Below are positions 1 to 64,000 of a stretch of DNA of 64,000 bases, in pieces. The notes under the pieces were generated by a model. It was given only the letters and a program-made list of their open reading frames with translations, was not told the DNA's origin and ran no database searches. Origin of the DNA: an uncultured Balneola sp. (GTDB lineage Bacteria > Bacteroidota > Rhodothermia > Balneolales > Balneolaceae). The DNA lies in NCBI GenBank assembly GCA_913058495.1, contig CAJXQC010000004.1, positions 124,001 to 188,000 on the forward strand, read 5' to 3'. The position numbers were made by a program, and so were the translations under genes. How positions within the stretch are numbered: the stretch's first letter is position 1; each line of letters begins with the position of its first letter.

Positions 1-1
1 T

Positions 2-418
2 CGTGAGGAAGTTGTAAAATTTCTTCGCTATTCTTTCAGTCAGGACGCAACGGCTCTTTCAAAGATCTCGCAAGACTGGCAAAGTTCAAATAGTATTGAA
101 GGAATGATTGCGATTACCAATTTACTGGAAATGTATATTCGTGACTTGATTATCTTCAAAGAAACTGAGAATGAAACATTGATAACTAACGTTGATCAAA
201 TAGATTCCATAAAGAAATTCGTGGAAGCTTTAAGTGAAGCTAAACTGGAAAAAATGCTTTCCCATATTGATGAATGCCGCCCAATGCTCAGACAGAATGT
301 TTCTCCAAAATTAATATTCGTTGTTCTCTCATTCAGGTTTTCAGCATTAATGAGAGGTTTAGAACCTTATATACCGGAAAGTGAAAACTGGAAACATTTA
401 CCTGCATTTGTAGAATAA
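2..418 (+). CDS. holB: DNA polymerase III delta' subunit, C-terminal part (5' truncated)
   Basis: The frame is open from the first bases of the window to a TAA at 416-418, so this is the 3' end of a longer gene; about 138 residues are visible. The all-helical sequence ends with a segment containing RQNVSPKLIF, which resembles the NVxPKLxLxxL signature in the C-terminal collar domain of clamp-loader delta' (HolB) subunits. This domain holds the subunit in the clamp-loader pentamer. The AAA+ domain with its zinc site would lie upstream of the window. The stop overlaps the dapF start by one base (TAATG), so the two are probably translationally coupled. The identification rests on this tail alone; another DnaX-family subunit is the main alternative. 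Confidence 0.6.
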   Translation, partial: REEVVKFLRYSFSQDATALSKISQDWQSSNSIEGMIAITNLLEMYIRDLIIFKETENETLITNVDQIDSIKKFVEALSEAKLEKMLSHIDECRPMLRQNVSPKLIFVVLSFRFSALMRGLEPYIPESENWKHLPAFVE

Positions 419-1245
419 TGACCGGAATTAAGTTTTATAAAATGGAAGGCGCCGGTAATGATTTTGTGATTATCGACAACAGAGAACTTCAGTTCTCAAT
501 TGAGGAGATCATTGCCTTTACTCCCGTCCTATGTCACAGACGATTTGGTATCGGAGCAGATGGACTAATTGCTTTAGAAAGCCCACAAATTAAAGGAGTT
601 GATTATACCATGACTTACAGGAACGCAGACGGCAGTGATGCAGGAATGTGCGGAAACGGAAGCCGTTGCTTAGCATTATTTGCTTCTACTCATGGTTTTG
701 GATCAACACAAACCTTTAATGTTCACAATTCGGTATATAAAGCTGAAGTTGATCTGCAACAGAACTTGGTTTCTGTGAGTTTTCCTGATGTTTCATTGCC
801 CGCAAATATTAAAGTTGATAACCAACAACTTGTACAGGTATATACCGGCACAGAACACATTGTTAGTTTTGTAGCTTCGGATCAACTGGACAAAGAACCT
901 GAATTGGTAACCATTGGATCAGCAATCAGAAACCATGATTCTCTTAATCCTCCCGGGACAAATGTAAATTTTGTATGTAAAACTGATCACTCTGCTATTC
1001 GATTACAAACATATGAACGAGGTGTAGAAGATTTAACTTTAGCATGCGGAACCGGAGCTATTGCATCTGCGATTGCAGCTCATTTCTCTTCACAAAATAA
1101 CCAGACCAATAATAATTATTTAGTGAGAGTTGAAGGTGGCGATTTGAATGTATCTTTTAAATTCAATGCTGATAAAAAAATATATACGAATATTGAACTT
1201 TCAGGACCTGCTAATTTCGTATTTGAAGGAAAGGTTAATGTATAG
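418..1245 (+). CDS. dapF: Diaminopimelate epimerase
   Basis: This cytoplasmic enzyme converts LL- to meso-diaminopimelate for lysine and for the peptidoglycan cross-link. At 275 residues it has the usual family length. The N-terminal signature MEGAGNDFVIID (9-20) is followed by the first catalytic cysteine, Cys78, in AGMCGNGSRC. The second, Cys210, sits in LTLACGTGAIAS. Both acid/base thiols are therefore present. The ATG overlaps the upstream stop by one base, and the next gene starts inside the last 8 bases, which makes a tight three-gene unit. The DAP pathway agrees with the Gram-negative wall genes later in the window. Confidence 0.97.
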   Translation: MTGIKFYKMEGAGNDFVIIDNRELQFSIEEIIAFTPVLCHRRFGIGADGLIALESPQIKGVDYTMTYRNADGSDAGMCGNGSRCLALFASTHGFGSTQTFNVHNSVYKAEVDLQQNLVSVSFPDVSLPANIKVDNQQLVQVYTGTEHIVSFVASDQLDKEPELVTIGSAIRNHDSLNPPGTNVNFVCKTDHSAIRLQTYERGVEDLTLACGTGAIASAIAAHFSSQNNQTNNNYLVRVEGGDLNVSFKFNADKKIYTNIELSGPANFVFEGKVNV

Positions 1246-2530
1246 ATTTCCCTTGCTGTTTCTTCTAATTTGTTGTTTATCATGTTCGGGATCTTCTGAT
1301 CTGTCTACTCGTTATTCCGACCCTGTCAACGATCAGGATCAAGGTTTACTATTAGTATCTAATCAATTACCGGCTCCCGATTCATTTCAAAGCATTCAAC
1401 TTTACAGAAAAGGAAATATTGACAATCCTCCTATCATCACTCTCAATAACAGAGAAAAGCTGGTGCTGGAATTTGATGAGCTCACTTCTATTTCTGCTCA
1501 GTTCAGGATCACTTTTGAGCATTTTGATCAAAACTGGAATCCGAGCAATATACCTGAAGCCTGGTACCTGGACGGATTTAATGAATTGATAATTTCGGGT
1601 GGTGAGAAAAATACATTATCAAAACCCAATTTTTTCCATTATAAAACTGAGTTTCCCAATAACGTTCTGAAATTTACAACAAGTGGCAACTACTTACTGA
1701 ATGTGTATGATTATTCATCAAATACCAAGCTGTTCAGTATACCCTTTTTTGTAACAGAACAGGCTGGTGAAATTACTTCACGGGTTGAAACTCTTTTTAA
1801 TTCGGGGAATAATTTTTCTGCTTCAGATCAACTTTTTTCAGTTTATGAATATCCGAAGGAGGTAGAGTTTCCGCAATTTGACCTTGCTTTCAGCTTTGTT
1901 CAGAATCGTTTTTGGGGAAATGCGAAATCAACATCAACTTTTGATATAACCACCCCTGGTAAAGTCAGGTATTATACGCCGAGAAGTAATTCTTTCCCGG
2001 CAGGATTCGATTTTATTCCGCTCGACCTTACTGACCTGAACATTAATCTTGACAAAATTGAAGACTGGCAACCTGAGTTTACTCCCCCAAGAATTTTCCT
2101 GAAAAGAGATATTTTAAACTTTTCTGCGTCTCCGAGTACAAGCTATAATACCAATTTCGGAAGACCTGATATGAAAAGAGATTCAAGATATGCTGAAACT
2201 ACTTTCAGGTTTGATTCTGGGACTTTGAATACAAAAAATACTGAACTTTATGTAGCGGGCGACTTTAATTCATGGATTTTAGATAGTGAATCAAAATTAA
2301 AGTACAACCCCGAATCCAATTTATGGACAAGTAGATTTTTAATAAAGCAGGGAACCTATCGGTATAAATATTTCCTTAAAAATAGAGGCTCTGTTAATAC
2401 AGAACCGGTCCCTATCAATGACTCCATCACTAAAAGATATCAGGAATATCAGACCTTTGTTTATTACCTGGATCCCGAAAAAAAATACCAAAGATTACTA
2501 ATCACAAGTAGTTTTAATTCAGGGAACTGA
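1238..2530 (+). CDS. Lipoprotein with T9SS plug-type (DUF5103) domain and C-terminal CBM48/AMPK-like domain
   Basis: I start at the ATG at 1238, which overlaps dapF by 8 bases. It gives a 430-residue protein with a short hydrophobic leader and a cysteine at residue 16 (LLICCLSC) in a lipobox-like setting. A longer in-frame start at 1148 would place the leader internally. Residues about 40-290 match the pattern of DUF5103, the domain of the type IX secretion system plug protein: a beta-rich N-terminal region including FRITFEHFDQNW, and a conserved later FPNNVLKFTTSGNYLL. Residues about 335-400 (ELYVAGDFNSWILD, then GTYRYKYFLKN) look like a glycogen-binding CBM48/AMPK-beta fold. The protein is probably surface- or periplasm-anchored. 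Whether this organism has a T9SS cannot be told from the window. Confidence 0.72.
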   Translation: MYRFPLLFLLICCLSCSGSSDLSTRYSDPVNDQDQGLLLVSNQLPAPDSFQSIQLYRKGNIDNPPIITLNNREKLVLEFDELTSISAQFRITFEHFDQNWNPSNIPEAWYLDGFNELIISGGEKNTLSKPNFFHYKTEFPNNVLKFTTSGNYLLNVYDYSSNTKLFSIPFFVTEQAGEITSRVETLFNSGNNFSASDQLFSVYEYPKEVEFPQFDLAFSFVQNRFWGNAKSTSTFDITTPGKVRYYTPRSNSFPAGFDFIPLDLTDLNINLDKIEDWQPEFTPPRIFLKRDILNFSASPSTSYNTNFGRPDMKRDSRYAETTFRFDSGTLNTKNTELYVAGDFNSWILDSESKLKYNPESNLWTSRFLIKQGTYRYKYFLKNRGSVNTEPVPINDSITKRYQEYQTFVYYLDPEKKYQRLLITSSFNSGN

Positions 2531-2538
2531 AATTTATT

Positions 2539-5500
2539 TTAAAAATCTATTCCAATCGTAAAGTAATGAACAGGGTTCGGGCTGAATCCAGTTCTATCAT
2601 ATGCCCAGCCTATGTCGTATCCAAAAGGCAAGCCAAGGAAAATTGACCTAAGCCCAAAGCCTGCACCGATCAAAATATCTCCATCCAGATAGGTGAATTC
2701 TGAAAACGATCCGTCCTGATTTCTAAAATAACCTATTCTTTCCTGAGCAACCTTAAAATCCAATTCTTTACCATTAACAATTGTTTCCTGTCCCTGTACA
2801 GGGTCTGGTGTTAAATTAGTATCTATAGATTTTCCCCAGGCAGTACCAACGTCAAGAAAAGCGACTCCTGTTACATTATATAATGGAAGAATAGGCAGTG
2901 CTCCCGGAACTAATGCAGCAAATATTGGAAACCTGAATTCAGCATTAATTAAACTAAATTTATCCCCGTTTATAGAATTATATGCAAAGCCTCTTAGTGG
3001 TAATGCAGGAACTGTAAAAAAGTTATCTGTAATACGGTCTAAGGAAAAACCATTATTCGAATATTGTTGATTTAACCATCCCAGTTTTCCACCAAGAAAA
3101 TAGTTTTGAGAATCCTTCCCTGTTGAAGCTCCTCCCGAATATCTAAAAGCTAAAGAATATCTTGTTCCTAAATCTATATATTTTCTAAAATCCCCTAAAA
3201 TTGAAGCGAATTCAGGAGCAGAACTTCCGATTACCGGACTTCCACTAATTCCAACCGAATACCTGTATCCACCTGATGGAGTAATAAAACCGGGCTTGGT
3301 TTTGTCATCTGTATATATTATTTCAGGATATATAAACTGACTGTTATCACTTCTGTCAACCGTGCTTCCAAATCCATCGAAAACAGAATTATAATCAAGG
3401 TCTACATTCAGGAAAGTAAAATTAAAGTCCAGTCTTCTGAACTTATCAAAAGGATACTGAACTGTTCCGCCTAAACCGTAAGTTCTGTAGCGAATTAATT
3501 CTCCATAAAAACTTTGGTATTTTCTGGATGTGTGGAAGTAACTAACAAAATAATTAGTTCTCCGTTTAAGGTTTCCATATTGAATGCTATAGTCACTTTC
3601 TCTTAAATCAAAGACAAAGTTAGTTCCAAATGCAAGCTGATGATCACCCAGCAAATCACTAACAATAAATTGGGTTAGTGCAAAAGACCCATATGTAGAC
3701 GCCACAAAAGTAGGGCTATATGCTATATCGACATCAAATTTAAGTCTGTATTCCTGAGGTACATATCTACCATCAGAAGTTAAATTATTTTCTACACTGA
3801 ATGCTTCTACATCACTGAGATAAATTGTAGTATCCTGAACAACGTCATCTGCAAAAACGTAATTTCTGAAATCTATACTTTTTTTGGTAGTGTCGGTTTT
3901 GGCAAGCGAATCTGATTCAATTTTTTCTTGGGCTTCTACTTCAGTAATGGAAACCACACCTCGTTTAAATAAATTCTGAGCATATTTAGTTGCCGGCACT
4001 CTTTGACCTTGTGTTTCCGTTGATCTTCTTTTGGCCCAATAATTATCTGTGATAGAATTTTTTATCTCTTTATTCAAAGGAGATTTCAATAGAAAAATAT
4101 CAAGGTATCCATCATTGATAGCGTTAAAAGCAAGTTTACTTCCATCAGCACTAATCGATATCTGAGAAACTCCCGTTTGAAAGTCTGATAACGCTATTGT
4201 TGTTCTTGTTCGTAAATTCAGTTCTTTTAGATTCTGTATACCATTCTCATCAGAAATAAAAAGAAGTTTTCCTGTTTGCGTAGTAATTGGTTGTAACTCG
4301 TTCCAGTTTGGGGTATCAGTAATCTGTGATGCAAAGTTATTATCGATATTCGCTTCATATATATCAGTTTGATAAATACTGCTATCATCAAGAAGTTTAT
4401 TCGTTTTTGTAGTCTCTCCCAAAGCAACATTCTCACCTCTGTCAGAAACAAAGAATACAGACTTTGAGTCACTAGCCCAGGCCGGTTCTCTATCTGAGTA
4501 TATATCTTTGGTTAGATTAGCTAAAGACTTAGATTCGAGTTCGTAGATAAAAATATCCTGAAAAGGTCCGATATTCCCATCAAATGCTATTTTAGAGCCA
4601 TCAGGAGACCAAGAGACAGAACCAATTGCATCAATTTTCGGAAACTTGATCTTCTCGATTTCCTTAGTACTATAATCAATTATTGCAATATCATCCCTGC
4701 CTTTTGTCTTAGTGGAAAGTGCTATCTTAGCTCCATCCGGAGACCAAGTCAGGTTTGGGTTTAAAATATTAAGCTCTTCAAAATCCGGATTATCTTCTCC
4801 TCTGATAAGAGTTTTCAGTTTTTCGCCATTTATTGTGCTTATTACAACTACATCAAAATAACCTCTGCTGTTTGTAATAAAAGCTACTTTATCGCCTTGA
4901 GGTGAAATAGCGGCACTTGTATTATAGGTTCCAAAATCTCCACGCTTGGTGAGTAACGTTGCAATACCATCAGCTCTTTCACGCTCCGCAACTTCAGGGT
5001 AATACCTTTTTTTGAGAGACTCGGTCCAGGCTTTTGATAGTTCTTCAATACTTAACCCCAGAGAAGTTCTTAATCCATATTGAATACTTCTGCTGGTTTT
5101 AATGCTCTGAAGTATTTCTGCTATCTTTTCTCTGCCATATTCCTCTACTATGTAATTCCATACAGATTGGCCACCTCTATATGCATAGTATCCATTCAAA
5201 TATGGAATAGGTGCCAAATAATTATTAATAACAGCATCTCTAATAAACATATCTGTATTTGTATCCCAACCCAACGCCGTGTATTCGGCTAAGCCCTCTT
5301 CGAACCACAAAGGAAAAACTAATTGAATATTATTTTGAATAATGGAATTGAGAGACCCACCATAAAACATATCATTAAACACTGCGTGTACTAATTCATG
5401 ATGAATAGTTCTTCTAAAATCTGTGTAGTCACCACCATAGGGAATGGTCATTCTATTTTTATATTTGTCTGTAACCCCGCCTATCCCCTCTGCACTTATT

Positions 5501-5814
5501 GGAAGTGCTACTACATTAGTTTGTGAAAAATCATTATGTGAGTCATAAATAATAACTGATATTCTATCTGAAAGTTCGTGATCAAAATCCTCTTTCAATT
5601 GTTTATAGGCACTTTCTACACTCATAGCTGCAAATTCAGCTAATTTGTAGTTTTTCTCCCCGTAATAATATACATCAAAGTGTTTTGATTGAAGATAGCG
5701 CCATTCAAAATCCTCGTATTGGACTCTGTTTTTCCCATATGAAAAATACTGAGAATAAGAAATACTTGAAGCTATTAAGCCTACTAAAACGGTTAATAAT
5801 ATTCGTGCCTTCAT
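2539..5814 (-). CDS. Secreted gluzincin-type metallopeptidase fused to TolB-like beta-propeller and C-terminal outer-membrane barrel
   Basis: This 1091-residue protein begins with a signal peptide (about 1-21). A zinc-peptidase module follows, with HELVH at 139-143 and WFEEGLAEY at 170-178, where Glu173 is the likely third zinc ligand. This is the gluzincin (peptidase MA-like) pattern. Residues about 290-590 hold TolB/PD40 propeller repeats with the recurring WSPDGxKIA signature. The last 400 residues are beta-rich with alternating aromatics and end in a terminal phenylalanine, as in BamA/TamA-type surface-antigen barrels. A reading consistent with this is an outer-membrane protein carrying a periplasmic or surface peptidase. 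It is the last gene of the NFACT-aroKB-tamB-rnr run, 12 bases after rnr, and converges with the gene before it. Confidence 0.75.
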   Translation of the reverse strand: MKARILLTVLVGLIASSISYSQYFSYGKNRVQYEDFEWRYLQSKHFDVYYYGEKNYKLAEFAAMSVESAYKQLKEDFDHELSDRISVIIYDSHNDFSQTNVVALPISAEGIGGVTDKYKNRMTIPYGGDYTDFRRTIHHELVHAVFNDMFYGGSLNSIIQNNIQLVFPLWFEEGLAEYTALGWDTNTDMFIRDAVINNYLAPIPYLNGYYAYRGGQSVWNYIVEEYGREKIAEILQSIKTSRSIQYGLRTSLGLSIEELSKAWTESLKKRYYPEVAERERADGIATLLTKRGDFGTYNTSAAISPQGDKVAFITNSRGYFDVVVISTINGEKLKTLIRGEDNPDFEELNILNPNLTWSPDGAKIALSTKTKGRDDIAIIDYSTKEIEKIKFPKIDAIGSVSWSPDGSKIAFDGNIGPFQDIFIYELESKSLANLTKDIYSDREPAWASDSKSVFFVSDRGENVALGETTKTNKLLDDSSIYQTDIYEANIDNNFASQITDTPNWNELQPITTQTGKLLFISDENGIQNLKELNLRTRTTIALSDFQTGVSQISISADGSKLAFNAINDGYLDIFLLKSPLNKEIKNSITDNYWAKRRSTETQGQRVPATKYAQNLFKRGVVSITEVEAQEKIESDSLAKTDTTKKSIDFRNYVFADDVVQDTTIYLSDVEAFSVENNLTSDGRYVPQEYRLKFDVDIAYSPTFVASTYGSFALTQFIVSDLLGDHQLAFGTNFVFDLRESDYSIQYGNLKRRTNYFVSYFHTSRKYQSFYGELIRYRTYGLGGTVQYPFDKFRRLDFNFTFLNVDLDYNSVFDGFGSTVDRSDNSQFIYPEIIYTDDKTKPGFITPSGGYRYSVGISGSPVIGSSAPEFASILGDFRKYIDLGTRYSLAFRYSGGASTGKDSQNYFLGGKLGWLNQQYSNNGFSLDRITDNFFTVPALPLRGFAYNSINGDKFSLINAEFRFPIFAALVPGALPILPLYNVTGVAFLDVGTAWGKSIDTNLTPDPVQGQETIVNGKELDFKVAQERIGYFRNQDGSFSEFTYLDGDILIGAGFGLRSIFLGLPFGYDIGWAYDRTGFSPNPVHYFTIGIDF

Positions 5815-5826
5815 ATCAATACCAGT

Positions 5827-7983
5827 TTATTTTGCTAGTGTAAAATCAATTTGTCGTTTTTGGGTATTAGTGCTTTCAACTTTTACCTGAATACCATCGC
5901 CTAATTTATATGATCTTCCAGAGGAACGACCTACAAGAGCATGTATTTTTGAGTTGTATACATAATAATCACCTTTCAAATCAGAGACTCTTACCATCCC
6001 TTCACAATGAACATCATTCAGATTTACAAAAATACCTCTTTCAGTAACACCTGTTATTGTGCCCTTAAAGTTTTCGCCTATTTTTGTACTTAAAAATTCC
6101 ACTTGTTTTAATTTTATAGAATCTCTTTCAGCATCCACTGCAACTCTTTCACGACTACTGCAATGTTCGCCGTGTTTTGTGAGTGCTTCAAAATTATAAC
6201 TGGTTGTACCGGAAGAATATTTTTTTAATAGTCTATGAACAATTACATCTGGGTAACGTCTTATAGGACTGGTAAAGTGTGCGTAATGTGGAAATCCTAA
6301 ACCAAAGTGTCCAATATTTGCCGGAGAGTACTCAGCTTTTGCCATCGATCGTAACATTAACCCATTAACTATTGATTCGACCGGAGTATTTTTTACTTGC
6401 TGAAGCAGGTTATTGATCTTTTTAGGGCTCATGTTATCCGTTACTTCAAACTTAATGTTAAACGGAGCTACTTGTTCGGCTACACCAGCTAATTTTTCCT
6501 GATCCGGTTTATCATGAATACGATAGAAAAAGGGAAACAGATTTTTTGACTTCTTCTTTCCCGAATCTTTTCGAAGATTTTCGACGTGCAGTGCAACCGT
6601 CTTATTGGCCATCAACATACATTCTTCAATAAGCCGATGAGCAAATATTCTCTTTTTTATGATTACTTCTATAGGTGTGCCTTTGTCGTCTAGAACAAAT
6701 TTTGGTTCCGGATTATCAAAATCAATCGCTCCTTCCTTGAACCTTTTCTTATATAATGCTTTAGCTAATTTTTCTGCTGTCTTGAGCTCTTTTTTATATT
6801 TATGATTTGCTCCGTCCAGTACTTCCTGAGCTTCTTCATAGCTAAAACGTTGTCTTGAATGAATTGCAGTTTCTTCGATGGAATAATCCACCAAATTGCC
6901 TTTGGAATCAATTTCCATGAAACAACTGTAAGTAAGCTTATCTTCATTTGGACGAAGACTACATACCCCATTACTAAGTTTCTCAGGTAGCATTGGAATC
7001 ACTCTGTCTACCAGGTACACACTGGTTCCCCTGCTGTAAGCTTCTTTATCCAAAATAGTATCAGAGGTTATATAATGACTTACATCAGCTATATGAACTC
7101 CTAGATAATAATTTCCATTTTCAAGTATTTCAATACTTAAAGCATCATCAAAATCTTTAGCATCCGCCGGATCAATGGTAAATACAAAATCTTCCCGCAT
7201 ATCTTTACGACGCTTAAATTCTTCTTCGGGAATTTCTACCGGAATCCTCTCTGCAAAATTTTCCACTTCCTTATCAAAATCAGCTACTAATTCATTTTCA
7301 GCTAAAATTGATAAGATGTTTGCATCATTTGTACCTGATTTTCCTAATATGGAAGTTACTTCTGCTTCAGGTAACGCTTTCGGATGTGTCCAGTTTTTGA
7401 GCTTAAACAGAACTTTATCATCATTATGAGCTCCGTTAACATTGTCCTTTAAAACAAAGAAATTAATATGTGCAGATTTTTGGTCAGGCTCTATTAAATA
7501 AGTTCTGTCTCCGGTTCTTTTGAATGTACCAACATAAAATTCTTTACCTCGCTTTTTAATTTCTACAACCTTTCCTTTAGGCTGCCCACTGTTTCTTTTA
7601 CCTGTTATTTTAACCGAGACAATATCATTTGGTAAACTTAAACCGGTATCATTTCCGGGAATCATTACATCTTCTTCCATCCCTTCTACAATTACATAAC
7701 CGGTCCCTCTTGGGGTCAATTGAATGTATCCTTCAACTAAATTAGAATCTTGTTTATTTATTTTTTTGTGAGATGTTCTTAGCTGAATTTGAGGTCCATT
7801 CTTGCTCAATATTCCTTTTTTATCAAGCTTTCCTATTGCTTTATCAAGTTTCCTGTGCTCTTTTTTGCTATTTATAGCTAAAGCGTTTGCTATTACATCT
7901 CTTTGTAATGAGTTGTTAGGACTGCTTTTTACTAGATCTATTATTATTTGTTCTAAACTACTTTCTCGTGAGCTTCTACTCAT
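5827..7983 (-). CDS. rnr: Ribonuclease R
   Basis: This 718-residue 3'-5' exoribonuclease degrades structured RNA. From the N-terminus it has a winged-helix-like segment, cold-shock/OB domains (about 85-230) and the RNB catalytic core. The core carries the acidic cluster TIDPADAKDFDDALSIE, whose aspartates bind the catalytic Mg2+, and a late FTSPIRRYPDVIVHR. A C-terminal S1 domain contains KGTITGVTERGIFVNL. The length fits RNase R better than RNase II. It lies 12 bases after tamB and 12 before the peptidase fusion, in one transcript. No active-site residue appears to be missing. Confidence 0.96.
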   Translation of the reverse strand: MSRSSRESSLEQIIIDLVKSSPNNSLQRDVIANALAINSKKEHRKLDKAIGKLDKKGILSKNGPQIQLRTSHKKINKQDSNLVEGYIQLTPRGTGYVIVEGMEEDVMIPGNDTGLSLPNDIVSVKITGKRNSGQPKGKVVEIKKRGKEFYVGTFKRTGDRTYLIEPDQKSAHINFFVLKDNVNGAHNDDKVLFKLKNWTHPKALPEAEVTSILGKSGTNDANILSILAENELVADFDKEVENFAERIPVEIPEEEFKRRKDMREDFVFTIDPADAKDFDDALSIEILENGNYYLGVHIADVSHYITSDTILDKEAYSRGTSVYLVDRVIPMLPEKLSNGVCSLRPNEDKLTYSCFMEIDSKGNLVDYSIEETAIHSRQRFSYEEAQEVLDGANHKYKKELKTAEKLAKALYKKRFKEGAIDFDNPEPKFVLDDKGTPIEVIIKKRIFAHRLIEECMLMANKTVALHVENLRKDSGKKKSKNLFPFFYRIHDKPDQEKLAGVAEQVAPFNIKFEVTDNMSPKKINNLLQQVKNTPVESIVNGLMLRSMAKAEYSPANIGHFGLGFPHYAHFTSPIRRYPDVIVHRLLKKYSSGTTSYNFEALTKHGEHCSSRERVAVDAERDSIKLKQVEFLSTKIGENFKGTITGVTERGIFVNLNDVHCEGMVRVSDLKGDYYVYNSKIHALVGRSSGRSYKLGDGIQVKVESTNTQKRQIDFTLAK

Positions 7984-7995
7984 TAATTCCTTTTA

Positions 7996-10900
7996 TTAAC
8001 TGGGATTTTCATTCCCATCGTTTTCTTCTTCTTTATCTTTATTTCCGAATAATTTTCTAAATGGACTTCCAAGTCTTCTGAAAAAGTCCTGCCATGTATT
8101 AAAACTTACTTCCGCTTCTACTCCTACCCCGTTTATATCCTGGCCTTGTTGCGTTTCTTGCCCATTAGACAAATTACTGAATGTAGGATCTTGCCGGTGA
8201 AAAGCGGTAACAGAAAATGTTCTGTTAATTTTATATGTAGCCCCTAAATCTCCGATGTTTGATTGAGCTCCGGTTAGTTGTCCATCTCTGCGAATAATAA
8301 TTCTGTCATTATAAAGTCTTAGTGCTAACCCTAAATCTACCTGATTGTAGGTATTTAAATTAAAATCCACATCAAAACTACTTATATCACTACTTAATAA
8401 CGAGTTAATTTGATTAGAAAGCAAAGGACTTATTAATTGGTTCGATATCAGTGGATTAAGAACAGCTCCACTCCCTGTAAAGTTCTCTGTTAGTGATGAA
8501 GCTCCATTAACTGATGTTGCCGGTATAAAATCTCCCATTAACAGAAAGCTTGTGGCCTGGAGTAGTTTTTCATCCTCGTTTCTGTTTAACGAAGCTATCT
8601 GCGTTGATAATGTAGAATTTTGCCTCGCTTCAAATGTATTGGGTAATCTAAAATAGAAATTGTTTTGAATGCTTGAGAGAGAGCCACTTATGTTAAGTAC
8701 TAAATCTACAGGAGTTCGCTGGATATTACTAGGATCTGTTAAATCCAGGTCTGATCTGGCAGTTGTTAATGTTCTGATATTAGGTCTTCCTGAATATACT
8801 GCATTAATATTAATTCGTGCATTTCCGGGCTCACCTTCCCAGATTATACTTCCGCCGGGTTCAAGATTAAATCTTCTAGTAAATATATCGCCACTAACCA
8901 ATTGATAATTTCCATCGCTGATATCAAACCTTCCAAAAATACTCAGATCCTCATCTTCAAGACGAATTCTCAACCTTCCTGTACCATTTGCGGTTATAAC
9001 ATCTCCGGTTATCTGATCAAAAATAAGCTTGACTGTCATCGGGTTATTAGCAATGAACTGAAGATCCAGTGTAAACCTTTCTGCAAAAGTAAGCTCCGAA
9101 AGATCGATCTGCTCATTTACAGAAAATGACGAATTATTTGATGACGTTGTAGAATCAGGGCCGTATTCATCAAAAGATGAAACAAAACGAATAAACTTAT
9201 TGTCTTCATTGAATTCTGTTTCTTCAAGCAACGGAAGCTCTATTTGTGAAAAATCCGAAATTAGCATGGGTTCAATGGTTGTCAAAACAGGACTAACATT
9301 AGTTCCTGAAATGTTTACAACACCGGTTCCGTAAGCTTTACCAAAAAAAGGAACAGTTGGGTCAAAATTATTATTCAGAAACTGGAATTCTTCTGTATCA
9401 ATCCTGATGTCCATATTGTGAACAGGTTGAAAATCATTAAAATTATACCAACCATCTAAAACAGCAAGACCTCCCGATGGGTCTATTAAAAATATATCTT
9501 TAAATACCAGTCCTTCTGCACGTGTAAAAGTAATGGGGCCCTGACCGTAATAATAGGTATCTAAAAATCTCGGTTTCATATAAACTGCGTCATCCGGGCC
9601 TATGTCGTAATCTACTTTGAAATCATAAGTTTCGAGATTTCCCCATACTTCTCCGGTACCTGTAGCTACACCTGCCATTTCTGTAAATACTTTTGGAATC
9701 AGAAAAGGAACTATCCAAAGATCTACAGTATTAAAGTCTAAATTAAAATGATAGAGAGAGTCTACTTTGGGGAATTCTCCGTTTACAGGTGCAAGTACAT
9801 AGCCTGAAAACTCTAAGTTCTGTCCTTCTCTATCATTCCTTTCAAAATATGATGGATAAATAGTAGAATCGGTAGTTACATTAATATTAGTATCAAATCT
9901 ATTCAGATCTTTATTAAACACACTTGATATCTCAAAATCCCCGACCGTTTGATTATTTAGTGAAAATGCACTTAGATTAATCATACCCTCAACAGTTGGT
10001 ATGCGTGTTAATGTCCGTGTTGTAAAAACTCCATTCAAACTGCCACCAAAATCGACTTTCCCGTTTATCAAATCCGAAATCCTGTCCAGCTTAACACCTC
10101 TAAAAAAGTAGTTTACAGAGTCAGTCACAACATCACTAAAAGCGCCTTCAATATTGAACAACTCTTCTCTGTTTTGAAAAGTAAAGTCTCTAAAAATTAG
10201 TCTTTCATTATTTGTGAGAGTCAAAGATGGAGTATCTCTGTTCTCCCATGAATAAATATCCGATCCAAGCTTAAAATTATTTATTTCCGCTACTATTGAT
10301 GTATCTGTTAACAGACCTTTACTATCCAGAACCAGTTTTGCCTCTTCGCCAATTACATCTATAGAATTTGATATTTCTATTGAATCTCGAGCCATATCGA
10401 AATCAAAACTAAAACCTTTGGTATCAAAATATGGAGTATTAAAGCGAACCATTTCAGAGCTTATCAAAAGATTTGAGAATTCTTTTAAGCTCTGGTTATA
10501 TCTAAAACTTCCTGTTAGTTGGGTTCTTATGGAATCAGCTTTAAAATCTTTTATCTCAAATTTTGTATCAAAAAAATCTGCATTAAATAACAAGCGGGTT
10601 GTATCGGCAGTTATGTTCGAGGTTACCCTGGTTGAGGCTGTCATTTCAGGAAATTCAGGAAAATATTGCTTTAAAAGCTCTACATCTTTTAGTTGTGCAG
10701 TTATATTGAAATCCTGATTTTTGAGTTTTTTATCAGATATTAATACAGGTTTGGTAAAAGCTTTGGTAAAGAATTCCTTCTCCAGTCGCTCTTTAAAAAA
10801 ACCGATCCAATAATTTGATAAAGGGAGCAAGTGCGTGACAGTAAAGTTTCCTTCCAAGCTAATATCTGCGGCAGTAGTAGTAACTCTGATTGAACGATTG

Positions 10901-12687
10901 GTTGCAGAAAGGTTAGCAATATCTGCATACAGCAGCTGAGGCTTCAGGGTATCACCATCAGACACTGAAAAAGGTATATTTACATTTAGCACTCCGGTTG
11001 CATCATTGATTGAAGTACCTTCAAAATCAGCACTGTACTCAACATCCATTACAATGTCTGCTAAACTTTCGGATTGGAAAAAATACTGAACACTTAAATT
11101 ATTTCCTGTGCCCTCAAGTTGAATTGACTTTTTTTCTTCCGAAAAATCAATTTTTCCCTCTCCCTCCAATGTCCCGTTTTGAGCTTCTATTAAAAATTTT
11201 GGCGAAATAACCTTATTTCTACCTGTAGCACTTATATCAACTTGTGAAAACGTTGAATCGTTGACTTCCAGATTGAGAGAAGAAAACTCAAATAAATCAA
11301 AACTTGAAAAATCATTATAATCTGATGTTTTAAACTGACCTTTTGAAGTAATATTGGTTGATCTGATAAAATCACCCACTAAATTTCCAATGTTCAGCGA
11401 ATCTGTTTCAAACTGAACATCAAGACTTTTGTTATCAGCAAAGCCCATTTCTCCAAGGAGAGAAATTTTACCTCGTCTGCCCTCACTTAAAAAATTTCCT
11501 TCTGTTCTATTAAGATCGCCTGTCAACCCTGCTGACAACCTCGTATTTGAAATTGCCTGAAGCTGATACTGGTTTACCTCCGGGAAAAAATATTTTACAT
11601 CAGAAGTATCAAGTAACACATCAGAAAAAGTTAAATCATATTGAAAAGGATCTTCTTTATCGAAATTAAATAGTTTACCTGAGGCATTGATAGAAGAGCT
11701 TCCATATTCAACTTTTGTTGAATTCACATTCACATCTTTGATTCCACCTGAAAAATCAGCTTGTACAAATAAAGGGGATTTAAAATCCGGGAGCTCCGGC
11801 AGCAGTGCATTTATACGATCTTCAGATATCGAAAATTCGTCTATATCCAAATCATATTCTGCCTCTCTGAGCTGTTTCACAAAATCCAGTTCAAAAATAT
11901 TTATCCCATCTATTCTCCCGGTAAAATTCACATAGGAATCATTATTGATAAAATTAAATGAGTTGAATTCAAGGAACCTGTTGTCACTGTATATCTGCCC
12001 GAATATCTGACTACGACCTAACTCTATTTCATCAGCAACAAATGACATCCTTTCAATATCCAGAAACCGTTCATCCTGCTTATATTCAAAGAACATAGCG
12101 AGGTCAAGTTCCTTAATTACCAGACTATCTGCATTTGAAGTAAATTGGTTTGGTTTATAAGCATTTCGGATCAATATTTCTCCTTCTGTAATTGTTACGT
12201 TAGGAGCTAATATTTCAAAAAATGGCCTTTTGGTTTCTGTAGTATCAATTTCAGATGACTGTACTTCCTTTTTCTTAAGCGCATACAATAATGAGGTGTC
12301 TGATTCAGGATCGATTAAAATTTCAGGTGATTTTATATTCAATCCTGTAACTACAAATCTCTGTTGAAATAATGCCGGCACATTCAGGTTTGCTGAAATA
12401 CTATCACTTTTAAAAACTGAGGTAATACTTGATGAATCCGGATAAAGGTTTACATCTTTCAACTCAATCCGAAAAGGGATCAAACCATCTAGTTCTCCAA
12501 TTGTAAATACCCCGTTATATTTTTCACTGAAATTAGTTTCAATACGGGTAGCGAGATATGTTTTTGCCGGCTCAAGCTGAATAAGACCAAACACAATTCC
12601 GCCACCAATAACAGCAGTTAAAATAATTACTGCTGTTATTGCCCAGAAAGTGTTCCAAACTCTATGTAGCCATCTTACTACGGGCAC
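7996..12687 (-). CDS. tamB: TamB-like translocation and assembly module protein (DUF490)
   Basis: This 1563-residue AsmA/TamB-superfamily protein has a single N-terminal membrane anchor (about 14-38) and then a very long beta-rich, repetitive periplasmic region. The C-terminal DUF490 part contains the typical LRIRLEDEDLSIFGRFDISDG followed by GGSIIWEGEPGNARININA. In other bacteria TamB spans the periplasm, works with a BamA-family partner in inserting outer-membrane proteins, and has been linked to anterograde lipid transport. The start overlaps the aroB stop by one base. No TamA is adjacent; BamA is 41 kb away in this window. The acidic tail after the DUF490 region is short. Confidence 0.9.
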   Translation of the reverse strand: MPVVRWLHRVWNTFWAITAVIILTAVIGGGIVFGLIQLEPAKTYLATRIETNFSEKYNGVFTIGELDGLIPFRIELKDVNLYPDSSSITSVFKSDSISANLNVPALFQQRFVVTGLNIKSPEILIDPESDTSLLYALKKKEVQSSEIDTTETKRPFFEILAPNVTITEGEILIRNAYKPNQFTSNADSLVIKELDLAMFFEYKQDERFLDIERMSFVADEIELGRSQIFGQIYSDNRFLEFNSFNFINNDSYVNFTGRIDGINIFELDFVKQLREAEYDLDIDEFSISEDRINALLPELPDFKSPLFVQADFSGGIKDVNVNSTKVEYGSSSINASGKLFNFDKEDPFQYDLTFSDVLLDTSDVKYFFPEVNQYQLQAISNTRLSAGLTGDLNRTEGNFLSEGRRGKISLLGEMGFADNKSLDVQFETDSLNIGNLVGDFIRSTNITSKGQFKTSDYNDFSSFDLFEFSSLNLEVNDSTFSQVDISATGRNKVISPKFLIEAQNGTLEGEGKIDFSEEKKSIQLEGTGNNLSVQYFFQSESLADIVMDVEYSADFEGTSINDATGVLNVNIPFSVSDGDTLKPQLLYADIANLSATNRSIRVTTTAADISLEGNFTVTHLLPLSNYWIGFFKERLEKEFFTKAFTKPVLISDKKLKNQDFNITAQLKDVELLKQYFPEFPEMTASTRVTSNITADTTRLLFNADFFDTKFEIKDFKADSIRTQLTGSFRYNQSLKEFSNLLISSEMVRFNTPYFDTKGFSFDFDMARDSIEISNSIDVIGEEAKLVLDSKGLLTDTSIVAEINNFKLGSDIYSWENRDTPSLTLTNNERLIFRDFTFQNREELFNIEGAFSDVVTDSVNYFFRGVKLDRISDLINGKVDFGGSLNGVFTTRTLTRIPTVEGMINLSAFSLNNQTVGDFEISSVFNKDLNRFDTNINVTTDSTIYPSYFERNDREGQNLEFSGYVLAPVNGEFPKVDSLYHFNLDFNTVDLWIVPFLIPKVFTEMAGVATGTGEVWGNLETYDFKVDYDIGPDDAVYMKPRFLDTYYYGQGPITFTRAEGLVFKDIFLIDPSGGLAVLDGWYNFNDFQPVHNMDIRIDTEEFQFLNNNFDPTVPFFGKAYGTGVVNISGTNVSPVLTTIEPMLISDFSQIELPLLEETEFNEDNKFIRFVSSFDEYGPDSTTSSNNSSFSVNEQIDLSELTFAERFTLDLQFIANNPMTVKLIFDQITGDVITANGTGRLRIRLEDEDLSIFGRFDISDGNYQLVSGDIFTRRFNLEPGGSIIWEGEPGNARININAVYSGRPNIRTLTTARSDLDLTDPSNIQRTPVDLVLNISGSLSSIQNNFYFRLPNTFEARQNSTLSTQIASLNRNEDEKLLQATSFLLMGDFIPATSVNGASSLTENFTGSGAVLNPLISNQLISPLLSNQINSLLSSDISSFDVDFNLNTYNQVDLGLALRLYNDRIIIRRDGQLTGAQSNIGDLGATYKINRTFSVTAFHRQDPTFSNLSNGQETQQGQDINGVGVEAEVSFNTWQDFFRRLGSPFRKLFGNKDKEEENDGNENPS

Positions 12688-13778
12688 TATTTAAATTCCT
12701 GAATTATATATTTCCATGATTCTTTGATAAGAGATATGTCCTTTACAACTTCCGATCTTGCTTGTCCTGCTTCTTCTAATATGATGAATCTGATTGAGCC
12801 GTCTTTAACTTTTTTGTCATGAAGCATTAAGTTTGCTAATTCTTCTTCTGTTTCCAGAGGCTCAAATGACGAAGTATACAACGCCCTGAAGTCCGATAAA
12901 TTGGTTATATCTATATTAAATCCTAATAAATTTGAAAGCTTTACTGCTCCCCACATACCCATATAAACTGCTTCACCATGAGAGGAATTTTCGTATCCCC
13001 GTACTCTTTCAATAACATGAGCAAAAGTATGACCGAAATTAAGAATTTCACGCACTCCGGATTCCTTAAAATCCTTTGATACAATATCAGACTTTATTTT
13101 AGCGCAGTTAGTAACTAATTGTTCCCATTCTTTTGAATAAGTGAATTTTCCAGAAAGGGATAAAGATTCGAGACTCAAAAAAATAGATTCATCTTGTATC
13201 ATCCCATATTTAATTACTTCACCTAACCCATTGATAATTTCTTTTTGGGGAAGTGTTTCTAAAAATTTCAGATCCGAAAATACAGCTTTAGGTTCATAAA
13301 ACGCTCCAATCAGGTTTTTTCCCACAGAATGATTCACACCGGTTTTCCCGCCAATTGAACTGTCTACCATCGCCAGTAAAGTCGTCGGAATGTGGATCAG
13401 CGGCATGCCTCTTAACACAGATGAAGCTACATATCCGCCTAAGTCGCCCGTAACTCCTCCCCCAATTACTATCACTGGTGTTTGGCGCTCAACTTTAGCT
13501 TCCAGTATCTTATCAGTAATATTAGTGAATTGTGACAAGCTTTTGCTTTGCTCGCCTTCTGGAACTGAACAGAAAATTGGTTCATCAAACAAGCTTGAAA
13601 TTTCTTTTATAAAAGTTTTTCTATAAAGCTCCAGAACATTTTCATCAACTATAAATACCGCTTTCTTTAACCCAAAATTTGCAGCGAGATACTCATTTAC
13701 TTCATTTTCCAGTTGGTAACCAACATGAATATTATGATGATTTGTATATGTTGTATTCAGCTGAATACGGTTAGACAT
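12687..13778 (-). CDS. aroB: 3-dehydroquinate synthase
   Basis: This NAD+- and metal-dependent second step of the shikimate pathway converts DAHP to 3-dehydroquinate in the cytoplasm. The 363 residues have the usual family length. They carry the nucleotide-binding GGGVTGDLGGYVASSVLRG, then the active-site MVDSSIGGKTGVNH, and the metal-ligand region FGHTFAHVIE. The start overlaps the end of aroK by 8 bases and the stop overlaps the tamB start by one. Translational coupling through the run is likely. Confidence 0.97.
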   Translation of the reverse strand: MSNRIQLNTTYTNHHNIHVGYQLENEVNEYLAANFGLKKAVFIVDENVLELYRKTFIKEISSLFDEPIFCSVPEGEQSKSLSQFTNITDKILEAKVERQTPVIVIGGGVTGDLGGYVASSVLRGMPLIHIPTTLLAMVDSSIGGKTGVNHSVGKNLIGAFYEPKAVFSDLKFLETLPQKEIINGLGEVIKYGMIQDESIFLSLESLSLSGKFTYSKEWEQLVTNCAKIKSDIVSKDFKESGVREILNFGHTFAHVIERVRGYENSSHGEAVYMGMWGAVKLSNLLGFNIDITNLSDFRALYTSSFEPLETEEELANLMLHDKKVKDGSIRFIILEEAGQARSEVVKDISLIKESWKYIIQEFK

Positions 13779-14334
13779 AATTTTTAATTTTATTGATCAG
13801 TCTTTTTACAACTGCTTCTTTTTCCTCGAGTCCCGTTGTAATGAGCCTGACTTGCGCCTGATTGTAGAATTCTTTTCTTGTCGAATATAAGGTTTCTAAC
13901 TCATTTTTAAGTGTTTCCTTATTTTTAATTTCACCCTTTTCGTTTCTAACAATTGGTCTTTTGGGATTTCTGAGAACCCGATCCAAAATTACTTCTAGCG
14001 GTGTTTCCAAATGGATCAATAATCCATGTACTTTCAAATGATCTACAACATGCTGATTTTGAAGTGCTCCCCCACCTAATGCAACAACCCCTTTAAAAGA
14101 TCTTGTTAGTTCCTGCAGGTATTCCCATTCTTTGGTTCTGAAGTATTCTTCTCCGTATTCTTTAAAAATATCGGGAATTGACATCTCTTCTTTTTTTACC
14201 AGATACTTGTCCAAATCATGAAATGGTAATTCTAATTCCTGAGCAAGTAATGAACCAATTGCACTTTTTCCGGTTCCCATAAAGCCCGTTATATAGAAGC
14301 TGTCTTTAAACTGTTTTAGTCTGTATTCACTCAT
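13771..14334 (-). CDS. aroK: Shikimate kinase
   Basis: This enzyme phosphorylates shikimate with ATP, the fifth step of chorismate synthesis. It has 187 residues. The P-loop GFMGTGKSAIG is at 17-27, the shikimate-binding DLDK follows, and a GGGA motif lies near residue 97. The arginines of the lid region (RNPKRPIV) are present. The start overlaps the NFACT gene stop (ATGA) and the end overlaps aroB by 8 bases. The linkage of aroK and aroB is common in bacteria. Confidence 0.96.
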   Translation of the reverse strand: MSEYRLKQFKDSFYITGFMGTGKSAIGSLLAQELELPFHDLDKYLVKKEEMSIPDIFKEYGEEYFRTKEWEYLQELTRSFKGVVALGGGALQNQHVVDHLKVHGLLIHLETPLEVILDRVLRNPKRPIVRNEKGEIKNKETLKNELETLYSTRKEFYNQAQVRLITTGLEEKEAVVKRLINKIKNYV

Positions 14335-15911
14335 TGAACAGGTTTTTTAGGTTTTACAAACTCCACTTCTTCCTTATCAACTAAAACGGCACCAGCCGGA
14401 GCGCCTTTCGGCTTTCTGACATATTTCTTTTTGGTAACTATTACCGGAACCACTTCAGCTCCTTTGGCTTTGGAATTGAATGCTGCAAAAGATGCGACTT
14501 CCAGAATTACATTTTTTGGAGGCATTCCTTTATCATTTCCCATTCTGATCAACACATGTGAGCCTGACACTTTTCTGGCATGCAACCAAATATCTTCTTT
14601 ATGCCCCATTTGTACTAATCTATCATTGCTTTTTGCGTTTTTTCCGATCCAAACCGGGTAATTTTCCACTTCCAGGGTATGAAAAGGCAACGTTTCTTCA
14701 TTTTCTTCTTTATCTCCAATTCCCAGTTCACTTAAAGGTTTTGACTTGTCTTTTTTCCAGTCTTTGAGCTTATAAAGCTTATTAATTTTCTCTATTTCAT
14801 TTCTCAATTTTTCCAGCTCCTCTTTTTTGCTCTCCAGAACAGGAATTCTTTCTAATGCTTCTTCATAAGATCTTATTGAGTTTCTGGATTTAGAGTAGTA
14901 TTTCTCTGCGTTTTCAATAACTGTAAGTTTTTCATCCAGGGGGATTTCTATCTCTGAACCCTCCTCATACAAATCATTAACATTAATCTTTGATGGATCA
15001 TCAGGTTTTAAATGACCGTTTGCCATCAATAGATGTCCGAATTTTTCATATTTCTCAGCTCTCTCAATCCCTTTATCAGCTTTATCTAAATTTCTGAGAC
15101 CGGATGAAACTCTCTTTAATTGCCTTTTTATCTGTTTGAGCAGGTCCCCTTTTAATTGTCTTAACCGCTGATCATGGGAATAATTTTTATACCTGTAAGC
15201 AATCAGATCATTTATGCTGTCAAAAAACTTTTCCGTTTTCAGTGGAAGGATACTTTCATCAAAAAGTGCAGTATTCCCGTTCTCAAGTAATCTCCAGGAA
15301 GGATTGTTTTCTACCTCATTCGTAAGTTTTTTTATGAAAGCAACGATCTGATCCTCTTTCATGCTTTCCACATCATGTTCTGAAATGACATCAGCGAGAT
15401 TATTTCTCGGGATAAGAGGATTTAGCGATGTCAATTTCTGTTTTGCTGACCCTTTCTCTTTTAGATCTTTAAAAAGGTCGATCTCTTTTTCTTCCGGTAT
15501 ATCTATTTCTTCAACTTCATTCCCTTTAAAAGAATCTATCAGCTCTCCATCTTTTAAAAGCAACACATTTCCATTGTTACTGAATATTTTGAATACAAGT
15601 TCATACTCACTATCAACACTAATGGTTAGAATGCGATCTGTTTCTGCCAATTCCACATTTTTTACAGATAGCCCATACAGATCTCCAAAAAAAGCAATTG
15701 TGTTCTTTTTCTTAGGATTTGAATAATAATCCAGAAACAAAGCCATATTCCCCGGACTGGTACTGAAAACAAGCTTATGGTGATCATCAGCTTCTCCTTC
15801 TATAAAAAATTCTATCAAATTTTTATATCTGGTGTTGGCTAATACAATTTTTTTACCAACAATTTTGGATTTAATGAATTCCTTTAAATATTTTAATTCG
15901 TAATAATTCAA
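14331..15911 (-). CDS. NFACT family protein (RqcH/Rqc2-like ribosome quality control factor)
   Basis: This 526-residue protein has the NFACT layout. An N-terminal NFACT-N domain (about 1-210) is followed by a coiled-coil/HhH segment rich in Lys and Glu (about 240-380), and then by the NFACT-R (DUF814) domain with LVQMGHKEDIWLHAR and SGSHVLIRMG. In Bacillus RqcH this protein binds the stalled 50S subunit and adds alanine tails. The Asp-Arg pair needed for tRNA binding in that protein appears to be kept here as Asp92-Arg93 (ETDRILTI). The start is TTG at 15911, as no in-frame ATG precedes it. It is the first gene of the minus-strand run and overlaps aroK by 4 bases. Older annotations call the family fibronectin-binding. 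Confidence 0.85.
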   Translation of the reverse strand: MNYYELKYLKEFIKSKIVGKKIVLANTRYKNLIEFFIEGEADDHHKLVFSTSPGNMALFLDYYSNPKKKNTIAFFGDLYGLSVKNVELAETDRILTISVDSEYELVFKIFSNNGNVLLLKDGELIDSFKGNEVEEIDIPEEKEIDLFKDLKEKGSAKQKLTSLNPLIPRNNLADVISEHDVESMKEDQIVAFIKKLTNEVENNPSWRLLENGNTALFDESILPLKTEKFFDSINDLIAYRYKNYSHDQRLRQLKGDLLKQIKRQLKRVSSGLRNLDKADKGIERAEKYEKFGHLLMANGHLKPDDPSKINVNDLYEEGSEIEIPLDEKLTVIENAEKYYSKSRNSIRSYEEALERIPVLESKKEELEKLRNEIEKINKLYKLKDWKKDKSKPLSELGIGDKEENEETLPFHTLEVENYPVWIGKNAKSNDRLVQMGHKEDIWLHARKVSGSHVLIRMGNDKGMPPKNVILEVASFAAFNSKAKGAEVVPVIVTKKKYVRKPKGAPAGAVLVDKEEVEFVKPKKPVQ

Positions 15912-15953
15912 TGAGAGCTTAAAGTTTTAATACTGATTCTAAGTAAGAGGTTT

Positions 15954-16607
15954 ATGGAATATCCTATTTTTAATTCGATCATTAATACCGTTGATACTAA
16001 TCTGGAAAAAAGAGGAATATCAACTAAAATGTTTAAGACCTGGGAAAATAATAAAATAAATGCCACAGGTTTAGAATTAGAAATAAATCTTTCTGACATT
16101 TCATCTTTTATTCGAATGCTATCAATTAATTTTGATTGGGATAGTTTCAGAGAGACTGCATTAGCCAAAAAACTGGATGGCCTTGATTCACATCCATTCC
16201 TCACGATGGACAAACTTAAAAACACAAATGTTAGTCCGACCATTGATGTGGAAATGTCCTGGTTCTTTAATGAGGAAACTTGTCAGCCAATAAAACCTGA
16301 TAGAAATGGAAATTACAGAGTTGAAAATGCCAGTCGTTGGATGGAATCGGTTAGTAAAGATGTAAATGAGCTTCTTGCTAAAGACGATATTATAACCCGC
16401 TGGCATGTTGAAATTGAAGGAGATCAAAATGGGAAATATTTATCTACCATTAATTTGATTTCTTATTTTCAATATCAAATTGATACTCCAAAAAACCTCC
16501 CGGAGGTTAATCAGCTTGTAAGTCGACGTTTACAGGAATTGTTATTCAAAGCAAATAAAGTAATAACCATTTCTGACAAGATACTTTCCAAGACTGTAGC
16601 TGCTTAA
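15954..16607 (+). CDS. Conserved-looking hypothetical protein, 217 residues
   Basis: I do not recognise a family. The protein is soluble, with no signal peptide or membrane segment, and has a mixed alpha/beta pattern with two tryptophan-rich patches (VEMSWFFNEETC, ENASRWMESVSKD). Codon use looks like that of its neighbours. It starts 42 bases from the divergent NFACT gene, so the two share a promoter region. Its stop overlaps the start of the DUF2007 protein (TAATGG), so the two genes are probably co-translated and may work together. No function is proposed. Confidence 0.75.
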   Translation: MEYPIFNSIINTVDTNLEKRGISTKMFKTWENNKINATGLELEINLSDISSFIRMLSINFDWDSFRETALAKKLDGLDSHPFLTMDKLKNTNVSPTIDVEMSWFFNEETCQPIKPDRNGNYRVENASRWMESVSKDVNELLAKDDIITRWHVEIEGDQNGKYLSTINLISYFQYQIDTPKNLPEVNQLVSRRLQELLFKANKVITISDKILSKTVAA

Positions 16608-17023
16608 TGGCTGAACCAAAGCTAGTTGTAGTTCATAAGTTTTTTAATCCAACCGAAGCTCAGGTTGCAAAATCGTTATTAGCTGACGCCGGGATTCTAT
16701 CATTTTTGCTAGATGAAAACGCCTCATATTCTATTGGGACTGCTATTGTACTGGGAGGGTATAGATTGGCTGTAGCTGATTCCGATCTATCAGAGACCCA
16801 AGAAATTCTGAATGAATATAAAAAGCTTAATTCTGATATACCCGAAGAAGAGATACGTTGTCCTAAGTGTCATTCAAGTTTGACTAGTAATAAAACCTCT
16901 TTTTCCCTCTTAACTATTATTGGGTTAGTTTTTAGCAGCTTATTTTTAATGCTTACTAATTCAAGTCCTCGATATCACTGTAAACGCTGCAAGTACAAGT
17001 GGAATGAAAACGAACGAGCATAA
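16607..17023 (+). CDS. DUF2007-type protein with transmembrane segment and split zinc ribbon
   Basis: Residues 1-73 follow the DUF2007 (putative signal transducing protein) pattern: KLVVVHKFFNPTEAQVAKSL, then GGYRLAVADSDL and a short helix. Two CxxC pairs, Cys85/Cys88 and Cys125/Cys128, look like a zinc ribbon, but a hydrophobic stretch at 99-117 long enough to cross the membrane separates them. That would put the knuckles on opposite sides of the membrane unless the hydrophobic segment forms a re-entrant hairpin. It overlaps the preceding gene by one base and is followed by a strong terminator. The DUF2007 role is poorly known, so no function is assigned. Confidence 0.8.
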   Translation: MAEPKLVVVHKFFNPTEAQVAKSLLADAGILSFLLDENASYSIGTAIVLGGYRLAVADSDLSETQEILNEYKKLNSDIPEEEIRCPKCHSSLTSNKTSFSLLTIIGLVFSSLFLMLTNSSPRYHCKRCKYKWNENERA

Positions 17024-17028
17024 AAAAA

Positions 17029-17053
17029 GGCTCTGATTGTATTAATCAGAGCC
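17029..17053. terminator. Bidirectional intrinsic terminator
   Basis: A perfect 10-bp stem (17029-17038 with 17044-17053) encloses a 5-base loop. A run of A lies on the left and a T-rich tract on the right. It sits between the DUF2007 gene, which ends at 17023 on +, and the mS38-like gene, which ends at 17060 on -, so it can stop both transcripts. Confidence 0.85.
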
Positions 17054-17059
17054 TGAAAT

Positions 17060-17152
17060 TTATTTCTTCTTCTTATGTCTGTTTTTTCTCAGACGCTTTT
17101 TGCGTTTGTGCTTTGCAATTTTTGAACGCTTTCTTTTTTTACCGCTTGGCAT
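17060..17152 (-). CDS. AURKAIP1/COX24 (mS38-like) very basic 30-residue protein
   Basis: This ORF is too short for most gene callers. Read on the minus strand from ATG at 17150-17152, it encodes 30 residues beginning MPSGKKRKRSKIAKHKRKK and ending in four lysines; more than half the residues are Lys or Arg. This matches the small conserved protein annotated as AURKAIP1/COX24 domain in Bacteroidota, which is related to the mitochondrial small-subunit protein mS38. It is probably a small-subunit ribosomal protein. The terminator at 17029-17053 lies immediately downstream. The pattern is distinctive, but the ribosomal role is by family and not shown here. Confidence 0.85.
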   Translation of the reverse strand: MPSGKKRKRSKIAKHKRKKRLRKNRHKKKK

Positions 17153-17241
17153 AAATGGTCACCAAAAATTTCTGGTTTTTATTTCTATGAATTGATCAGC
17201 TTTAAAAATAAGAACTTTTCAAAGTATTTCTAAATCATTTT

Positions 17242-17529
17242 TTAAGCCGATACACTTTCGTTAACTGCTTCTTTAAAATCTTTTGATACTTTCAGCATTG
17301 GAACATACTGCTCCGGAACTATGACTTCTTCGTTAGTTTTGGGATTTCGAGCAACTCTTTGTGCTCGCTTTACAACTTTAAAGCTGCCAAAACCGCGTAA
17401 TTCGATATGTTCTCCTCGTTTCATAGCGTCAATAACAGTTTCCATAAAACCATTAACAACAGCTTCTGTTTCTACTTTAGTTAACCCTACTGATGATGAT
17501 ATAATATCTACAATGTCTGCTTTAGTCAT
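17242..17529 (-). CDS. HU/IHF family DNA-binding protein
   Basis: This 95-residue nucleoid protein has the full HU/IHF pattern. N-terminal helices (MTKADIVDIISSS) are followed by the signature RGFGSFKVVKRAQRVARNP, whose arm carries the intercalating proline in RNPKT, and by a C-terminal helix. The longer-than-minimal arm and the EHIELRGFGSF form do not decide between HU and IHF-beta. It binds and bends DNA, probably as a homodimer since no partner is adjacent. It has its own promoter region of about 200 bases, shared divergently with the symporter. Confidence 0.95.
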   Translation of the reverse strand: MTKADIVDIISSSVGLTKVETEAVVNGFMETVIDAMKRGEHIELRGFGSFKVVKRAQRVARNPKTNEEVIVPEQYVPMLKVSKDFKEAVNESVSA

Positions 17530-17728
17530 AACTTTTATCCCTGATAAAATTTATTTTTCGTATTAAGCCAATCGTTTAAAAAAACAAAGCTTACTTCAAA
17601 TCGTTCACTTAAAATAAATATAATTTCGGAGGAAATTGTTAAAGAAAAAATGTTATCCATAATTATTCCTAAATCTTTTATACTTTCATGGGTCATAAAA
17701 AGCTACTAATTCAAAATTAAATGATTGC

Positions 17729-19354
17729 ATGGAATTATTTGAAAGTATTGTAAACAGTTTAAACGATCTAGTCTGGAGTACTCCATCCAACTTCCCATTT
17801 ATGGTTGTTGTTCTTCTTAGTTTCGGGATTTTTATCACTTTACGTCTTGGTTTTGTACAGGTTCGCAAATTCGGTCATGGTGTCCTTTCCGTTATGGGTA
17901 AGTATGACCATCCTGATGCCGTTGGTGACGTAAATCACTTTCAAGCATTAACCACTGCACTCTCAGCAACCGTTGGTATTGGTAACATTGCCGGAGTTGC
18001 TATCGCCATTCACTACGGTGGACCCGGTGCTCTTTTCTGGATGTGGGTTACCGCATTCTTTGGTATGGCCATCAAATATACAGAATGTACCTTGGCTGTT
18101 AAATACAGAGTAGTAAATGATGATGGCTCTGTTTCAGGTGGACCGATGTATTACATCGAAAAAGGACTTGGAGAAAACTGGAAATGGCTTGCCATCTTTT
18201 TTGCAGCTATGGCTGTAATCTGTTCGTTCCTGACAGGAAATGCTGTTCAGGCTAATACAGTTGCGGATACAATGAGAAGTACTTTCTTAGTTCCGGGTTG
18301 GGTTACTGGGTTAGTTACTGCCTCACTTGTTGGAGTTGTAATTATTGGTGGAATTAAAAGAATTGGTAAAGTTACCGCGAGTTTAATGCCGGTAATGGCG
18401 ATCATTTATGTGTTAGGAGCTTTGATCATTCTTCTGATGAACGCAAGTGAAGTTATTCCAGCCTTTAAAACTATTTTATCTTATGCATTCACTCCGGAAG
18501 CAGGAATATTCGGTGTTGGATCAGGAGTGTTCTTAACAACCTTAGTTTGGGGTATTAAACGTGGATTGTTTTCGAATGAAGCGGGACAGGGATCTGCTCC
18601 AATCGCTCACGGTGCTGCAAAAACAAAAGAGCCTGTTCGTGAAGGTGTTGTTGCTCTATTAGAGCCTTTCATTGATACGCTTGTAGTTTGTACAATGACA
18701 GGACTTGTGATCGTTAGTACCGGTGTTTGGGAACAAAAACATGATGTTCCATTCTTAGCATCCAGTTTGGAAAATACTTATGAAATTGAACAAGGAAATT
18801 CCTTGATTATCGTGGATGGTGTCCCTACTAATGGTAACGTTATCAGAAACGACCACCCAACCGGAGAATTTTATACGGATGAAGGCAGAACTCAATTATT
18901 CAACGGTTCGATTTCTTTAGATGGTGACACTTATGTTGCTAAGAGTATCGATGGAAATGAAGTCGCTCAGTTGCATTCGTCTATTATAGAAAACGGAGCT
19001 CCGCTAACAGCCTTAGCGTTTGAAAAAGGTCTTCCGTTTGCCGGAGGAAAATATATTGTAACTATTTGTGTGATCTTATTCGGTATCTCCACAGCAATTA
19101 GCTGGAGTTATTACGGAGACAGATCTATTCAATATCTTGCCGGAGACAAATCCATTATCTACTATAAAGTTGTTTATCTGATCATGCACTTTGTCGGTGC
19201 TGTACTGGCTCTGGAAACCGTCTGGGCAATTGGTGATATTGCATTGGGCTTAATGACCTTCCCGAATATCATAGCATTATTTGCACTTTCAGGAACAGTA
19301 GCTGTAGCCAGCAAAACTTATTTCGCTAAAATGAAAGACCAAACAGGTAAATAG
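17729..19354 (+). CDS. Alanine/glycine:cation symporter (AGCS family)
   Basis: This inner-membrane Na+- or H+-coupled amino-acid transporter has about eleven hydrophobic helices. The AGCS signature GIGNIAGVAIAIHYGGPGA is at 83-101, and FSNEAGQGSAPIAHGAAKT at 281-299 forms the substrate region. At 541 residues it is longer than the usual 450-480. The excess is a hydrophilic segment at about 335-422, between the helix ending GLVIVSTGVW and the one beginning GAPLTALAFEKG, with alternating Gly/Asp and beta character. That loop is probably extracytoplasmic. The ATG at 17729 has no good Shine-Dalgarno. upp follows after 4 bases. Confidence 0.93.
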   Translation: MELFESIVNSLNDLVWSTPSNFPFMVVVLLSFGIFITLRLGFVQVRKFGHGVLSVMGKYDHPDAVGDVNHFQALTTALSATVGIGNIAGVAIAIHYGGPGALFWMWVTAFFGMAIKYTECTLAVKYRVVNDDGSVSGGPMYYIEKGLGENWKWLAIFFAAMAVICSFLTGNAVQANTVADTMRSTFLVPGWVTGLVTASLVGVVIIGGIKRIGKVTASLMPVMAIIYVLGALIILLMNASEVIPAFKTILSYAFTPEAGIFGVGSGVFLTTLVWGIKRGLFSNEAGQGSAPIAHGAAKTKEPVREGVVALLEPFIDTLVVCTMTGLVIVSTGVWEQKHDVPFLASSLENTYEIEQGNSLIIVDGVPTNGNVIRNDHPTGEFYTDEGRTQLFNGSISLDGDTYVAKSIDGNEVAQLHSSIIENGAPLTALAFEKGLPFAGGKYIVTICVILFGISTAISWSYYGDRSIQYLAGDKSIIYYKVVYLIMHFVGAVLALETVWAIGDIALGLMTFPNIIALFALSGTVAVASKTYFAKMKDQTGK

Positions 19355-19358
19355 TTTT

Positions 19359-19985
19359 ATGAATAATGTATTGGAAGTCGACCATCCCGTAATTGATATC
19401 TACTTAACTGCTTTACGGGATAAGACTACCAAAACAGCTGCATTCAGAAGAGCGATGGCTAATATCGGAAATATATTAGCCTATCACGCTTTAAGTGAAT
19501 TGCCCTTAACTGAATTTGAAGTTGAAACTCCCATTCAGAAAACAAGTGGTTTCACACCCTCTACCGATGTTGTAGTAATTCCAATTTTGAGAGCAGGTTT
19601 AAGTCTTGTAGATGGAATAATCAATTTTATACCTGAAGCTAAAGTGGGGCATATCGGTGTTTATCGTGATGAAGAAACACACGAGCCGGTCAATTACTAC
19701 CACAATCTTCCAAATGGTATAGAAAATGCATTTACTCTTGTGGTAGATCCGATGCTGGCAACTGGTGGTAGTGGCAGTCACGCAGTCAAGTTTCTGAAAG
19801 AATCAGGAGCAAAAAACATCCGTTTTGTAGCTCTCATTGCAGCTCCTGAGGGAATTGAACGACTTCAAACAGATCATCCTGATGTTCCGATCATAACTGC
19901 CTCAATCGATGAAAAGCTTAATGACCAAGCCTATATCATCCCCGGCTTGGGAGACGCTGGAGATCGCTATTTTGGTACAACTTAA
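19359..19985 (+). CDS. upp: Uracil phosphoribosyltransferase
   Basis: This pyrimidine salvage enzyme makes UMP from uracil and PRPP. At 208 residues it has the standard length. Visible motifs are IPILRAGLSLVDG, the PRPP-binding VVDPMLATGGSGSHA, and the C-terminal PGLGDAGDRYFGT that closes over uracil. It starts 4 bases after the symporter stop, and lptC probably begins inside its last codons. The joining of a salvage gene to LPS-transport genes looks like genome compaction and not a shared pathway. Confidence 0.97.
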   Translation: MNNVLEVDHPVIDIYLTALRDKTTKTAAFRRAMANIGNILAYHALSELPLTEFEVETPIQKTSGFTPSTDVVVIPILRAGLSLVDGIINFIPEAKVGHIGVYRDEETHEPVNYYHNLPNGIENAFTLVVDPMLATGGSGSHAVKFLKESGAKNIRFVALIAAPEGIERLQTDHPDVPIITASIDEKLNDQAYIIPGLGDAGDRYFGTT

Positions 19986-20523
19986 GTACATATTTTCTTC
20001 GTTAGTTTTCTTTCTGATTGTGTCTCAATGCACGGAATTGTCTGAATATGATAACGAACGCATTCAGGAAGCTTTGGGAGATTCTTTAATCACCAGTTCC
20101 ACAACAAAAGATGTGGATATGGACATTATCGAAAACGGAACTCTGAAACTGAATCTAAAAAGTAGTCGCGCCCTTTCCATCACTAAAGACAGAAATAAAA
20201 CAACTTACCTGAGTGGACCTGTAGAAATAGATATCTTCAAAAGTGACAGTCTGGACACTGAAGTTTCTGCTGACAGTGCCATTTATCTGCCTAAGGAAGC
20301 ACAATTCGAATTATTCGGTAATGTGATTGTTCATTCTCAAAACGGACGTTTTCTGTATTCCGAATATTTGAAATGGTTAAGAGAAGACGACGAAGTTACC
20401 ACTCCGGGACGTGTTCTCATTATAACTGAAGCAGATAGTATTGCTGCAACCGGATTTGTAGGAAATACAGATCTTACAAATTATACACTCACCGAAGTAA
20501 CCGGAAAAACACAATTCAATTGA
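19972..20523 (+). CDS. lptC: LPS export periplasmic protein LptC, lipoprotein form
   Basis: The most plausible start is TTG at 19972, preceded by GGAG at 19959-19962 with 9-base spacing. It gives about 183 residues with a short leader ending at a lipobox (LIVSQC). The ATG at 19909 would bury the leader and overlap upp by 77 bases. The mature part is a beta-jellyroll with KSRALSITKDRNKTTYLSGP and IYLPKEAQFELFGNV, typical of LptC/OstA repeats. LptC forms part of the bridge that carries LPS from LptBFG to LptA. The stop overlaps the next gene (TTGA). The lipid anchor in place of a membrane helix is usual in Bacteroidota. Confidence 0.85.
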   Translation: MVQLKYIFSSLVFFLIVSQCTELSEYDNERIQEALGDSLITSSTTKDVDMDIIENGTLKLNLKSSRALSITKDRNKTTYLSGPVEIDIFKSDSLDTEVSADSAIYLPKEAQFELFGNVIVHSQNGRFLYSEYLKWLREDDEVTTPGRVLIITEADSIAATGFVGNTDLTNYTLTEVTGKTQFN

Positions 20524-21938
20524 AAGGATCGATAAAATACCTGCCTTTTTTGATTTTGATTTGTTTCATCAATTCTTCTGTTGTACATGGGCAGACCACC
20601 GTTCAGATCGAAAGTGTTAAAACACTGAAAAGCATTACCGTGGACGGCGAACCCGTCCGGAAATTATATGAAGCTCGATTAAGAACCGGAGGTTTTACAA
20701 TTGTATGCGACAGTGCCTGGCAATTCCTCGAAAAAGATGAGTTCAGAGCTTTTGGGAACATTCAGATCAATACCCCAACCGAAACTATCTGGACCGATTC
20801 CTTGGTCTATTACAATGTGCTAGACTTCAGCCAACTCAGAGGTCGGGTAATTATTAAGCAGGACAGTACACTGCTTTTCGGAAATAAAGTGAATTACAAT
20901 TTTGTAACCAAAGTAGGTCGGTTTCTGGATGAGATCAGATTAGAAGACAACGAGAATGGTATTTTGAAAGCTCAATCCGGGGTCTATTTTCAGAATCAAG
21001 ATAGCGCCGAATTTCGTGGAAACGTACAGTTGGTAGATTCTGCGCAATATGTAGAAGGCGATAGTTTGTTTATCAACCGCAAATCTAAGTTTCTCAGGCT
21101 TTTCGACAATCTTCTCGTAATTGACAGCACAAACAATGCATTATTAACCGGTGATTATTTAGAAGCAGATTCTACCGGACGAAGATATCTCAAAGGGAAC
21201 GGATACCTTCGTCGAACAGTAGAAGATTCAGTAAGCTCAGATACCACCCACATCTTTGCCGAAGAGATTGAGCTCAATGAAAAAGACTCAACCACAACTA
21301 TAGATGCTTTTACGGATGTAAATGTATGGTCAGAAAAATTCTCTTCCCTATCTGATACTTTATATTACAATTCTGATACAGAACTCTTCCGTCTAAAAGG
21401 AAATCCAAAAGCCTGGAATAAAAATATTCAGCTCTCCGGTCCCTTTATCTTTGTTCAGCTTGATAGCAGTGAAGTTCAAAGCCTGACCTCCTACCCGGAA
21501 CCTATTGCCGTTCAGGAAGACACGGTAACAGGAAGATTAAATCAGATCAAAGGCGATACGCTGATTGCGGATTTTAAGAATGGGAATATTTCTAAGATAA
21601 CTATACATCCTAACAGTGAAGTCTTATATCATATCATTAACGAGAATAACGAACCGGACGGAGCATTTGAAAGTACTTCTCCGAAAACCGTTCTGATCTT
21701 CGAAAACGGGGATATGGTTGAAGCAAAGATGGGCAAAAATCAGGGATTATTTTTACCCGAGTATACCGAGTTGGATAGCCGGCGATTGGAAGGTTTTATC
21801 TGGACACCGGAATTACGTCCCGAAAAACCAACTATTGACCCACAGCCTACCCTTCCTCCCATTCCAGCAGAACGACCTTTTGAACTACCGAAGAGGTTTG
21901 TGGAGTTTATGGAAAATTTAGATACAGATAATAATTAA
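20520..21938 (+). CDS. OstA/LptA-like periplasmic protein
   Basis: This 472-residue secreted protein has a signal peptide (about 1-24, ending VVHGQ) and several OstA-type beta repeats. These include CDSAWQFLEKDEFRAFGNIQ, DSTLLFGNKVNYN and SAEFRGNVQLVDS. It follows lptC with a 4-base overlap and starts at TTG, which agrees with a role in the periplasmic LPS bridge. It is much longer than E. coli LptA (about 185 residues). That resembles the long OstA-like proteins of Bacteroidota, which may replace or extend LptA. The C-terminus is proline-rich. LptD is not in the window. Confidence 0.82.
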   Translation: MKGSIKYLPFLILICFINSSVVHGQTTVQIESVKTLKSITVDGEPVRKLYEARLRTGGFTIVCDSAWQFLEKDEFRAFGNIQINTPTETIWTDSLVYYNVLDFSQLRGRVIIKQDSTLLFGNKVNYNFVTKVGRFLDEIRLEDNENGILKAQSGVYFQNQDSAEFRGNVQLVDSAQYVEGDSLFINRKSKFLRLFDNLLVIDSTNNALLTGDYLEADSTGRRYLKGNGYLRRTVEDSVSSDTTHIFAEEIELNEKDSTTTIDAFTDVNVWSEKFSSLSDTLYYNSDTELFRLKGNPKAWNKNIQLSGPFIFVQLDSSEVQSLTSYPEPIAVQEDTVTGRLNQIKGDTLIADFKNGNISKITIHPNSEVLYHIINENNEPDGAFESTSPKTVLIFENGDMVEAKMGKNQGLFLPEYTELDSRRLEGFIWTPELRPEKPTIDPQPTLPPIPAERPFELPKRFVEFMENLDTDNN

Positions 21939-22030
21939 TGTCTTTTTGATTTGATCCTTTTAGATGTTAGATAATTCGTTGACGTTTTGTAGTTGTAGAA
22001 AAATTTGCCCTTAGGATTTAAGACGGAAAA

Positions 22031-22209
22031 GAGAGCATAATCCGGATGCGTCTGCGAAGCAGGAATAATCCTTTCAGGTGAAGAGTGTATTAATTACCTC
22101 AGAATAAACGAAGACCTTTAGGATTATTCAGCGTAGGATCAGTGAGCCCGTCTTAAATACTTCAGCTTGATCTTTTGTCCCGTTCGAACGGGATATCAAG
22201 ACAAAAGTA
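22031..22209. repeat. 179-bp structured intergenic repeat, copy A
   Basis: This copy aligns without gaps to 26356-26534, with about 18 differences in 179 positions (about 90% identity by hand count). Internal structure: an 11-base CTGC/GCAG hairpin near 22051-22061, and a 10-bp pair GAATAATCCT/AGGATTATTC (22063-22072 with 22120-22129). The last 44 bases are identical in both copies and contain the perfect 14-bp palindrome CCCGTTCGAACGGG at 22179-22192. Differences fall mostly in loops. No ORF spans it. It may be a structured RNA element, a MITE-like repeat or a transcription terminator unit. Confidence 0.85.
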
Positions 22210-22286
22210 GGTACCCTATTATAAGCTAAGTGTGTTTACAGGATTCAGTTCCTTAGCTCTATGTACTTTTGTACCGACAAAAGTAC
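22200..22286. other. Nested hairpins adjoining repeat copy A
   Basis: ACAAAAGTA (22201-22209) can pair with TACTTTTGT (22264-22272), enclosing AGCTAAG/CTTAGCT (22224-22230 with 22252-22258). TACTTTTGT can instead close a perfect 10-bp hairpin with a 4-base loop (22263-22272 with 22277-22286). These pairings exclude one another and also compete with the CTTTTGTC-GACAAAAG pairing inside the repeat. The segment is absent from copy B. The remainder to 22617 shows no convincing gene; a 78-codon open frame from 22261 looks repeat-derived. Confidence 0.55.
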
Positions 22287-22617
22287 CAAAAGCTCCCGAC
22301 AAGAATTATTGGCGCGAACTCCATTACATCGACTAATCATTACAAAAGGTCTACGAACGTATGATACATATTCAAGAATCAGCCAGAAGTGTAATGATTG
22401 CTCCTTAGGAGCCGTCGATTTTATTACGTTCTTGACCGCCAATAATTCTAAAGGTCGGTATAGTTGGAGACTTTTTCTGAAACCGTCATTTGTTTAGGAG
22501 TGTGACTATTTTTAAATGTGAAGCGTATACCCAAGATCTGGATTCTTTTCAAAATGTACTAACCCTCCGGACGTAAACGTCCTTCTAGTTTAAATTATCA
22601 ATTTAGATATTTAAGTA

Positions 22618-22646
22618 GGTCATCCTGAACTTGTTTCAGGATGACC
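22618..22646. repeat. GTCATCCTGAA-type palindromic repeat
   Basis: A perfect 12-bp stem (22618-22629 with 22635-22646) around a 5-base loop has the form of the small palindromes, reading GTCATCCTGAA and TTCAGGATGAC, that are dispersed in intergenic regions of many bacteria. It lies in the long spacer upstream of the S10 peptidase. The rest of 22647-22801 has no recognisable feature apart from AT-rich promoter-like sequence. Confidence 0.7.
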
Positions 22647-22801
22647 CTATTCTTTAAGCCAAGGAAAACCTGCCCAAAAATTGCATGCCCTCTTAAAAGA
22701 CTTACTGATCCAGCTTAATTAAAAATTGTAATTGCTCTCTCCTCTTTTCTGCATTTTTGATTTTCCAATGCTATTTTGATTAAAACTAACTCGATCAAAT
22801 T

Positions 22802-24301
22802 ATGAAACGACTCTTCTCAACAACTCTATTCTTTTTATTTCTGCTAACTTCCATATCGGCCCAGGATTTCACTCTTCCGGAACACTTTGACAGAACCGTG
22901 GAAACCTCTCATGAAGTGACTGTTAACGGTTCTAAGATTCCCTATTCAGCAACAACAGGATTCCAACCTGTTATGGATGAAGACGGAAACGAAATCGCTG
23001 CACTCAATTATACTTATTATAGGAGAACTGATATAAAGGATGATACACGTCGACCATTGCTGATCTCTTTTAACGGCGGACCCGGTTCTGCATCTGTTTG
23101 GATGCATTTAGCTTATACCGGACCAAAAGTGTTACGTATAGATGATGAAGGATTTCCCATTCAACCTTATGGAGTAAAAGATAATCCCCATACTGTTCTG
23201 GATGTAGCTGATATTGTTTTCGTAAATCCGGTAAACACCGGTTATTCCAGAGTGCTTGATCCTGAAACGGACACAAAGCAATTCTTCGGAGTAAATCAGG
23301 ATATCGCATACCTTTCAGAATGGATAAATCTGTTTGTTACCCGAACAAACCGCTGGAGATCACCAAAATATCTGATCGGAGAAAGCTACGGAACCACCAG
23401 AGTTTCCGGTTTGGCTTTAGCATTACAAAGCAGACAATGGATGTATTTGAATGGTGTGATTCTGGTTTCACCAACTGAACTTGGAATACACAATGGAAAC
23501 GGCAGACGTGAAGGTCCGTTGGGCGCTTCACTCCGATTACCATATTTCACAGCAGCAGCGTGGTATCATGAAAAACTGCCGTCCGATCTTCAATCTAAAG
23601 ATCTGGACGAAGTACTGCTTATGGCTGAAAATTATGCTGTAGACGAACTTATGCCTGTTATTGCAAAAGGAGGATTTGTAACTGATGCTGACAAAGAAGC
23701 GGCCGCAGAAATGATGGCGCGATACTCAGGAATTTCCAAGAAAGTAATTCTTCAACATAATTTAGATGTCCCTGCTTCCTTTTTTTGGAAAGAACTGCTT
23801 CGGGATGAAGGCCATACTGTTGGAAGATTGGATTCCCGATACAAAGGGTTAGACAAAACTGATGCCGGAATAAGACCGGATTTTAATTCCGAACTTACTT
23901 CATGGCTTCACTCCTTCACCCCTGCTGTGAATTATTATTTCAGAAACCATCTTAATTTTAAAACTGACCTGAAGTACAATATGTTTGGTTCGGTTCGTCC
24001 GTGGGACAGTAGTGGTGATAATACCGGCGAGAATTTACGACAAGCTATGGCTCAGAATCCGTATTTACACACTATGGTTCAGAGTGGTTATTACGATGGA
24101 GCCACAAAATATTTCGATGCCAAATATACCATGTGGCAGATCGACCCGAGTGGCAAAATGAAAGATCGTTTTTCATTTAAAGGCTACCGCAGTGGACACA
24201 TGATGTACTTACGCGCCGAAGACCTAAAAAATGCCAATGATGATATTCGTGAATTTATAGAAACCTCGTTACCGGCTGCGGGCACTCCGGCTAAGTATTG
24301 A
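22802..24301 (+). CDS. S10 family serine carboxypeptidase-like protein
   Basis: This 499-residue exported peptidase has a clear signal peptide (1-21, ending SISAQ). The alpha/beta-hydrolase fold shows the oxyanion motif NGGPGS at 91-96 and the nucleophile Ser195 in GESYGTTR. The aspartate lies in QSGYYDGATKYFDA and the histidine in GYRSGHMMYLR, in the order and spacing expected for S10. Family members cut C-terminal residues at acidic pH; periplasmic or outer-membrane location is inferred from the leader. It stands alone behind an 860-base spacer and is followed by a hairpin. Confidence 0.92.
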   Translation: MKRLFSTTLFFLFLLTSISAQDFTLPEHFDRTVETSHEVTVNGSKIPYSATTGFQPVMDEDGNEIAALNYTYYRRTDIKDDTRRPLLISFNGGPGSASVWMHLAYTGPKVLRIDDEGFPIQPYGVKDNPHTVLDVADIVFVNPVNTGYSRVLDPETDTKQFFGVNQDIAYLSEWINLFVTRTNRWRSPKYLIGESYGTTRVSGLALALQSRQWMYLNGVILVSPTELGIHNGNGRREGPLGASLRLPYFTAAAWYHEKLPSDLQSKDLDEVLLMAENYAVDELMPVIAKGGFVTDADKEAAAEMMARYSGISKKVILQHNLDVPASFFWKELLRDEGHTVGRLDSRYKGLDKTDAGIRPDFNSELTSWLHSFTPAVNYYFRNHLNFKTDLKYNMFGSVRPWDSSGDNTGENLRQAMAQNPYLHTMVQSGYYDGATKYFDAKYTMWQIDPSGKMKDRFSFKGYRSGHMMYLRAEDLKNANDDIREFIETSLPAAGTPAKY

Positions 24302-24318
24302 TAAATAACGATTGAAAG

Positions 24319-24347
24319 TCGGTCTGACAGATTCCCTGTCTGACCGA
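24319..24347 (+). terminator. Hairpin terminator after the S10 peptidase gene
   Basis: An 11-bp stem with one T-T mismatch (24319-24330 with 24336-24347) and a 5-base loop is followed by a T-rich stretch. It begins 17 bases after the peptidase stop. The same layout with a central mismatch is seen at 30327-30355. Confidence 0.7.
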
Positions 24348-24387
24348 TTATTTGACTTTTTATAGAAACAATTTTGAAAAGCAAAAT

Positions 24388-24981
24388 ATGTTAAAATATG
24401 GCCAAATAGCTTTGATTCTTCTCCTGTTATACTCGTGCAAATCTCAGGAGGTGAGAAACGGTTATAATACAAAAGCGATTGAATTCAATAATCAAGCTGT
24501 CGAATTAATGATGGCTGGAAATTATGATAGTGCTTTAATCGTATTTGATAAAGCCATAAAACTTGATAAATCCTATTATTTACCACATTCCGGTAAGTCT
24601 AATATCTACGTATTAAGAAAAGACTTTGACAATGCTCTAATTGAGAGTGAATTGGTAATTAAAAAACAACCTGATTTGGCAGAGGGATGGGTGTACTCCG
24701 GAATGTTATATGATCGGAAAGGAGAATCGAAAACCGCTAATAAATACTACCAAAAGAGTATTGAGATATTCACTAAGCGAATTTCAAATCCGGAGAAACA
24801 ACACATGATTTCTGCGAATAGACTGAATCGAGCTTATTCTTATATTTTACTTGGAGAAACAGAGAAAGGGAAAAAGGAGTTGCAAGCATTAAAGCAAGAA
24901 GAACCGGAAAACTTTATGATTGATCAACTTTTAAATACAAGTAAAGAGGATTATATAAATCAATTATTTGGTGAAGATTAA
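24388..24981 (+). CDS. TPR-repeat lipoprotein
   Basis: I start at the ATG at 24388, which gives 197 residues opening with a lipoprotein leader (ALILLLLYSC, lipobox Cys at residue 17). An upstream in-frame ATG at 24352 would add 12 charged residues before the leader and lies in the tail of the terminator. Two to three TPR-like helical pairs are visible (AGNYDSALIVFDKAIKLDKS; DFDNALIESELVIKKQPDLA). TPR lipoproteins usually act as scaffolds in the periplasm or at the outer membrane; the partner is unknown. It is monocistronic by spacing. Confidence 0.8.
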   Translation: MLKYGQIALILLLLYSCKSQEVRNGYNTKAIEFNNQAVELMMAGNYDSALIVFDKAIKLDKSYYLPHSGKSNIYVLRKDFDNALIESELVIKKQPDLAEGWVYSGMLYDRKGESKTANKYYQKSIEIFTKRISNPEKQHMISANRLNRAYSYILLGETEKGKKELQALKQEEPENFMIDQLLNTSKEDYINQLFGED

Positions 24982-25126
24982 ACCTCCTACAACACGTGTT
25001 AAAACTATTTGTCCCCACAGATCAGTGACCAAGTTGTAGTTTGAAGGGATTTCTTGTTTATTTATTCTGTCCATCTTATTCATCGTTCAGATGAACTGCT
25101 TTTAAAATCAAATCAGGGATTGATCG

Positions 25127-25888
25127 TTGGAGAGTAATACAAATATATCTGTAGTAAATCCGGAATTGAAGTTCGATAAAGTTTCTTTGGTCGAACCTTC
25201 GGGACATCATTTTCTCTTACTCGCCGCAGAAGTAGACCGATCAGCCCTACCCTTTTTTCTATTCACAAGCAGCAAAAAGAATGAACTGCTTACCTATTCA
25301 AAATCCAAATGCCGTGAACTAGAACTTATTGATGGAGCTGAAAGTGCTGTGGTTTTTAAAGCCAGTTTGATTCCACCCGGAAAAGGAAAACTTTTAGAAG
25401 AAAGACCTAAGGTTCATATCGCAAAATATGATGTGGTTGTACTGATCGAAACAGAAAGTAAATCCATTGCAGAAAACATCAAATCCCATAAACTATATTC
25501 AGATCTGGAAAAGAAAATAAGCGAAGCTGCAAATAATACACTTTACTTAAGTGCCTCCAATGTGAAAAAGATCAATTCCGTCGACCATAACCGACAAGGT
25601 GTTTTCTTATTTAATTTCTTTTATGCAGACAATGTTCAACAGAATATCGGCATCTGGGAATATACCGCCGGTTGGTTTCAGCAGGAAACCGGCTTGGATA
25701 ATTCTACTGTTCTTCTGCCTGAAAATCCCGGGAAATCAGATTACAAGATCATAAATCATTGCAGATGGGATAGCTTTAGCAATATCCTGCCCTCATTGAT
25801 CTTTAAGAAAACGTTTAAAACGTATGTATTAGACAACTTTTATGAGAACAATGTCGCCGCAATTCCGATATTGTATAAACTAGCCTGA
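25127..25888 (+). CDS. Uncharacterised protein, 253 residues
   Basis: The frame begins at TTG 25127, with AGGGA at about 25115-25119 a fair distance upstream; no in-frame ATG lies near. The protein is soluble, without signal peptide or membrane helix. The most distinctive part is RQGVFLFNFFYADNVQQNIG followed by IWEYTAGWFQQETGLDNSTV, which looks like a conserved core. I cannot name a family with confidence. It is followed 30 bases later by a DUF2200 gene, so the two probably form an operon. A dimeric alpha/beta-barrel or monooxygenase-like fold is possible but unproven. Confidence 0.7.
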   Translation: MESNTNISVVNPELKFDKVSLVEPSGHHFLLLAAEVDRSALPFFLFTSSKKNELLTYSKSKCRELELIDGAESAVVFKASLIPPGKGKLLEERPKVHIAKYDVVVLIETESKSIAENIKSHKLYSDLEKKISEAANNTLYLSASNVKKINSVDHNRQGVFLFNFFYADNVQQNIGIWEYTAGWFQQETGLDNSTVLLPENPGKSDYKIINHCRWDSFSNILPSLIFKKTFKTYVLDNFYENNVAAIPILYKLA

Positions 25889-25918
25889 ATTAAAACTCTG
25901 AATTAAACTGATAAACCA

Positions 25919-26296
25919 ATGCCAGCAAAGACAGATACCAGCCATCACGATGAACGCATAGCCAAAATGACCTTCGCTTCGGTGTATCCGCATTATGTCA
26001 CCAAAGTAGAAAAGAAAGGAAAGACTAAAGAAGAACTTCATCAGGTTATTGAGTGGCTCACCGGTTATGATGAACAGAAAATTCAGGAGTTGATCGACTC
26101 TAAAGTAAACTTCGAGGATTTCTTTAATGGCGCAACACTAAATCCAAACGCCCACCTTATTACCGGAGTAATTTGCGGATATCGAGTAGAAGAAATCACC
26201 AATAAAACCACACGGGAATGTCGCTATCTTGACAAACTGATTGATGAACTCGCCAGAGGAAAAAAGATGGAGAATATATTGAGAAGCAGTAAGTAA
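25919..26296 (+). CDS. DUF2200 family protein
   Basis: This 125-residue cytoplasmic protein follows the DUF2200 pattern closely: [20 protein letters not shown], then [20 protein letters not shown], then ICGYRVEEI and [20 protein letters not shown]. The family is widespread and has no established function. It sits 30 bases after the unknown 253-residue protein and is followed by repeat copy B. Identification of the family is good; the role is open. Confidence 0.85.
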
Positions 26297-26355
26297 TTAG
26301 GAATGATTCAATGAAGAATTAAGAATTTTTCAATTGGGTTGGCGAATTATTTTAT

Positions 26356-26534
26356 GAGAGCGTGATCCGGATGCGCCTGCAAAGCAGGAATAATCCTTTC
26401 TGGTGAAGAGTGTAATAACTTTCTCAGGATGACCGAAGACCTTTAGGATTATTCAGCGCAGAGTCAATGAACCCGTCTTAAATACTTCGGCTTGATCTTT
26501 TGTCCCGTTCGAACGGGATATCAAGACAAAAGTA
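26356..26534. repeat. 179-bp structured intergenic repeat, copy B
   Basis: This is the second copy of the element at 22031-22209, in the same orientation 4.3 kb downstream and of exactly equal length. It keeps the GAATAATCCT/AGGATTATTC pair, the CTGC/GCAG hairpin and the identical 3' 44 bases with the CCCGTTCGAACGGG palindrome. Flanking bases on both sides differ from copy A, which marks the element ends. It fills most of the 347-base spacer between DUF2200 and the next gene; nothing else is seen there. Confidence 0.85.
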
Positions 26535-26643
26535 AGTAGCAATTCTAATTCAAAAGTTAGTTGGGGGAATTAAGAATGTGAAACCGCAACAAATTCTCTC
26601 AACCGTAGTAATACTTCCCGGTTATTAATTAAATTATCTTTCT

Positions 26644-27174
26644 GTGGAATTAGATCTCATCAAAAAAAATAAAGTATTAATTACACTCTTCTCTGCATTA
26701 TTGGTATTTGTTCATTTGTTATTTGAACATTTCCACGGAGGGGTCGTTACTCATTATATTCTACAAGATGACAGCTTGCCCGGAATCTCAAACTGGTGGG
26801 GTCTACTTACTTTTCCTTTGGCTACCTGGGTTGTTCTGCTTAGAATTGAAAAAAGAAATAATGCTTCAGAAAAGGAACAAAATAAGAATGTTTTATATCG
26901 CTTAGTAAGCGCAATCATATTCGGAATTGTAGTGTCATCTCTATTTTCAATTGAATCGACCGGTCTTGATTATTTGATGCTGAGCTTATTCGCTTTCTCT
27001 CTTTTTATCCCTCTTTATTTCGGTGAATACCTTCTTGGTTTTACCATTGGAACCATGTTTGTGTTTGGCGCAAATATCCCGATCATTGGCGGCATAGTGC
27101 TTATTTTCATCCTTTTTCTGCTCTACAACATTCCGAGGTTCGGTTTTAGATTTGTGAGATCTAAGCTTAATTGA
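26644..27174 (+). CDS. Integral membrane protein of unknown function
   Basis: The 176-residue frame opens at GTG 26644. Five or so hydrophobic helices are visible (about 12-30, 47-66, 83-100, 108-126, 128-165). A short HFHGG motif follows the first helix, which might bind a metal, but nothing more supports that. A promoter-like TATCTTTC lies at 26635-26642, so the message could be nearly leaderless. I do not recognise a family. It stands alone between repeat copy B and the redox operon. Confidence 0.65.
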   Translation: MELDLIKKNKVLITLFSALLVFVHLLFEHFHGGVVTHYILQDDSLPGISNWWGLLTFPLATWVVLLRIEKRNNASEKEQNKNVLYRLVSAIIFGIVVSSLFSIESTGLDYLMLSLFAFSLFIPLYFGEYLLGFTIGTMFVFGANIPIIGGIVLIFILFLLYNIPRFGFRFVRSKLN

Positions 27175-27264
27175 ATCGTTTATAGAGTCATCCGGTTTAT
27201 ACAACTTGGCAGTCATCCTGTAACGGATGCTAGATATCTTAATTTATCCTTTCCTTATTTAATT

Positions 27265-27280
27265 TTTAGTCATGACTAAA
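27265..27280. promoter_or_regulatory. 16-bp perfect palindrome upstream of the DHOR/Rieske/porin operon
   Basis: TTTAGTCATGACTAAA is a perfect inverted repeat ending 34 bases before the operon start. A TATTTTTA sequence follows at once and could serve as a -7 element, which would place the palindrome in the spacer or -35 region where repressors and activators usually bind. No second copy was noticed in the window. The binding protein is unknown. Confidence 0.6.
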
Positions 27281-27314
27281 TATTTTTATATTCACATAAA
27301 AATAATACGACATC

Positions 27315-28517
27315 ATGACTACCCGAAAAATACAATCCGCTTGTGCAGTGTTGCTTTTGGTTGCCGCTATCTACTCTTGCGATAGTTTAATTCCCGAAGC
27401 TCCTGCCGAAAGCGACTTACTCGACGGCCCTACTGAAGGGCTTTCCACTTCAGAACAATCCAGATTTCTTAAAGGTGATATCGCATTTAATGACGAGGTT
27501 TTTACTCCCGAATCGGGACTTGGTCCTGTTTTCGTCGCTAATTCATGTGGAAGCTGTCATGCCGGAGACGGAAAAGGACATCCTTTTACCACATTAACCA
27601 GATTTGGACAGACGCAACCAAACACCGCTCCTGATATCAGTATCGGAGGCCCCCAACTCCAGAACAGAGCGATTCCGGGATTTGAACCTGAAACTATGCC
27701 AAGCGGTGTTCCTTCTATGGATTTTACTCCACCAGCTGTTACAGGACTGGGTTTTCTTGAAGCTTTGACCGATCAACAAATTCTGGATAATGCTGATCCA
27801 AATGATGATGATTCAGATGGTATTTCCGGTGTTCCGAATTATATCAATCCTCCATCCTATTTTATTCCAAAACCATCTCATCAACCTGTTGGTGGACAAT
27901 ATATCGGCCGGTTTGGTAAAAAAGCTGCTGCAGTTGATCTTCTTCATCAAACGGTAGGTGCATATAATCAGGACATGGGAGTAACTTCTACCTTCAATCC
28001 CATTGATCCGCATACAGGATTATCAACGGATCCTGAAGTTAGTGATCAAACCATCCGCGATGTAGTATTCTATCTTCATACACTCAAAGCTCCAATCCAA
28101 AGAGACGCAGACGATTCCGAGGTGATCAGAGGAAAAGAAGTTTTTATGAGCATCAATTGTTCCTCATGTCATGTTCCTTCATTCACTACACCTCAATCCG
28201 ATATTGATGCTCTTTCCAATAAAACGATTTTTCCGTACTCAGATCTCTTACTTCACGATATGGGCTCCGGACTGGATGACGGTGCTACCGAAGGTTCAGC
28301 AGAAACATTCGAATGGAGAACTCCACCACTTTGGGGATTAGGTTTAGCGCCGGAATCACAAGGTGGCGAATTCTTTCTGATGCATGATGGACGAGCTAAA
28401 AGCATCCAGGAAGCGATTGAACTTCATGGCGGCGAAGCACAACAGAGTAGAGACGATTTTGTAGCGCTAAGTGATGCTGACAAACAAGCACTTCTCAAAT
28501 TCCTGAGGTCGCTGTAA
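27315..28517 (+). CDS. Dihaem oxidoreductase (DHOR/DUF1111) lipoprotein
   Basis: This 400-residue c-type cytochrome has a lipoprotein leader with Cys22 (LLLVAAIYSC). Two haem-binding CxxCH motifs are seen, CGSCH at 78-82 and CSSCH at 282-286, as expected for the MauG/CcpA-related DHOR family. The acidic loop NDDDSDGISG (163-172) is the usual calcium-like site. The C-terminal RTPPLWGLG and FFLMHDGRAKS are also family signatures. It would act in the periplasm, anchored by lipid, as an electron-transfer enzyme on an unknown substrate. It is the first gene of a three-gene operon; its last base is the first base of the Rieske start. Confidence 0.92.
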   Translation: MTTRKIQSACAVLLLVAAIYSCDSLIPEAPAESDLLDGPTEGLSTSEQSRFLKGDIAFNDEVFTPESGLGPVFVANSCGSCHAGDGKGHPFTTLTRFGQTQPNTAPDISIGGPQLQNRAIPGFEPETMPSGVPSMDFTPPAVTGLGFLEALTDQQILDNADPNDDDSDGISGVPNYINPPSYFIPKPSHQPVGGQYIGRFGKKAAAVDLLHQTVGAYNQDMGVTSTFNPIDPHTGLSTDPEVSDQTIRDVVFYLHTLKAPIQRDADDSEVIRGKEVFMSINCSSCHVPSFTTPQSDIDALSNKTIFPYSDLLLHDMGSGLDDGATEGSAETFEWRTPPLWGLGLAPESQGGEFFLMHDGRAKSIQEAIELHGGEAQQSRDDFVALSDADKQALLKFLRSL

Positions 28518-28951
28518 TGAACAGAGAAGAATTTATAAAAGTATGCGGATTAAGTTGCGCGGGATTGATCTCCACTTCACTGTTTCTTCAGGGATGTGCA
28601 GGTACTAAATATCTGAATGCAGATATCAATGGCAATTTTATGGAGATCCCATTAAGCGCTTTCTCAACAGAAGATGGCACCGGTTCCAGAGATTATCTGG
28701 TAGTTGAAAACAGTAAGCTCAGTTACCCCATTGCTGTTTACCGACATGATTCCAAAACCTACACTGCACTTTTGATGAGATGCACACATCAGGGAACGGA
28801 GCTAAGAGTTTTTGGAGATCGCCTCGAATGCCCGGCTCACGGAAGTGAATTCACAAATAACGGTTTTGTTCAAAACGGTCCCGCAGATGATGAGCTCAGA
28901 ACCTTCCCAGTACTCATTGAATCAGAAATTTTAAAGATCGATCTACGATGA
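28517..28951 (+). CDS. Rieske [2Fe-2S] lipoprotein
   Basis: This 144-residue protein has both cluster boxes: CTHQG at 89-93 (Cys89, His91) and CPAHGSEF at 105-112 (Cys105, His108). The leader (1-26) ends at Cys27 in LFLQGC, a lipobox, so it is probably anchored in the periplasm. The two cysteines that form a disulphide in high-potential bc1-type Rieske proteins are not seen, which suggests a lower-potential or simpler form. It overlaps the DHOR stop by one base and the porin start by 4. A redox partner of the dihaem protein is the natural inference. Confidence 0.92.
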   Translation: MNREEFIKVCGLSCAGLISTSLFLQGCAGTKYLNADINGNFMEIPLSAFSTEDGTGSRDYLVVENSKLSYPIAVYRHDSKTYTALLMRCTHQGTELRVFGDRLECPAHGSEFTNNGFVQNGPADDELRTFPVLIESEILKIDLR

Positions 28952-30171
28952 AAAAATTAATTATCACATTATTTATTGGATTACTGTCACAGCAATTAAT
29001 CGCCCAGGTTGATCAGTCTTTGTTGAAAGATGATCGATCAGATTCACTGGAAAATGCAATGAACATGGATGCATTAAGCAATCGTGTTTATGCTACATCA
29101 AGCTCTCCGGTTTCTATTGGTGGTTATCTAGAAGCAGATTACAAATACATTGGCGAAGATGGACTCACTGACGGACATTCATTCCGGATTCCCAGAGTAA
29201 CGCTGTTTATCACCTCTTCAATCAGTTCCAGAATTAAATTCATGAGTGAGTTTGAGTTTGAAGAAGGTGGAGAAGAGATCGCTATAGAATTTGCTGCCAT
29301 GGATGTAAATTTTCATCCGTTGTTAAACTTAAGAGGCGGAGTAGTAGTAAATCCGATTGGGGCATTTAATCAAAATCATGATGGACCAAAGTGGGAATTT
29401 GTTGATCGACCAATTGCTATGACTCAAATGCTTCCGGCTACCTGGAGCAACGTTGGTTTTGGGTTGTATGGAAAAATGTACCAGAAAGATTGGGCTTTTG
29501 GATATGAAGCCTATCTGACCAACGGCTTTGATAATTCGATTGTAACCAACACTAAAAACAGAACTTTTTTACCTGCTTCAAAGGATAATAAGGAGCGTTT
29601 TGAAGAATCCAGTAATGGAGAACCATTGTTCACCGGAAAGATTGCAGTCCGTAATCAAAATATCGGTGAGTTGGGGTTATCCTACATGTGCGGAATTTAC
29701 AACACTCATGAAGATGACGGATTGATACTTGATAAGCCGAGAAGACTGGATGTATTTGCTGTAGATTTTAATACAGAATTACCGCTTTCAGATACTTACA
29801 TAGTTGGCGAATGGGCATGGGTTTTTGTGGATGTGCCAAATACGTTCACTCAACAATACGGAGAAAAACAAAGCGGTGGCTTTCTTGATATTGTTCAGCC
29901 TGTAATTGATAAACCAATGTTCGGTTTTGATGATGCCGTTTTCAATGTAGCTCTGAGACTTGAATCAGTTGACTGGAATGTTGGTACTTTTAATGAAACC
30001 GGTGGAAATATCGGAGATGAGATCTGGGCTGTAGTTCCGGGAATCAGCTTCCGTCCTACTTATCAAACCGTATTCAGACTAAACTATCGATATCAGGAGC
30101 AAACAGATATTCTCGGAAATCCCCCTGCAAAAACCAGCGGTATTGAAATAGGTTTTGCTACTTATTTTTAG
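28948..30171 (+). CDS. Outer-membrane porin
   Basis: This 407-residue protein has a signal peptide (1-20, ending LIAQ). Alternating beta strands fill the rest, with SFRIPRVTLFITSSISSRIK and LNLRGGVVVNPIGAFN, typical of OprO/OprP-like or Bacteroidota porin families. It ends in a phenylalanine (ATYF), the usual outer-membrane sorting signal. The start overlaps the Rieske stop by 4 bases, so it belongs to the redox operon and probably lets in the substrate of the two redox lipoproteins. Substrate is unknown. Confidence 0.85.
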   Translation: MKKLIITLFIGLLSQQLIAQVDQSLLKDDRSDSLENAMNMDALSNRVYATSSSPVSIGGYLEADYKYIGEDGLTDGHSFRIPRVTLFITSSISSRIKFMSEFEFEEGGEEIAIEFAAMDVNFHPLLNLRGGVVVNPIGAFNQNHDGPKWEFVDRPIAMTQMLPATWSNVGFGLYGKMYQKDWAFGYEAYLTNGFDNSIVTNTKNRTFLPASKDNKERFEESSNGEPLFTGKIAVRNQNIGELGLSYMCGIYNTHEDDGLILDKPRRLDVFAVDFNTELPLSDTYIVGEWAWVFVDVPNTFTQQYGEKQSGGFLDIVQPVIDKPMFGFDDAVFNVALRLESVDWNVGTFNETGGNIGDEIWAVVPGISFRPTYQTVFRLNYRYQEQTDILGNPPAKTSGIEIGFATYF

Positions 30172-30505
30172 AATTCGCTTTCTTCTTGATATATAAAATT
30201 GGTCATCTCGCGGCGAATGCCCGAGATTTGGATTTATTTAAAGATTAAATCCTCGATCACAATTTAGATTCCTGCCTGCTCAGGAATGACTTTGGAGCTG
30301 ATACAATAAGAGATAAACCTTAAAAATCCATCAGACGGGTTATCCGTCAGATGGACTGGCCATTCCAATGTTTTTTAGACTTAAACGTCGCTCTTGTATA
30401 CATATATTTTAATCAGCTTTAAACCAGCAGATCCTTCAGGTTCTGCAGGATTCGAAGTAGGTCATTCTGCATATACTATTTAATCCGATTTGATTAAAAA
30501 ATAAA
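30172..30505. other. Non-coding spacer with decayed palindromic repeats
   Basis: No gene is seen. The stretch holds several short repeat-like pieces: a TCTCG/CGAGA pair at about 30206-30226, a TTCCTG/CAGGAA pair near 30272-30287 of the form found in many bacterial intergenic repeats, the hairpin at 30327-30355, and a GGATTCGAAG segment near 30448. They look like layered decayed repeats. Confidence 0.6.
30327..30355. terminator. Hairpin downstream of the porin gene
   Basis: The stem 30327-30338 with 30344-30355 pairs 11 of 12 positions around a 5-base loop, with one A-A mismatch. It has the same design as the hairpin at 24319-24347. It lies 155 bases after the porin stop, so it may end that transcript or may only be a repeat. 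Confidence 0.45.
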
Positions 30506-30595
30506 GTCATCCTGAGGACACTTCCGAAGGATCTGCAAATCTATTTCCTATACTAACTTGAACTGTGCAGACTCTTCGCTATCGCTCTGAGTGAC
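30506..30595. repeat. Imperfect inverted repeat of the GTCATCCTGAG class
   Basis: The left arm (30506-30536) and right arm (30566-30595) are related in inverted orientation, with GTCA, CTGAG/CTCAG-like, CGAAG and CTGCA blocks in common. They can form a long interrupted hairpin. Such pairs are frequent intergenic repeats in Bacteroidota-like genomes. It ends 38 bases before the acetyltransferase start. Confidence 0.65.
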
Positions 30596-30633
30596 TTGTT
30601 TCTTTTTCTTGTCTATCATCACTACCATTAACC

Positions 30634-31080
30634 ATGCAAATTGTAAAATTATCAGAACAGAACGTAGCAGCCCTCGCTCATCTCTTTGTTGAGTTGTGGC
30701 CGGAGTGTATTTTTGAAACTGAGCTCGAATACTGCAAACAGATTCTGGAGAAAGAAAATCAGACAGCTTTTTTAGTAAATGAAAAAGGTGAATACATCGC
30801 TTTTGCATACCTATCACTTCGAAATGATTTTGTAGAAGGCGCAACCTCTTATCCTATTGCTTATCTGGAAGGGATTTATGTAAAAGAATCCTACCGAAAA
30901 ACCGGAATAGCTACACAATTGATTCAACGAGCAGAACAATGGGCTAAAGAAAACGGAAGTTCACAACTCGCCTCAGACGTTGAAATAGATAACGAGCAAA
31001 GTATTCAATTTCATAAAAAGTCAGGCTTTCTGGAAGAAAACAGAATTGTTTGTTTTCTCAAAGATCTGAAACCTGATTAA
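30634..31080 (+). CDS. GNAT N-acetyltransferase, aminoglycoside 6'-N-acetyltransferase AAC(6')-I-like
   Basis: This 148-residue GNAT protein keeps the features of AAC(6')-I enzymes: FAYLSLRNDFVEGATSYPIA leading to YLEGIYVKESYRKTGIATQL, which combines the substrate loop with the acetyl-CoA-binding R-x-x-G-I/V-A motif, and later SDVEIDNEQSIQFHKKSGF. Size and motif order fit this subfamily better than RimI. It probably acetylates an amine, and possibly aminoglycosides. It stands alone with no integron, transposon or resistance-cassette sequence around it, so it looks like a resident chromosomal gene. It converges with the EF-G paralogue, overlapping by 4 bases. Confidence 0.78.
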   Translation: MQIVKLSEQNVAALAHLFVELWPECIFETELEYCKQILEKENQTAFLVNEKGEYIAFAYLSLRNDFVEGATSYPIAYLEGIYVKESYRKTGIATQLIQRAEQWAKENGSSQLASDVEIDNEQSIQFHKKSGFLEENRIVCFLKDLKPD

Positions 31081-33203
31081 ACCTCCTCCAGTTCTGCATT
31101 TTCCTTCATTACTCGTTCCTGAACATCAAACGGAACTTGAGCGTAATGAGAAAAATGCCTTTGATAAGTAGCACTGCCTTGTGTCATCGATTTTAAACTT
31201 GTGGAATAATGATCCAGTTCTTCCAAAGGTACGTGCGCTTTTATTTTTTGCAACGCTCCTTCAGCATCCATTCCCTGAACTTGTCCGCGGCGGGTCCCAA
31301 GATCGCTTAATACTTCTCCCATGTAATCCTGAGGGACAATCACTTCAATTTCATAGATAGGCTCCAATAGTTTCGGATTCGCTTTCAAAAAGCCATCCCG
31401 GAAAGCCATTCTTGCTGCTGTTTTAAATGCTGCTTCGTTAGAATCCACAGAATGCATAGAACCATCAAATACAGAAACTCTGATATCCCGGGCACAGCAT
31501 CCGCTCATCGGTCCATTCTGCATTTTTTCCATCACTCCTTTCAGAATTGCCGGCATAAACCGATTATCGATCACACCGCCGACAATGCAATTATTGAATA
31601 CCAGTTTACCTCCCCACGGAAGATCATGTACATCCGTGTTCCGCACTTTCATATCGGGCGGATCAGCCATTCCTTCTTGATAAGGTTCGATCAACAATTC
31701 AACTTCAGCATATTGTCCTGCACCTCCGGATTGCTTTTTATGCTTGTATTTCGATCTTACTTGTGTGGTTATGGATTCACGATAAGGAATTTTTGGGGTT
31801 ATAAACTCAACATCCAACTTGAAACGATTTCTGAGCTGGTGCTCAATTACTCCCAGATGTTCTTCACCCTGTGCATGAATAATGATCTGACGCAATTCCT
31901 GGCTATGTTCAATTATGATAGAAGGATCTTCCCGATGAATTTGATGAAGTGCGTTTCCAAGTTTGTCTTCATCTCCTTCATTGGTAAGCTTTACGGCCGT
32001 TCTGATTGTTGTAGGTGGAAATTCAATTTCTTCCAGAACTATATTATTTCCTTTTTCCGAAAGAGTGTGATTTACTTCCCCATCCTTCAACTTTACAACT
32101 GCACCAATATCTCCGGTTTTGATCTCATTTATGCTGATGCGTTTGTGTCCTTCGGTGAGATAGAGACTGCCAAGCCTAACTGAATTAGAAGTTGAGTTAT
32201 TCATCAGATCCATTCCCGCAACGGAAGATCCACTGTATTGTTTAAAATAGATCAGATCTCCAACATGAGATTCCGAATATGTCTTGAATAAAAACAGCAC
32301 AGGCTTTCCGTCCGGATCCAGTTCAAAGTCGTCTCCATTCTGATTTTTGGGTGCATTTCCTTCCAAAGGATTTGGAGCGATGTCATCCAGAAAACCCATT
32401 ACCCGACCTGTTCCCATATTCCTTGCCGCACACACACAAAACAACGGATGAATCTGTCCTTTTACCAATGAAAGATGTAAACCTTCCTCCATTTGTTCTT
32501 CATCCAGTTCCCCATGTTCGAAGTATATTTCCATTAAGGACTCATCATTTTCTGCGATGATCTCAATCAATTCCTGGTGCAGTTTCTCTGCCTTATCTTT
32601 TAATGAATCAGGGATAGGTAGTTTATCCGGTTTCCCTCCCCCTTCCGGAAATTCGTACATCGTCATTCTGAGTACGTCCACTATTGCGTGAAAGTCACTT
32701 CCTTCACTGTACGGAAACTGTACAACTGTTACTTCCCTTCCAAAATGTTCTTTTGCTTCCTGAACGGTTTGCCAAAAATCAGAACGCTCATTATCCAGTT
32801 TATTGACTACAAAAATCGATGAGACTTCATATTTACGTGCATATTTCCATAATGAATCCGTTCCTACTTCCACTCCGTTTTCAGCATTCAATGTGAAAAT
32901 GGCAGTATCTGCAACTCTCAGCGGACCAACTACTTCACCTACATAATCTGAAGTTCCGGGAGTGTCGATCAGATTAATTTTATGTCCTCTCCAATCCAGA
33001 TTCATAAACGATGAATAAATGGATTTTTCTTTCTCTTTCTCCAATTCATGATAATCGGAGACCGTATTTCCTTCTTCTATGGTTCCTCTTCTGTTAATAG
33101 CTCCGGCTTCAAACAACATAGTTTCGGCTAAGGTTGTTTTTCCGGAGCCGGAATGGCCCAACAACACAACATTTCGAATTCTGGCAGGATCGTATACTTT
33201 CAT
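31077..33203 (-). CDS. Elongation factor G paralogue (EF-G2-like) lacking the catalytic His
   Basis: This 708-residue translational GTPase has the full EF-G domain order. The P-loop GHSGSGKT (16-23) and NKLD (134-137) are intact. The G3 motif reads DTPGTSDYV, so Thr84 replaces the histidine that activates water in EF-G (DTPGHVDF). The switch I sequence EKEKEKSIYSSF also lacks the usual RGITI threonine. The same kind of change is found in the Bacteroides EF-G2 paralogue, reported to support translocation without GTP hydrolysis. HKKQSGGAGQYAEVELLIEP and PWGGKLVFNNCIVGG are subfamily-like. Canonical fusA must be elsewhere. A tetracycline-protection role is less likely. Confidence 0.85.
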   Translation of the reverse strand: MKVYDPARIRNVVLLGHSGSGKTTLAETMLFEAGAINRRGTIEEGNTVSDYHELEKEKEKSIYSSFMNLDWRGHKINLIDTPGTSDYVGEVVGPLRVADTAIFTLNAENGVEVGTDSLWKYARKYEVSSIFVVNKLDNERSDFWQTVQEAKEHFGREVTVVQFPYSEGSDFHAIVDVLRMTMYEFPEGGGKPDKLPIPDSLKDKAEKLHQELIEIIAENDESLMEIYFEHGELDEEQMEEGLHLSLVKGQIHPLFCVCAARNMGTGRVMGFLDDIAPNPLEGNAPKNQNGDDFELDPDGKPVLFLFKTYSESHVGDLIYFKQYSGSSVAGMDLMNNSTSNSVRLGSLYLTEGHKRISINEIKTGDIGAVVKLKDGEVNHTLSEKGNNIVLEEIEFPPTTIRTAVKLTNEGDEDKLGNALHQIHREDPSIIIEHSQELRQIIIHAQGEEHLGVIEHQLRNRFKLDVEFITPKIPYRESITTQVRSKYKHKKQSGGAGQYAEVELLIEPYQEGMADPPDMKVRNTDVHDLPWGGKLVFNNCIVGGVIDNRFMPAILKGVMEKMQNGPMSGCCARDIRVSVFDGSMHSVDSNEAAFKTAARMAFRDGFLKANPKLLEPIYEIEVIVPQDYMGEVLSDLGTRRGQVQGMDAEGALQKIKAHVPLEELDHYSTSLKSMTQGSATYQRHFSHYAQVPFDVQERVMKENAELEEV

Positions 33204-33275
33204 GGTGAACTCCTCAGATTGCTAAGATTTTTGTTTTCTCTTGATGAAAACTTTAAGCGCTTCCTTTTTTTACGC

Positions 33276-33283
33276 TATATTTG
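33276..33283 (+). promoter_or_regulatory. TAnnTTTG-type -7 element upstream of ansA
   Basis: TATATTTG matches the Bacteroidota sigma-70 -7 consensus TAnnTTTG and lies 72 bases before the asparaginase start. No clear TTTG -33 element is placed upstream, so this is only a candidate. Confidence 0.4.
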
Positions 33284-33354
33284 GCAATAATTTTAAGAAC
33301 GTTCGCACTAGTACGGCGAATAGCTAATTTAAACGGCTACGGGAAATAAGCAAG

Positions 33355-34356
33355 ATGAAAAAAATTCTTCTCATACAAACAGGTGGAACCATTGCAATGA
33401 GCGCAAAAGGCGAAGGCGTGGAACTGGATCCTGAAGCTTGGTCTGATTTGCTTATCAAACAGATTCCCGAGTTAGAAGAACTTGCTGAAATTACTACGTA
33501 TCCACTTTTTTTTGAGGACAGCTCTGATCTGAATGCAGAACACTGGGTAAATCTTGCGCAATGCATAGATGTTAATTACGAAAAATATGATGGTTTCGTA
33601 ATCCTGCACGGAACTGATACGATGGCTTATACGGCATCCGCATTGTCTTATTCGTTACAAAATTTAGCCAAACCCGTGATCTTTACGGGAAGTCAGGTTC
33701 CAATGAGTAGCGTGCGAAGTGATGCCCGACGAAATCTCATAAACTCGATAGAAATGGCGACTACTGAATTACAGGAAGTTGGGATCTGCTTCAATGATCA
33801 TGTCTATCGCGGAAACCGTGCCACTAAATTAAGTATAGGTGATTTTGATGCTTTTGGCTCTCCAAATTTAGATCCCATTGCTGAAATTGGTTTAGATATT
33901 GAGCTTCATGTTCCTCCTAAAAAACTGATCCCTGCTTTTGAGAATAACGCAGCCTTTTCAAACGAAATTTTTGTTCTAACTGTCCATCCTTCACTCAGCA
34001 TGAATATTCTCGATTGTTTAGATCTCACCAAATTGAAAGCGATCATTGTCCGAACTTTTGGTAGCGGTAATTTTCCAATGAAAGGAGAATACAATATGAT
34101 CCCATTTTTTGAAAAGTGCAGAGATCACGGGGTAATTGTAGCTATTGTTTCTCAGGCGGATTATGACGCTGTTAATCTGACCAAATATCCTGCAGGACGA
34201 GCGGCGTTAAATGTTGGTGCTGTATCAGGGGGAGATATGACTATGGAGGCAGCTCTTACGAAATTAATGTTTCTTATGGCTCGATCAGATTCAAAGGAAT
34301 ACATTGAATCGCAATTTCAAATACCGATGGCCGGTGAGCTAACTGTTGATAAATAG
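33355..34356 (+). CDS. ansA: Type I (cytoplasmic) L-asparaginase
   Basis: This enzyme hydrolyses asparagine to aspartate and ammonia. The 333 residues start directly with the catalytic-threonine motif LLIQTGGTIAMS and have no signal peptide, which makes it the cytoplasmic type. The second motif VILHGTDTMAYTASALSYS contains the other active-site threonine and aspartate. The length fits type I enzymes. The upstream spacer holds an imperfect inverted repeat (TTCGC/GCGAA at 33302-33320). It is followed by a repeat-bearing spacer before the tryptophan dioxygenase gene. Confidence 0.93.
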   Translation: MKKILLIQTGGTIAMSAKGEGVELDPEAWSDLLIKQIPELEELAEITTYPLFFEDSSDLNAEHWVNLAQCIDVNYEKYDGFVILHGTDTMAYTASALSYSLQNLAKPVIFTGSQVPMSSVRSDARRNLINSIEMATTELQEVGICFNDHVYRGNRATKLSIGDFDAFGSPNLDPIAEIGLDIELHVPPKKLIPAFENNAAFSNEIFVLTVHPSLSMNILDCLDLTKLKAIIVRTFGSGNFPMKGEYNMIPFFEKCRDHGVIVAIVSQADYDAVNLTKYPAGRAALNVGAVSGGDMTMEAALTKLMFLMARSDSKEYIESQFQIPMAGELTVDK

Positions 34357-34368
34357 ATTTATTTGCCT

Positions 34369-34449
34369 TGTCATTTCGACCAGCGGGAGAAATCTAAAAT
34401 TTTTACTCAAAGCGATTACTTAGATTTCTCATATTCGTTCGAAATGACA
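34369..34449. repeat. 81-bp inverted repeat (GTCATTTCGA / AGAAATCT class)
   Basis: The outer arms TGTCATTTCGA and TCGAAATGACA (34369-34379, 34439-34449) and the inner arms GAGAAATCTAA and TTAGATTTCTC (34387-34397, 34420-34430) are each perfect 11-bp complements, so the whole forms a two-tier hairpin. This element class is very common between genes in Bacteroidota. It may end ansA transcription. Confidence 0.8.
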
Positions 34450-34460
34450 GTTTTTTCCAT

Positions 34461-34468
34461 TACTTTTG
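34461..34468 (+). promoter_or_regulatory. TAnnTTTG-type -7 element upstream of the tryptophan dioxygenase gene
   Basis: TACTTTTG fits the Bacteroidota -7 consensus 21 bases before the ATG at 34489, a spacing that would give a short leader. The -33 position falls in the repeat arm (TTCG), a weak match. Confidence 0.45.
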
Positions 34469-34488
34469 TCTCATAATAAAATATAAAG

Positions 34489-35268
34489 ATGAGCCTTACA
34501 TACACCAATTATTTAAAAATAAACGAACTGTTGGAACTTCAGCAGCTCAAATCAGATCCTAAAGAACATGATGAAACACTGTTCATTATTATTCATCAAA
34601 CCTATGAACTGTGGTTCAAACAGATCATTCATGAGTTTGGAAAACTGAACAAAGAACTTTCAGAAGGTAATACATGGATTTCCATCAAAACGATGAGACG
34701 GATCTTAACCATCATGAAAACACTTGTTTCTCAGGTTGATATTCTGGAAACCATGACTCCTCTTGAGTTCAACAGCTTCAGAAAATTTTTAGGGGAGTCC
34801 AGCGGATTTCAGTCGTTGCAATTTCGTGAAATCGAGATCTTATGCGGATTGAGATTTCCGTTGATGAAAGAAGCTCATAAAGATGATCCTAAACACATCG
34901 AAATCCTGGAACAAAAAATGAAAGAGCCGACTATCTGGGAAAGCTTTTGCAAATATCTGAAGAAAAAAGGGTATTCGGTTTCATCGCCCAGAGAGAATGA
35001 ACGAGGGCTTGTTTTCAATACATCCGAAGAAAACCAAAAAGAGCTGATCAAAATGATGAACGAACATCAGGAAGCCGCTTTAGTAAGTGAATTATTGGTA
35101 GATTTTGACGAAGGTTTACAGGAATGGAGATATCGACATGTAAAAATGGTGCAACGAACCATAGGCACTAAAAAAGGAACAGGCGGATCAGAAGGAGTTG
35201 CTTACCTTCAACGAACATTAAACCAGACTATCTTTCCGGACCTTTGGGAAATCAGATCTTCTTTTTAG
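34489..35268 (+). CDS. kynA: Tryptophan 2,3-dioxygenase
   Basis: This haem dioxygenase opens the tryptophan indole ring to N-formylkynurenine. The 259 residues contain the substrate-binding LFIIIHQTYELWFKQI with His36, which corresponds to the active-site base in characterised TDOs. RYRHVKMVQRTIG has His217, the proximal haem ligand, and is followed by GTGGSEGVAYLQRTL. All core motifs are in place; the N-terminus is short, as in bacterial members. The next gene is a kynureninase-like enzyme 131 bases on, which supports a tryptophan-degrading role. No kynurenine formamidase is in the window. Confidence 0.95.
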   Translation: MSLTYTNYLKINELLELQQLKSDPKEHDETLFIIIHQTYELWFKQIIHEFGKLNKELSEGNTWISIKTMRRILTIMKTLVSQVDILETMTPLEFNSFRKFLGESSGFQSLQFREIEILCGLRFPLMKEAHKDDPKHIEILEQKMKEPTIWESFCKYLKKKGYSVSSPRENERGLVFNTSEENQKELIKMMNEHQEAALVSELLVDFDEGLQEWRYRHVKMVQRTIGTKKGTGGSEGVAYLQRTLNQTIFPDLWEIRSSF

Positions 35269-35278
35269 AATTTTAAAT

Positions 35279-35385
35279 GCCACAAAATCACCGAGACACT
35301 AAATTATAACACATACTTTTTGGTTAACTATTAAAATTATAAATGCTACAATCCCTCAATCTTTTTGTGGCTTTGTGTTTTAGTG
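35279..35385. repeat. Inverted repeat of the 'CACAAA...TTTGTGG' class
   Basis: GCCACAAAA (35279-35287) and CACTAAA (35297-35303) are complemented by TTTTGTGGC (35363-35371) and TTTAGTG (35379-35385). The last pair is partly out of order, so the hairpin is imperfect. The element fills nearly all of the spacer between the dioxygenase and kynureninase-like genes. Confidence 0.65.
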
Positions 35386-35399
35386 GCTAACATATTCTT

Positions 35400-36587
35400 A
35401 TGAAAAACATCGACGAATTAGCGCAACAACTTATCCCTCATTATTCGCATTTCAGAGTTTCTGAACGACTTCTCTTTACCGGACACTCTCATCAGGCTTG
35501 GCCGGATGTAGCGCTGGAAGGACAGAAAGAGTACTTCATGGACACCGCAGAGCTGGTGGACAAAAAGTGGGAAAAAGCTGCTGAAAAAACCGAGATCCTG
35601 AGAAATTATCTACGCGGATTCTATGACGATCCCGATGGGTTCTACTGCCGTGAAGAAAGTACACACGTTCTTTTTGTAAGCTGGATGAGTGGACTTGATC
35701 TGAAGAATAAACCCAAAATCATTTCAACTGATGGAGAATTTCACTCACTGTTTCGTCAGCTTCATCGTCTGGAAGAAGAAGGTTTGGAAGTAACTTATGT
35801 AGCAACCGATCCCGATGAAAGTTTTGCAGAACGTATTATATCAGAAATTGATGATAGAACTTCTGCAATAATGCTGTCGCGAGTTTATTTCGAATCCAGC
35901 CTGATCAATCACCATCTCACAGAAATTGCACAAGCAGCCAGAAAGTACGGCGTTCCTGTCTTAATTGATGACTATCACGGAACCAATGTCGCTCCGTTAT
36001 CAATCAGAGAGGCTGATCTGGAAGATTGTTTTATTCTGATCGGTGGATATAAATATCTGCAATGGGGCGAAGCCAATTGTTTCCTGAGATTTCCTAAAGA
36101 CTGTGATATGCGTCCCGCAATAACGGGTTGGTTCGCTTCCTTCAGTACATTGGAAAAGCCCCGAGACAACTCCCCTACTCACTACGATCATTCCGATCAA
36201 CGCTTTGCAAGTGGAACTTATGATCCTTCCTCTCAGTATCGCGCGGCTAAAGTGGTCGAGTTTTTTGAAGAACAAGGGCTTACTAAAGAAATTCTGAGAG
36301 ATCAGTATGTCCAAAAAGTAGAACTACTTAAAAAGCATTTTCTCGATAAAGATTTTGATCCATCTGTAATTCGACTTACTCATGAGAAAGCGATTGCTGA
36401 ACATAATGGAGGCTTCTTATCTCTTACTTCACCAAAGGCCAGAGAAATAAGAGCTGAATTACTGGCTCGTGATATTTTCACCGATGCCAGAGATCAGATC
36501 CTTCGGTTTGGACCGGCTCCTTATACTACTACAACTCAGATTGACGAAGTGATGCTTGCTCTAAAAGAAGTAATAAATGCTCTTTAA
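35400..36587 (+). CDS. Kynureninase-like PLP-dependent enzyme (aminotransferase class V fold)
   Basis: The 395 residues have a fold-type I PLP layout. The PLP-stabilising segment is VLIDDYHGTNVAP (Asp190/Asp191, His193). The Schiff-base lysine is Lys218 in GGYKYLQWG. A late FASGTYDPSSQYRAAKVVEF and RPAITGWFASF resemble kynureninase. Kynureninase makes anthranilate or 3-hydroxyanthranilate plus alanine from kynurenine. The neighbourhood of tryptophan dioxygenase makes that role likely, but the N-terminal motif differs from classical KynU, so a related lyase is possible. The stop lies 11 bases inside the next gene. Confidence 0.75.
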   Translation: MKNIDELAQQLIPHYSHFRVSERLLFTGHSHQAWPDVALEGQKEYFMDTAELVDKKWEKAAEKTEILRNYLRGFYDDPDGFYCREESTHVLFVSWMSGLDLKNKPKIISTDGEFHSLFRQLHRLEEEGLEVTYVATDPDESFAERIISEIDDRTSAIMLSRVYFESSLINHHLTEIAQAARKYGVPVLIDDYHGTNVAPLSIREADLEDCFILIGGYKYLQWGEANCFLRFPKDCDMRPAITGWFASFSTLEKPRDNSPTHYDHSDQRFASGTYDPSSQYRAAKVVEFFEEQGLTKEILRDQYVQKVELLKKHFLDKDFDPSVIRLTHEKAIAEHNGGFLSLTSPKAREIRAELLARDIFTDARDQILRFGPAPYTTTTQIDEVMLALKEVINAL

Positions 36588-37698
36588 CTACAAAACAATT
36601 TCGACTTTTTTTGTAGTCATTATTACCTCATTTACTGTATTTGCTCAAACTGAATATTCAATCTCCGGCACTGTAAAAAGTCAGGTTGGTCTTGATCCAA
36701 TTGCAGGAGCTCAAATCTTCCTGAATGGTTCAACTATCGGAACGCTTTCTGATGGAGACGGCAATTTTATTTTATCAGGTATACCCGAGGGAGCTCATGA
36801 TCTGATTGTTCAAAGCCTTGGTTTCGAAAGTGTTACTTCTTTAATTCGAACGGATCATTTAGAGGATGGATACTCTTTTATAATGAAAGAGAAAGTGTAC
36901 AATCTGGATGAAATTACTGTTAAACCAAACAGCCAGGACTGGAAATACAATTTTGAACAATTTCGAAAGATGTTTATTTGTGTAGGTCCCTTTTCGAAGA
37001 ACACTAAAATCAAAAATAAAGAAGTGGTGAACTTTGATTTTGATCTGGATAACAGGACTCTGAACGCCTTTGCTTACGAAACGATTGAAGTAGAAAACAA
37101 AGATCTTGGCTACCGGATCTTTTTTTTCTTAGAGAAATTTGAGATCGACTATAAATCAGGAAGATTCTTTTTCTACGGCCAGACTTTTTTTGAAGAGATG
37201 AGTTCCAGCAGGAAAAAAACCCGGAACAAATGGAAAGAAAATCGGGAGAAAGCTTATTTAGGGTCTTTTGCTCATTTCACTAAATCTTTAATTGATCAAA
37301 AAATTGTTGAAAATGGTTTTGTTGTAAAAGCAGAAGAAAGAGACGATGATGCACGTTATTTATATACGGATACAGTGCCACAATCACAGTTTTTCCATCA
37401 AGTTGACAGCTCTTATTATGAATACAGCTTTGTTAATTTTTTGAATGTCACCTATAAAAATGAATACGAAGACATTACTTATTTGTATTCTATTGCAAAA
37501 CCCTTCGACAGCAATCCCCGTCTTTTGTCGGATTATCAAAACTCTTCCATAACACTGATCTCTGATTCAGTTCTGGTAGATAGATCCGGATTTATTCTCG
37601 ACCCAACCTCAATTCTTTTTGATGGATACTGGGCATTTGAAAAGCTTTCTGATATGCTTCCACTTACTTATGAAATACCCGCAGATTTAGGAGAATAA
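36577..37698 (+). CDS. Secreted CarboxypepD-reg-like (beta-sandwich) domain protein
   Basis: The start ATG at 36577 overlaps the kynureninase-like gene by 11 bases. The 373 residues have a signal peptide (about 1-23, ending VFAQ), and a CarboxypepD-reg domain at about 27-115 (ISGTVKSQVGLDPIAGAQIF, then GTLSDGDGNFILSGIPEG). The rest has no family I can name and is rich in aromatic residues. In Bacteroidota this N-terminal domain opens TonB-dependent receptors and many outer-membrane proteins, but no plug or barrel follows here. A periplasmic or surface role is inferred. Overlap with the catabolic gene suggests co-transcription, not joint function. Confidence 0.75.
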   Translation: MLFNYKTISTFFVVIITSFTVFAQTEYSISGTVKSQVGLDPIAGAQIFLNGSTIGTLSDGDGNFILSGIPEGAHDLIVQSLGFESVTSLIRTDHLEDGYSFIMKEKVYNLDEITVKPNSQDWKYNFEQFRKMFICVGPFSKNTKIKNKEVVNFDFDLDNRTLNAFAYETIEVENKDLGYRIFFFLEKFEIDYKSGRFFFYGQTFFEEMSSSRKKTRNKWKENREKAYLGSFAHFTKSLIDQKIVENGFVVKAEERDDDARYLYTDTVPQSQFFHQVDSSYYEYSFVNFLNVTYKNEYEDITYLYSIAKPFDSNPRLLSDYQNSSITLISDSVLVDRSGFILDPTSILFDGYWAFEKLSDMLPLTYEIPADLGE

Positions 37699-37742
37699 GT
37701 GCAAGAATTTATTTTCAGGGAAAAATCTCAAAAGACTAGCAC

Positions 37743-37770
37743 CAAATTTCAGACAAATAATACATTACAG
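37743..37770 (+). repeat. Decayed relative of the S23-element left end (1)
   Basis: This 28-base segment matches the start of the S23 element at 39342-39369 with several changes, and resembles 38459-38486 and 38694-38721. It lies 21 bases before the toxin gene stop. The base before it extends a GCACC match shared with the copy at 38459. Confidence 0.6.
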
Positions 37771-37791
37771 TATTTAAGTTGACCTTTCCGG

Positions 37792-38085
37792 TTAAAATTT
37801 AGAATCAGAAAAGTCTTGCCGGAAATGTCTTATGGTTAAAATTTCGATAGATTCATTATTGATTTCATAAATAACACCATAATTTTTATGAACAACTATT
37901 TCCCGGATTTTCTCATTATTGATTTCTTCTAAGATTTTACCGGCTTGTGGATTGGCTTTCAACCTTTCAACTTTATCCTCGAACTTATCAATGAGATTTA
38001 GGGCGGCATCCGGATTGTCTTTAGAAATATAATCAATAATCTCTCTGATTCTATTTCCGGCAGTAGGAGACCAAATAATTTTCAT
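37792..38085 (-). CDS. RelE/ParE family toxin
   Basis: This 97-residue basic protein has the RelE/ParE fold pattern: IIWSPTAGNRIREIIDYISK, a central DNPDAALNLIDKFEDKVERL, and the C-terminal VHKNYGVIYEINNESIEILTIRHFRQDF. The RHFRQDF ending is typical of ParE-like toxins, which poison gyrase; RelE-type mRNA cleavage cannot be excluded. It overlaps the antitoxin gene by 4 bases and is translated after it. It lies in the repeat-rich pocket before recA. Confidence 0.9.
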   Translation of the reverse strand: MKIIWSPTAGNRIREIIDYISKDNPDAALNLIDKFEDKVERLKANPQAGKILEEINNEKIREIVVHKNYGVIYEINNESIEILTIRHFRQDFSDSKF

Positions 38086-38363
38086 GACGAGAAATCAGAT
38101 CGTAACTTGCTAAAAAATTCCTCCTGTTCAACCCCTTCTCCATTATTTAATTCTTTACGAGCAGTTGATAGCTCCTCCAGTAACTGAATCTTATCCAGCA
38201 TTTTTTGGTAGTCTTCTACATCAATTAACACAGCAGAACTCTTTCCATGCTGAGTAAGAATAAGCGGTCGCCGTTCAGACTTAACCCTCTCTATAAAAGA
38301 TGCAGCATTGGCTCTGAAATCTGATAGTGATCGAATATCTTGGTCTAGTTGAATATGAGACAT
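38082..38363 (-). CDS. Phd/YefM family antitoxin
   Basis: I choose the ATG at 38363, giving 93 residues that begin MSHIQLDQDIRSLSDFRANA, the normal Phd/YefM N-terminus. A longer frame from 38468 would add 35 unlikely residues that run through the operator-like palindrome. The DNA-binding N-terminal domain (SFIERVKSERRPLILTQHGK, then AVLIDVEDYQKML) is followed by an acidic tail that should wrap the toxin. Together with the ParE gene it forms a type II toxin-antitoxin module, probably autoregulated from the palindrome at 38408. Confidence 0.9.
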   Translation of the reverse strand: MSHIQLDQDIRSLSDFRANAASFIERVKSERRPLILTQHGKSSAVLIDVEDYQKMLDKIQLLEELSTARKELNNGEGVEQEEFFSKLRSDFSS

Positions 38364-38407
38364 TGAAAGTGTGTTTAATTTTTGCTCTGTATAATGTACT
38401 GAATTAA

Positions 38408-38423
38408 ATACAAAATATTGTAT
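38408..38423. promoter_or_regulatory. Palindrome upstream of the antitoxin gene, likely operator
   Basis: ATACAAAATATTGTAT has perfect 6-bp arms (ATACAA/TTGTAT) around four bases and begins 45 bases upstream of the antitoxin start on the minus strand. Phd-type antitoxins commonly repress their own promoter through such sites. Binding is inferred. Confidence 0.5.
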
Positions 38424-38458
38424 CAATTTGTGAAATTGAAATTCCAAAAAAGAAGCAC

Positions 38459-38486
38459 CAAATTTCAAACAAAAAACAAATTACAG
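38459..38486 (+). repeat. Decayed relative of the S23-element left end (2)
   Basis: This is a 28-base match to the start of the S23 element with several substitutions. It is followed by a perfect 8-bp hairpin at 38501-38520 (TCCCAAGC/GCTTGGGA, loop of 4) that has no counterpart at the other copies. No gene is seen between 38364 and 38774; an open frame at 38515-38748 has no credible product. Confidence 0.6.
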
Positions 38487-38693
38487 GACTTAAATCTCCA
38501 TCCCAAGCTCCTGCTTGGGAAAGAGTTTAAATAAGCTAAATAAAAAAGCGCGTCGGGCGGTTACCCTCCACCGCTACAGGGTGGTCGATTTTACGACTCT
38601 GTTTTGTCACCGATATTATTTATTTACTTGCGCGCAATCTATTTACTTCTATTTGAATATAACATCCATTTATAAATCCCAAAAAACAAGATT

Positions 38694-38721
38694 CAAATTT
38701 CAGACCAATAATAAATTACGG
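38694..38721 (+). repeat. Decayed relative of the S23-element left end (3)
   Basis: This 28-base segment matches 39342-39369 with several changes, including loss of the ATG of the S23 gene. It lies in the spacer between the toxin-antitoxin module and the small secreted protein. Confidence 0.6.
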
Positions 38722-38774
38722 GGATTAATCCATATCCAAAGCTTCTGATTTACTAAATCCTGAAAGGAGTAATT

Positions 38775-39167
38775 TTACCTCTTTTTTACCTGTCCAAGCC
38801 ATAATTCATCATTCCACCAATGATATTGAACGAATAAAAGATTTGGAGTGTCACTTTTAATTAGTTCAACAGCAAAATCTTGGGGAAGACAAGGCTTACT
38901 TTTATCAGTTTCTTTTTGAGTTTTAAATCGTACGAATTTTTGGGATAGAGAATCAATTTCTAAAGCAAACTCGTTACATAAAGAAGAATCGAAAAAAAGC
39001 CTAAAATTATTAAGTGAATCACTTAGACTAAACGAAATCTGATATTGAGTTGTATCATGTTCAAAACCAACGAATCCCTCCCATTTACTATTTAGCCAAT
39101 TAGAAGATTGAGCCAGAACAACGCAATGAATACACATGAAAAATAAAAAAAGTATAAGCTTCCGCAT
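38775..39167 (-). CDS. Small secreted protein of unknown function
   Basis: I choose the ATG at 39167, which gives 130 residues starting with a clear signal peptide (MRKLILFLFFMCIHCVVLAQ, cleavage after residue 20). An upstream in-frame start at 39227 would place 20 hydrophobic residues ahead of it. The mature part is small and beta-rich, with paired tryptophans (SSNWLNSKWEGFVGF; YHWWNDELWLGQ) and two cysteines that might form a disulphide. I do not recognise a family. It lies in the repeat-rich pocket between the toxin-antitoxin module and the S23 element. Confidence 0.65.
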   Translation of the reverse strand: MRKLILFLFFMCIHCVVLAQSSNWLNSKWEGFVGFEHDTTQYQISFSLSDSLNNFRLFFDSSLCNEFALEIDSLSQKFVRFKTQKETDKSKPCLPQDFAVELIKSDTPNLLFVQYHWWNDELWLGQVKKR

Positions 39168-39321
39168 TGATTGTTGAATTAATATTATTCCCAAAATAAA
39201 TGAATGTACAGACATTAAAATAAACAAAATCAGTTAAGAAGCACCCTGTCTATAAATCTGATTTAAACTTTTTTTGTAAGGAATTCTTTTTTGATTGTCT
39301 TACTAAGAACCAAGGTTTGGT

Positions 39322-39734
39322 AAATCTCAATTTTCAAACTACAAATTCCAGACAAATGAAAAATTACAATCTAGAAGAACGTACATTGGTCTTTGCGAAA
39401 GCAACGAGAGTCTTCGTTAAAAAACTTCCGCGTTGTACTTCTAACTTCGAAGATGGTAAACAGTTGATCAGGTCTTCGGGTTCTATCGGAGCAAATTATA
39501 TAGAAGCCAATGAAGCTTTGAGTAAAAAAGACTTCAAAATGAAAATGAAGATCTCCAGAAAAGAAGCTAAAGAAACATGCTACTGGCTTAATTTAGTTGA
39601 TACCGGTACTGATCAATATCTTGAAAAAGAACGATCAAATTTACTGGATGAGACAACGCAATTATTGAAAATAATGTCTTCAATTATCCTGAAAGCTGCT
39701 TAATTTGGAATTTGAAGTTTGAAAATTGTGATTT
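39322..39734 (+). mobile_element. S23/IVS-like element: four-helix-bundle gene inside 29-bp terminal inverted repeats
   Basis: The left arm (39322-39350) and right arm (39706-39734) are complementary at 27 of 29 positions by hand count. They flank the gene closely: the left arm ends 5 bases before its ATG and the right begins 2 bases after its stop. The whole unit is 413 bp. A transcript could fold into a long stem that loops out the reading frame. This is the organisation of the intervening sequences (IVS) found in 23S rRNA genes of several bacteria, but here it stands between genes. No target-site duplication was identified. Confidence 0.65.
39356..39703 (+). CDS. Four-helix bundle protein (S23/IVS family)
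   Basis: I choose the ATG at 39356, giving 115 residues; a longer frame from 39317 would start in the inverted repeat. The sequence has the S23 pattern: LEERTLVFAKATRVFVKKLP, then QLIRSSGSIGANYIEANEAL, then KMKISRKEAKETCYWLNLVD. These form the helices of the pentameric four-helix bundle first described from 23S rRNA intervening sequences. No activity is established for the family; a nucleic-acid-binding role is often proposed. It is the only gene in the inverted-repeat unit. Confidence 0.9.
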   Translation: MKNYNLEERTLVFAKATRVFVKKLPRCTSNFEDGKQLIRSSGSIGANYIEANEALSKKDFKMKMKISRKEAKETCYWLNLVDTGTDQYLEKERSNLLDETTQLLKIMSSIILKAA

Positions 39735-39759
39735 AAAAAAGTTTAGAAAAAACTTTTTT
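39735..39759. terminator. A/T-rich hairpin after the S23 element
   Basis: A perfect 10-bp stem AAAAAAGTTT/AAACTTTTTT (39735-39744 with 39750-39759) around 5 bases abuts the right inverted repeat. The 3' T-run fits an intrinsic terminator on the plus strand, and it would insulate recA from upstream reading. Confidence 0.6.
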
Positions 39760-39770
39760 CTTACATATAT

Positions 39771-39784
39771 CGAACATATATTCT
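39771..39784 (+). promoter_or_regulatory. LexA-type SOS box upstream of recA
   Basis: CGAACATATATTCT agrees with the Gram-positive-type LexA consensus CGAACRNRYGTTCG at 12 of 14 positions by hand count. It lies 41 bases upstream of the likely -7 element and 79 before the recA ATG. That is the expected gene for SOS control, though the position is a little far from the promoter core. Confidence 0.55.
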
Positions 39785-39824
39785 TTCGCAGAAGATGATG
39801 ACACGATATGACACCCTGCCTTGT

Positions 39825-39832
39825 TAACTTTG
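39825..39832 (+). promoter_or_regulatory. -7 promoter element of recA
   Basis: TAACTTTG is a perfect TAnnTTTG, 31 bases before the recA ATG at 39863. No good TTTG is found at -33, which is common in these phyla. Confidence 0.6.
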
Positions 39833-39862
39833 CAGTAAATAAATTCAAAAATAAATGTAATC

Positions 39863-40924
39863 ATGGCTGACTCAAAAGAAAGATCTAAAGCATTAGATAT
39901 TGCCGTCGGGCAAATTGAAAAACAACACGGGAAAGGAACCATCATGAAGTTGGGCGGAGACGCCGTTCAGGATGTGGACGTTATTTCAACCGGTTCCATT
40001 ATGGTAGATTATGCATTGGGCGTACAAGGTGTGCCGCGAGGTAGAGTAACGGAAATTTACGGCCCGGAAGCGAGTGGTAAAACTACTTTGGCACTACAGG
40101 TAATTGCACAAGCACAAAAAAATGGCGGATATGCTGCTTTTATTGATGCGGAGCACGCCTTCGATCCCAGATATGCTAAAGCATTGGGGATAAAAGTTGA
40201 CGAACTTCTTGTATCACAACCTGATAACGGTGAACAAGCACTCGAAATTACAGAAACATTGATTCGCTCCGGTGCGCTGGATGTGATCGTTGTTGATTCC
40301 GTAGCAGCACTGGTTCCGCGTGCGGAACTGGAAGGCGAAATGGGTGACTCTCATATGGGGCTTCAGGCGCGACTGATGTCGCAGGCACTCAGAAAGATCA
40401 CCGGTATCGTAAGTAAATCTCATACTTCTTGTATTTTCATTAACCAGGTTCGTGAAAAGATCGGAGTTATGTTTGGTAATCCTGAAACCACTACTGGTGG
40501 ACGCGCACTTAAATTCTATTCTTCTGTTCGTCTGGACATCCGCAGAATTGGAGCTATTAAGAAAGGTGATGAAGTAATCGGTAACCGGACTAAAGTAAAA
40601 GTTGCCAAGAACAAAGTGGCCCCTCCTTTCAAAGTGGTTGAGTTCAATATCATGTATGGAAAAGGAACTTCATTGATTGCTGAGATACTGGATCTGGCTG
40701 TTGAATTCGATGTAATTGAAAAACGAGGTAGCTGGTTCCGCTATGATGGCGAACCTATCGGACAGGGTGCTGACGCTGCAATGCAGTTTCTGGAAGAAGA
40801 CCCCAAGCTATGTGCAAGCATTGAGAAACTGGTACGGGCTAAACTTCGTGGCGAGGAACTGGATGAACCTATTCCTGATGCATCCAAAGAGAAGGAAAAA
40901 GAGCCTGAAAAAGCTGAAGCCTGA
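39863..40924 (+). CDS. recA: Recombinase RecA
   Basis: This 353-residue strand-exchange ATPase coactivates LexA cleavage in the SOS response. Visible motifs are the Walker [10 protein letters not shown] at 67-75, the loop [16 protein letters not shown], and [20 protein letters not shown], which covers the L2 DNA-binding region. The C-terminal tail is acidic and Lys/Glu-rich, as usual. A LexA-type box and a TAACTTTG -7 element precede it. recX follows behind a terminator hairpin, so most transcripts probably stop after recA. Confidence 0.98.
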
Positions 40925-40941
40925 TCTGACTGACAACATTC

Positions 40942-40972
40942 AAAAGCTCTGTTCTTAAACAACAGAGCTTTT
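40942..40972 (+). terminator. Intrinsic terminator between recA and recX
   Basis: A perfect 12-bp stem (40942-40953 with 40961-40972) with a 7-base loop is followed by TTTG and further T-rich bases, 18 bases after the recA stop. It would limit readthrough into recX, giving less RecX than RecA. Confidence 0.85.
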
Positions 40973-40985
40973 TGTTTTTAAAGCT

Positions 40986-41669
40986 ATGAGTTATTCCAAC
41001 AAGAAATATTCGAAGAAAGAACCTGAATTTCCGGTTACAATTCATCGGATTGAAGTTCAGAAGAAAAACTCTTTTCGTTATTCTCTGTATTCCGAAGACG
41101 GATTTATATCCGGTGTGTCTGATGCTACTCTGACCAATCATAACCTTCGTAAAGGTACTGTTATTGATGAACAGCTATATGCTGTGATCCAAAAGGAAGA
41201 AGAAAGTTGGTCAATAAGAGAATATTTAATTCGTCTGTTGGGCAGACGGGATCATGCAAGCCATGAATTGCGGTTAAAAGGAATCAAAAAAGGTTATGAT
41301 TCCGAAATTTTGAATCAGATCATTGCTGAACTCGAAGACAAAAATTATATCAATAATTATGCTTTTGCTAAAAAGTATACAAATGATAAGTTCAGGTTCA
41401 ATAACTGGGGGCCAAACAAGATAAAAGCTGAACTATCAAAAAAAAAGATCGGAAAAAATACTATTGCTCGGGTTTTGGAGGAAGAATTTGATCAACAATC
41501 AAAGATCGAAACCATAAGCGAGTTGATAGAAAAGAAGAAACCCGCACTTTTACGAACAGATCCGGAAAAAAGAAGAAAAAAAATATTCGATTATTTATTT
41601 AGAAAAGGATACGATTCTAGTATTATATTGAAAGAAATTGACGGCTTACTGGAATTAGTGAATAAATGA
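40986..41669 (+). CDS. recX: Regulatory protein RecX
   Basis: RecX binds RecA filaments and limits their extension or ATPase. The 227 residues have the family's helical repeat pattern: SIREYLIRLLGRRDHASHEL, then EILNQIIAELEDKNYINNYA with FAKKYTNDKF. A longer basic N-terminus (about 1-70) is not part of the core. It starts 14 bases after the recA terminator and overlaps the AI-2E transporter gene by 4 bases. Confidence 0.9.
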   Translation: MSYSNKKYSKKEPEFPVTIHRIEVQKKNSFRYSLYSEDGFISGVSDATLTNHNLRKGTVIDEQLYAVIQKEEESWSIREYLIRLLGRRDHASHELRLKGIKKGYDSEILNQIIAELEDKNYINNYAFAKKYTNDKFRFNNWGPNKIKAELSKKKIGKNTIARVLEEEFDQQSKIETISELIEKKKPALLRTDPEKRRKKIFDYLFRKGYDSSIILKEIDGLLELVNK

Positions 41670-42754
41670 AAAACATAACCTTAGAAAAAATAGTGAAGTT
41701 CGCCATTGGTATTGCTGCCATTGCCGTTCTTGGATGGGTTTTAGTAAAGTTGGGGAATCTGGTTCTTTATCTTGTCCTGGCTTTGATTCTGAGTTATGTT
41801 TTAGATCCTATCGTAAATTGGTTACAACGTAATAAAGTCCCCAGAACGTTTGCCATCACACTCACACTTTCAGCGGTAATTCTGGTTTTTGTTTATGCTT
41901 CTACTACCGTTATTCCGAAAGTGGCTGACCAAATGGTTCAACTGGCTCGTCAGTTGGACATCCGGAATATTGAAAGCATTGCCAACCAAGTAGAAACTAG
42001 TTTAAGTGATGACTATGATTTTATTCCTGAGGGCTTTTTAAGCAACAACCTCACCCAGGTTTTAAATTCTTTGTTTGATTTCGATCAGTTTTCATCTGTC
42101 TTCAGTAATGTAGTCGGGGTTTTTACGGATATATTTTCAGCAATTTTAGTGGTCCCCTTTGCTGCATTCTTTTTTCTGAAAGATGGCTCCAAGATTCGAA
42201 GAGATCTTCTATTACTGATCCCCAACAAGTATTTCGAAACATCATTAACACTGATCGACAAGATTGAAAAGAGATTAGGACTTTATTTCAGAAGTGTTTT
42301 ATTGCAAAGCTTGCTGGTCGCAGCCAGTTCATGGGCAACACTTTCAGTTGCAGGATTAGATAATTCCCTTTCTGTTGGTATTGCTGTGGGTTTAGCCAAT
42401 ACTATACCCTATTTTGGTCCAATCATTGGTTATATACTTTCTATAATTATTTCAATAATAGAAACCGGAGACTTTTCTTTGGTACTGGTTTGCATGATCG
42501 CTATTCTGATCGTACAGATGCTGGATAATATTATATTTCAACCTCTTCTCTTTTCACGCTCTGCTGATATGCACCCGGTAGCAATTTTATTTATCATTTT
42601 GATTGGTGCTGAAGTTGCCGGTATTTTGGGGATGTTGGTGGCGATTCCATTAGCTACTGTTATCAGAATCACCATTATTCAGATAAGCTGGAGCTTCAAT
42701 AATTACCATGTTTTTAATCAGGAACCTGAACTAACCAAAAATCCTTCCGGTTAG
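41666..42754 (+). CDS. AI-2E family transporter (PerM-like)
   Basis: This 362-residue inner-membrane protein has about eight hydrophobic helices, with an N-terminal pair (13-52), a central amphipathic segment and a C-terminal group. The family pattern VPFAAFFFLKDG and NTIPYFGPIIGYILSI is present. Family members have been linked to autoinducer-2 export or to Na+(Li+)/H+ exchange; the substrate here is open. It overlaps recX by 4 bases. The next gene is 76 bases on and probably has its own promoter. Confidence 0.88.
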   Translation: MKNITLEKIVKFAIGIAAIAVLGWVLVKLGNLVLYLVLALILSYVLDPIVNWLQRNKVPRTFAITLTLSAVILVFVYASTTVIPKVADQMVQLARQLDIRNIESIANQVETSLSDDYDFIPEGFLSNNLTQVLNSLFDFDQFSSVFSNVVGVFTDIFSAILVVPFAAFFFLKDGSKIRRDLLLLIPNKYFETSLTLIDKIEKRLGLYFRSVLLQSLLVAASSWATLSVAGLDNSLSVGIAVGLANTIPYFGPIIGYILSIIISIIETGDFSLVLVCMIAILIVQMLDNIIFQPLLFSRSADMHPVAILFIILIGAEVAGILGMLVAIPLATVIRITIIQISWSFNNYHVFNQEPELTKNPSG

Positions 42755-42830
42755 CTATTTCTATCCTGATTAGCAGTGAAACTTTGCGTATCTTAATGCA
42801 AGTATTTCTGCAACTTCAAATAAATCACTG

Positions 42831-43424
42831 TTGAAGAACATTGTTGTATTTGCATCCGGTTCTGGATCAAATTTTCAGTCAATTATTAATGCGGTTTCAA
42901 ATGGGAAACTGACTGCAAATATTGTTGGATTAATTACCAATAATAAATCTGCTTTTGCACTCGAGAGAGCTCAGAAACACGGAATTCCTACCTTCATAAT
43001 TTCTCCGGACCAATTCAATAGCGAATCTGAGTATTCGAAAACGGTTCTTTCAAAACTTGAAGAGTGGAATGCTGATCTATTGATTCTGGCAGGTTATTTA
43101 AAGAAAATTCCTGTAGAAATCATTCAGTCCTTTGACAACAGGATTCTGAATATCCATCCTTCCCTGCTTCCAAAGTACGGAGGTAAAGGATTTTACGGAT
43201 CTAAAGTTCATGAAGCCGTGATCCGGAATAAAGATTCTCAGTCGGGTTGCACTGTACATGTAGTAACTGCTGAATATGATGAAGGTCCGGTTATTGGTCA
43301 ATCAACAGTTCAAGTTACTGATTCCGACACCGCAACATCTCTCGCTGAAAAAGTGCTTGAAAGAGAGCATATATTACTGCCTGAGACTATTCAAAAATAT
43401 CTAACAACACTAAAAAACTATTAA
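42831..43424 (+). CDS. purN: Phosphoribosylglycinamide formyltransferase (PurN)
   Basis: This folate-dependent enzyme of purine synthesis transfers formyl from 10-formyl-THF to GAR. The 197 residues start at TTG 42831, since no ATG precedes the conserved NIVVFASGSGSNFQSII. The catalytic motif LNIHPSLLPKYGGKGFYG and the later EYDEGPVIGQ give the Asn/His/Asp active-site set. An AAACTTTGC promoter-like sequence lies at about 42779-42787. purH follows with one base between the genes. Confidence 0.95.
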   Translation: MKNIVVFASGSGSNFQSIINAVSNGKLTANIVGLITNNKSAFALERAQKHGIPTFIISPDQFNSESEYSKTVLSKLEEWNADLLILAGYLKKIPVEIIQSFDNRILNIHPSLLPKYGGKGFYGSKVHEAVIRNKDSQSGCTVHVVTAEYDEGPVIGQSTVQVTDSDTATSLAEKVLEREHILLPETIQKYLTTLKNY

Positions 43425-43425
43425 A

Positions 43426-44997
43426 GTGGCATTAAAACCTCTTTCATCTTTACCGACTACACCGCTTAAAATTAACAGGGCATTACTTTCTGTATCCGAC
43501 AAAACCAATATTGTGGAACTCGCAACTGCGCTTCATAATAACGGAGTTACTTTAATTTCTACCGGAGGAACAGCAAAAACTATTTCGGAAGCAGGAATAC
43601 CGGTGAAAGATGTTTCTGAAATAACAGATTTTAATGAATGTCTTGATGGAAGAGTTAAAACTCTACATCCTTTGGTTCATGGAGGAATTTTAGCCAGGAC
43701 CAGCCACGAAAGTGATGTTGAAGAAATTGAGAAACTGGGAATATCTCCTATCGAATTAGTTGTAGTAAATCTTTACCCATTTAAAGAGAAAGTGAAAGAA
43801 GATATCACTCCTGCCACAGCTACTGAATTTATTGATATTGGCGGGCCAACCATGATAAGAGCAGCAGCTAAGAATTTTGCACATGTTGGAATATTAAGCT
43901 CTCCTGATAAATACGAAGATTTTATTTATGAACTTAATGAAGGAAACGGAATCTCATTTGAAATGAGAAAGTCCTTAGCGAAAGACGCTTTCAATCATAC
44001 GGCTGATTATGATTCTGCTATTGCGAATTATTTCAATGATCTGGTGAATGAAGAGCCTGTAAAACAATTCAATGTTTCTGTACCTCTTTCGCAGGAATTG
44101 AGATACGGAGAAAATCCGCATCAAAAAGCAGCTGTATATGGAGAACAGGATTCAATAATTGACTGTTTTCACGGAAAACAACTCAGCTATAATAATTTTA
44201 TAGATGTGGACGCGGCTTTGAATATTATTTCATCATTCAGTGATGATAAATCTACCTGTGCTATTATCAAACACACTATTCCTTGTGGTGTTGGAATTGG
44301 AGAAAATCTAACTGAAGCTTATAAAAAAGCATTCAGTACAGATACTGTATCGCCATTTGGAGGAATTGTTGTTGTTAACAAAGAACTGGATTTAGAAACT
44401 GCCCAGGAAATTGATAAAATTTTCACAGAGATCATTATTGCTCCCGCTTTTTCTGACGAAGCTCTGGAATTGCTGACTCAGAAAAAAAACAGACGATTAA
44501 TCCGGATCAAAAAGCAAGTTAGTGAAGTACAAGCCAAATCTTTCAGATCCATTTTTGGTGGCTTGTTAACTCAGGATGCAGATCTTGAGCCTGTTGATCA
44601 AAATGATTTCAAAGTTGTAACCGATAGAAAACCTACGGATGATGAAATGAATGACCTGCTTTTTGCCTGGAAAGTTGTTCGAAATGTGAAGTCTAATGCC
44701 ATTGTTTATGCAAAAGAAGGAAGAACATTAGGTATTGGTTCCGGACAAACAAGTCGTGTGGACTCTTCTGAAATCGCGGTTGATAAAGCAAAAAAAGAAG
44801 GATTGGATCTAACCGGCTCAGCTATCGCTTCCGATGCTTTCTTCCCTTTTTCTGATGGTATAGAAGCAGCAGCAAAGGCCGGAGCAACATCAGTAATACA
44901 ACCCGGTGGAAGTATCCGTGATGAAGAAGTTATTGCAAAAGCCAACGAATTCGGAATGACGATGATTTTTACCGGAAAAAGGCATTTTAAACATTAA
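43426..44997 (+). CDS. purH: Bifunctional AICAR transformylase/IMP cyclohydrolase (PurH)
   Basis: This enzyme carries out the last two steps of IMP synthesis. The 523 residues begin at GTG 43426. The IMP cyclohydrolase domain (about 1-200) has [28 protein letters not shown] and [15 protein letters not shown]. The transformylase domain (about 210-523) has [15 protein letters not shown] and the catalytic [13 protein letters not shown] with its Lys-His. It is adjacent to purN, and mreB follows after 84 bases. Confidence 0.97.
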
Positions 44998-45081
44998 AAA
45001 TTATATTTCGCATATACACTTTCATTCTCGTATTTTCAAAAAATAACTACCCAGCACTTTTAAACATCTACTATTTTGGCA

Positions 45082-46146
45082 ATGTCTGATAATTACGGAA
45101 TCCCGTCCCCTGCTTCCTCAAAAAATAAACAGAAAAAGGGGCTTCTAGATTTTCTATATACCGATATCGCAATTGATCTTGGTACAGCTAATACCCTGAT
45201 CTACGCAAGAGGCCAGGGAATAGTTTTAGACGAGCCCTCCATAGTTGCTCTCAATCAAAATAATATTCCTGTAACTACCGGGCATGAAGCGCGCCTGATG
45301 CATGAGAAAACCCACAAAAACATTCGCACTGTTCGGCCTTTACGAGATGGCGTTATTGCTGATTTTGAAGTTGCTGAACATATGATCAGAGGAATGATCA
45401 AAAAAGTGAAGATGAAATGGTATTCCTCAACCCGCCAAATGGTAATTTGTGTTCCCAGTGGAATCACCGAAGTGGAACGAAGAGCTGTAAGAGACAGTGC
45501 TGAACATGCCGGAGCTAAAGAAGTTTATTTGGTAGATGAGCCGATGGCAGCAGCTATTGGGATCGGACTGGATGTTCATGAACCTGTTGGTAGCATGATC
45601 GTAGATATTGGCGGTGGAACTACTGAAATTGCGGTGATCGCTCTCTCAGGTATTGTTTATGCTCAATCAGTAAGACTAGGTGGAGATGAACTGAATGATG
45701 ACATCATTAATTATTTCAGAAGAAACCACAACCTTTTGATCGGTGAAAGAACCGCTGAAAAGATCAAATGCGAAATAGGATCTGCAGCTCCTCTTGATGA
45801 AGAACTTGAAATGATAACAAAAGGACGTGATCTTGTAAACGGTGTTCCTAGAACCAGACATATTACCTCCAAGGATGCTCGGGAAGCGATCGCTGAATCT
45901 GTTAACACCATAGTTGAGTCTATAACAAAATCTCTGGAGCAAACCCCACCTGAACTTTCTGCTGATATTCTGGATCGCGGAATTATGTTAACCGGTGGCG
46001 GAGCCTTGCTTAAAAACCTCGATAAACTCATCATGGAAACTACTGATCTACCTGTTCATATTGCAGAAGATCCGTTAACGGCAGTAGTAAGAGGTACGGG
46101 AGCAATTTTAGAAAATCTTGATTACTATCGTCCTGTTATTTCTTAA
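45082..46146 (+). CDS. mreB: Rod shape-determining protein MreB
   Basis: This actin-like ATPase polymerises under the membrane and guides lateral wall growth. I choose the ATG at 45082 (354 residues); an in-frame TTG at 45076 would add two residues. The phosphate-binding motifs DLGTANTLIY and VDIGGGTTEIAVI and the adenosine motif LTGGGALLKNLD are intact. The N-terminus has a short Ser/Lys-rich extension before the core. It heads the mreBCD-mrdA-rodA cluster, the usual elongasome order. Confidence 0.97.
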   Translation: MSDNYGIPSPASSKNKQKKGLLDFLYTDIAIDLGTANTLIYARGQGIVLDEPSIVALNQNNIPVTTGHEARLMHEKTHKNIRTVRPLRDGVIADFEVAEHMIRGMIKKVKMKWYSSTRQMVICVPSGITEVERRAVRDSAEHAGAKEVYLVDEPMAAAIGIGLDVHEPVGSMIVDIGGGTTEIAVIALSGIVYAQSVRLGGDELNDDIINYFRRNHNLLIGERTAEKIKCEIGSAAPLDEELEMITKGRDLVNGVPRTRHITSKDAREAIAESVNTIVESITKSLEQTPPELSADILDRGIMLTGGGALLKNLDKLIMETTDLPVHIAEDPLTAVVRGTGAILENLDYYRPVIS

Positions 46147-46158
46147 TTGAATTAATGA

Positions 46159-47001
46159 ATGCAATTTAAAACACTTAAAGTTGGTGAAGCTAAAGACTAC
46201 ATAATCACTGCCATTCTCATTTTACTTTCAGTAACCATTGCAGTTAGTAGAAATCAAGGCGGTATACATAGTTTGCGTCAACTTTCAGCAATTACTGTAA
46301 GTGTTTTACAATCCCCACTTGCCAATATTCGGGTTTACCGACAGGCACTTACTACGAATACCTATTTACAGCGCCAAAATATTCTTCTGCAGGATGAGTT
46401 AAGCAAGCTCAGAGCCATTGAACAAGAAAATATAGAACTTCGTAAGCTACTCTCGTTTCAGGACTCTACTGAATTTAGCCTTACACCAACACTTATAATC
46501 GGTAAAGAGCTGAACGGAATTAATAAAAGTCTGACTATAAACTCAGGCAGTTTGAAAAACGTTAAGGTTGGAATGCCTTTAGTTACCTCGGATGGTTTAT
46601 TGGGAAAAGTAATCCTCACTACTGCCGAATATGCTCAGGTTCTTCCTTATAACAATAGCCTCTTCAGAGTAAGTGGGTTAATTCAAGAAGAAAATGCACC
46701 CGGTATTGTTTCCTGGAACGGAGAAAGCCTTACAGAAATGGTAATTGATTTTATCCCGCAGACTATTCCGGTTGAAGAAGGATATACTGTTGTTACTTCC
46801 GGTTTCAGCAATGAACTGCCTGCAGGAATTCCTATTGGTTCAGTAATAAGAACAGAAATTGAAGAAGGAAAAGAAACTCAACGAATATTTTTAAGACCCT
46901 TTGCTTCAATAGCTCAGGCTTCTCAGGGTTTCATAATTAATTTTACCCCAGATTCATCACTTACAAATCTGAATGATCAATATGAGGATATTTTTGAGTG
47001 A
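46159..47001 (+). CDS. mreC: Rod shape-determining protein MreC
   Basis: This 280-residue bitopic protein has one membrane helix (about 13-35), a coiled coil (NTYLQRQNILLQDELSKLRA) and then a beta-rich periplasmic core with VTSDGLLGKVI and VTSGFSNELPAGIPIG, the MreC pattern. It links MreB to PBP2 and activates the elongasome. It starts 12 bases after mreB and its stop overlaps the mreD start. Confidence 0.94.
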   Translation: MQFKTLKVGEAKDYIITAILILLSVTIAVSRNQGGIHSLRQLSAITVSVLQSPLANIRVYRQALTTNTYLQRQNILLQDELSKLRAIEQENIELRKLLSFQDSTEFSLTPTLIIGKELNGINKSLTINSGSLKNVKVGMPLVTSDGLLGKVILTTAEYAQVLPYNNSLFRVSGLIQEENAPGIVSWNGESLTEMVIDFIPQTIPVEEGYTVVTSGFSNELPAGIPIGSVIRTEIEEGKETQRIFLRPFASIAQASQGFIINFTPDSSLTNLNDQYEDIFE

Positions 47002-47474
47002 GAAATAAGCTTATTAAACATATTGGAATTGGAATTGTATTTGTTTTATCTCAACTGCTTATTTTTCAGTACCTGACCATTTATGGTACAATAGCAGATC
47101 CGGTGTTGGTTTTTGTACTATGGACTGCATTAAGATATAAACGGCATGAAGTATTATTCTTTGCAGCAGGGTTAGGTCTTTTTCAGGATGCATTATTTGA
47201 TTCATGGGGATTAAATATGTTTGCTAAAACAATTACCATGTTCCTACTCTACAAAATTGTTTCCAGAAACTCAGAAGTCCGTTTAATAATATGGCAAGCT
47301 TTTGTATTAATACTGGGAGCTGCTTTTCTTCATAATCTCTTTTATTTAGGATTTTCGTCATTCTTAAATGTTTACGAATTTTCATTCTCTCCTATAATTT
47401 TGCTGATCGGTAGCAGTTTATATACTGCACTGATCGGTAGTATTTTACACATTCTTAAAGGAGACGCTAACTAA
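46998..47474 (+). CDS. mreD: Rod shape-determining protein MreD
   Basis: This 158-residue protein has five hydrophobic helices, the usual MreD form. It has little sequence conservation, so it is recognised largely by position between mreC and the PBP2 gene. The start is GTG 46998, overlapping the mreC stop by 4 bases; the stop overlaps the mrdA start (TAATG). Confidence 0.88.
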   Translation: MRNKLIKHIGIGIVFVLSQLLIFQYLTIYGTIADPVLVFVLWTALRYKRHEVLFFAAGLGLFQDALFDSWGLNMFAKTITMFLLYKIVSRNSEVRLIIWQAFVLILGAAFLHNLFYLGFSSFLNVYEFSFSPIILLIGSSLYTALIGSILHILKGDAN

Positions 47475-49312
47475 TGAACAACTCACCCAACAGAACCCGG
47501 ACGTCTATTTTTGCTTTACAGGCAATAATGGTGTTGATCTGTTTAGTTGTTTTAGGAAGAATCTTCTATCTGCAGATAGTTCAATATGAAGTTTATGACG
47601 AGTTGGGTGATCAAAACTCGATCCGGCAGGAATATGTAGATGCTGCCCGCGGGTTGATCTATGATAGAAATGGCACACTTTTAGTCGATAATCAGCCAAT
47701 ATACTCCGTAACAATTACTCCTCTTAACTTTGACTCTGAAAATATCCCGTTACTAGCAGATCTTTTGGGAGAATCAGACAGCCTTGTTACTGAACTTGTA
47801 ACTGATGCCAAAAGATATTCCCGCTTCAGAACATCTAAACTTATTACAGATGTTGATTTCAAAGTCTTTTCTCTTATTCAGGAAAATCTCTGGCAACTTC
47901 CCGGGATCGGACATCAGATTGACAGCAAGAGAAACTATCCGGCACCGCTAACAGCTTCACATATTTTCGGTTATCTCCGTGAAGCGGATGAAAATGATTA
48001 TAAACAAACTAAATCGATTCGACTAGGCGACAAGATTGGTAAAAGCGGACTTGAATTATACTATCAGGAAAATTTAAAAGGTGATCTGGGAATAAATTAT
48101 TTAAAAGTAAACGCTCTTGGGCAATCTTTAGGAAAATATACAGAGCAAAAAATTGCGAAACCTCCGGTTCAAGGTGACAACCTGATTACGACCCTTGATG
48201 CAGATCTCCAGGCTTTTGCTGAGCAACTTATGAAAGGAAAAAGTGGTGGTATCGTAGCTATGAATCCCAACACTGGTGAAATACTAGCACTTGTCAGCTC
48301 TCCCGAATATGAAGTAAAAAAACTTGCCGGAAGGATTGATAAAGAATACTGGCAGTTTATCAACTCGGATTCAACACGTCCTTTGTTTAACAGAGCAATA
48401 TCAAGTCGCCAACCTCCGGGATCCACCTTTAAGCCATTGATGGGTATAATTGGTTTACACCTTGGTATTGTGACACCTGAAACTGAGATTTATAATAGTG
48501 GTTATTATATGAGAGGTAGGCCATATAAAGATCTTGCCGATCCCGGACTTTATGATATGGAATCCGCGATTGCTCATTCCAGTAACACTTATTTTCTAAG
48601 TGTAATGGATAAAATTGCAACTTCAGGAAAACTAAACACGTGGAGTAAATTAGTTAAAGATTTTGGTCTTGGAGTTCCAAATGAAATTGATCTTCCAAGT
48701 GCTAATAGAGGGATTATTCCTGACAGTAGTTATCTAGACCAAAGATGGGGTAAAAGAAAATGGGGTTTAGGTGATGTATTAATCTTTGGTATTGGTCAGG
48801 GAGCCGTTTCTGCTTCTCCTCTTCAGATCGCTCAAATGACCAGTTCCATTGTAAATGGAGGGTATAAAATTGAGCCTCATTTACTCCGGGCAGTAGAACG
48901 AGCAGATGGAAGTATTGTACAAAACAACTCAACTATAGAAAAAATTGATTGGGTAAAAGAAGAGTATCTTAATACTGTCAAAAAAGGCATGCGAAGAAAT
49001 GTATTAGAAGGGAGTGGACGTTTTTATGCTTCTATCCCTGATATTCAGGTCTCCGGCAAAACCGGAACGGCTCAAAACCCCTTTGGTTTCTCACATGGTT
49101 GGTATACATCCTTTGCACCAACAGAAAACCCTGAAATTGTAGTTACTGTTTTTTTGGAGAATGCAGGTTTTGCTTCTATTTCCGCTGTTCCTGTAGCTTC
49201 TCTGATATTGGAGAAGTACTTGAAAGGTGAAGTAGAAAGACAATGGCTGGTTGATTACGTTTTAAATTTTGTTCCTAAAGAAGATAATTCAGAAGCATCG
49301 GCGGGCCAATGA
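47474..49312 (+). CDS. mrdA: Penicillin-binding protein 2 (elongasome transpeptidase)
   Basis: This 612-residue class B PBP has an N-terminal membrane helix (about 13-36), a pedestal domain with GLIYDRNGTLL, and the transpeptidase domain. The catalytic SxxK is S317-TFK320 in QPPGSTFKPL, the SxN is SSN in IAHSSNTYF, and the KTG is in VSGKTGTAQNP. It cross-links new glycan strands made by RodA. The start overlaps mreD and the stop overlaps the rodA start by 4 bases. Confidence 0.97.
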   Translation: MNNSPNRTRTSIFALQAIMVLICLVVLGRIFYLQIVQYEVYDELGDQNSIRQEYVDAARGLIYDRNGTLLVDNQPIYSVTITPLNFDSENIPLLADLLGESDSLVTELVTDAKRYSRFRTSKLITDVDFKVFSLIQENLWQLPGIGHQIDSKRNYPAPLTASHIFGYLREADENDYKQTKSIRLGDKIGKSGLELYYQENLKGDLGINYLKVNALGQSLGKYTEQKIAKPPVQGDNLITTLDADLQAFAEQLMKGKSGGIVAMNPNTGEILALVSSPEYEVKKLAGRIDKEYWQFINSDSTRPLFNRAISSRQPPGSTFKPLMGIIGLHLGIVTPETEIYNSGYYMRGRPYKDLADPGLYDMESAIAHSSNTYFLSVMDKIATSGKLNTWSKLVKDFGLGVPNEIDLPSANRGIIPDSSYLDQRWGKRKWGLGDVLIFGIGQGAVSASPLQIAQMTSSIVNGGYKIEPHLLRAVERADGSIVQNNSTIEKIDWVKEEYLNTVKKGMRRNVLEGSGRFYASIPDIQVSGKTGTAQNPFGFSHGWYTSFAPTENPEIVVTVFLENAGFASISAVPVASLILEKYLKGEVERQWLVDYVLNFVPKEDNSEASAGQ

Positions 49313-50559
49313 ACAATCTTAGAAATTTAAATTGGTCAATATTTGGAGCCTGGATAGTACTTGCAGTTATAGGATTGGTCGCTATTTACAGTGCAACTCA
49401 GGGACCTGTATCTGAATTTCTTCCTGATTACATTAAAAATAATTTTATAAAACAGTTGTTTTTTGTAGCATTAGCAGTTGTTCTTGTTTTATTATTTCAA
49501 TTTTTCACCCCAAGAACATATATGCAAATTTCCTATTTGTTCTATGGTGTTGCCCTCCTACTGGTAATTCTTACTCTGTTCTTCGGTACTGAAATAAACG
49601 GTGCTAAAAGTTGGATTAGAATAGGTGGATTTAATTTGCAAGCAAGTGAATTAATGAAAATTGCTACGATACTTGCTACAGCTCAATATCTTACAAGTCG
49701 GCGTGATATAAGTGCCGAAAATATTAGATATGCCCTGATCGCTGTTTTAATGATTTTAGTTCCTACAATTTTCATTTTTCTACAAAATGATACCGGTACA
49801 GCAATAGTTTTTCTCGCACTTATTCCTGTAATGTTATTTTGGTCTGGTTTACCATATGGAGTTTCTATCTATATAGTTTCACCTGCAATTATACTTTATT
49901 TAACTGTTTTTGATTGGAAATTTGGTGCAATTGCTACCATACTTATTGCCTTTTTGATCTTTATGGTTCAAAAAAGAGTTTGGTTGACAGTTACATCGCT
50001 TATTACAAGCATAGTAACAGTTGTTGGTGTGAACGTAGCTTTAACTGATATCCTGCAACCTCACCAGGTTGCAAGAATAACAGCTTTTACGAATCCGGCT
50101 TTTGACCCCACGGGTGCAGGTTGGAATGTTATACAAGCTAAAACAGCTATAGGATCCGGAGGATTATTAGGTAAAGGGTTTTTGGAAGGGACACAAACCC
50201 AACTTAAATTTTTACCCGCTCAATGGACTGATTTTATTTCCTGTGTTATCGGTGAAGAGTTTGGGTTCATAGGACTTGGTCTGCTGGTAATTACATTTCT
50301 ATTTCTTTTTCTAAAACTTTTGAAGATGGCAGGGAATCATAAACATCCTTTTGCTCAGCTTGTAACAGTAAGTGTGACCGCTGTATTTTTTATACATTTT
50401 GTAGTCAATATCGGAAGTGCAACAGCCTTACTCCCTGTAATTGGTATTCCACTTCCATTTGTGAGTTACGGAGGCTCTGCTTTCCTGACCAATTCTCTGA
50501 TGTTGGCTATTTGTTTAAATATGGATCTTTATAAAAGAGATTTCAGCATATACCGTTAA
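49309..50559 (+). CDS. mrdB: Peptidoglycan glycosyltransferase RodA
   Basis: This SEDS-family enzyme polymerises lipid II with PBP2. It has 416 residues and about ten membrane helices. The family motifs are visible: GAKSWIRIGGFNLQASELMK, LIFMVQKRVW, and the late IGIPLPFVSYGGSAFLTNS. The catalytic aspartate region around FDPTGAGWNVIQAKTAIGSG (large loop) is present. It closes the elongasome cluster and converges with rnhB, whose end it overlaps by 4 bases. Confidence 0.97.
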   Translation: MNNLRNLNWSIFGAWIVLAVIGLVAIYSATQGPVSEFLPDYIKNNFIKQLFFVALAVVLVLLFQFFTPRTYMQISYLFYGVALLLVILTLFFGTEINGAKSWIRIGGFNLQASELMKIATILATAQYLTSRRDISAENIRYALIAVLMILVPTIFIFLQNDTGTAIVFLALIPVMLFWSGLPYGVSIYIVSPAIILYLTVFDWKFGAIATILIAFLIFMVQKRVWLTVTSLITSIVTVVGVNVALTDILQPHQVARITAFTNPAFDPTGAGWNVIQAKTAIGSGGLLGKGFLEGTQTQLKFLPAQWTDFISCVIGEEFGFIGLGLLVITFLFLFLKLLKMAGNHKHPFAQLVTVSVTAVFFIHFVVNIGSATALLPVIGIPLPFVSYGGSAFLTNSLMLAICLNMDLYKRDFSIYR

Positions 50560-51176
50560 GCTTTTTGATATTTTTTGTCGGTTCCAAGATTAAAACCTAA
50601 CCGATGATGAGGTGTATAACCAAACTGCTTTAATGCTCTTTTATGATGTGGTGTTGGGTAGCCAACATTAGATTTCCAGTTAAATTCAGGAAATTTTTCA
50701 CCCAGTCTTTTCATATATCTGTCTCTGTAATTCTTAGCTAGAATTGAAGCAGCTCCGATTGATATGGACTTGTCGTCTCCCTTGATAATACAGGTATGAG
50801 GAATAAGAGAAGTTGTATATTTATTTCCATCTACCAGCAAATAATCAGGATTTGCACCTTTCTCTTCAGCACATTTTTGCATTGTATTTATAGATGCCCA
50901 TAATATATTGAGATCAAATATTTCTTTAAGTGAACCTTCCTGAATTGTATAAAAAAGTGCTTTTTCTTTGATCTCTTCTTCTAATAGCAATCTATTCTTT
51001 TCATTAATTGCTTTACTGTCTTTTATTCCATCAATCTTAATCCCTTCTTCGAAGATTACACCCGCAGCAACTACCGGTCCGCATAAACATCCCCTTCCAA
51101 CCTCATCGAGCCCCATAACTCTTTTAAAACCTTCACTCCATAATTCTTCTTCGATCTTAGTGCGGTTAGAGTTCAT
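50556..51176 (-). CDS. rnhB: Ribonuclease HII
   Basis: This enzyme cuts RNA in RNA/DNA hybrids and removes misincorporated ribonucleotides. The 206 residues contain the motif GLDEVGRGCLCGPVVAAGVI with the first Asp-Glu pair, then YLLVDGNKY and KGDDKSISIGAASILAKNYRD, which supply the further acidic residues. It is divergent from the VWA gene, with 73 bases between the two. Confidence 0.96.
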   Translation of the reverse strand: MNSNRTKIEEELWSEGFKRVMGLDEVGRGCLCGPVVAAGVIFEEGIKIDGIKDSKAINEKNRLLLEEEIKEKALFYTIQEGSLKEIFDLNILWASINTMQKCAEEKGANPDYLLVDGNKYTTSLIPHTCIIKGDDKSISIGAASILAKNYRDRYMKRLGEKFPEFNWKSNVGYPTPHHKRALKQFGYTPHHRLGFNLGTDKKYQKA

Positions 51177-51249
51177 AACAAATATTTAGTAGTTTGATAA
51201 ATCATGGAACTGTTTAAAGATAAGATGTATTTAAATATTAAAATAAGAT

Positions 51250-52359
51250 ATGAATTTTAAATACACACAATGGGATGAACGCTTCGGAAAAGGAGGAAAC
51301 AAGTCTCCCTTCGAGACACTCTGGAATCTTTTTCAGGAATTACTGACTATTTCAAGTGGTGATGTATCCCAAGCTCTCAGATGGCTTACCGAATTAGATA
51401 AAGAGTACCAAATTACTGAGCAGTTTGATGAAGACTATTCTTTAGGCGATTTTATGGATGACCTAAAAGATCGCGGTTACATAGAACAAGATGAGCAAAA
51501 TCAGATTGTGATCACCAAGAAGACCGAAAGAAGCCTCCGTCAGAAATCTCTTGAAGAAATATTCAAAAATCTCAAAAAAGGCAGTTTCGGTTCACATAAA
51601 ACTCAACACACCGGTAAGGGATTAGAACGACAGCCCGAAACAAGAAAATGGAATCCGGGAAGTGATATAGGTCAAATTGATTCGGTGGGAACCATGCTGA
51701 ATATGCTGAATCATAGTTCAATCGACAATGTTAATCTTCAGGAAGATGATATTTCTGTGTACGACACAGATCATTATACTTCGGTTTCTACCGTGCTCTT
51801 AATCGACATCAGTCATTCCATGATGCTTTATGGTGAAGACAGGATTACACCTGCTAAGAAGGTAGCTATGGCGTTATCCGAGCTTATTCTGACAAGCTAT
51901 GCAAAGGATTCACTCGATATCATAGTTTTCGGAAATGAAGCATGGGAAATTTCGATAAATGATCTGCCCTATTTAAAAGTTGGTCCCTATCACACAAATA
52001 CTTTACAAGGGTTAGAAAGAGCGCGACATCTTTTGCAAAGAAAGAAATTTTCGAATAAACAGATCTTTATGATCACTGACGGAAAACCGTCTTGCATTAT
52101 CGAAGATGGCAGACTTTATAAAAATAGTTTTGGGTTAGACCGGAAAATAGTAAATAAGGTTTTGGATGAAGCTGTAAAATGCAGGAGAGAGCAAATCCCT
52201 ATCACGACCTTTATGATAGCCAGCGATCCTTACCTGCAAAGCTTTGTAAGAGAGATGACTGAAGCAAATAAAGGAAAAGCGTATTTTGCTTCTCTGGATG
52301 ATCTAGGTGGATACATTTTTGAAGATTATATCCAGAACCGGCGAAAAAATGTGAAATAA
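51250..52359 (+). CDS. VWA domain-containing protein (CoxE/BatA-like)
   Basis: This 369-residue cytoplasmic protein has a helical N-terminal half and a von Willebrand A domain at about 175-365. The MIDAS motif is DISHSMM in STVLLIDISHSMM, and the conserved aspartate of the fifth strand is in IFMITDGKPS. A linker in the middle (RQPETRKWNPGSDIG) fits the group that works with MoxR-type AAA ATPases as a metal-insertion or complex-remodelling pair. No such ATPase gene is in the window. It ends in a terminator shared with the skp run. Confidence 0.85.
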   Translation: MNFKYTQWDERFGKGGNKSPFETLWNLFQELLTISSGDVSQALRWLTELDKEYQITEQFDEDYSLGDFMDDLKDRGYIEQDEQNQIVITKKTERSLRQKSLEEIFKNLKKGSFGSHKTQHTGKGLERQPETRKWNPGSDIGQIDSVGTMLNMLNHSSIDNVNLQEDDISVYDTDHYTSVSTVLLIDISHSMMLYGEDRITPAKKVAMALSELILTSYAKDSLDIIVFGNEAWEISINDLPYLKVGPYHTNTLQGLERARHLLQRKKFSNKQIFMITDGKPSCIIEDGRLYKNSFGLDRKIVNKVLDEAVKCRREQIPITTFMIASDPYLQSFVREMTEANKGKAYFASLDDLGGYIFEDYIQNRRKNVK

Positions 52360-52360
52360 A

Positions 52361-52388
52361 AAAAGCCATAGTTTTAACTACGGCTTTT
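52361..52388. terminator. Bidirectional terminator between the VWA gene and the skp run
   Basis: The 13-bp stem 52361-52373 with 52376-52388 pairs with one A-C mismatch on the plus strand, which is a G-U wobble on the minus strand. The loop is 2 bases and A/T runs lie at both ends. It sits between two convergent genes, so it can serve both, and is slightly stronger for the minus strand. Confidence 0.75.
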
Positions 52389-52411
52389 AAAATTTTAAGT
52401 AAGCTTAATCC

Positions 52412-52954
52412 TTAAATACCCAACTGAACCATAACAGCATCAGTGATATTAAATTCAGAGCTATACTTTTGAGATGCATATAAAATAATAACATCGCCTG
52501 AACTTGTTGTTGTATTCAGAACATAAGAAAGACCTCTTTGCTCAGCTACTGTACTTATTGCTTCACCAATTTGGGTCTGCAATGGGCCAAGAAGTTCATT
52601 TCTTTTACTTTGAATTTCCTGTTGTGCTGTTCTGGTAGCTTCATTCAGGTCATTGCTCATTTTCTGTAATTTCTCTTCTTCTGCTGCTTTAGCCGCTGCT
52701 GAAATTACATCCTTCTTTTGCTCGTATACATTAACTGCATTCTGAAGCTCTAGTTCCTTTTGCTCGATCTCCAGAGACTTTCTATCCGCAAAATTTTGCA
52801 GCCTTTGCTGTACAGCCTTCATTTCAGGCATTCTGTTTAGAACAGCTTGAGGATTTACATAGCCAATTTTTAATTCTTGAGCTTGTGTACTTGTATTTGT
52901 AGTTAATAATAACGTGAAAAGTAAACCTAAGCCTATTGAAAACTTCTTTAACAT
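52412..52954 (-). CDS. OmpH/Skp family periplasmic chaperone, paralogue 3
   Basis: These proteins hold unfolded outer-membrane proteins in the periplasm for BamA. This one has 180 residues with a signal peptide (about 1-25, ending TQAQ), then KIGYVNPQAVLNRMPEMKAV. A long coiled coil (about 45-125) is rich in Gln, Lys and Glu, and a C-terminal return strand contains LSYVLNTTT. It is the last of three tandem paralogues after bamA, 10 bases after paralogue 2. Sequence divergence between the three exceeds that of recent copies. Confidence 0.9.
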   Translation of the reverse strand: MLKKFSIGLGLLFTLLLTTNTSTQAQELKIGYVNPQAVLNRMPEMKAVQQRLQNFADRKSLEIEQKELELQNAVNVYEQKKDVISAAAKAAEEEKLQKMSNDLNEATRTAQQEIQSKRNELLGPLQTQIGEAISTVAEQRGLSYVLNTTTSSGDVIILYASQKYSSEFNITDAVMVQLGI

Positions 52955-52964
52955 GATTCTATTT

Positions 52965-53483
52965 TTATGATTGTTTTAATTTTTCCAGTACTAATTCGGT
53001 AATATTCATTTGATCATCTGAAGCATAGAAAATAAATGCACCTGCATTTACAGATCCTTCATTTAAAACCAAATCCAGCCCTAACGAATCTGCTACCGTC
53101 TTTATGGTATCAAAAACTTTGTTCTCGATTGGTTGAAGCAATGTGATTTGTCGCTGCTGAACTTCATTCAAACTTTTTTGACGTTCTTCCTCAAAATCTT
53201 GATTTTTTTGAATCAAATCTTGCTCTCTTACTTGTCGTTGTTCCAGAGTTAACACTTCTTTTGCAGCATTATAGTCATCAAATTCCTTCTGCAAAGCTAC
53301 CGCTTGAATTGCCAACAAAGAGTCTTTTCTTTGTAGTAAAAGACCAATTTCAGTGTCAATAGCCTGAACTTCAGGTAACTGCGAAAGTATCACTTCCGGA
53401 TTTGTATACCCTATTTTTAACTGTGACTGTGCGTCAAAGCTAAAAAACATTAAGAATAAAGCTATTAATGTTAATTTTTTCAT
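52965..53483 (-). CDS. OmpH/Skp family periplasmic chaperone, paralogue 2
   Basis: This is a 172-residue protein with a signal peptide (1-20, ending DAQS), the repeated opening LKIGYTNPEVILSQLPEVQA, a long charged coiled coil and a C-terminal strand LDLVLNEG. The opening motif IGYxNPEVxLSxLPE is shared with the other two paralogues. It lies 24 bases after paralogue 1. Confidence 0.9.
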   Translation of the reverse strand: MKKLTLIALFLMFFSFDAQSQLKIGYTNPEVILSQLPEVQAIDTEIGLLLQRKDSLLAIQAVALQKEFDDYNAAKEVLTLEQRQVREQDLIQKNQDFEEERQKSLNEVQQRQITLLQPIENKVFDTIKTVADSLGLDLVLNEGSVNAGAFIFYASDDQMNITELVLEKLKQS

Positions 53484-53507
53484 GTATTTCTTATAAATGT
53501 TTTAAAA

Positions 53508-54044
53508 TTATTGTTCTATTTCAATTCCAAGTTCCAATAAAACTTGTTCGTTTAAATTCCATTCCCCTCTAGCATAAACCATATAGATGTCACCTGATCT
53601 GTCAAATACAAAATCCAAACCATTTCTTTGAGCAACATTTCTAACAGCTGCAAATACTTGTCTCTGTATAGGTTCTAATAACTCTTTTTGTTTTTGAAAA
53701 TATTCTCCATCAGGACCAAATTTTTGTGCAGTGAAATTATCTAACTGTTTCTTCTTGGTATTTATTTCCTGAATCTTCTCTTTCTTGATCTCTTCTGTGT
53801 ACAGAATTTCCTTTGCAGCGTAATCTTCTTCAAGATTTTCTATTTCTAATCTTAATTCTTGAATTTCATTTTTCCAACCATCACTTAATACTTTCAATCT
53901 TTGTTCAATACCTGAATACTCAGGTATTTTAGAAAGCACAAAATCAGATTCGTAATACCCAATTTTTTGATCCTGGGCATAAACATTTCCTGACAAAATC
54001 AGAGTAAAGACAATGAGCCAAATATGTTTTTTTAACTTTTTCAT
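53508..54044 (-). CDS. OmpH/Skp family periplasmic chaperone, paralogue 1
   Basis: This 178-residue protein has a signal peptide (about 1-23, ending VYAQ), then KIGYYESDFVLSKIPEYSGI. The coiled coil at about 40-120 is rich in Glu and Lys, and the C-terminal LDFVFDRSGDIYMVYA closes the fold. The start overlaps the bamA stop (TAATG), so it is translated with bamA and is the closest partner by position. Confidence 0.9.
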   Translation of the reverse strand: MKKLKKHIWLIVFTLILSGNVYAQDQKIGYYESDFVLSKIPEYSGIEQRLKVLSDGWKNEIQELRLEIENLEEDYAAKEILYTEEIKKEKIQEINTKKKQLDNFTAQKFGPDGEYFQKQKELLEPIQRQVFAAVRNVAQRNGLDFVFDRSGDIYMVYARGEWNLNEQVLLELGIEIEQ

Positions 54045-56539
54045 TAAAATGGTGCGCCAATGTTAAATAAAAACTCCCACTCTCCTGCCGAAACAGCCGG
54101 GTTCGTTCCCTGTATACCATCAAATCTATACCCGTAACTCAAATCAACTAATCCTAAAATAGGCAGGAATAATCTAACTCCGAAACCTGTAGAACGTTTT
54201 AACTCAAAAGGATCATATTCTGAAAAACTTAAATAGGAATTACCTGCATCAAAGAAAGTATAAGGTATTAGCTGTAACTGTTCAGTTTGCACCGCAGGGT
54301 ATCGCATCTCCAGTGTAAATTTATTATATAAACGACCTCCTACCTGTATACCATCAACAAAAGGAGCAATGCTTTGTCCAATCCCACCCGGATAACCTCG
54401 CATATCTATATTGTCATATAAAAAACTTTGTCTTTGTTGAAGTTGAGTACCACCTACTAAAAACCTTTGGAAATCACTTCTGTTAGAAACTGTAAAATAT
54501 CCAATATAGCCAAAGTCTGCAGTTGTTGTAAGCACCAACTTCTGAACTAATGGGAAGTGACTCTGATAACCCGATTTAATTTTGTAATAGTCTGAGAACC
54601 CTTCTATTGGTAACGCTACTTCACCAGATAAACTGATCTTAGAACCCAAAGAAGGAGATATCGGATTGTCTAATGAGTTTCTTTCAATTCTTTGCTCTAA
54701 AGTAATTGAATTAGATACACCTGCTGTTTGGAAACTGGAACCCTCACTCACATCATATAACTGGTAACCTAAAGTTGTACGTGTTGAGAAATAATCATCA
54801 GGCCATTTCAATCTTTTTCCAATAGAAATGCTACCAGTGAACAGTTCTGTTTTCCCTGTGCTAAATGCTGAAGTTGAATTAATGAGATTGTACGACAAGT
54901 TAAGCCCCAAAGAAGTTGGCTTACCTGAAAGCCATGGTTCTACAAAATTTATAGAATAGCTTTGATAACCTTGACCGGTAACCTGAACTCCTAAAGAAAG
55001 TTTTTGACCGTCTCCGGAAGGAATTGGTTTCCAACCTCCTTTTTCAAATGCTCTTTTTATTGAAAAGTTATTAAAATTTACTCGAGCGGAAATTATGGCT
55101 CCAATTGTTTGACCTCCATATCCTCCGGAAAATTCAAAATTATCAGTAGAAACCGATTCATCTAAACTATATGTTACGTCAACAGTTTTATTCCCACGGT
55201 CAGGTAAAACATCAGGCTGAATGCTCTGGGCATCAAAATATCCCAATGTTCCTAATTCCCTTATTGTTCTGATAATAGCTTCTCGGCTATACTTATTACC
55301 CGGTACTGTCCGTAAGGTTCTTCTTACAACATCGTCATGAGTTTTCGTATTTCCTGTAAATGAAACCTCAGATATAGTTGCGATTTCATCTTCATAAATA
55401 TCTATATGTATATCAACAGAGTCTTCTCCAGCTTTATCAATAGTAGGAATAGCTTGAAAAAACAGATATCCGATGTTCTGATATAAAGAAGTTACATCAG
55501 TACTGCTTTGGTTTAAATTTAGGTTTGTTTCAAATTTCTCTTCATCAAAAACGTCTCCTTTTCCAAAGTCTAACGCTCCGGTTAATTGCTCATCTGTGTA
55601 TACAGTATTACCCTCCCAGGTAATCTTTCTTACTTTATATTGAGGACCTTCTTCAAGTTTAATAGTAACACCAACTCCATCCAAGTCTTTCACATAATTA
55701 TATATAAATACAGAATCACTCAACACCCTTACATCAGAGTATCCGTTTTTTCTATAAAAAGATAATACGTTATTAACTCCCTCTTCAAAATCGCTTTGTT
55801 TGTATACTTTTTTGGAAAGAAATTTCCACCATTTATCTTCTTTAAGTGGCTTCATTTTTTTTGTAAGCTTTTTATCTGAAAATGCTTCGTTTCCTTCAAA
55901 CTTTATGTCTTTGATCTCCAGCCTGACTCCGGCGTCTACATTGAAAATTAACCTTCCTCTGTTATTTAAATTTTCAGCTTTTTCAATCTTAGCATCTACT
56001 TTTGTATACCAGTAGCCTTTTTCTTTATAGAACCTATTAATTGTATTTTTAGCTTTTGCAATAATAGCTTCTGTTATAGCTACTCCGGGAGTAATCAAAA
56101 TTAATTCTTCAAGATCTCTTCTTTGTGATCTTTTCACCCCTTCTATTTTATATTCAATTAAAGTCGGTTTCTCGGTTACTTTAATAATCAAGCTGATTTC
56201 AGATAAACTTATTTCTTCAATAAGCACTTCAACATCGGCAAACAAACCGGAACGAAACAGCCTCTTTATTGCATCAGGAATATCTTCTCCGGGGTAAGTG
56301 ATCTGTCTTCCAATTGTTAAAGAGCTGGCATTTATTATAAACTGTTCTCTTGTACTTTCATTTCCATCTACCTTAACAGATTTAATTGTGTATTCCTGAG
56401 GAGTGGTTTGGGTTGGGTCTGTAATTTCAAAAGTATCCTGAGCTTTTGACTCGTGCATAAATGTCCCTAAAATTAACACACAAACTGAGGCAATAAATAT
56501 TCTTTTCAACAAACTATATACTTCTTTTTTAAGGTTCAC
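54044..56539 (-). CDS. bamA: Outer-membrane protein assembly factor BamA
   Basis: This 831-residue Omp85-family protein inserts beta-barrels in the outer membrane. A leader (about 1-33) is followed by five POTRA domains (about 50-420; for example IKSVKVDGNESTREQFIINA and VKVTEKPTLIEYKIEGVK) and a 16-strand barrel with the Omp85 motif region FLVGGTQLQQRQSF and NIDMRGYPGGIG. It ends in a phenylalanine. The start is GTG, overlapping the uppS stop by 4 bases; a TTG a little downstream is a possible alternative. It is in one transcript with uppS and three skp genes. Confidence 0.97.
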   Translation of the reverse strand: MNLKKEVYSLLKRIFIASVCVLILGTFMHESKAQDTFEITDPTQTTPQEYTIKSVKVDGNESTREQFIINASSLTIGRQITYPGEDIPDAIKRLFRSGLFADVEVLIEEISLSEISLIIKVTEKPTLIEYKIEGVKRSQRRDLEELILITPGVAITEAIIAKAKNTINRFYKEKGYWYTKVDAKIEKAENLNNRGRLIFNVDAGVRLEIKDIKFEGNEAFSDKKLTKKMKPLKEDKWWKFLSKKVYKQSDFEEGVNNVLSFYRKNGYSDVRVLSDSVFIYNYVKDLDGVGVTIKLEEGPQYKVRKITWEGNTVYTDEQLTGALDFGKGDVFDEEKFETNLNLNQSSTDVTSLYQNIGYLFFQAIPTIDKAGEDSVDIHIDIYEDEIATISEVSFTGNTKTHDDVVRRTLRTVPGNKYSREAIIRTIRELGTLGYFDAQSIQPDVLPDRGNKTVDVTYSLDESVSTDNFEFSGGYGGQTIGAIISARVNFNNFSIKRAFEKGGWKPIPSGDGQKLSLGVQVTGQGYQSYSINFVEPWLSGKPTSLGLNLSYNLINSTSAFSTGKTELFTGSISIGKRLKWPDDYFSTRTTLGYQLYDVSEGSSFQTAGVSNSITLEQRIERNSLDNPISPSLGSKISLSGEVALPIEGFSDYYKIKSGYQSHFPLVQKLVLTTTADFGYIGYFTVSNRSDFQRFLVGGTQLQQRQSFLYDNIDMRGYPGGIGQSIAPFVDGIQVGGRLYNKFTLEMRYPAVQTEQLQLIPYTFFDAGNSYLSFSEYDPFELKRSTGFGVRLFLPILGLVDLSYGYRFDGIQGTNPAVSAGEWEFLFNIGAPF

Positions 56540-57366
56540 TTATTTTTATTTTTTAATAAACGGGCTGCCAACCCTTTTTCGTCTTCAGATTGTTTAACTT
56601 TTCCAAATCTTCTATCGCGACTTTGATAGGACTCGATAGCTTTATACAACTCATCTCTTCTGAAATCCGGCCAAAATTGTTCTGTTATGTATAATTCAGA
56701 ATATGCAAGCTGCCATAAAAGAAAATTACTAATTCTATATTCTCCACTCGTTCTTATTATAAGATCGGGATCAGGAACTTCTGCTGTTGAAAGATGATCA
56801 GCAATCATTTGGTCATTTATCAAAGTAGGATCGAGTCTGCCTTCTTTTACATGAGTTGCAATTTTCTTTACGGCTTCAGTTATATCCCATCTTCCGGAAT
56901 AACTTAACGCCAAACATAATTGAAGACGATCATTATTCTCGGTTAGTTCTATAGCTTCTTTTAATTGCTTCTTACAATCATCAGGGAATCGATCGGTTTG
57001 TCCAATAGTTACTAGCCTGATATTATTCTCATGCAGATTGTCAGCTTCTTTCCTCAATGAAGAAACAAGTAATCTCATCAATCCCCGAACTTCAGCTGAA
57101 GGTCTCCCCCAATTTTCAGTAGAAAATGCGTACAGAGTTAAATACTTAACTCCCAGCTGAGCGCAGGACTCCGTAATATCTCTTACCGAATCAACACCTA
57201 CTTTGTGTCCATGCAACCGTATACTTCCTTTACTACGAGCCCATCGTCCATTGCCATCCATAATTATAGCAATATGCTCCGGAATCTCTCCGGACTTATT
57301 CAGCTCCAGTTGTTTTTTCTGGTCTGCTTCTGACTGTTCAGTATTTGTTAACGTAAGTTTTTTCAA
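56536..57366 (-). CDS. uppS: Isoprenyl transferase (undecaprenyl diphosphate synthase)
   Basis: This enzyme makes the C55 lipid carrier for wall and LPS synthesis. The 276 residues carry the catalytic IAIIMDGNGRWARSKG with its aspartate, then RLHGHKVGVDSV, YLTLYAFSTENW, and the late PDLIIRTSGEYRISNFLLWQ with FRRDEL-type residues. An N-terminal extension of about 30 residues rich in Gln and Glu is not part of the core. It starts 70 bases after ribH ends and overlaps bamA by 4. Confidence 0.97.
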   Translation of the reverse strand: MKKLTLTNTEQSEADQKKQLELNKSGEIPEHIAIIMDGNGRWARSKGSIRLHGHKVGVDSVRDITESCAQLGVKYLTLYAFSTENWGRPSAEVRGLMRLLVSSLRKEADNLHENNIRLVTIGQTDRFPDDCKKQLKEAIELTENNDRLQLCLALSYSGRWDITEAVKKIATHVKEGRLDPTLINDQMIADHLSTAEVPDPDLIIRTSGEYRISNFLLWQLAYSELYITEQFWPDFRRDELYKAIESYQSRDRRFGKVKQSEDEKGLAARLLKNKNK

Positions 57367-57436
57367 AAATTATAGCTGATTTTCAAGCCTTAAAAAATAG
57401 GCTAATAATCGCCATATATCAAGGCGAGAAATATTT

Positions 57437-57907
57437 TCAATTATTTAATTTTTGTTGCAGCGATATCATTTCTAAAACAGCTAACGCAGCTTCTCCGCCT
57501 TTGTTTCCTTTGTCTCCTACTCTTTCTATAGCCTGTTTAACATCATCGGTTGTTAGCACACCGAATGCTACAGGTTTTTTTGAGGCGAGATTTATATCCA
57601 TAATCCCTCTGGTTACCGCGTCACAAACGTATTCAAAATGTGGTGTACCTCCTCTAATCACTACACCCAAAGCTATTATACCATCTACAGGTTTGCTGTC
57701 TAACATACTTTCGATAGCTAAAGGAAGTTCAAAAGAACCGGGACAACGAGAAACTATAATATCAGTTTCCTTAATTCCATTTCCTTTCAATGCTTTTAAA
57801 GCTCCTTGTAACATCCGTTCTGTTATAGAAGAATTCCATCTTGATACAACGATCCCAATCTTTACACCTTCAGGGTTAGTATTTCCTTCTATGTATGTAA
57901 TACTCAT
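57437..57907 (-). CDS. ribH: 6,7-dimethyl-8-ribityllumazine synthase
   Basis: This is the penultimate enzyme of riboflavin synthesis; it joins the ribityl-diaminouracil with dihydroxybutanone phosphate and assembles as pentamers or 60-mers. The 156 residues contain IGIVVSRWNSSIT, the substrate loop RCPGSFELPLAIE, and GVVIRGGTPHFEYVCDAVT with the catalytic histidine. It is the last of the mltD-S41-PHP-ribH run, starting 1 base after the PHP gene. Other rib genes are not in the window. Confidence 0.96.
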   Translation of the reverse strand: MSITYIEGNTNPEGVKIGIVVSRWNSSITERMLQGALKALKGNGIKETDIIVSRCPGSFELPLAIESMLDSKPVDGIIALGVVIRGGTPHFEYVCDAVTRGIMDINLASKKPVAFGVLTTDDVKQAIERVGDKGNKGGEAALAVLEMISLQQKLNN

Positions 57908-57908
57908 A

Positions 57909-58760
57909 CTATTCTTTTACTAAAATGGTTTGTTTTCTTTGATCTGTCATTCTTTTCATTGAATCCACGTACTTTTGAGCGATGGCAACAATTCCCACAT
58001 GTGAATGACCTGTTCCAATACTTCCGTGATAATCACTTCCACCGGTCTTTAACAAGGATTTCATGTCACAAAAATTTGAATAAAATTCCTGTCTTCTGAA
58101 ATTATGACTTGGATGAATGCATTCCAATCCATCTATCCCTAAACTTACGAATTCTTCAATTTCATCTTCAGAATAAAGCCTTCCCGGATGGGCCAATATA
58201 GCTGCTCCACCTACATTTTTTATCATTTGAATTGCTTCGCCGGAAGAAGGATAAGAGTTCTTGATTTCACCCAATTTTTCATTACTTAAATATAGCTCAA
58301 AAGCTTCATTAAAACTTGACACATATCCTTTATCAATCAGTATTTTTGCAAGATGAGGTCTGCCTAAATTCCCACCCGCAGCTTCTGCCCAAACCTCCTG
58401 GTAGTCAATATCTATCTTACGCTTATTCAGTGTGTTTATGATCCCTTTTATTCGAGCTGTTCTTTTATTCCTCTGATTATTCAAAAAATCATCAAAGTAA
58501 TTGGTTTCTGTTTCAAAACAGTAAGCCAGAATATGCGCTTCCCTTTCTTTAAAAACTGTAGTTACTTCTACTCCGGGTATTAATTCAATCCCGCTTTCTT
58601 CTGCGAATGGCTTTGCGATTTTAAACCCTTCAAAAGTGTCGTGATCAGTAATTGATACTGTTTTCAATTTCTTGGATACAGCCAGTTTTATCACCTCTTC
58701 CGGAGATAATTTCCCATCTGAACAAGTAGTGTGAATATGAAGATCTGCTTTCTGCGGCAT
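57909..58760 (-). CDS. PHP domain protein (RNase AM/TrpH-like phosphoesterase)
   Basis: This 283-residue metal-dependent phosphoesterase has the PHP motifs in order: ADLHIHTTCSDGKLSPEE, VSITDHDTFEGFKI, IPGVEVTT, then AILAHPGRL and a final GSDYHGS with the last ligands. The arrangement resembles YciV/TrpH, which degrades short oligoribonucleotides or 3',5'-nucleoside bisphosphates. Substrate here is inferred by family only. It overlaps the S41 gene stop by one base (TAATG). Confidence 0.87.
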   Translation of the reverse strand: MPQKADLHIHTTCSDGKLSPEEVIKLAVSKKLKTVSITDHDTFEGFKIAKPFAEESGIELIPGVEVTTVFKEREAHILAYCFETETNYFDDFLNNQRNKRTARIKGIINTLNKRKIDIDYQEVWAEAAGGNLGRPHLAKILIDKGYVSSFNEAFELYLSNEKLGEIKNSYPSSGEAIQMIKNVGGAAILAHPGRLYSEDEIEEFVSLGIDGLECIHPSHNFRRQEFYSNFCDMKSLLKTGGSDYHGSIGTGHSHVGIVAIAQKYVDSMKRMTDQRKQTILVKE

Positions 58761-60400
58761 TAGTTCTTGCCTGAAAGTAAAGACTCTATCTGCTCTGGAT
58801 TATTGATAAGATCAATTGCCGATTTAAGTTGCTCATCTTTGGAAAGAGATGCGTCAGTTCTAACTGTTTGCCCCCCACTTCTGGCTTTTAGTTCCAGCCA
58901 GATCATTTTCTCAACAAATTCCTTACTTCGATTCAGATCCTGCTCTTTTTGAACTTCAATAAGCTTCCTGAGTTCATTAATTTGTAATTCAGCTCCTTCA
59001 ACTTCTGAAAGATCATTTTGTATTACATCTAAGTAATCTTCTGTTTCATTAGCAAAACTGAATTCAATTTCATCCAGAAAAATTTTGAATTCTTCAAATA
59101 TGCCTTCCGGTATATTTTCAAAATCAGCGTCCGCATTTTCTGCGTAATACTCTGTAGTAAAATCAAAAACAGCTCCTTTTTGGAGTAAAGAAATCTCAAT
59201 TAAACTCGGCTCATCAATTTTCACAACTACATCAGGCTCAATGCCCCTGCCTTCATTAACGATTCTTCCATTTTTTGTCTTATAAACCGTTGAAGATGTC
59301 TCCCTCTTTACAACTCCTGAATTCCTTCCCTCATGAGTATAATCAATTGACTGAATACTTCTTCCGCTCGGAATATAGTAACGAGCTATTGTAACTTTTA
59401 AAGAAGTGTTATAAGGAAGGGGTTTTACAATTTGAACTAATCCTTTACCGAAACTCTGTTCTCCCACAATAACTGCTCTGTCCAGATCCTGAAGAGCGCC
59501 GGAAACTACCTCTGAAGCACTTGCACTTCCTCCGTTTACTAAAACTACAACAGGTTTGTTAAAAAAGATGGGTTCTTTTGTAGAAAATGTTTGATTATAC
59601 TCGGCTATTCTCCCTCGGTTTTCAACTACCATTAAACCGGGTTCTACAAATTTATCTATAATAGAAACAGCTTCCTGAAGAATCCCTCCGGGATTGTCTC
59701 TGAGATCGAGCACTAAACCTTTAAGTGTTGTCTCATTTCTCAATTCAATTAATGAACTTCTTACTTCATCAGCAGATCTTAAACCAAACTGACTTAACTT
59801 TATGTAACCAATATCTTTTGAATCACCAATCAAGGTAGTATGAGAAACATTCTTTACTTCTATTCTCTGTCTGGTCAATTCAAAATCAAGAGTTTGACTA
59901 ACTCCAAAACGTTGAATTGAAATTGTAACTTTTGATCCAACCTCACCAACAGTTAATGTTTGAACCTCCTCCGGTTGTAGATTCTCCGTAGATATTCCAT
60001 CAATAGCAATGATTTCATCCCCGGCTCTTAAGCCACTTCTCTCCGCAGGTCCGCCCTCTGTTGGTGCAATAATCACTACTTTATCATCTCTGTATCCTGC
60101 TTCTATACCTATACCAGCATAGTTTCCACGGGATAATATTTCAGCCTGCTCATTTTGAGATTCATTATAGATAACGGTGTACGGATCTAGTGTTTCAAGC
60201 ATTGCATCCAAACCTATTCTCATAAGTTTTTCGGGATCAACCTGATCAACATAATCCAGAGCAACATTTTCATACGTTTTACTGAAAATGGAAAAATTCT
60301 TTTTTATCAGAAAATAGATATCTGTTTGCTGAGCATTAGCTGTATTTGCAGAAATGATAAAACATATCAGTAATAAACTAACGCTAAGTACCTTTTTCAT
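58760..60400 (-). CDS. S41 family C-terminal processing peptidase
   Basis: This 546-residue exported serine protease has a signal peptide (about 1-24, ending NAQQ) and a PDZ domain at about 95-165 (YAGIGIEAGYRDD, GLRAGDEIIAIDG). The catalytic domain contains LRDNPGGILQEAVSI, then VNGGSASASEVVSG with the nucleophile serine and VGEQSFGKGLVQ with the lysine. The C-terminal helical extension (about 410-546) is charged. Such enzymes trim periplasmic and wall-related proteins, and here the neighbour is a lytic transglycosylase, 2 bases upstream. Confidence 0.94.
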   Translation of the reverse strand: MKKVLSVSLLLICFIISANTANAQQTDIYFLIKKNFSIFSKTYENVALDYVDQVDPEKLMRIGLDAMLETLDPYTVIYNESQNEQAEILSRGNYAGIGIEAGYRDDKVVIIAPTEGGPAERSGLRAGDEIIAIDGISTENLQPEEVQTLTVGEVGSKVTISIQRFGVSQTLDFELTRQRIEVKNVSHTTLIGDSKDIGYIKLSQFGLRSADEVRSSLIELRNETTLKGLVLDLRDNPGGILQEAVSIIDKFVEPGLMVVENRGRIAEYNQTFSTKEPIFFNKPVVVLVNGGSASASEVVSGALQDLDRAVIVGEQSFGKGLVQIVKPLPYNTSLKVTIARYYIPSGRSIQSIDYTHEGRNSGVVKRETSSTVYKTKNGRIVNEGRGIEPDVVVKIDEPSLIEISLLQKGAVFDFTTEYYAENADADFENIPEGIFEEFKIFLDEIEFSFANETEDYLDVIQNDLSEVEGAELQINELRKLIEVQKEQDLNRSKEFVEKMIWLELKARSGGQTVRTDASLSKDEQLKSAIDLINNPEQIESLLSGKN

Positions 60401-60402
60401 AA

Positions 60403-62391
60403 CTATTGCTTACCTATTTTCAGAACCTGACCTACTACTATAGTTGAGCCTGAAATACCGTTTAAACTTCTCAATGAAGAAACGCTTACTCCAAAACTCT
60501 CCGCAATTTCACCCAGTGTATCATTTTTACGAACAGTATAGGTTTTAAACCCGTTTGAAGTTCCTGAAGCGGAGGCTAACAGAATATTTTCGCCTCTTCT
60601 TTGCTTCCTTTCCAACTCCTGCTTATTACTGTAGCTCATTGAATTTACTTTTTCATAATGAGCCTTATTTTGTGAAGAAACATAAACTGTCAGGTTTTGT
60701 CCAACACGAATTGTGTTTCCGATTCCATTCCAAGCTCTGATCTCAAAAGCTCTCACATCATACCATTCAGCAATATGCCCGATAGTATCTCCTGTTTTTA
60801 CCTTGTAAGTCAATTTTGTTGAATTTGATGGTGCACTTGAGCGAGTTGATGTAGATCGGGACCTGCTTGTATTTGTAATATTCGTAGGACGATTGGCAGA
60901 AATTTTTCCTGCGCTCCCTGCGGGCAATGGAATTACAAGCTTTTGCCCCGGATGAATTACATTTGAAAGGTTGTCGTTACTGGCATAAATACCACGAACT
61001 GTTGTTCCATATTTTTGAGCAATAAGCCCAATAGATTCGCCTCTTCTAACAGTATGTTCTGTCATATCCTGAGCGCGGTTGTCTTTCGGGATTTCCTTAT
61101 AAGCGATCAGAAATTCTTCTTTTTTCCCTGTCGGTATCTTAAGTGGATATTTATTACCCGGAGGTGTAGCCCATCGTAAAAGTTCCGGGTTAAAGTCTTT
61201 CAATTCATCTACTGAAATTCCGGTTGCTTCTGCAAGAGCATCTAAAGGCATCAATCCATCCACCTCAACAACTTCATAGCTATATGGTTCTCCTTCATAC
61301 TTTCTCTCAAAACCAAATTCTTCAGGATTTAATCCGATCATGGCTGTAGCTATAAAGCCAGGAACATATCCTCTCGTTTCTCTTGGCAAATAAGGATAAG
61401 CTTCCCAGTAGTCTTTTTTCCCTCCTGCCCGAGTGATAGCACGATTTAACCCTCGAGGGCTAATATTGTAGTTTGCCATTGCTAAATGCCAATCTCCCCA
61501 AATATCATAAAGATCTCTTAAGTGGCGTGCCGCTGCACGTGTCGCTTTTTCAGGATCTCTTCTTTCATCAACCCACCAGTTCACTTCCAGTCCATAAACT
61601 CTTCCGGTTGCTGCAATAAACTGCCACATACCAACTGCCGCAGCCCAACTTCTCGCTTTAGGGTTTAATCCACTTTCAATAAAAGCCAAATACGCCAACT
61701 CAGAAGGTACTTTTTCTTCTTTAAAAATTTTCTGGATCATCGGCATATACGTTTCAGAACGTTGTAACCAAAGCTCCATAACTTCAGGTCTTTTAAGAGT
61801 GTAGTACACTAAACTATTTGTTACATACCTATTCTGAATTAAAGGAACATCAGTTTTAGTGAGCATTACATCTTTTGGAAAATCAAAATCTTCATTCAGA
61901 TAGGCATCATCATCTGCGAAAAGTTCTTCCTGAATCGCAAAAATTTCTCCTTGTGGTTCATTAGCCGATTCTGAAATACCGTAAAACTGTCGATATTCTG
62001 TTATTACCGCCCTGGAAAGCTCAATGAATCGACGATCAGATCTCAACTCCGGATAATCATCCAATAACGCCTGAGATGCATTTACGGCATCGTTGATATG
62101 CGTTTCTGCCTCAAGTGGATTATCATCGAGCTGTGACTCCAAACTCAGTACATGTAACTGATAAATATCAGTCACCCTTCTTAAAATATCTTTTTGAAAA
62201 GAATCCAGTTCTAAGGTTACAGGATTCCGTTCCGGTTCAACCTCAATAACCTTATTTTCCAAAGGATTTGGAACCGGCAAAAGACGCAATGGCATCTTTT
62301 CAGTTTTAATGATTGTTGAATCTTGCGCAAAAATAGATGCAGTGCTAAAAAAAAGTGCACCGCATAAAGTGATTTTAAAAATTTTATGCAT
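60403..62391 (-). CDS. Membrane-bound lytic murein transglycosylase D-like protein with three LysM domains
   Basis: This 662-residue exported enzyme has a signal peptide (1-22, ending IFAQ). The SLT/GH23 domain (about 220-360) shows LAFIESGLNPKARSWAAAVG, with the catalytic Glu, then MWQFIAATGRVYGL and MANYNISPRGLNRAI. Three LysM modules follow, including HTVRRGESIGLIAQKYG, YKVKTGDTIGHIAEWYD and YTVRKNDTLGEIAESFG. The modules bind glycan while the catalytic domain cleaves with 1,6-anhydro product. It heads the minus-strand run, with a TACTTTTA promoter-like sequence upstream. Confidence 0.94.
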   Translation of the reverse strand: MHKIFKITLCGALFFSTASIFAQDSTIIKTEKMPLRLLPVPNPLENKVIEVEPERNPVTLELDSFQKDILRRVTDIYQLHVLSLESQLDDNPLEAETHINDAVNASQALLDDYPELRSDRRFIELSRAVITEYRQFYGISESANEPQGEIFAIQEELFADDDAYLNEDFDFPKDVMLTKTDVPLIQNRYVTNSLVYYTLKRPEVMELWLQRSETYMPMIQKIFKEEKVPSELAYLAFIESGLNPKARSWAAAVGMWQFIAATGRVYGLEVNWWVDERRDPEKATRAAARHLRDLYDIWGDWHLAMANYNISPRGLNRAITRAGGKKDYWEAYPYLPRETRGYVPGFIATAMIGLNPEEFGFERKYEGEPYSYEVVEVDGLMPLDALAEATGISVDELKDFNPELLRWATPPGNKYPLKIPTGKKEEFLIAYKEIPKDNRAQDMTEHTVRRGESIGLIAQKYGTTVRGIYASNDNLSNVIHPGQKLVIPLPAGSAGKISANRPTNITNTSRSRSTSTRSSAPSNSTKLTYKVKTGDTIGHIAEWYDVRAFEIRAWNGIGNTIRVGQNLTVYVSSQNKAHYEKVNSMSYSNKQELERKQRRGENILLASASGTSNGFKTYTVRKNDTLGEIAESFGVSVSSLRSLNGISGSTIVVGQVLKIGKQ

Positions 62392-62493
62392 ACTCGTCTA
62401 TAGTTTAAATCTCGCTAAAAGTACTAAATTAAAGGCTTAATTATTGCAAAAAGGCGTTTTTAATCCCCAGTTTTCAACCTTGAAAAAGCGTGG

Positions 62494-64000
62494 TTATTGT
62501 TTAACAGAAATAGATTTACTTATTTTTTTCTCTTGCCCTGACCAACCTTGAACAACCGGCCACCTTCGTCCGGTCCCAAAAGCTTTTGCAGACATCTTTA
62601 AACCGGGTGCTGATTGATACCTTTTATGTTCGTTCAGATCAACTAATCTCAATATTCGATCTGTAAGCTCTTCATCAAAACCCTTTAAAATGATCTCTTC
62701 TCTTGAAAGTTGTTGCTCAAGATAGTATTCAAGAATGGTATCTAAAGTTCCGTAATCCGGTAAAGAATCTGAATCTTTTTGATCCGGTCTTAATTCTGCA
62801 CTTGGCTCCTTCTCAATTATAGATTCAGGGATTATTTCTTTTCTATAATAACTTTCGTTGAGCCATCTGCACATTTCATATACTTCTGTTTTATATAAAT
62901 CTGATATAACCCCAAGTCCTCCGGCCATATCTCCATATAAAGTACAATATCCAACTGCTGTTTCTGATTTATTCCCGGTGTTCAAAAGCATATAGCCAAA
63001 TTTATTAGCCATTGCCATCAGTAAACCTCCACGTGTTCTGCTTTGAAGGTTTTCTTCTGCAACATTGAATTCAGTTCCATCAAAAATTGGCTCGAGTTGA
63101 TCTAAATAAGAATCATAAATTGGTTTAATGGCAATTTCATGCAACTTTATTCCCAGATTCCCGGCAAGGGTTTCAGAGTCAGATACACTCCCAACTGAAG
63201 AAAATTCGGAAGGCATTGTAACTGCTATTACATTTTCAGCACCAAATGCTTCCTTTGCGATAACCGCAACCAAGGCTGAGTCAATTCCTCCGCTCAATCC
63301 TAAAATAACCTTCTCTGCAGCTTTGGATTTTCTTAAATAATCCTGAAGGCCTAACACCAAACCATTGAACATACTTTCAATTCTTTCAGGAACATCTAAA
63401 CGGCTTGATGTACTCCCAATTCCTTCTACTTTTTGAGTGGATGGATCGAAATCTATATCAATATTTGTAGTTGCAAACCTTTTGGCGCGACTTTTTATTT
63501 CTCCATCTTTATTTATTGCCAGTGAATCACCGTCAAAAATAAGTTCTGTGTTAGCACCTACCTGATTAACATAAAACAATGGAATATCCAGTTCATCCGC
63601 ATGCTTCTGAAGCATTCCAACTCTGCTTATCGGTTTTGTTTTTGTAAATGGTGAAGCTGATATATTGATAATTGCCTGAGCACCTTTATTAGCAAGGACT
63701 TCGGCCGGATTTACAGAATAGGTGTGATAATTTATCTCATTGTCATTAAACCAAATATCTTCACAAACAGTAATACCATATGAAGTACCGTTTATAGATA
63801 CAGGTTCAAATTCAGTGCCCGGTTCAAAATATCTCAGATCATCAAACACATCGTACGTCGGTAACAGAGTTTTATGAACTCTGGCTATTTCCTTCCCGTG
63901 TTGAGCCACGATTGCTGAATTAAACAACTTTCTTCCAACTCCTTGATTCTCTGAAATTGATCCAAAAATAACAGCAGTATTTCCCGTGCTTTCGATCAGT
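62494..64000 (-). CDS. nadE: Glutamine-dependent NAD+ synthetase (5' end outside the window)
   Basis: The frame runs open through the window edge; about 501 residues are visible and the start lies beyond 64000. The N-terminal nitrilase-like glutaminase domain shows VIFGSISENQGVGRK and SYGITVCEDIWF with the catalytic cysteine. The synthetase domain has the PP-loop LGLSGGIDSALVAVIA, then LLNTGNKSETAVGYCTLYGD and VISDLYKTEVYEM. It amidates deamido-NAD to NAD+ with ammonia from glutamine. A TTG at 63925-63927 is an internal codon, not the start. It is separated from mltD by 102 bases. Confidence 0.96.
   Translation of the reverse strand, partial: LIESTGNTAVIFGSISENQGVGRKLFNSAIVAQHGKEIARVHKTLLPTYDVFDDLRYFEPGTEFEPVSINGTSYGITVCEDIWFNDNEINYHTYSVNPAEVLANKGAQAIINISASPFTKTKPISRVGMLQKHADELDIPLFYVNQVGANTELIFDGDSLAINKDGEIKSRAKRFATTNIDIDFDPSTQKVEGIGSTSSRLDVPERIESMFNGLVLGLQDYLRKSKAAEKVILGLSGGIDSALVAVIAKEAFGAENVIAVTMPSEFSSVGSVSDSETLAGNLGIKLHEIAIKPIYDSYLDQLEPIFDGTEFNVAEENLQSRTRGGLLMAMANKFGYMLLNTGNKSETAVGYCTLYGDMAGGLGVISDLYKTEVYEMCRWLNESYYRKEIIPESIIEKEPSAELRPDQKDSDSLPDYGTLDTILEYYLEQQLSREEIILKGFDEELTDRILRLVDLNEHKRYQSAPGLKMSAKAFGTGRRWPVVQGWSGQEKKISKSISVKQ

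Follow-up and report, generated by a model that had tools for sequence, protein, structure and literature searches.

An S23 gene between inverted heptad arms in front of recA in an uncultured Balneola: a possible single-gene mobile element

An S23 gene between inverted arms

The window (the whole 64-kb stretch of DNA that was analysed) belongs to a genome of 3.4 Mb in 47 contigs from an uncultured Balneola. Directly behind a promoter-like motif and in front of recA (39863..40924, + strand), the anchor for our comparison of filled and empty sites, lies a 0.4-kb unit made up of one small gene and a pair of inverted arms. The gene (39356..39703, + strand) encodes an S23, or 23S-IVP, four-helix-bundle protein of 115 aa. 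To our knowledge the function of S23/IVS proteins has been unknown ever since their discovery in rRNA intervening sequences (IVSs), and we know of no catalytic site in S23. The window protein is a clear member of the 'four helix bundle protein' genes grouped as PF05635 and TIGR02436, matching the former at E 3.6e-15 (56.5 bits, curated cut-off 33.8) and the latter at E 1.1e-20 (73.9 bits, curated cut-off 24). It also matches a relative of solved structure, PDB 2rld_A, at 3.4e-13; 2rld has five chains, and a Xanthomonas S23 protein is reported to be a homopentamer (PMC4990558).

From position 39322 the left arm (39316..39350, + strand; core 39322-39350) reads as the five heptamers AAATCTC, AATTTTC, AAACTAC, AAATTCC and AGACAAA, which reach the ATG, and the right arm (39706..39740, - strand; core 39706-39734) is its inverted copy. 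The initial annotation had described terminal inverted repeats of 29 bp that lie close to the start and stop codons and enclose nothing else, and this description is borne out. The cores pair at 27 of 29 positions and the extended arms at 31 of 35. Five nucleotides separate the left arm from the ATG at 39356, the right arm begins 2 nt past the stop codon at 39701-39703, and the S23 ORF is the sole ORF between them, with no recognisable transposase inside the unit. The arms form the longest inverted repeat among those listed for the 64 kb. At 1,679 other places in the window, tried with the same arm geometry, the score was at most 17.5, against 27 at the S23 unit, and none of 5,000 Markov-shuffled flank pairs reached 27, the best scoring 25.5. 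Folded as RNA, the 461-nt stretch around the unit gives z = -3.4; an Rfam search of the whole window at gathering thresholds returned no match.

The motif in front of the unit (39269..39303, + strand) has the form TTTTTTTGTAAGGAAT-N-GTCTTAC, with a core GTAAGGAA...TCTTAC at 39276-39303. Behind the unit a LexA-box-like sequence, ATATATCGAACATATATTC (39765..39783, + strand), is conserved in front of recA whether or not the site holds a unit, as judged by sequence comparison. The unit lies between protein genes, with recA next downstream, and so is not inside a 23S rRNA gene.

S23 genes elsewhere and the heptad structure of their arms

Is this unit an isolated case? The initial annotation called it an orphan, a label that does not fit. 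S23 genes outside rRNA are common: this genome has 11, and in a search of relatives they turned up in 41 of 58 genomes, with up to 16 per genome. At eight of the 11 the gene ends carry an inverted repeat scoring at least 14, where the mean of neighbouring ORFs is 8.8. Among the others, L002 has a weak flanking repeat (13.0), L007 has no arm by this score, and L005 has an arm seen by BLAST and a frame interrupted by a stop codon. Each set of arm sequences in the genome is different, and a search there for close DNA copies of the window unit returned nothing beyond the partner arm and weak matches that resemble arms. As a side observation, L001 and L005 have similar arms of AAGATTT type, and each of these two genes stands directly before a thiolase-like gene (judged by eye from the first residues) whose start falls at the arm end.

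Beyond this genome, a search with the window protein found arms of the window type on relatives in the CPR, Planctomycetes, Nitrospirae, Deltaproteobacteria and other groups, for example AAATTCGAAGCACGAAATCCGAAACAA. The inverted repeats of S23 units score 18.4 on average, against 8.8 at 391 neighbouring ORFs, and the median arm is 42 nt long. The arms are periodic. Over the 49 nt that precede the start codon, base autocorrelation peaks at lags 7 (0.445) and 14 (0.408), where shuffled sequences give 0.31; after the stop codon the values are 0.466 and 0.424, against 0.31-0.32. Upstream of the start the periodic zone covers some 40-50 nt and downstream of the stop 60-70 nt, and no lag-7 periodicity was seen upstream of 267 control ORFs. 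Of 116 non-redundant S23 units from many phyla, 94 have 7 as their best lag in the range 3-12, as opposed to 10.8 in shuffles.

Arms match their own partners. Over 147 distinct units the left arm scores a mean of 18.4 against its own right arm. When arms were swapped the score was 15.3 between units whose proteins are 60-70% identical and 8.3-9.4 where identity is below 50%; swaps inside a unit's own genome gave 8.8 (six units only), and swaps from one genome to another, in most cases across phyla, gave 15.5 where the proteins share at least 50% identity. These graded swaps replaced a first swapped-arm control in which only 4 of 112 units rose above its 99% level, a control that was too strict because relatives have arm words in common. 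The comparisons show that arm sequence follows the protein clade and not the host, and that the arms, matched to their own partner, co-diverge with the S23 protein. They also show, at the level of sequence similarity, one and the same arm type with closely related proteins in many phyla. Phylum labels on the S23 protein tree change 41 times, compared with 43.8 when shuffled and a minimum of 23, and are thus scattered nearly as widely as random labels, a count that comes from few columns and a tree with many open forks, and from MAG bins that may contain stray contigs.

Presence, absence and turnover of units

Among congeneric genomes the recA site carries the unit in G000, G001, G003, G006 and G007 and is without it in G002, G004 and G005. 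Of 21 further readable recA loci in the family six have an S23 gene, and filled and empty sites occur inside two more genera (G062 and G012 versus G030; G017 and G032 versus G064). In G079 the unit lies downstream of the LexA-like box, that is, at another position than elsewhere at recA. Three more units, B, C and D, near a thiolase locus are likewise present or absent among congeners. The suggestion in the initial annotation of a tiny mobile unit gains from these empty sites, from the other S23 copies and from the arms of the same type on S23 relatives in other phyla. Presence and absence as such may reflect gain or loss, the sequence comparisons being unpolarised.

At radC two S23 types that are 38% identical occupy the same site, one in G000 and G007 and another in G001, G003, G006 and G004. 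In G001, G003 and G006 a right arm of the first type lies outside the right arm of the second type; this outlying arm is a scar of turnover. Independent insertions at recA across the family were considered and set aside: the recA-site proteins fall in two groups, yet a single clade is compatible with the data (p-AU 0.56). The copy in the window has probably been resident for a long time, and a single lineage with several losses could account for the S23 units that precede recA across the family.

The four intact orthologues at the recA site form six pairs, of which five have a dN/dS of 0.10-0.13 and the closest has 0.25; the gene is thus under purifying selection, and the protein matters. In the G003 copy, two single-base indels shift part of the frame, as seen by eye. 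No clean target-site duplication was seen; candidate repeats at the recA site, TCTTAC or TCAAAAA, are of low complexity and divergent. No recent transposition was seen in the own genome, where the 11 S23 copies have diverged from each other.

A motif held in common with DNA-uptake and recombination genes

The strict form of the motif in front of the unit matches once in the window, where 0.01 matches are expected, and 18 times in the genome, with none for a reversed control; a relaxed form matches 104 times in eight congeneric genomes, again with none for the reversed control. We infer that TTTTTTTGTAAGGAAT-N-GTCTTAC is similar to promoters read by an alternative sigma factor. Behind 97 distinct sites stand S23 genes (16), Y1 transposases (16), GIY-YIG genes (at least 14), DUF559 (6), radC (5), ssb (5), GxxExxY (4), recA (3), ComM/YifB (at least 2) and two integron-integrase-like recombinases, in calls where, behind a short first ORF, the next gene was sometimes taken instead. 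The pneumococcal 'ComM' is a different protein. Three of the 11 S23 genes in the genome stand right behind its 18 motifs (p ~3e-5, assuming 3,000 genes), and about half lie away from the motif. S23 genes adjoin recA, recN, radC and comM in this genome and likewise in several congeners; in the other phyla sampled, no S23 gene was found beside recA, recN, radC, comM or ssb, and the neighbours are other genes.

What kind of gene set is this? Transformation genes of Haemophilus parasuis include radC, comM, recA and ssb (PMC5809987), and the late competence genes of pneumococcus include radC, ssbB and recA (PMC6560143). Given this overlap with transformation and late competence genes, we read the motif set as competence-like. 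Going by gene content, it could alternatively be a regulon of the DNA-damage response. Two further observations concern the motif. S23 unit D (L150, 7676-8155; also L151 and L165) has the promoter-like motif inside its arms, and the integron-integrase-like tyrosine recombinases behind the motif (L182, L269) match TIGR02249 over the N-terminal 130 residues scanned.

A candidate mobile element that acts at the level of DNA

Beyond the initial annotation, the present analysis adds the heptad build of the arms, the link between arm type and protein clade, and the motif held in common with DNA-uptake and recombination genes. We propose that the S23 unit is a single-gene mobile element that acts at the level of DNA and has probably spread by natural transformation, a reading to which we give a probability of about 0.5. 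The motif would be a promoter that is turned on during DNA uptake. An S23 oligomer might bind its own arms, perhaps with one heptamer per subunit, given that a relative is a homopentamer and the window arm has five heptamers; five and five may also be a coincidence. Aided by the imported single strand, RecA and ComM, the protein-bound arms could steer the unit into intergenic gaps. The heptad arms, the clade coupling and the link to recA, recN, radC, comM and ssb thus lead to a testable guess about what S23 binds and when. If the proposal is true, natural transformation has its own class of minimal hitchhikers.

A broader picture, tentative and rather doubtful, would make S23 units a widespread, unrecognised class of transformation-coupled mobile elements. 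In it a pentamer with no known catalytic domain would read inverted heptamer arrays, one heptamer per subunit, and place its own gene in intergenic gaps by way of the DNA-uptake and recombination machinery of competence; 23S rRNA IVSs would be members of the class whose landing site was an rRNA gene, and just one product of a more general mobile element that acts at the level of DNA. In the searchable literature, where subscription journals and preprints are mostly outside coverage, we found no description of heptad arms or of an S23-associated regulon. S23 genes have been reported inside CRISPR-cas loci (PMC3936711) and within insertions in the rRNA of CPR bacteria (PMC11270868), and Avd of the diversity-generating retroelements has been described as homologous to PF05635 proteins (PMC10053308); on casual inspection, neither a reverse transcriptase nor template or variable repeats were noticed next to the window unit. 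With DNA transposons and MITEs the S23 unit has in common terminal inverted repeats and filled and empty sites among relatives; it differs from them in having no recognisable transposase.

Could the S23 gene simply be at home where it is found? It might be a resident accessory gene of a DNA-recombination or competence regulon, its arms being relics of mobility or regulatory, and its presence and absence resulting from loss and homologous recombination. Purifying selection on S23, the location beside recA, recN, radC and comM in several congeners, and recA-site copies that are compatible with one clade all agree with such a gene. This account is nevertheless unlikely, as it does not lead one to expect arms that are matched to their partner and to the protein clade across phyla, two S23 clades at the radC site together with an arm scar, or neighbours that differ in other phyla.

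The proposed DNA-level element has also to be set against the IVSs of 23S rRNA in Leptospira, Coxiella and others, to which the initial annotation likened the unit. Gene family and layout do agree: the protein family is the same, the size is about 0.4 kb, and terminal inverted repeats surround the S23 ORF. In contrast to IVSs, the window unit lies between protein genes, as that annotation had said, and is linked to a set of genes for DNA recombination. A search of the own assembly for LSU rRNA gave none. In Coxiella the S23 ORF of the IVS is preceded by heptameric repeats (GACAGAT), and RNase III excises the IVS (PMC4990558). One may therefore imagine that the arms of the window unit pair in a transcript and that RNase III frees the S23 message from the flanking mRNA; the ability of the stretch to fold (z = -3.4) and the tendency of S23 genes to lie in the sense of their neighbours (89 versus 17 upstream, 78 versus 19 downstream) would fit. 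If a sense-RNA helix were conserved, mismatches between arms that still allow a G-U pair in sense RNA should exceed their mirror type. The counts are 154 and 142 (p = 0.52), or 131 and 125 in a non-redundant set, which suggests that the arms are conserved as DNA and not as an RNase III stem. Nine S23 units, moreover, lie antisense between two genes. Excision by RNase III, offered in the initial annotation as a reason for the arms, is thus decidedly improbable in that role, although such a stem may still be cut. The window ORF is under purifying selection, whereas the Coxiella ORF is reported to be in reductive evolution, and in the arms no selection for RNA pairing is apparent.

Least probable of all is a passive unit moved by another enzyme, for instance a Y1 transposase (IS200/RAYT type) that belongs to the same regulon and acts on hairpins: Y1_Tnp genes do have the same motif, and several have hairpin repeats alongside, but arm type tracks the S23 clade, and S23 arms lack the short GC-rich hairpins of Y1 and GIY-YIG genes.

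Arm-like repeats and other small units

REP/RAYT systems (REPtrons) and IS200-type elements resemble the S23 unit in having one small gene within inverted, hairpin-capable repeats between genes, and in this genus such genes have the same motif. They differ in that S23 arms are long AT-rich heptad arrays, whereas theirs are short GC-rich hairpins.

In the window, three arm-like repeats without an S23 gene lie upstream of the unit, at 37723..37777, 38439..38493 and 38674..38728 (all + strand). The first resembles the left arm together with the first codons of the gene. These repeats, family D2, are 71-80% alike and recur in the corresponding interval of four congeners. Between the upstream gene and recA (window 37698-39320; L311, L312, L313, L314), such 55-nt repeats bracket cargo that differs between congeners: a RelE/Phd toxin-antitoxin pair in G000 and, by alignment, also in G006, and a Y1 transposase in G006 and G007. 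To judge from its sequence, the interval 37698-39320 resembles an array of cassettes whose junctions are arm-like.

Elsewhere (L169, L171, L172, L185, L214, L259) GIY-YIG, DUF559 and Y1 transposase genes stand behind the motif with inverted hairpin repeats on either side, as in the repeat GGTCATCCCGAACTTGTTTCGGGATCTT of GIY-YIG genes, and at several of them the motif falls inside the flanking hairpin repeats. These genes are further tiny single-gene units. A REP-like hairpin, CCCAAGCTCCTGCTTGGG, lies at 38497-38515 in the window and recurs next to the G006 gene for a Y1 transposase (L259).
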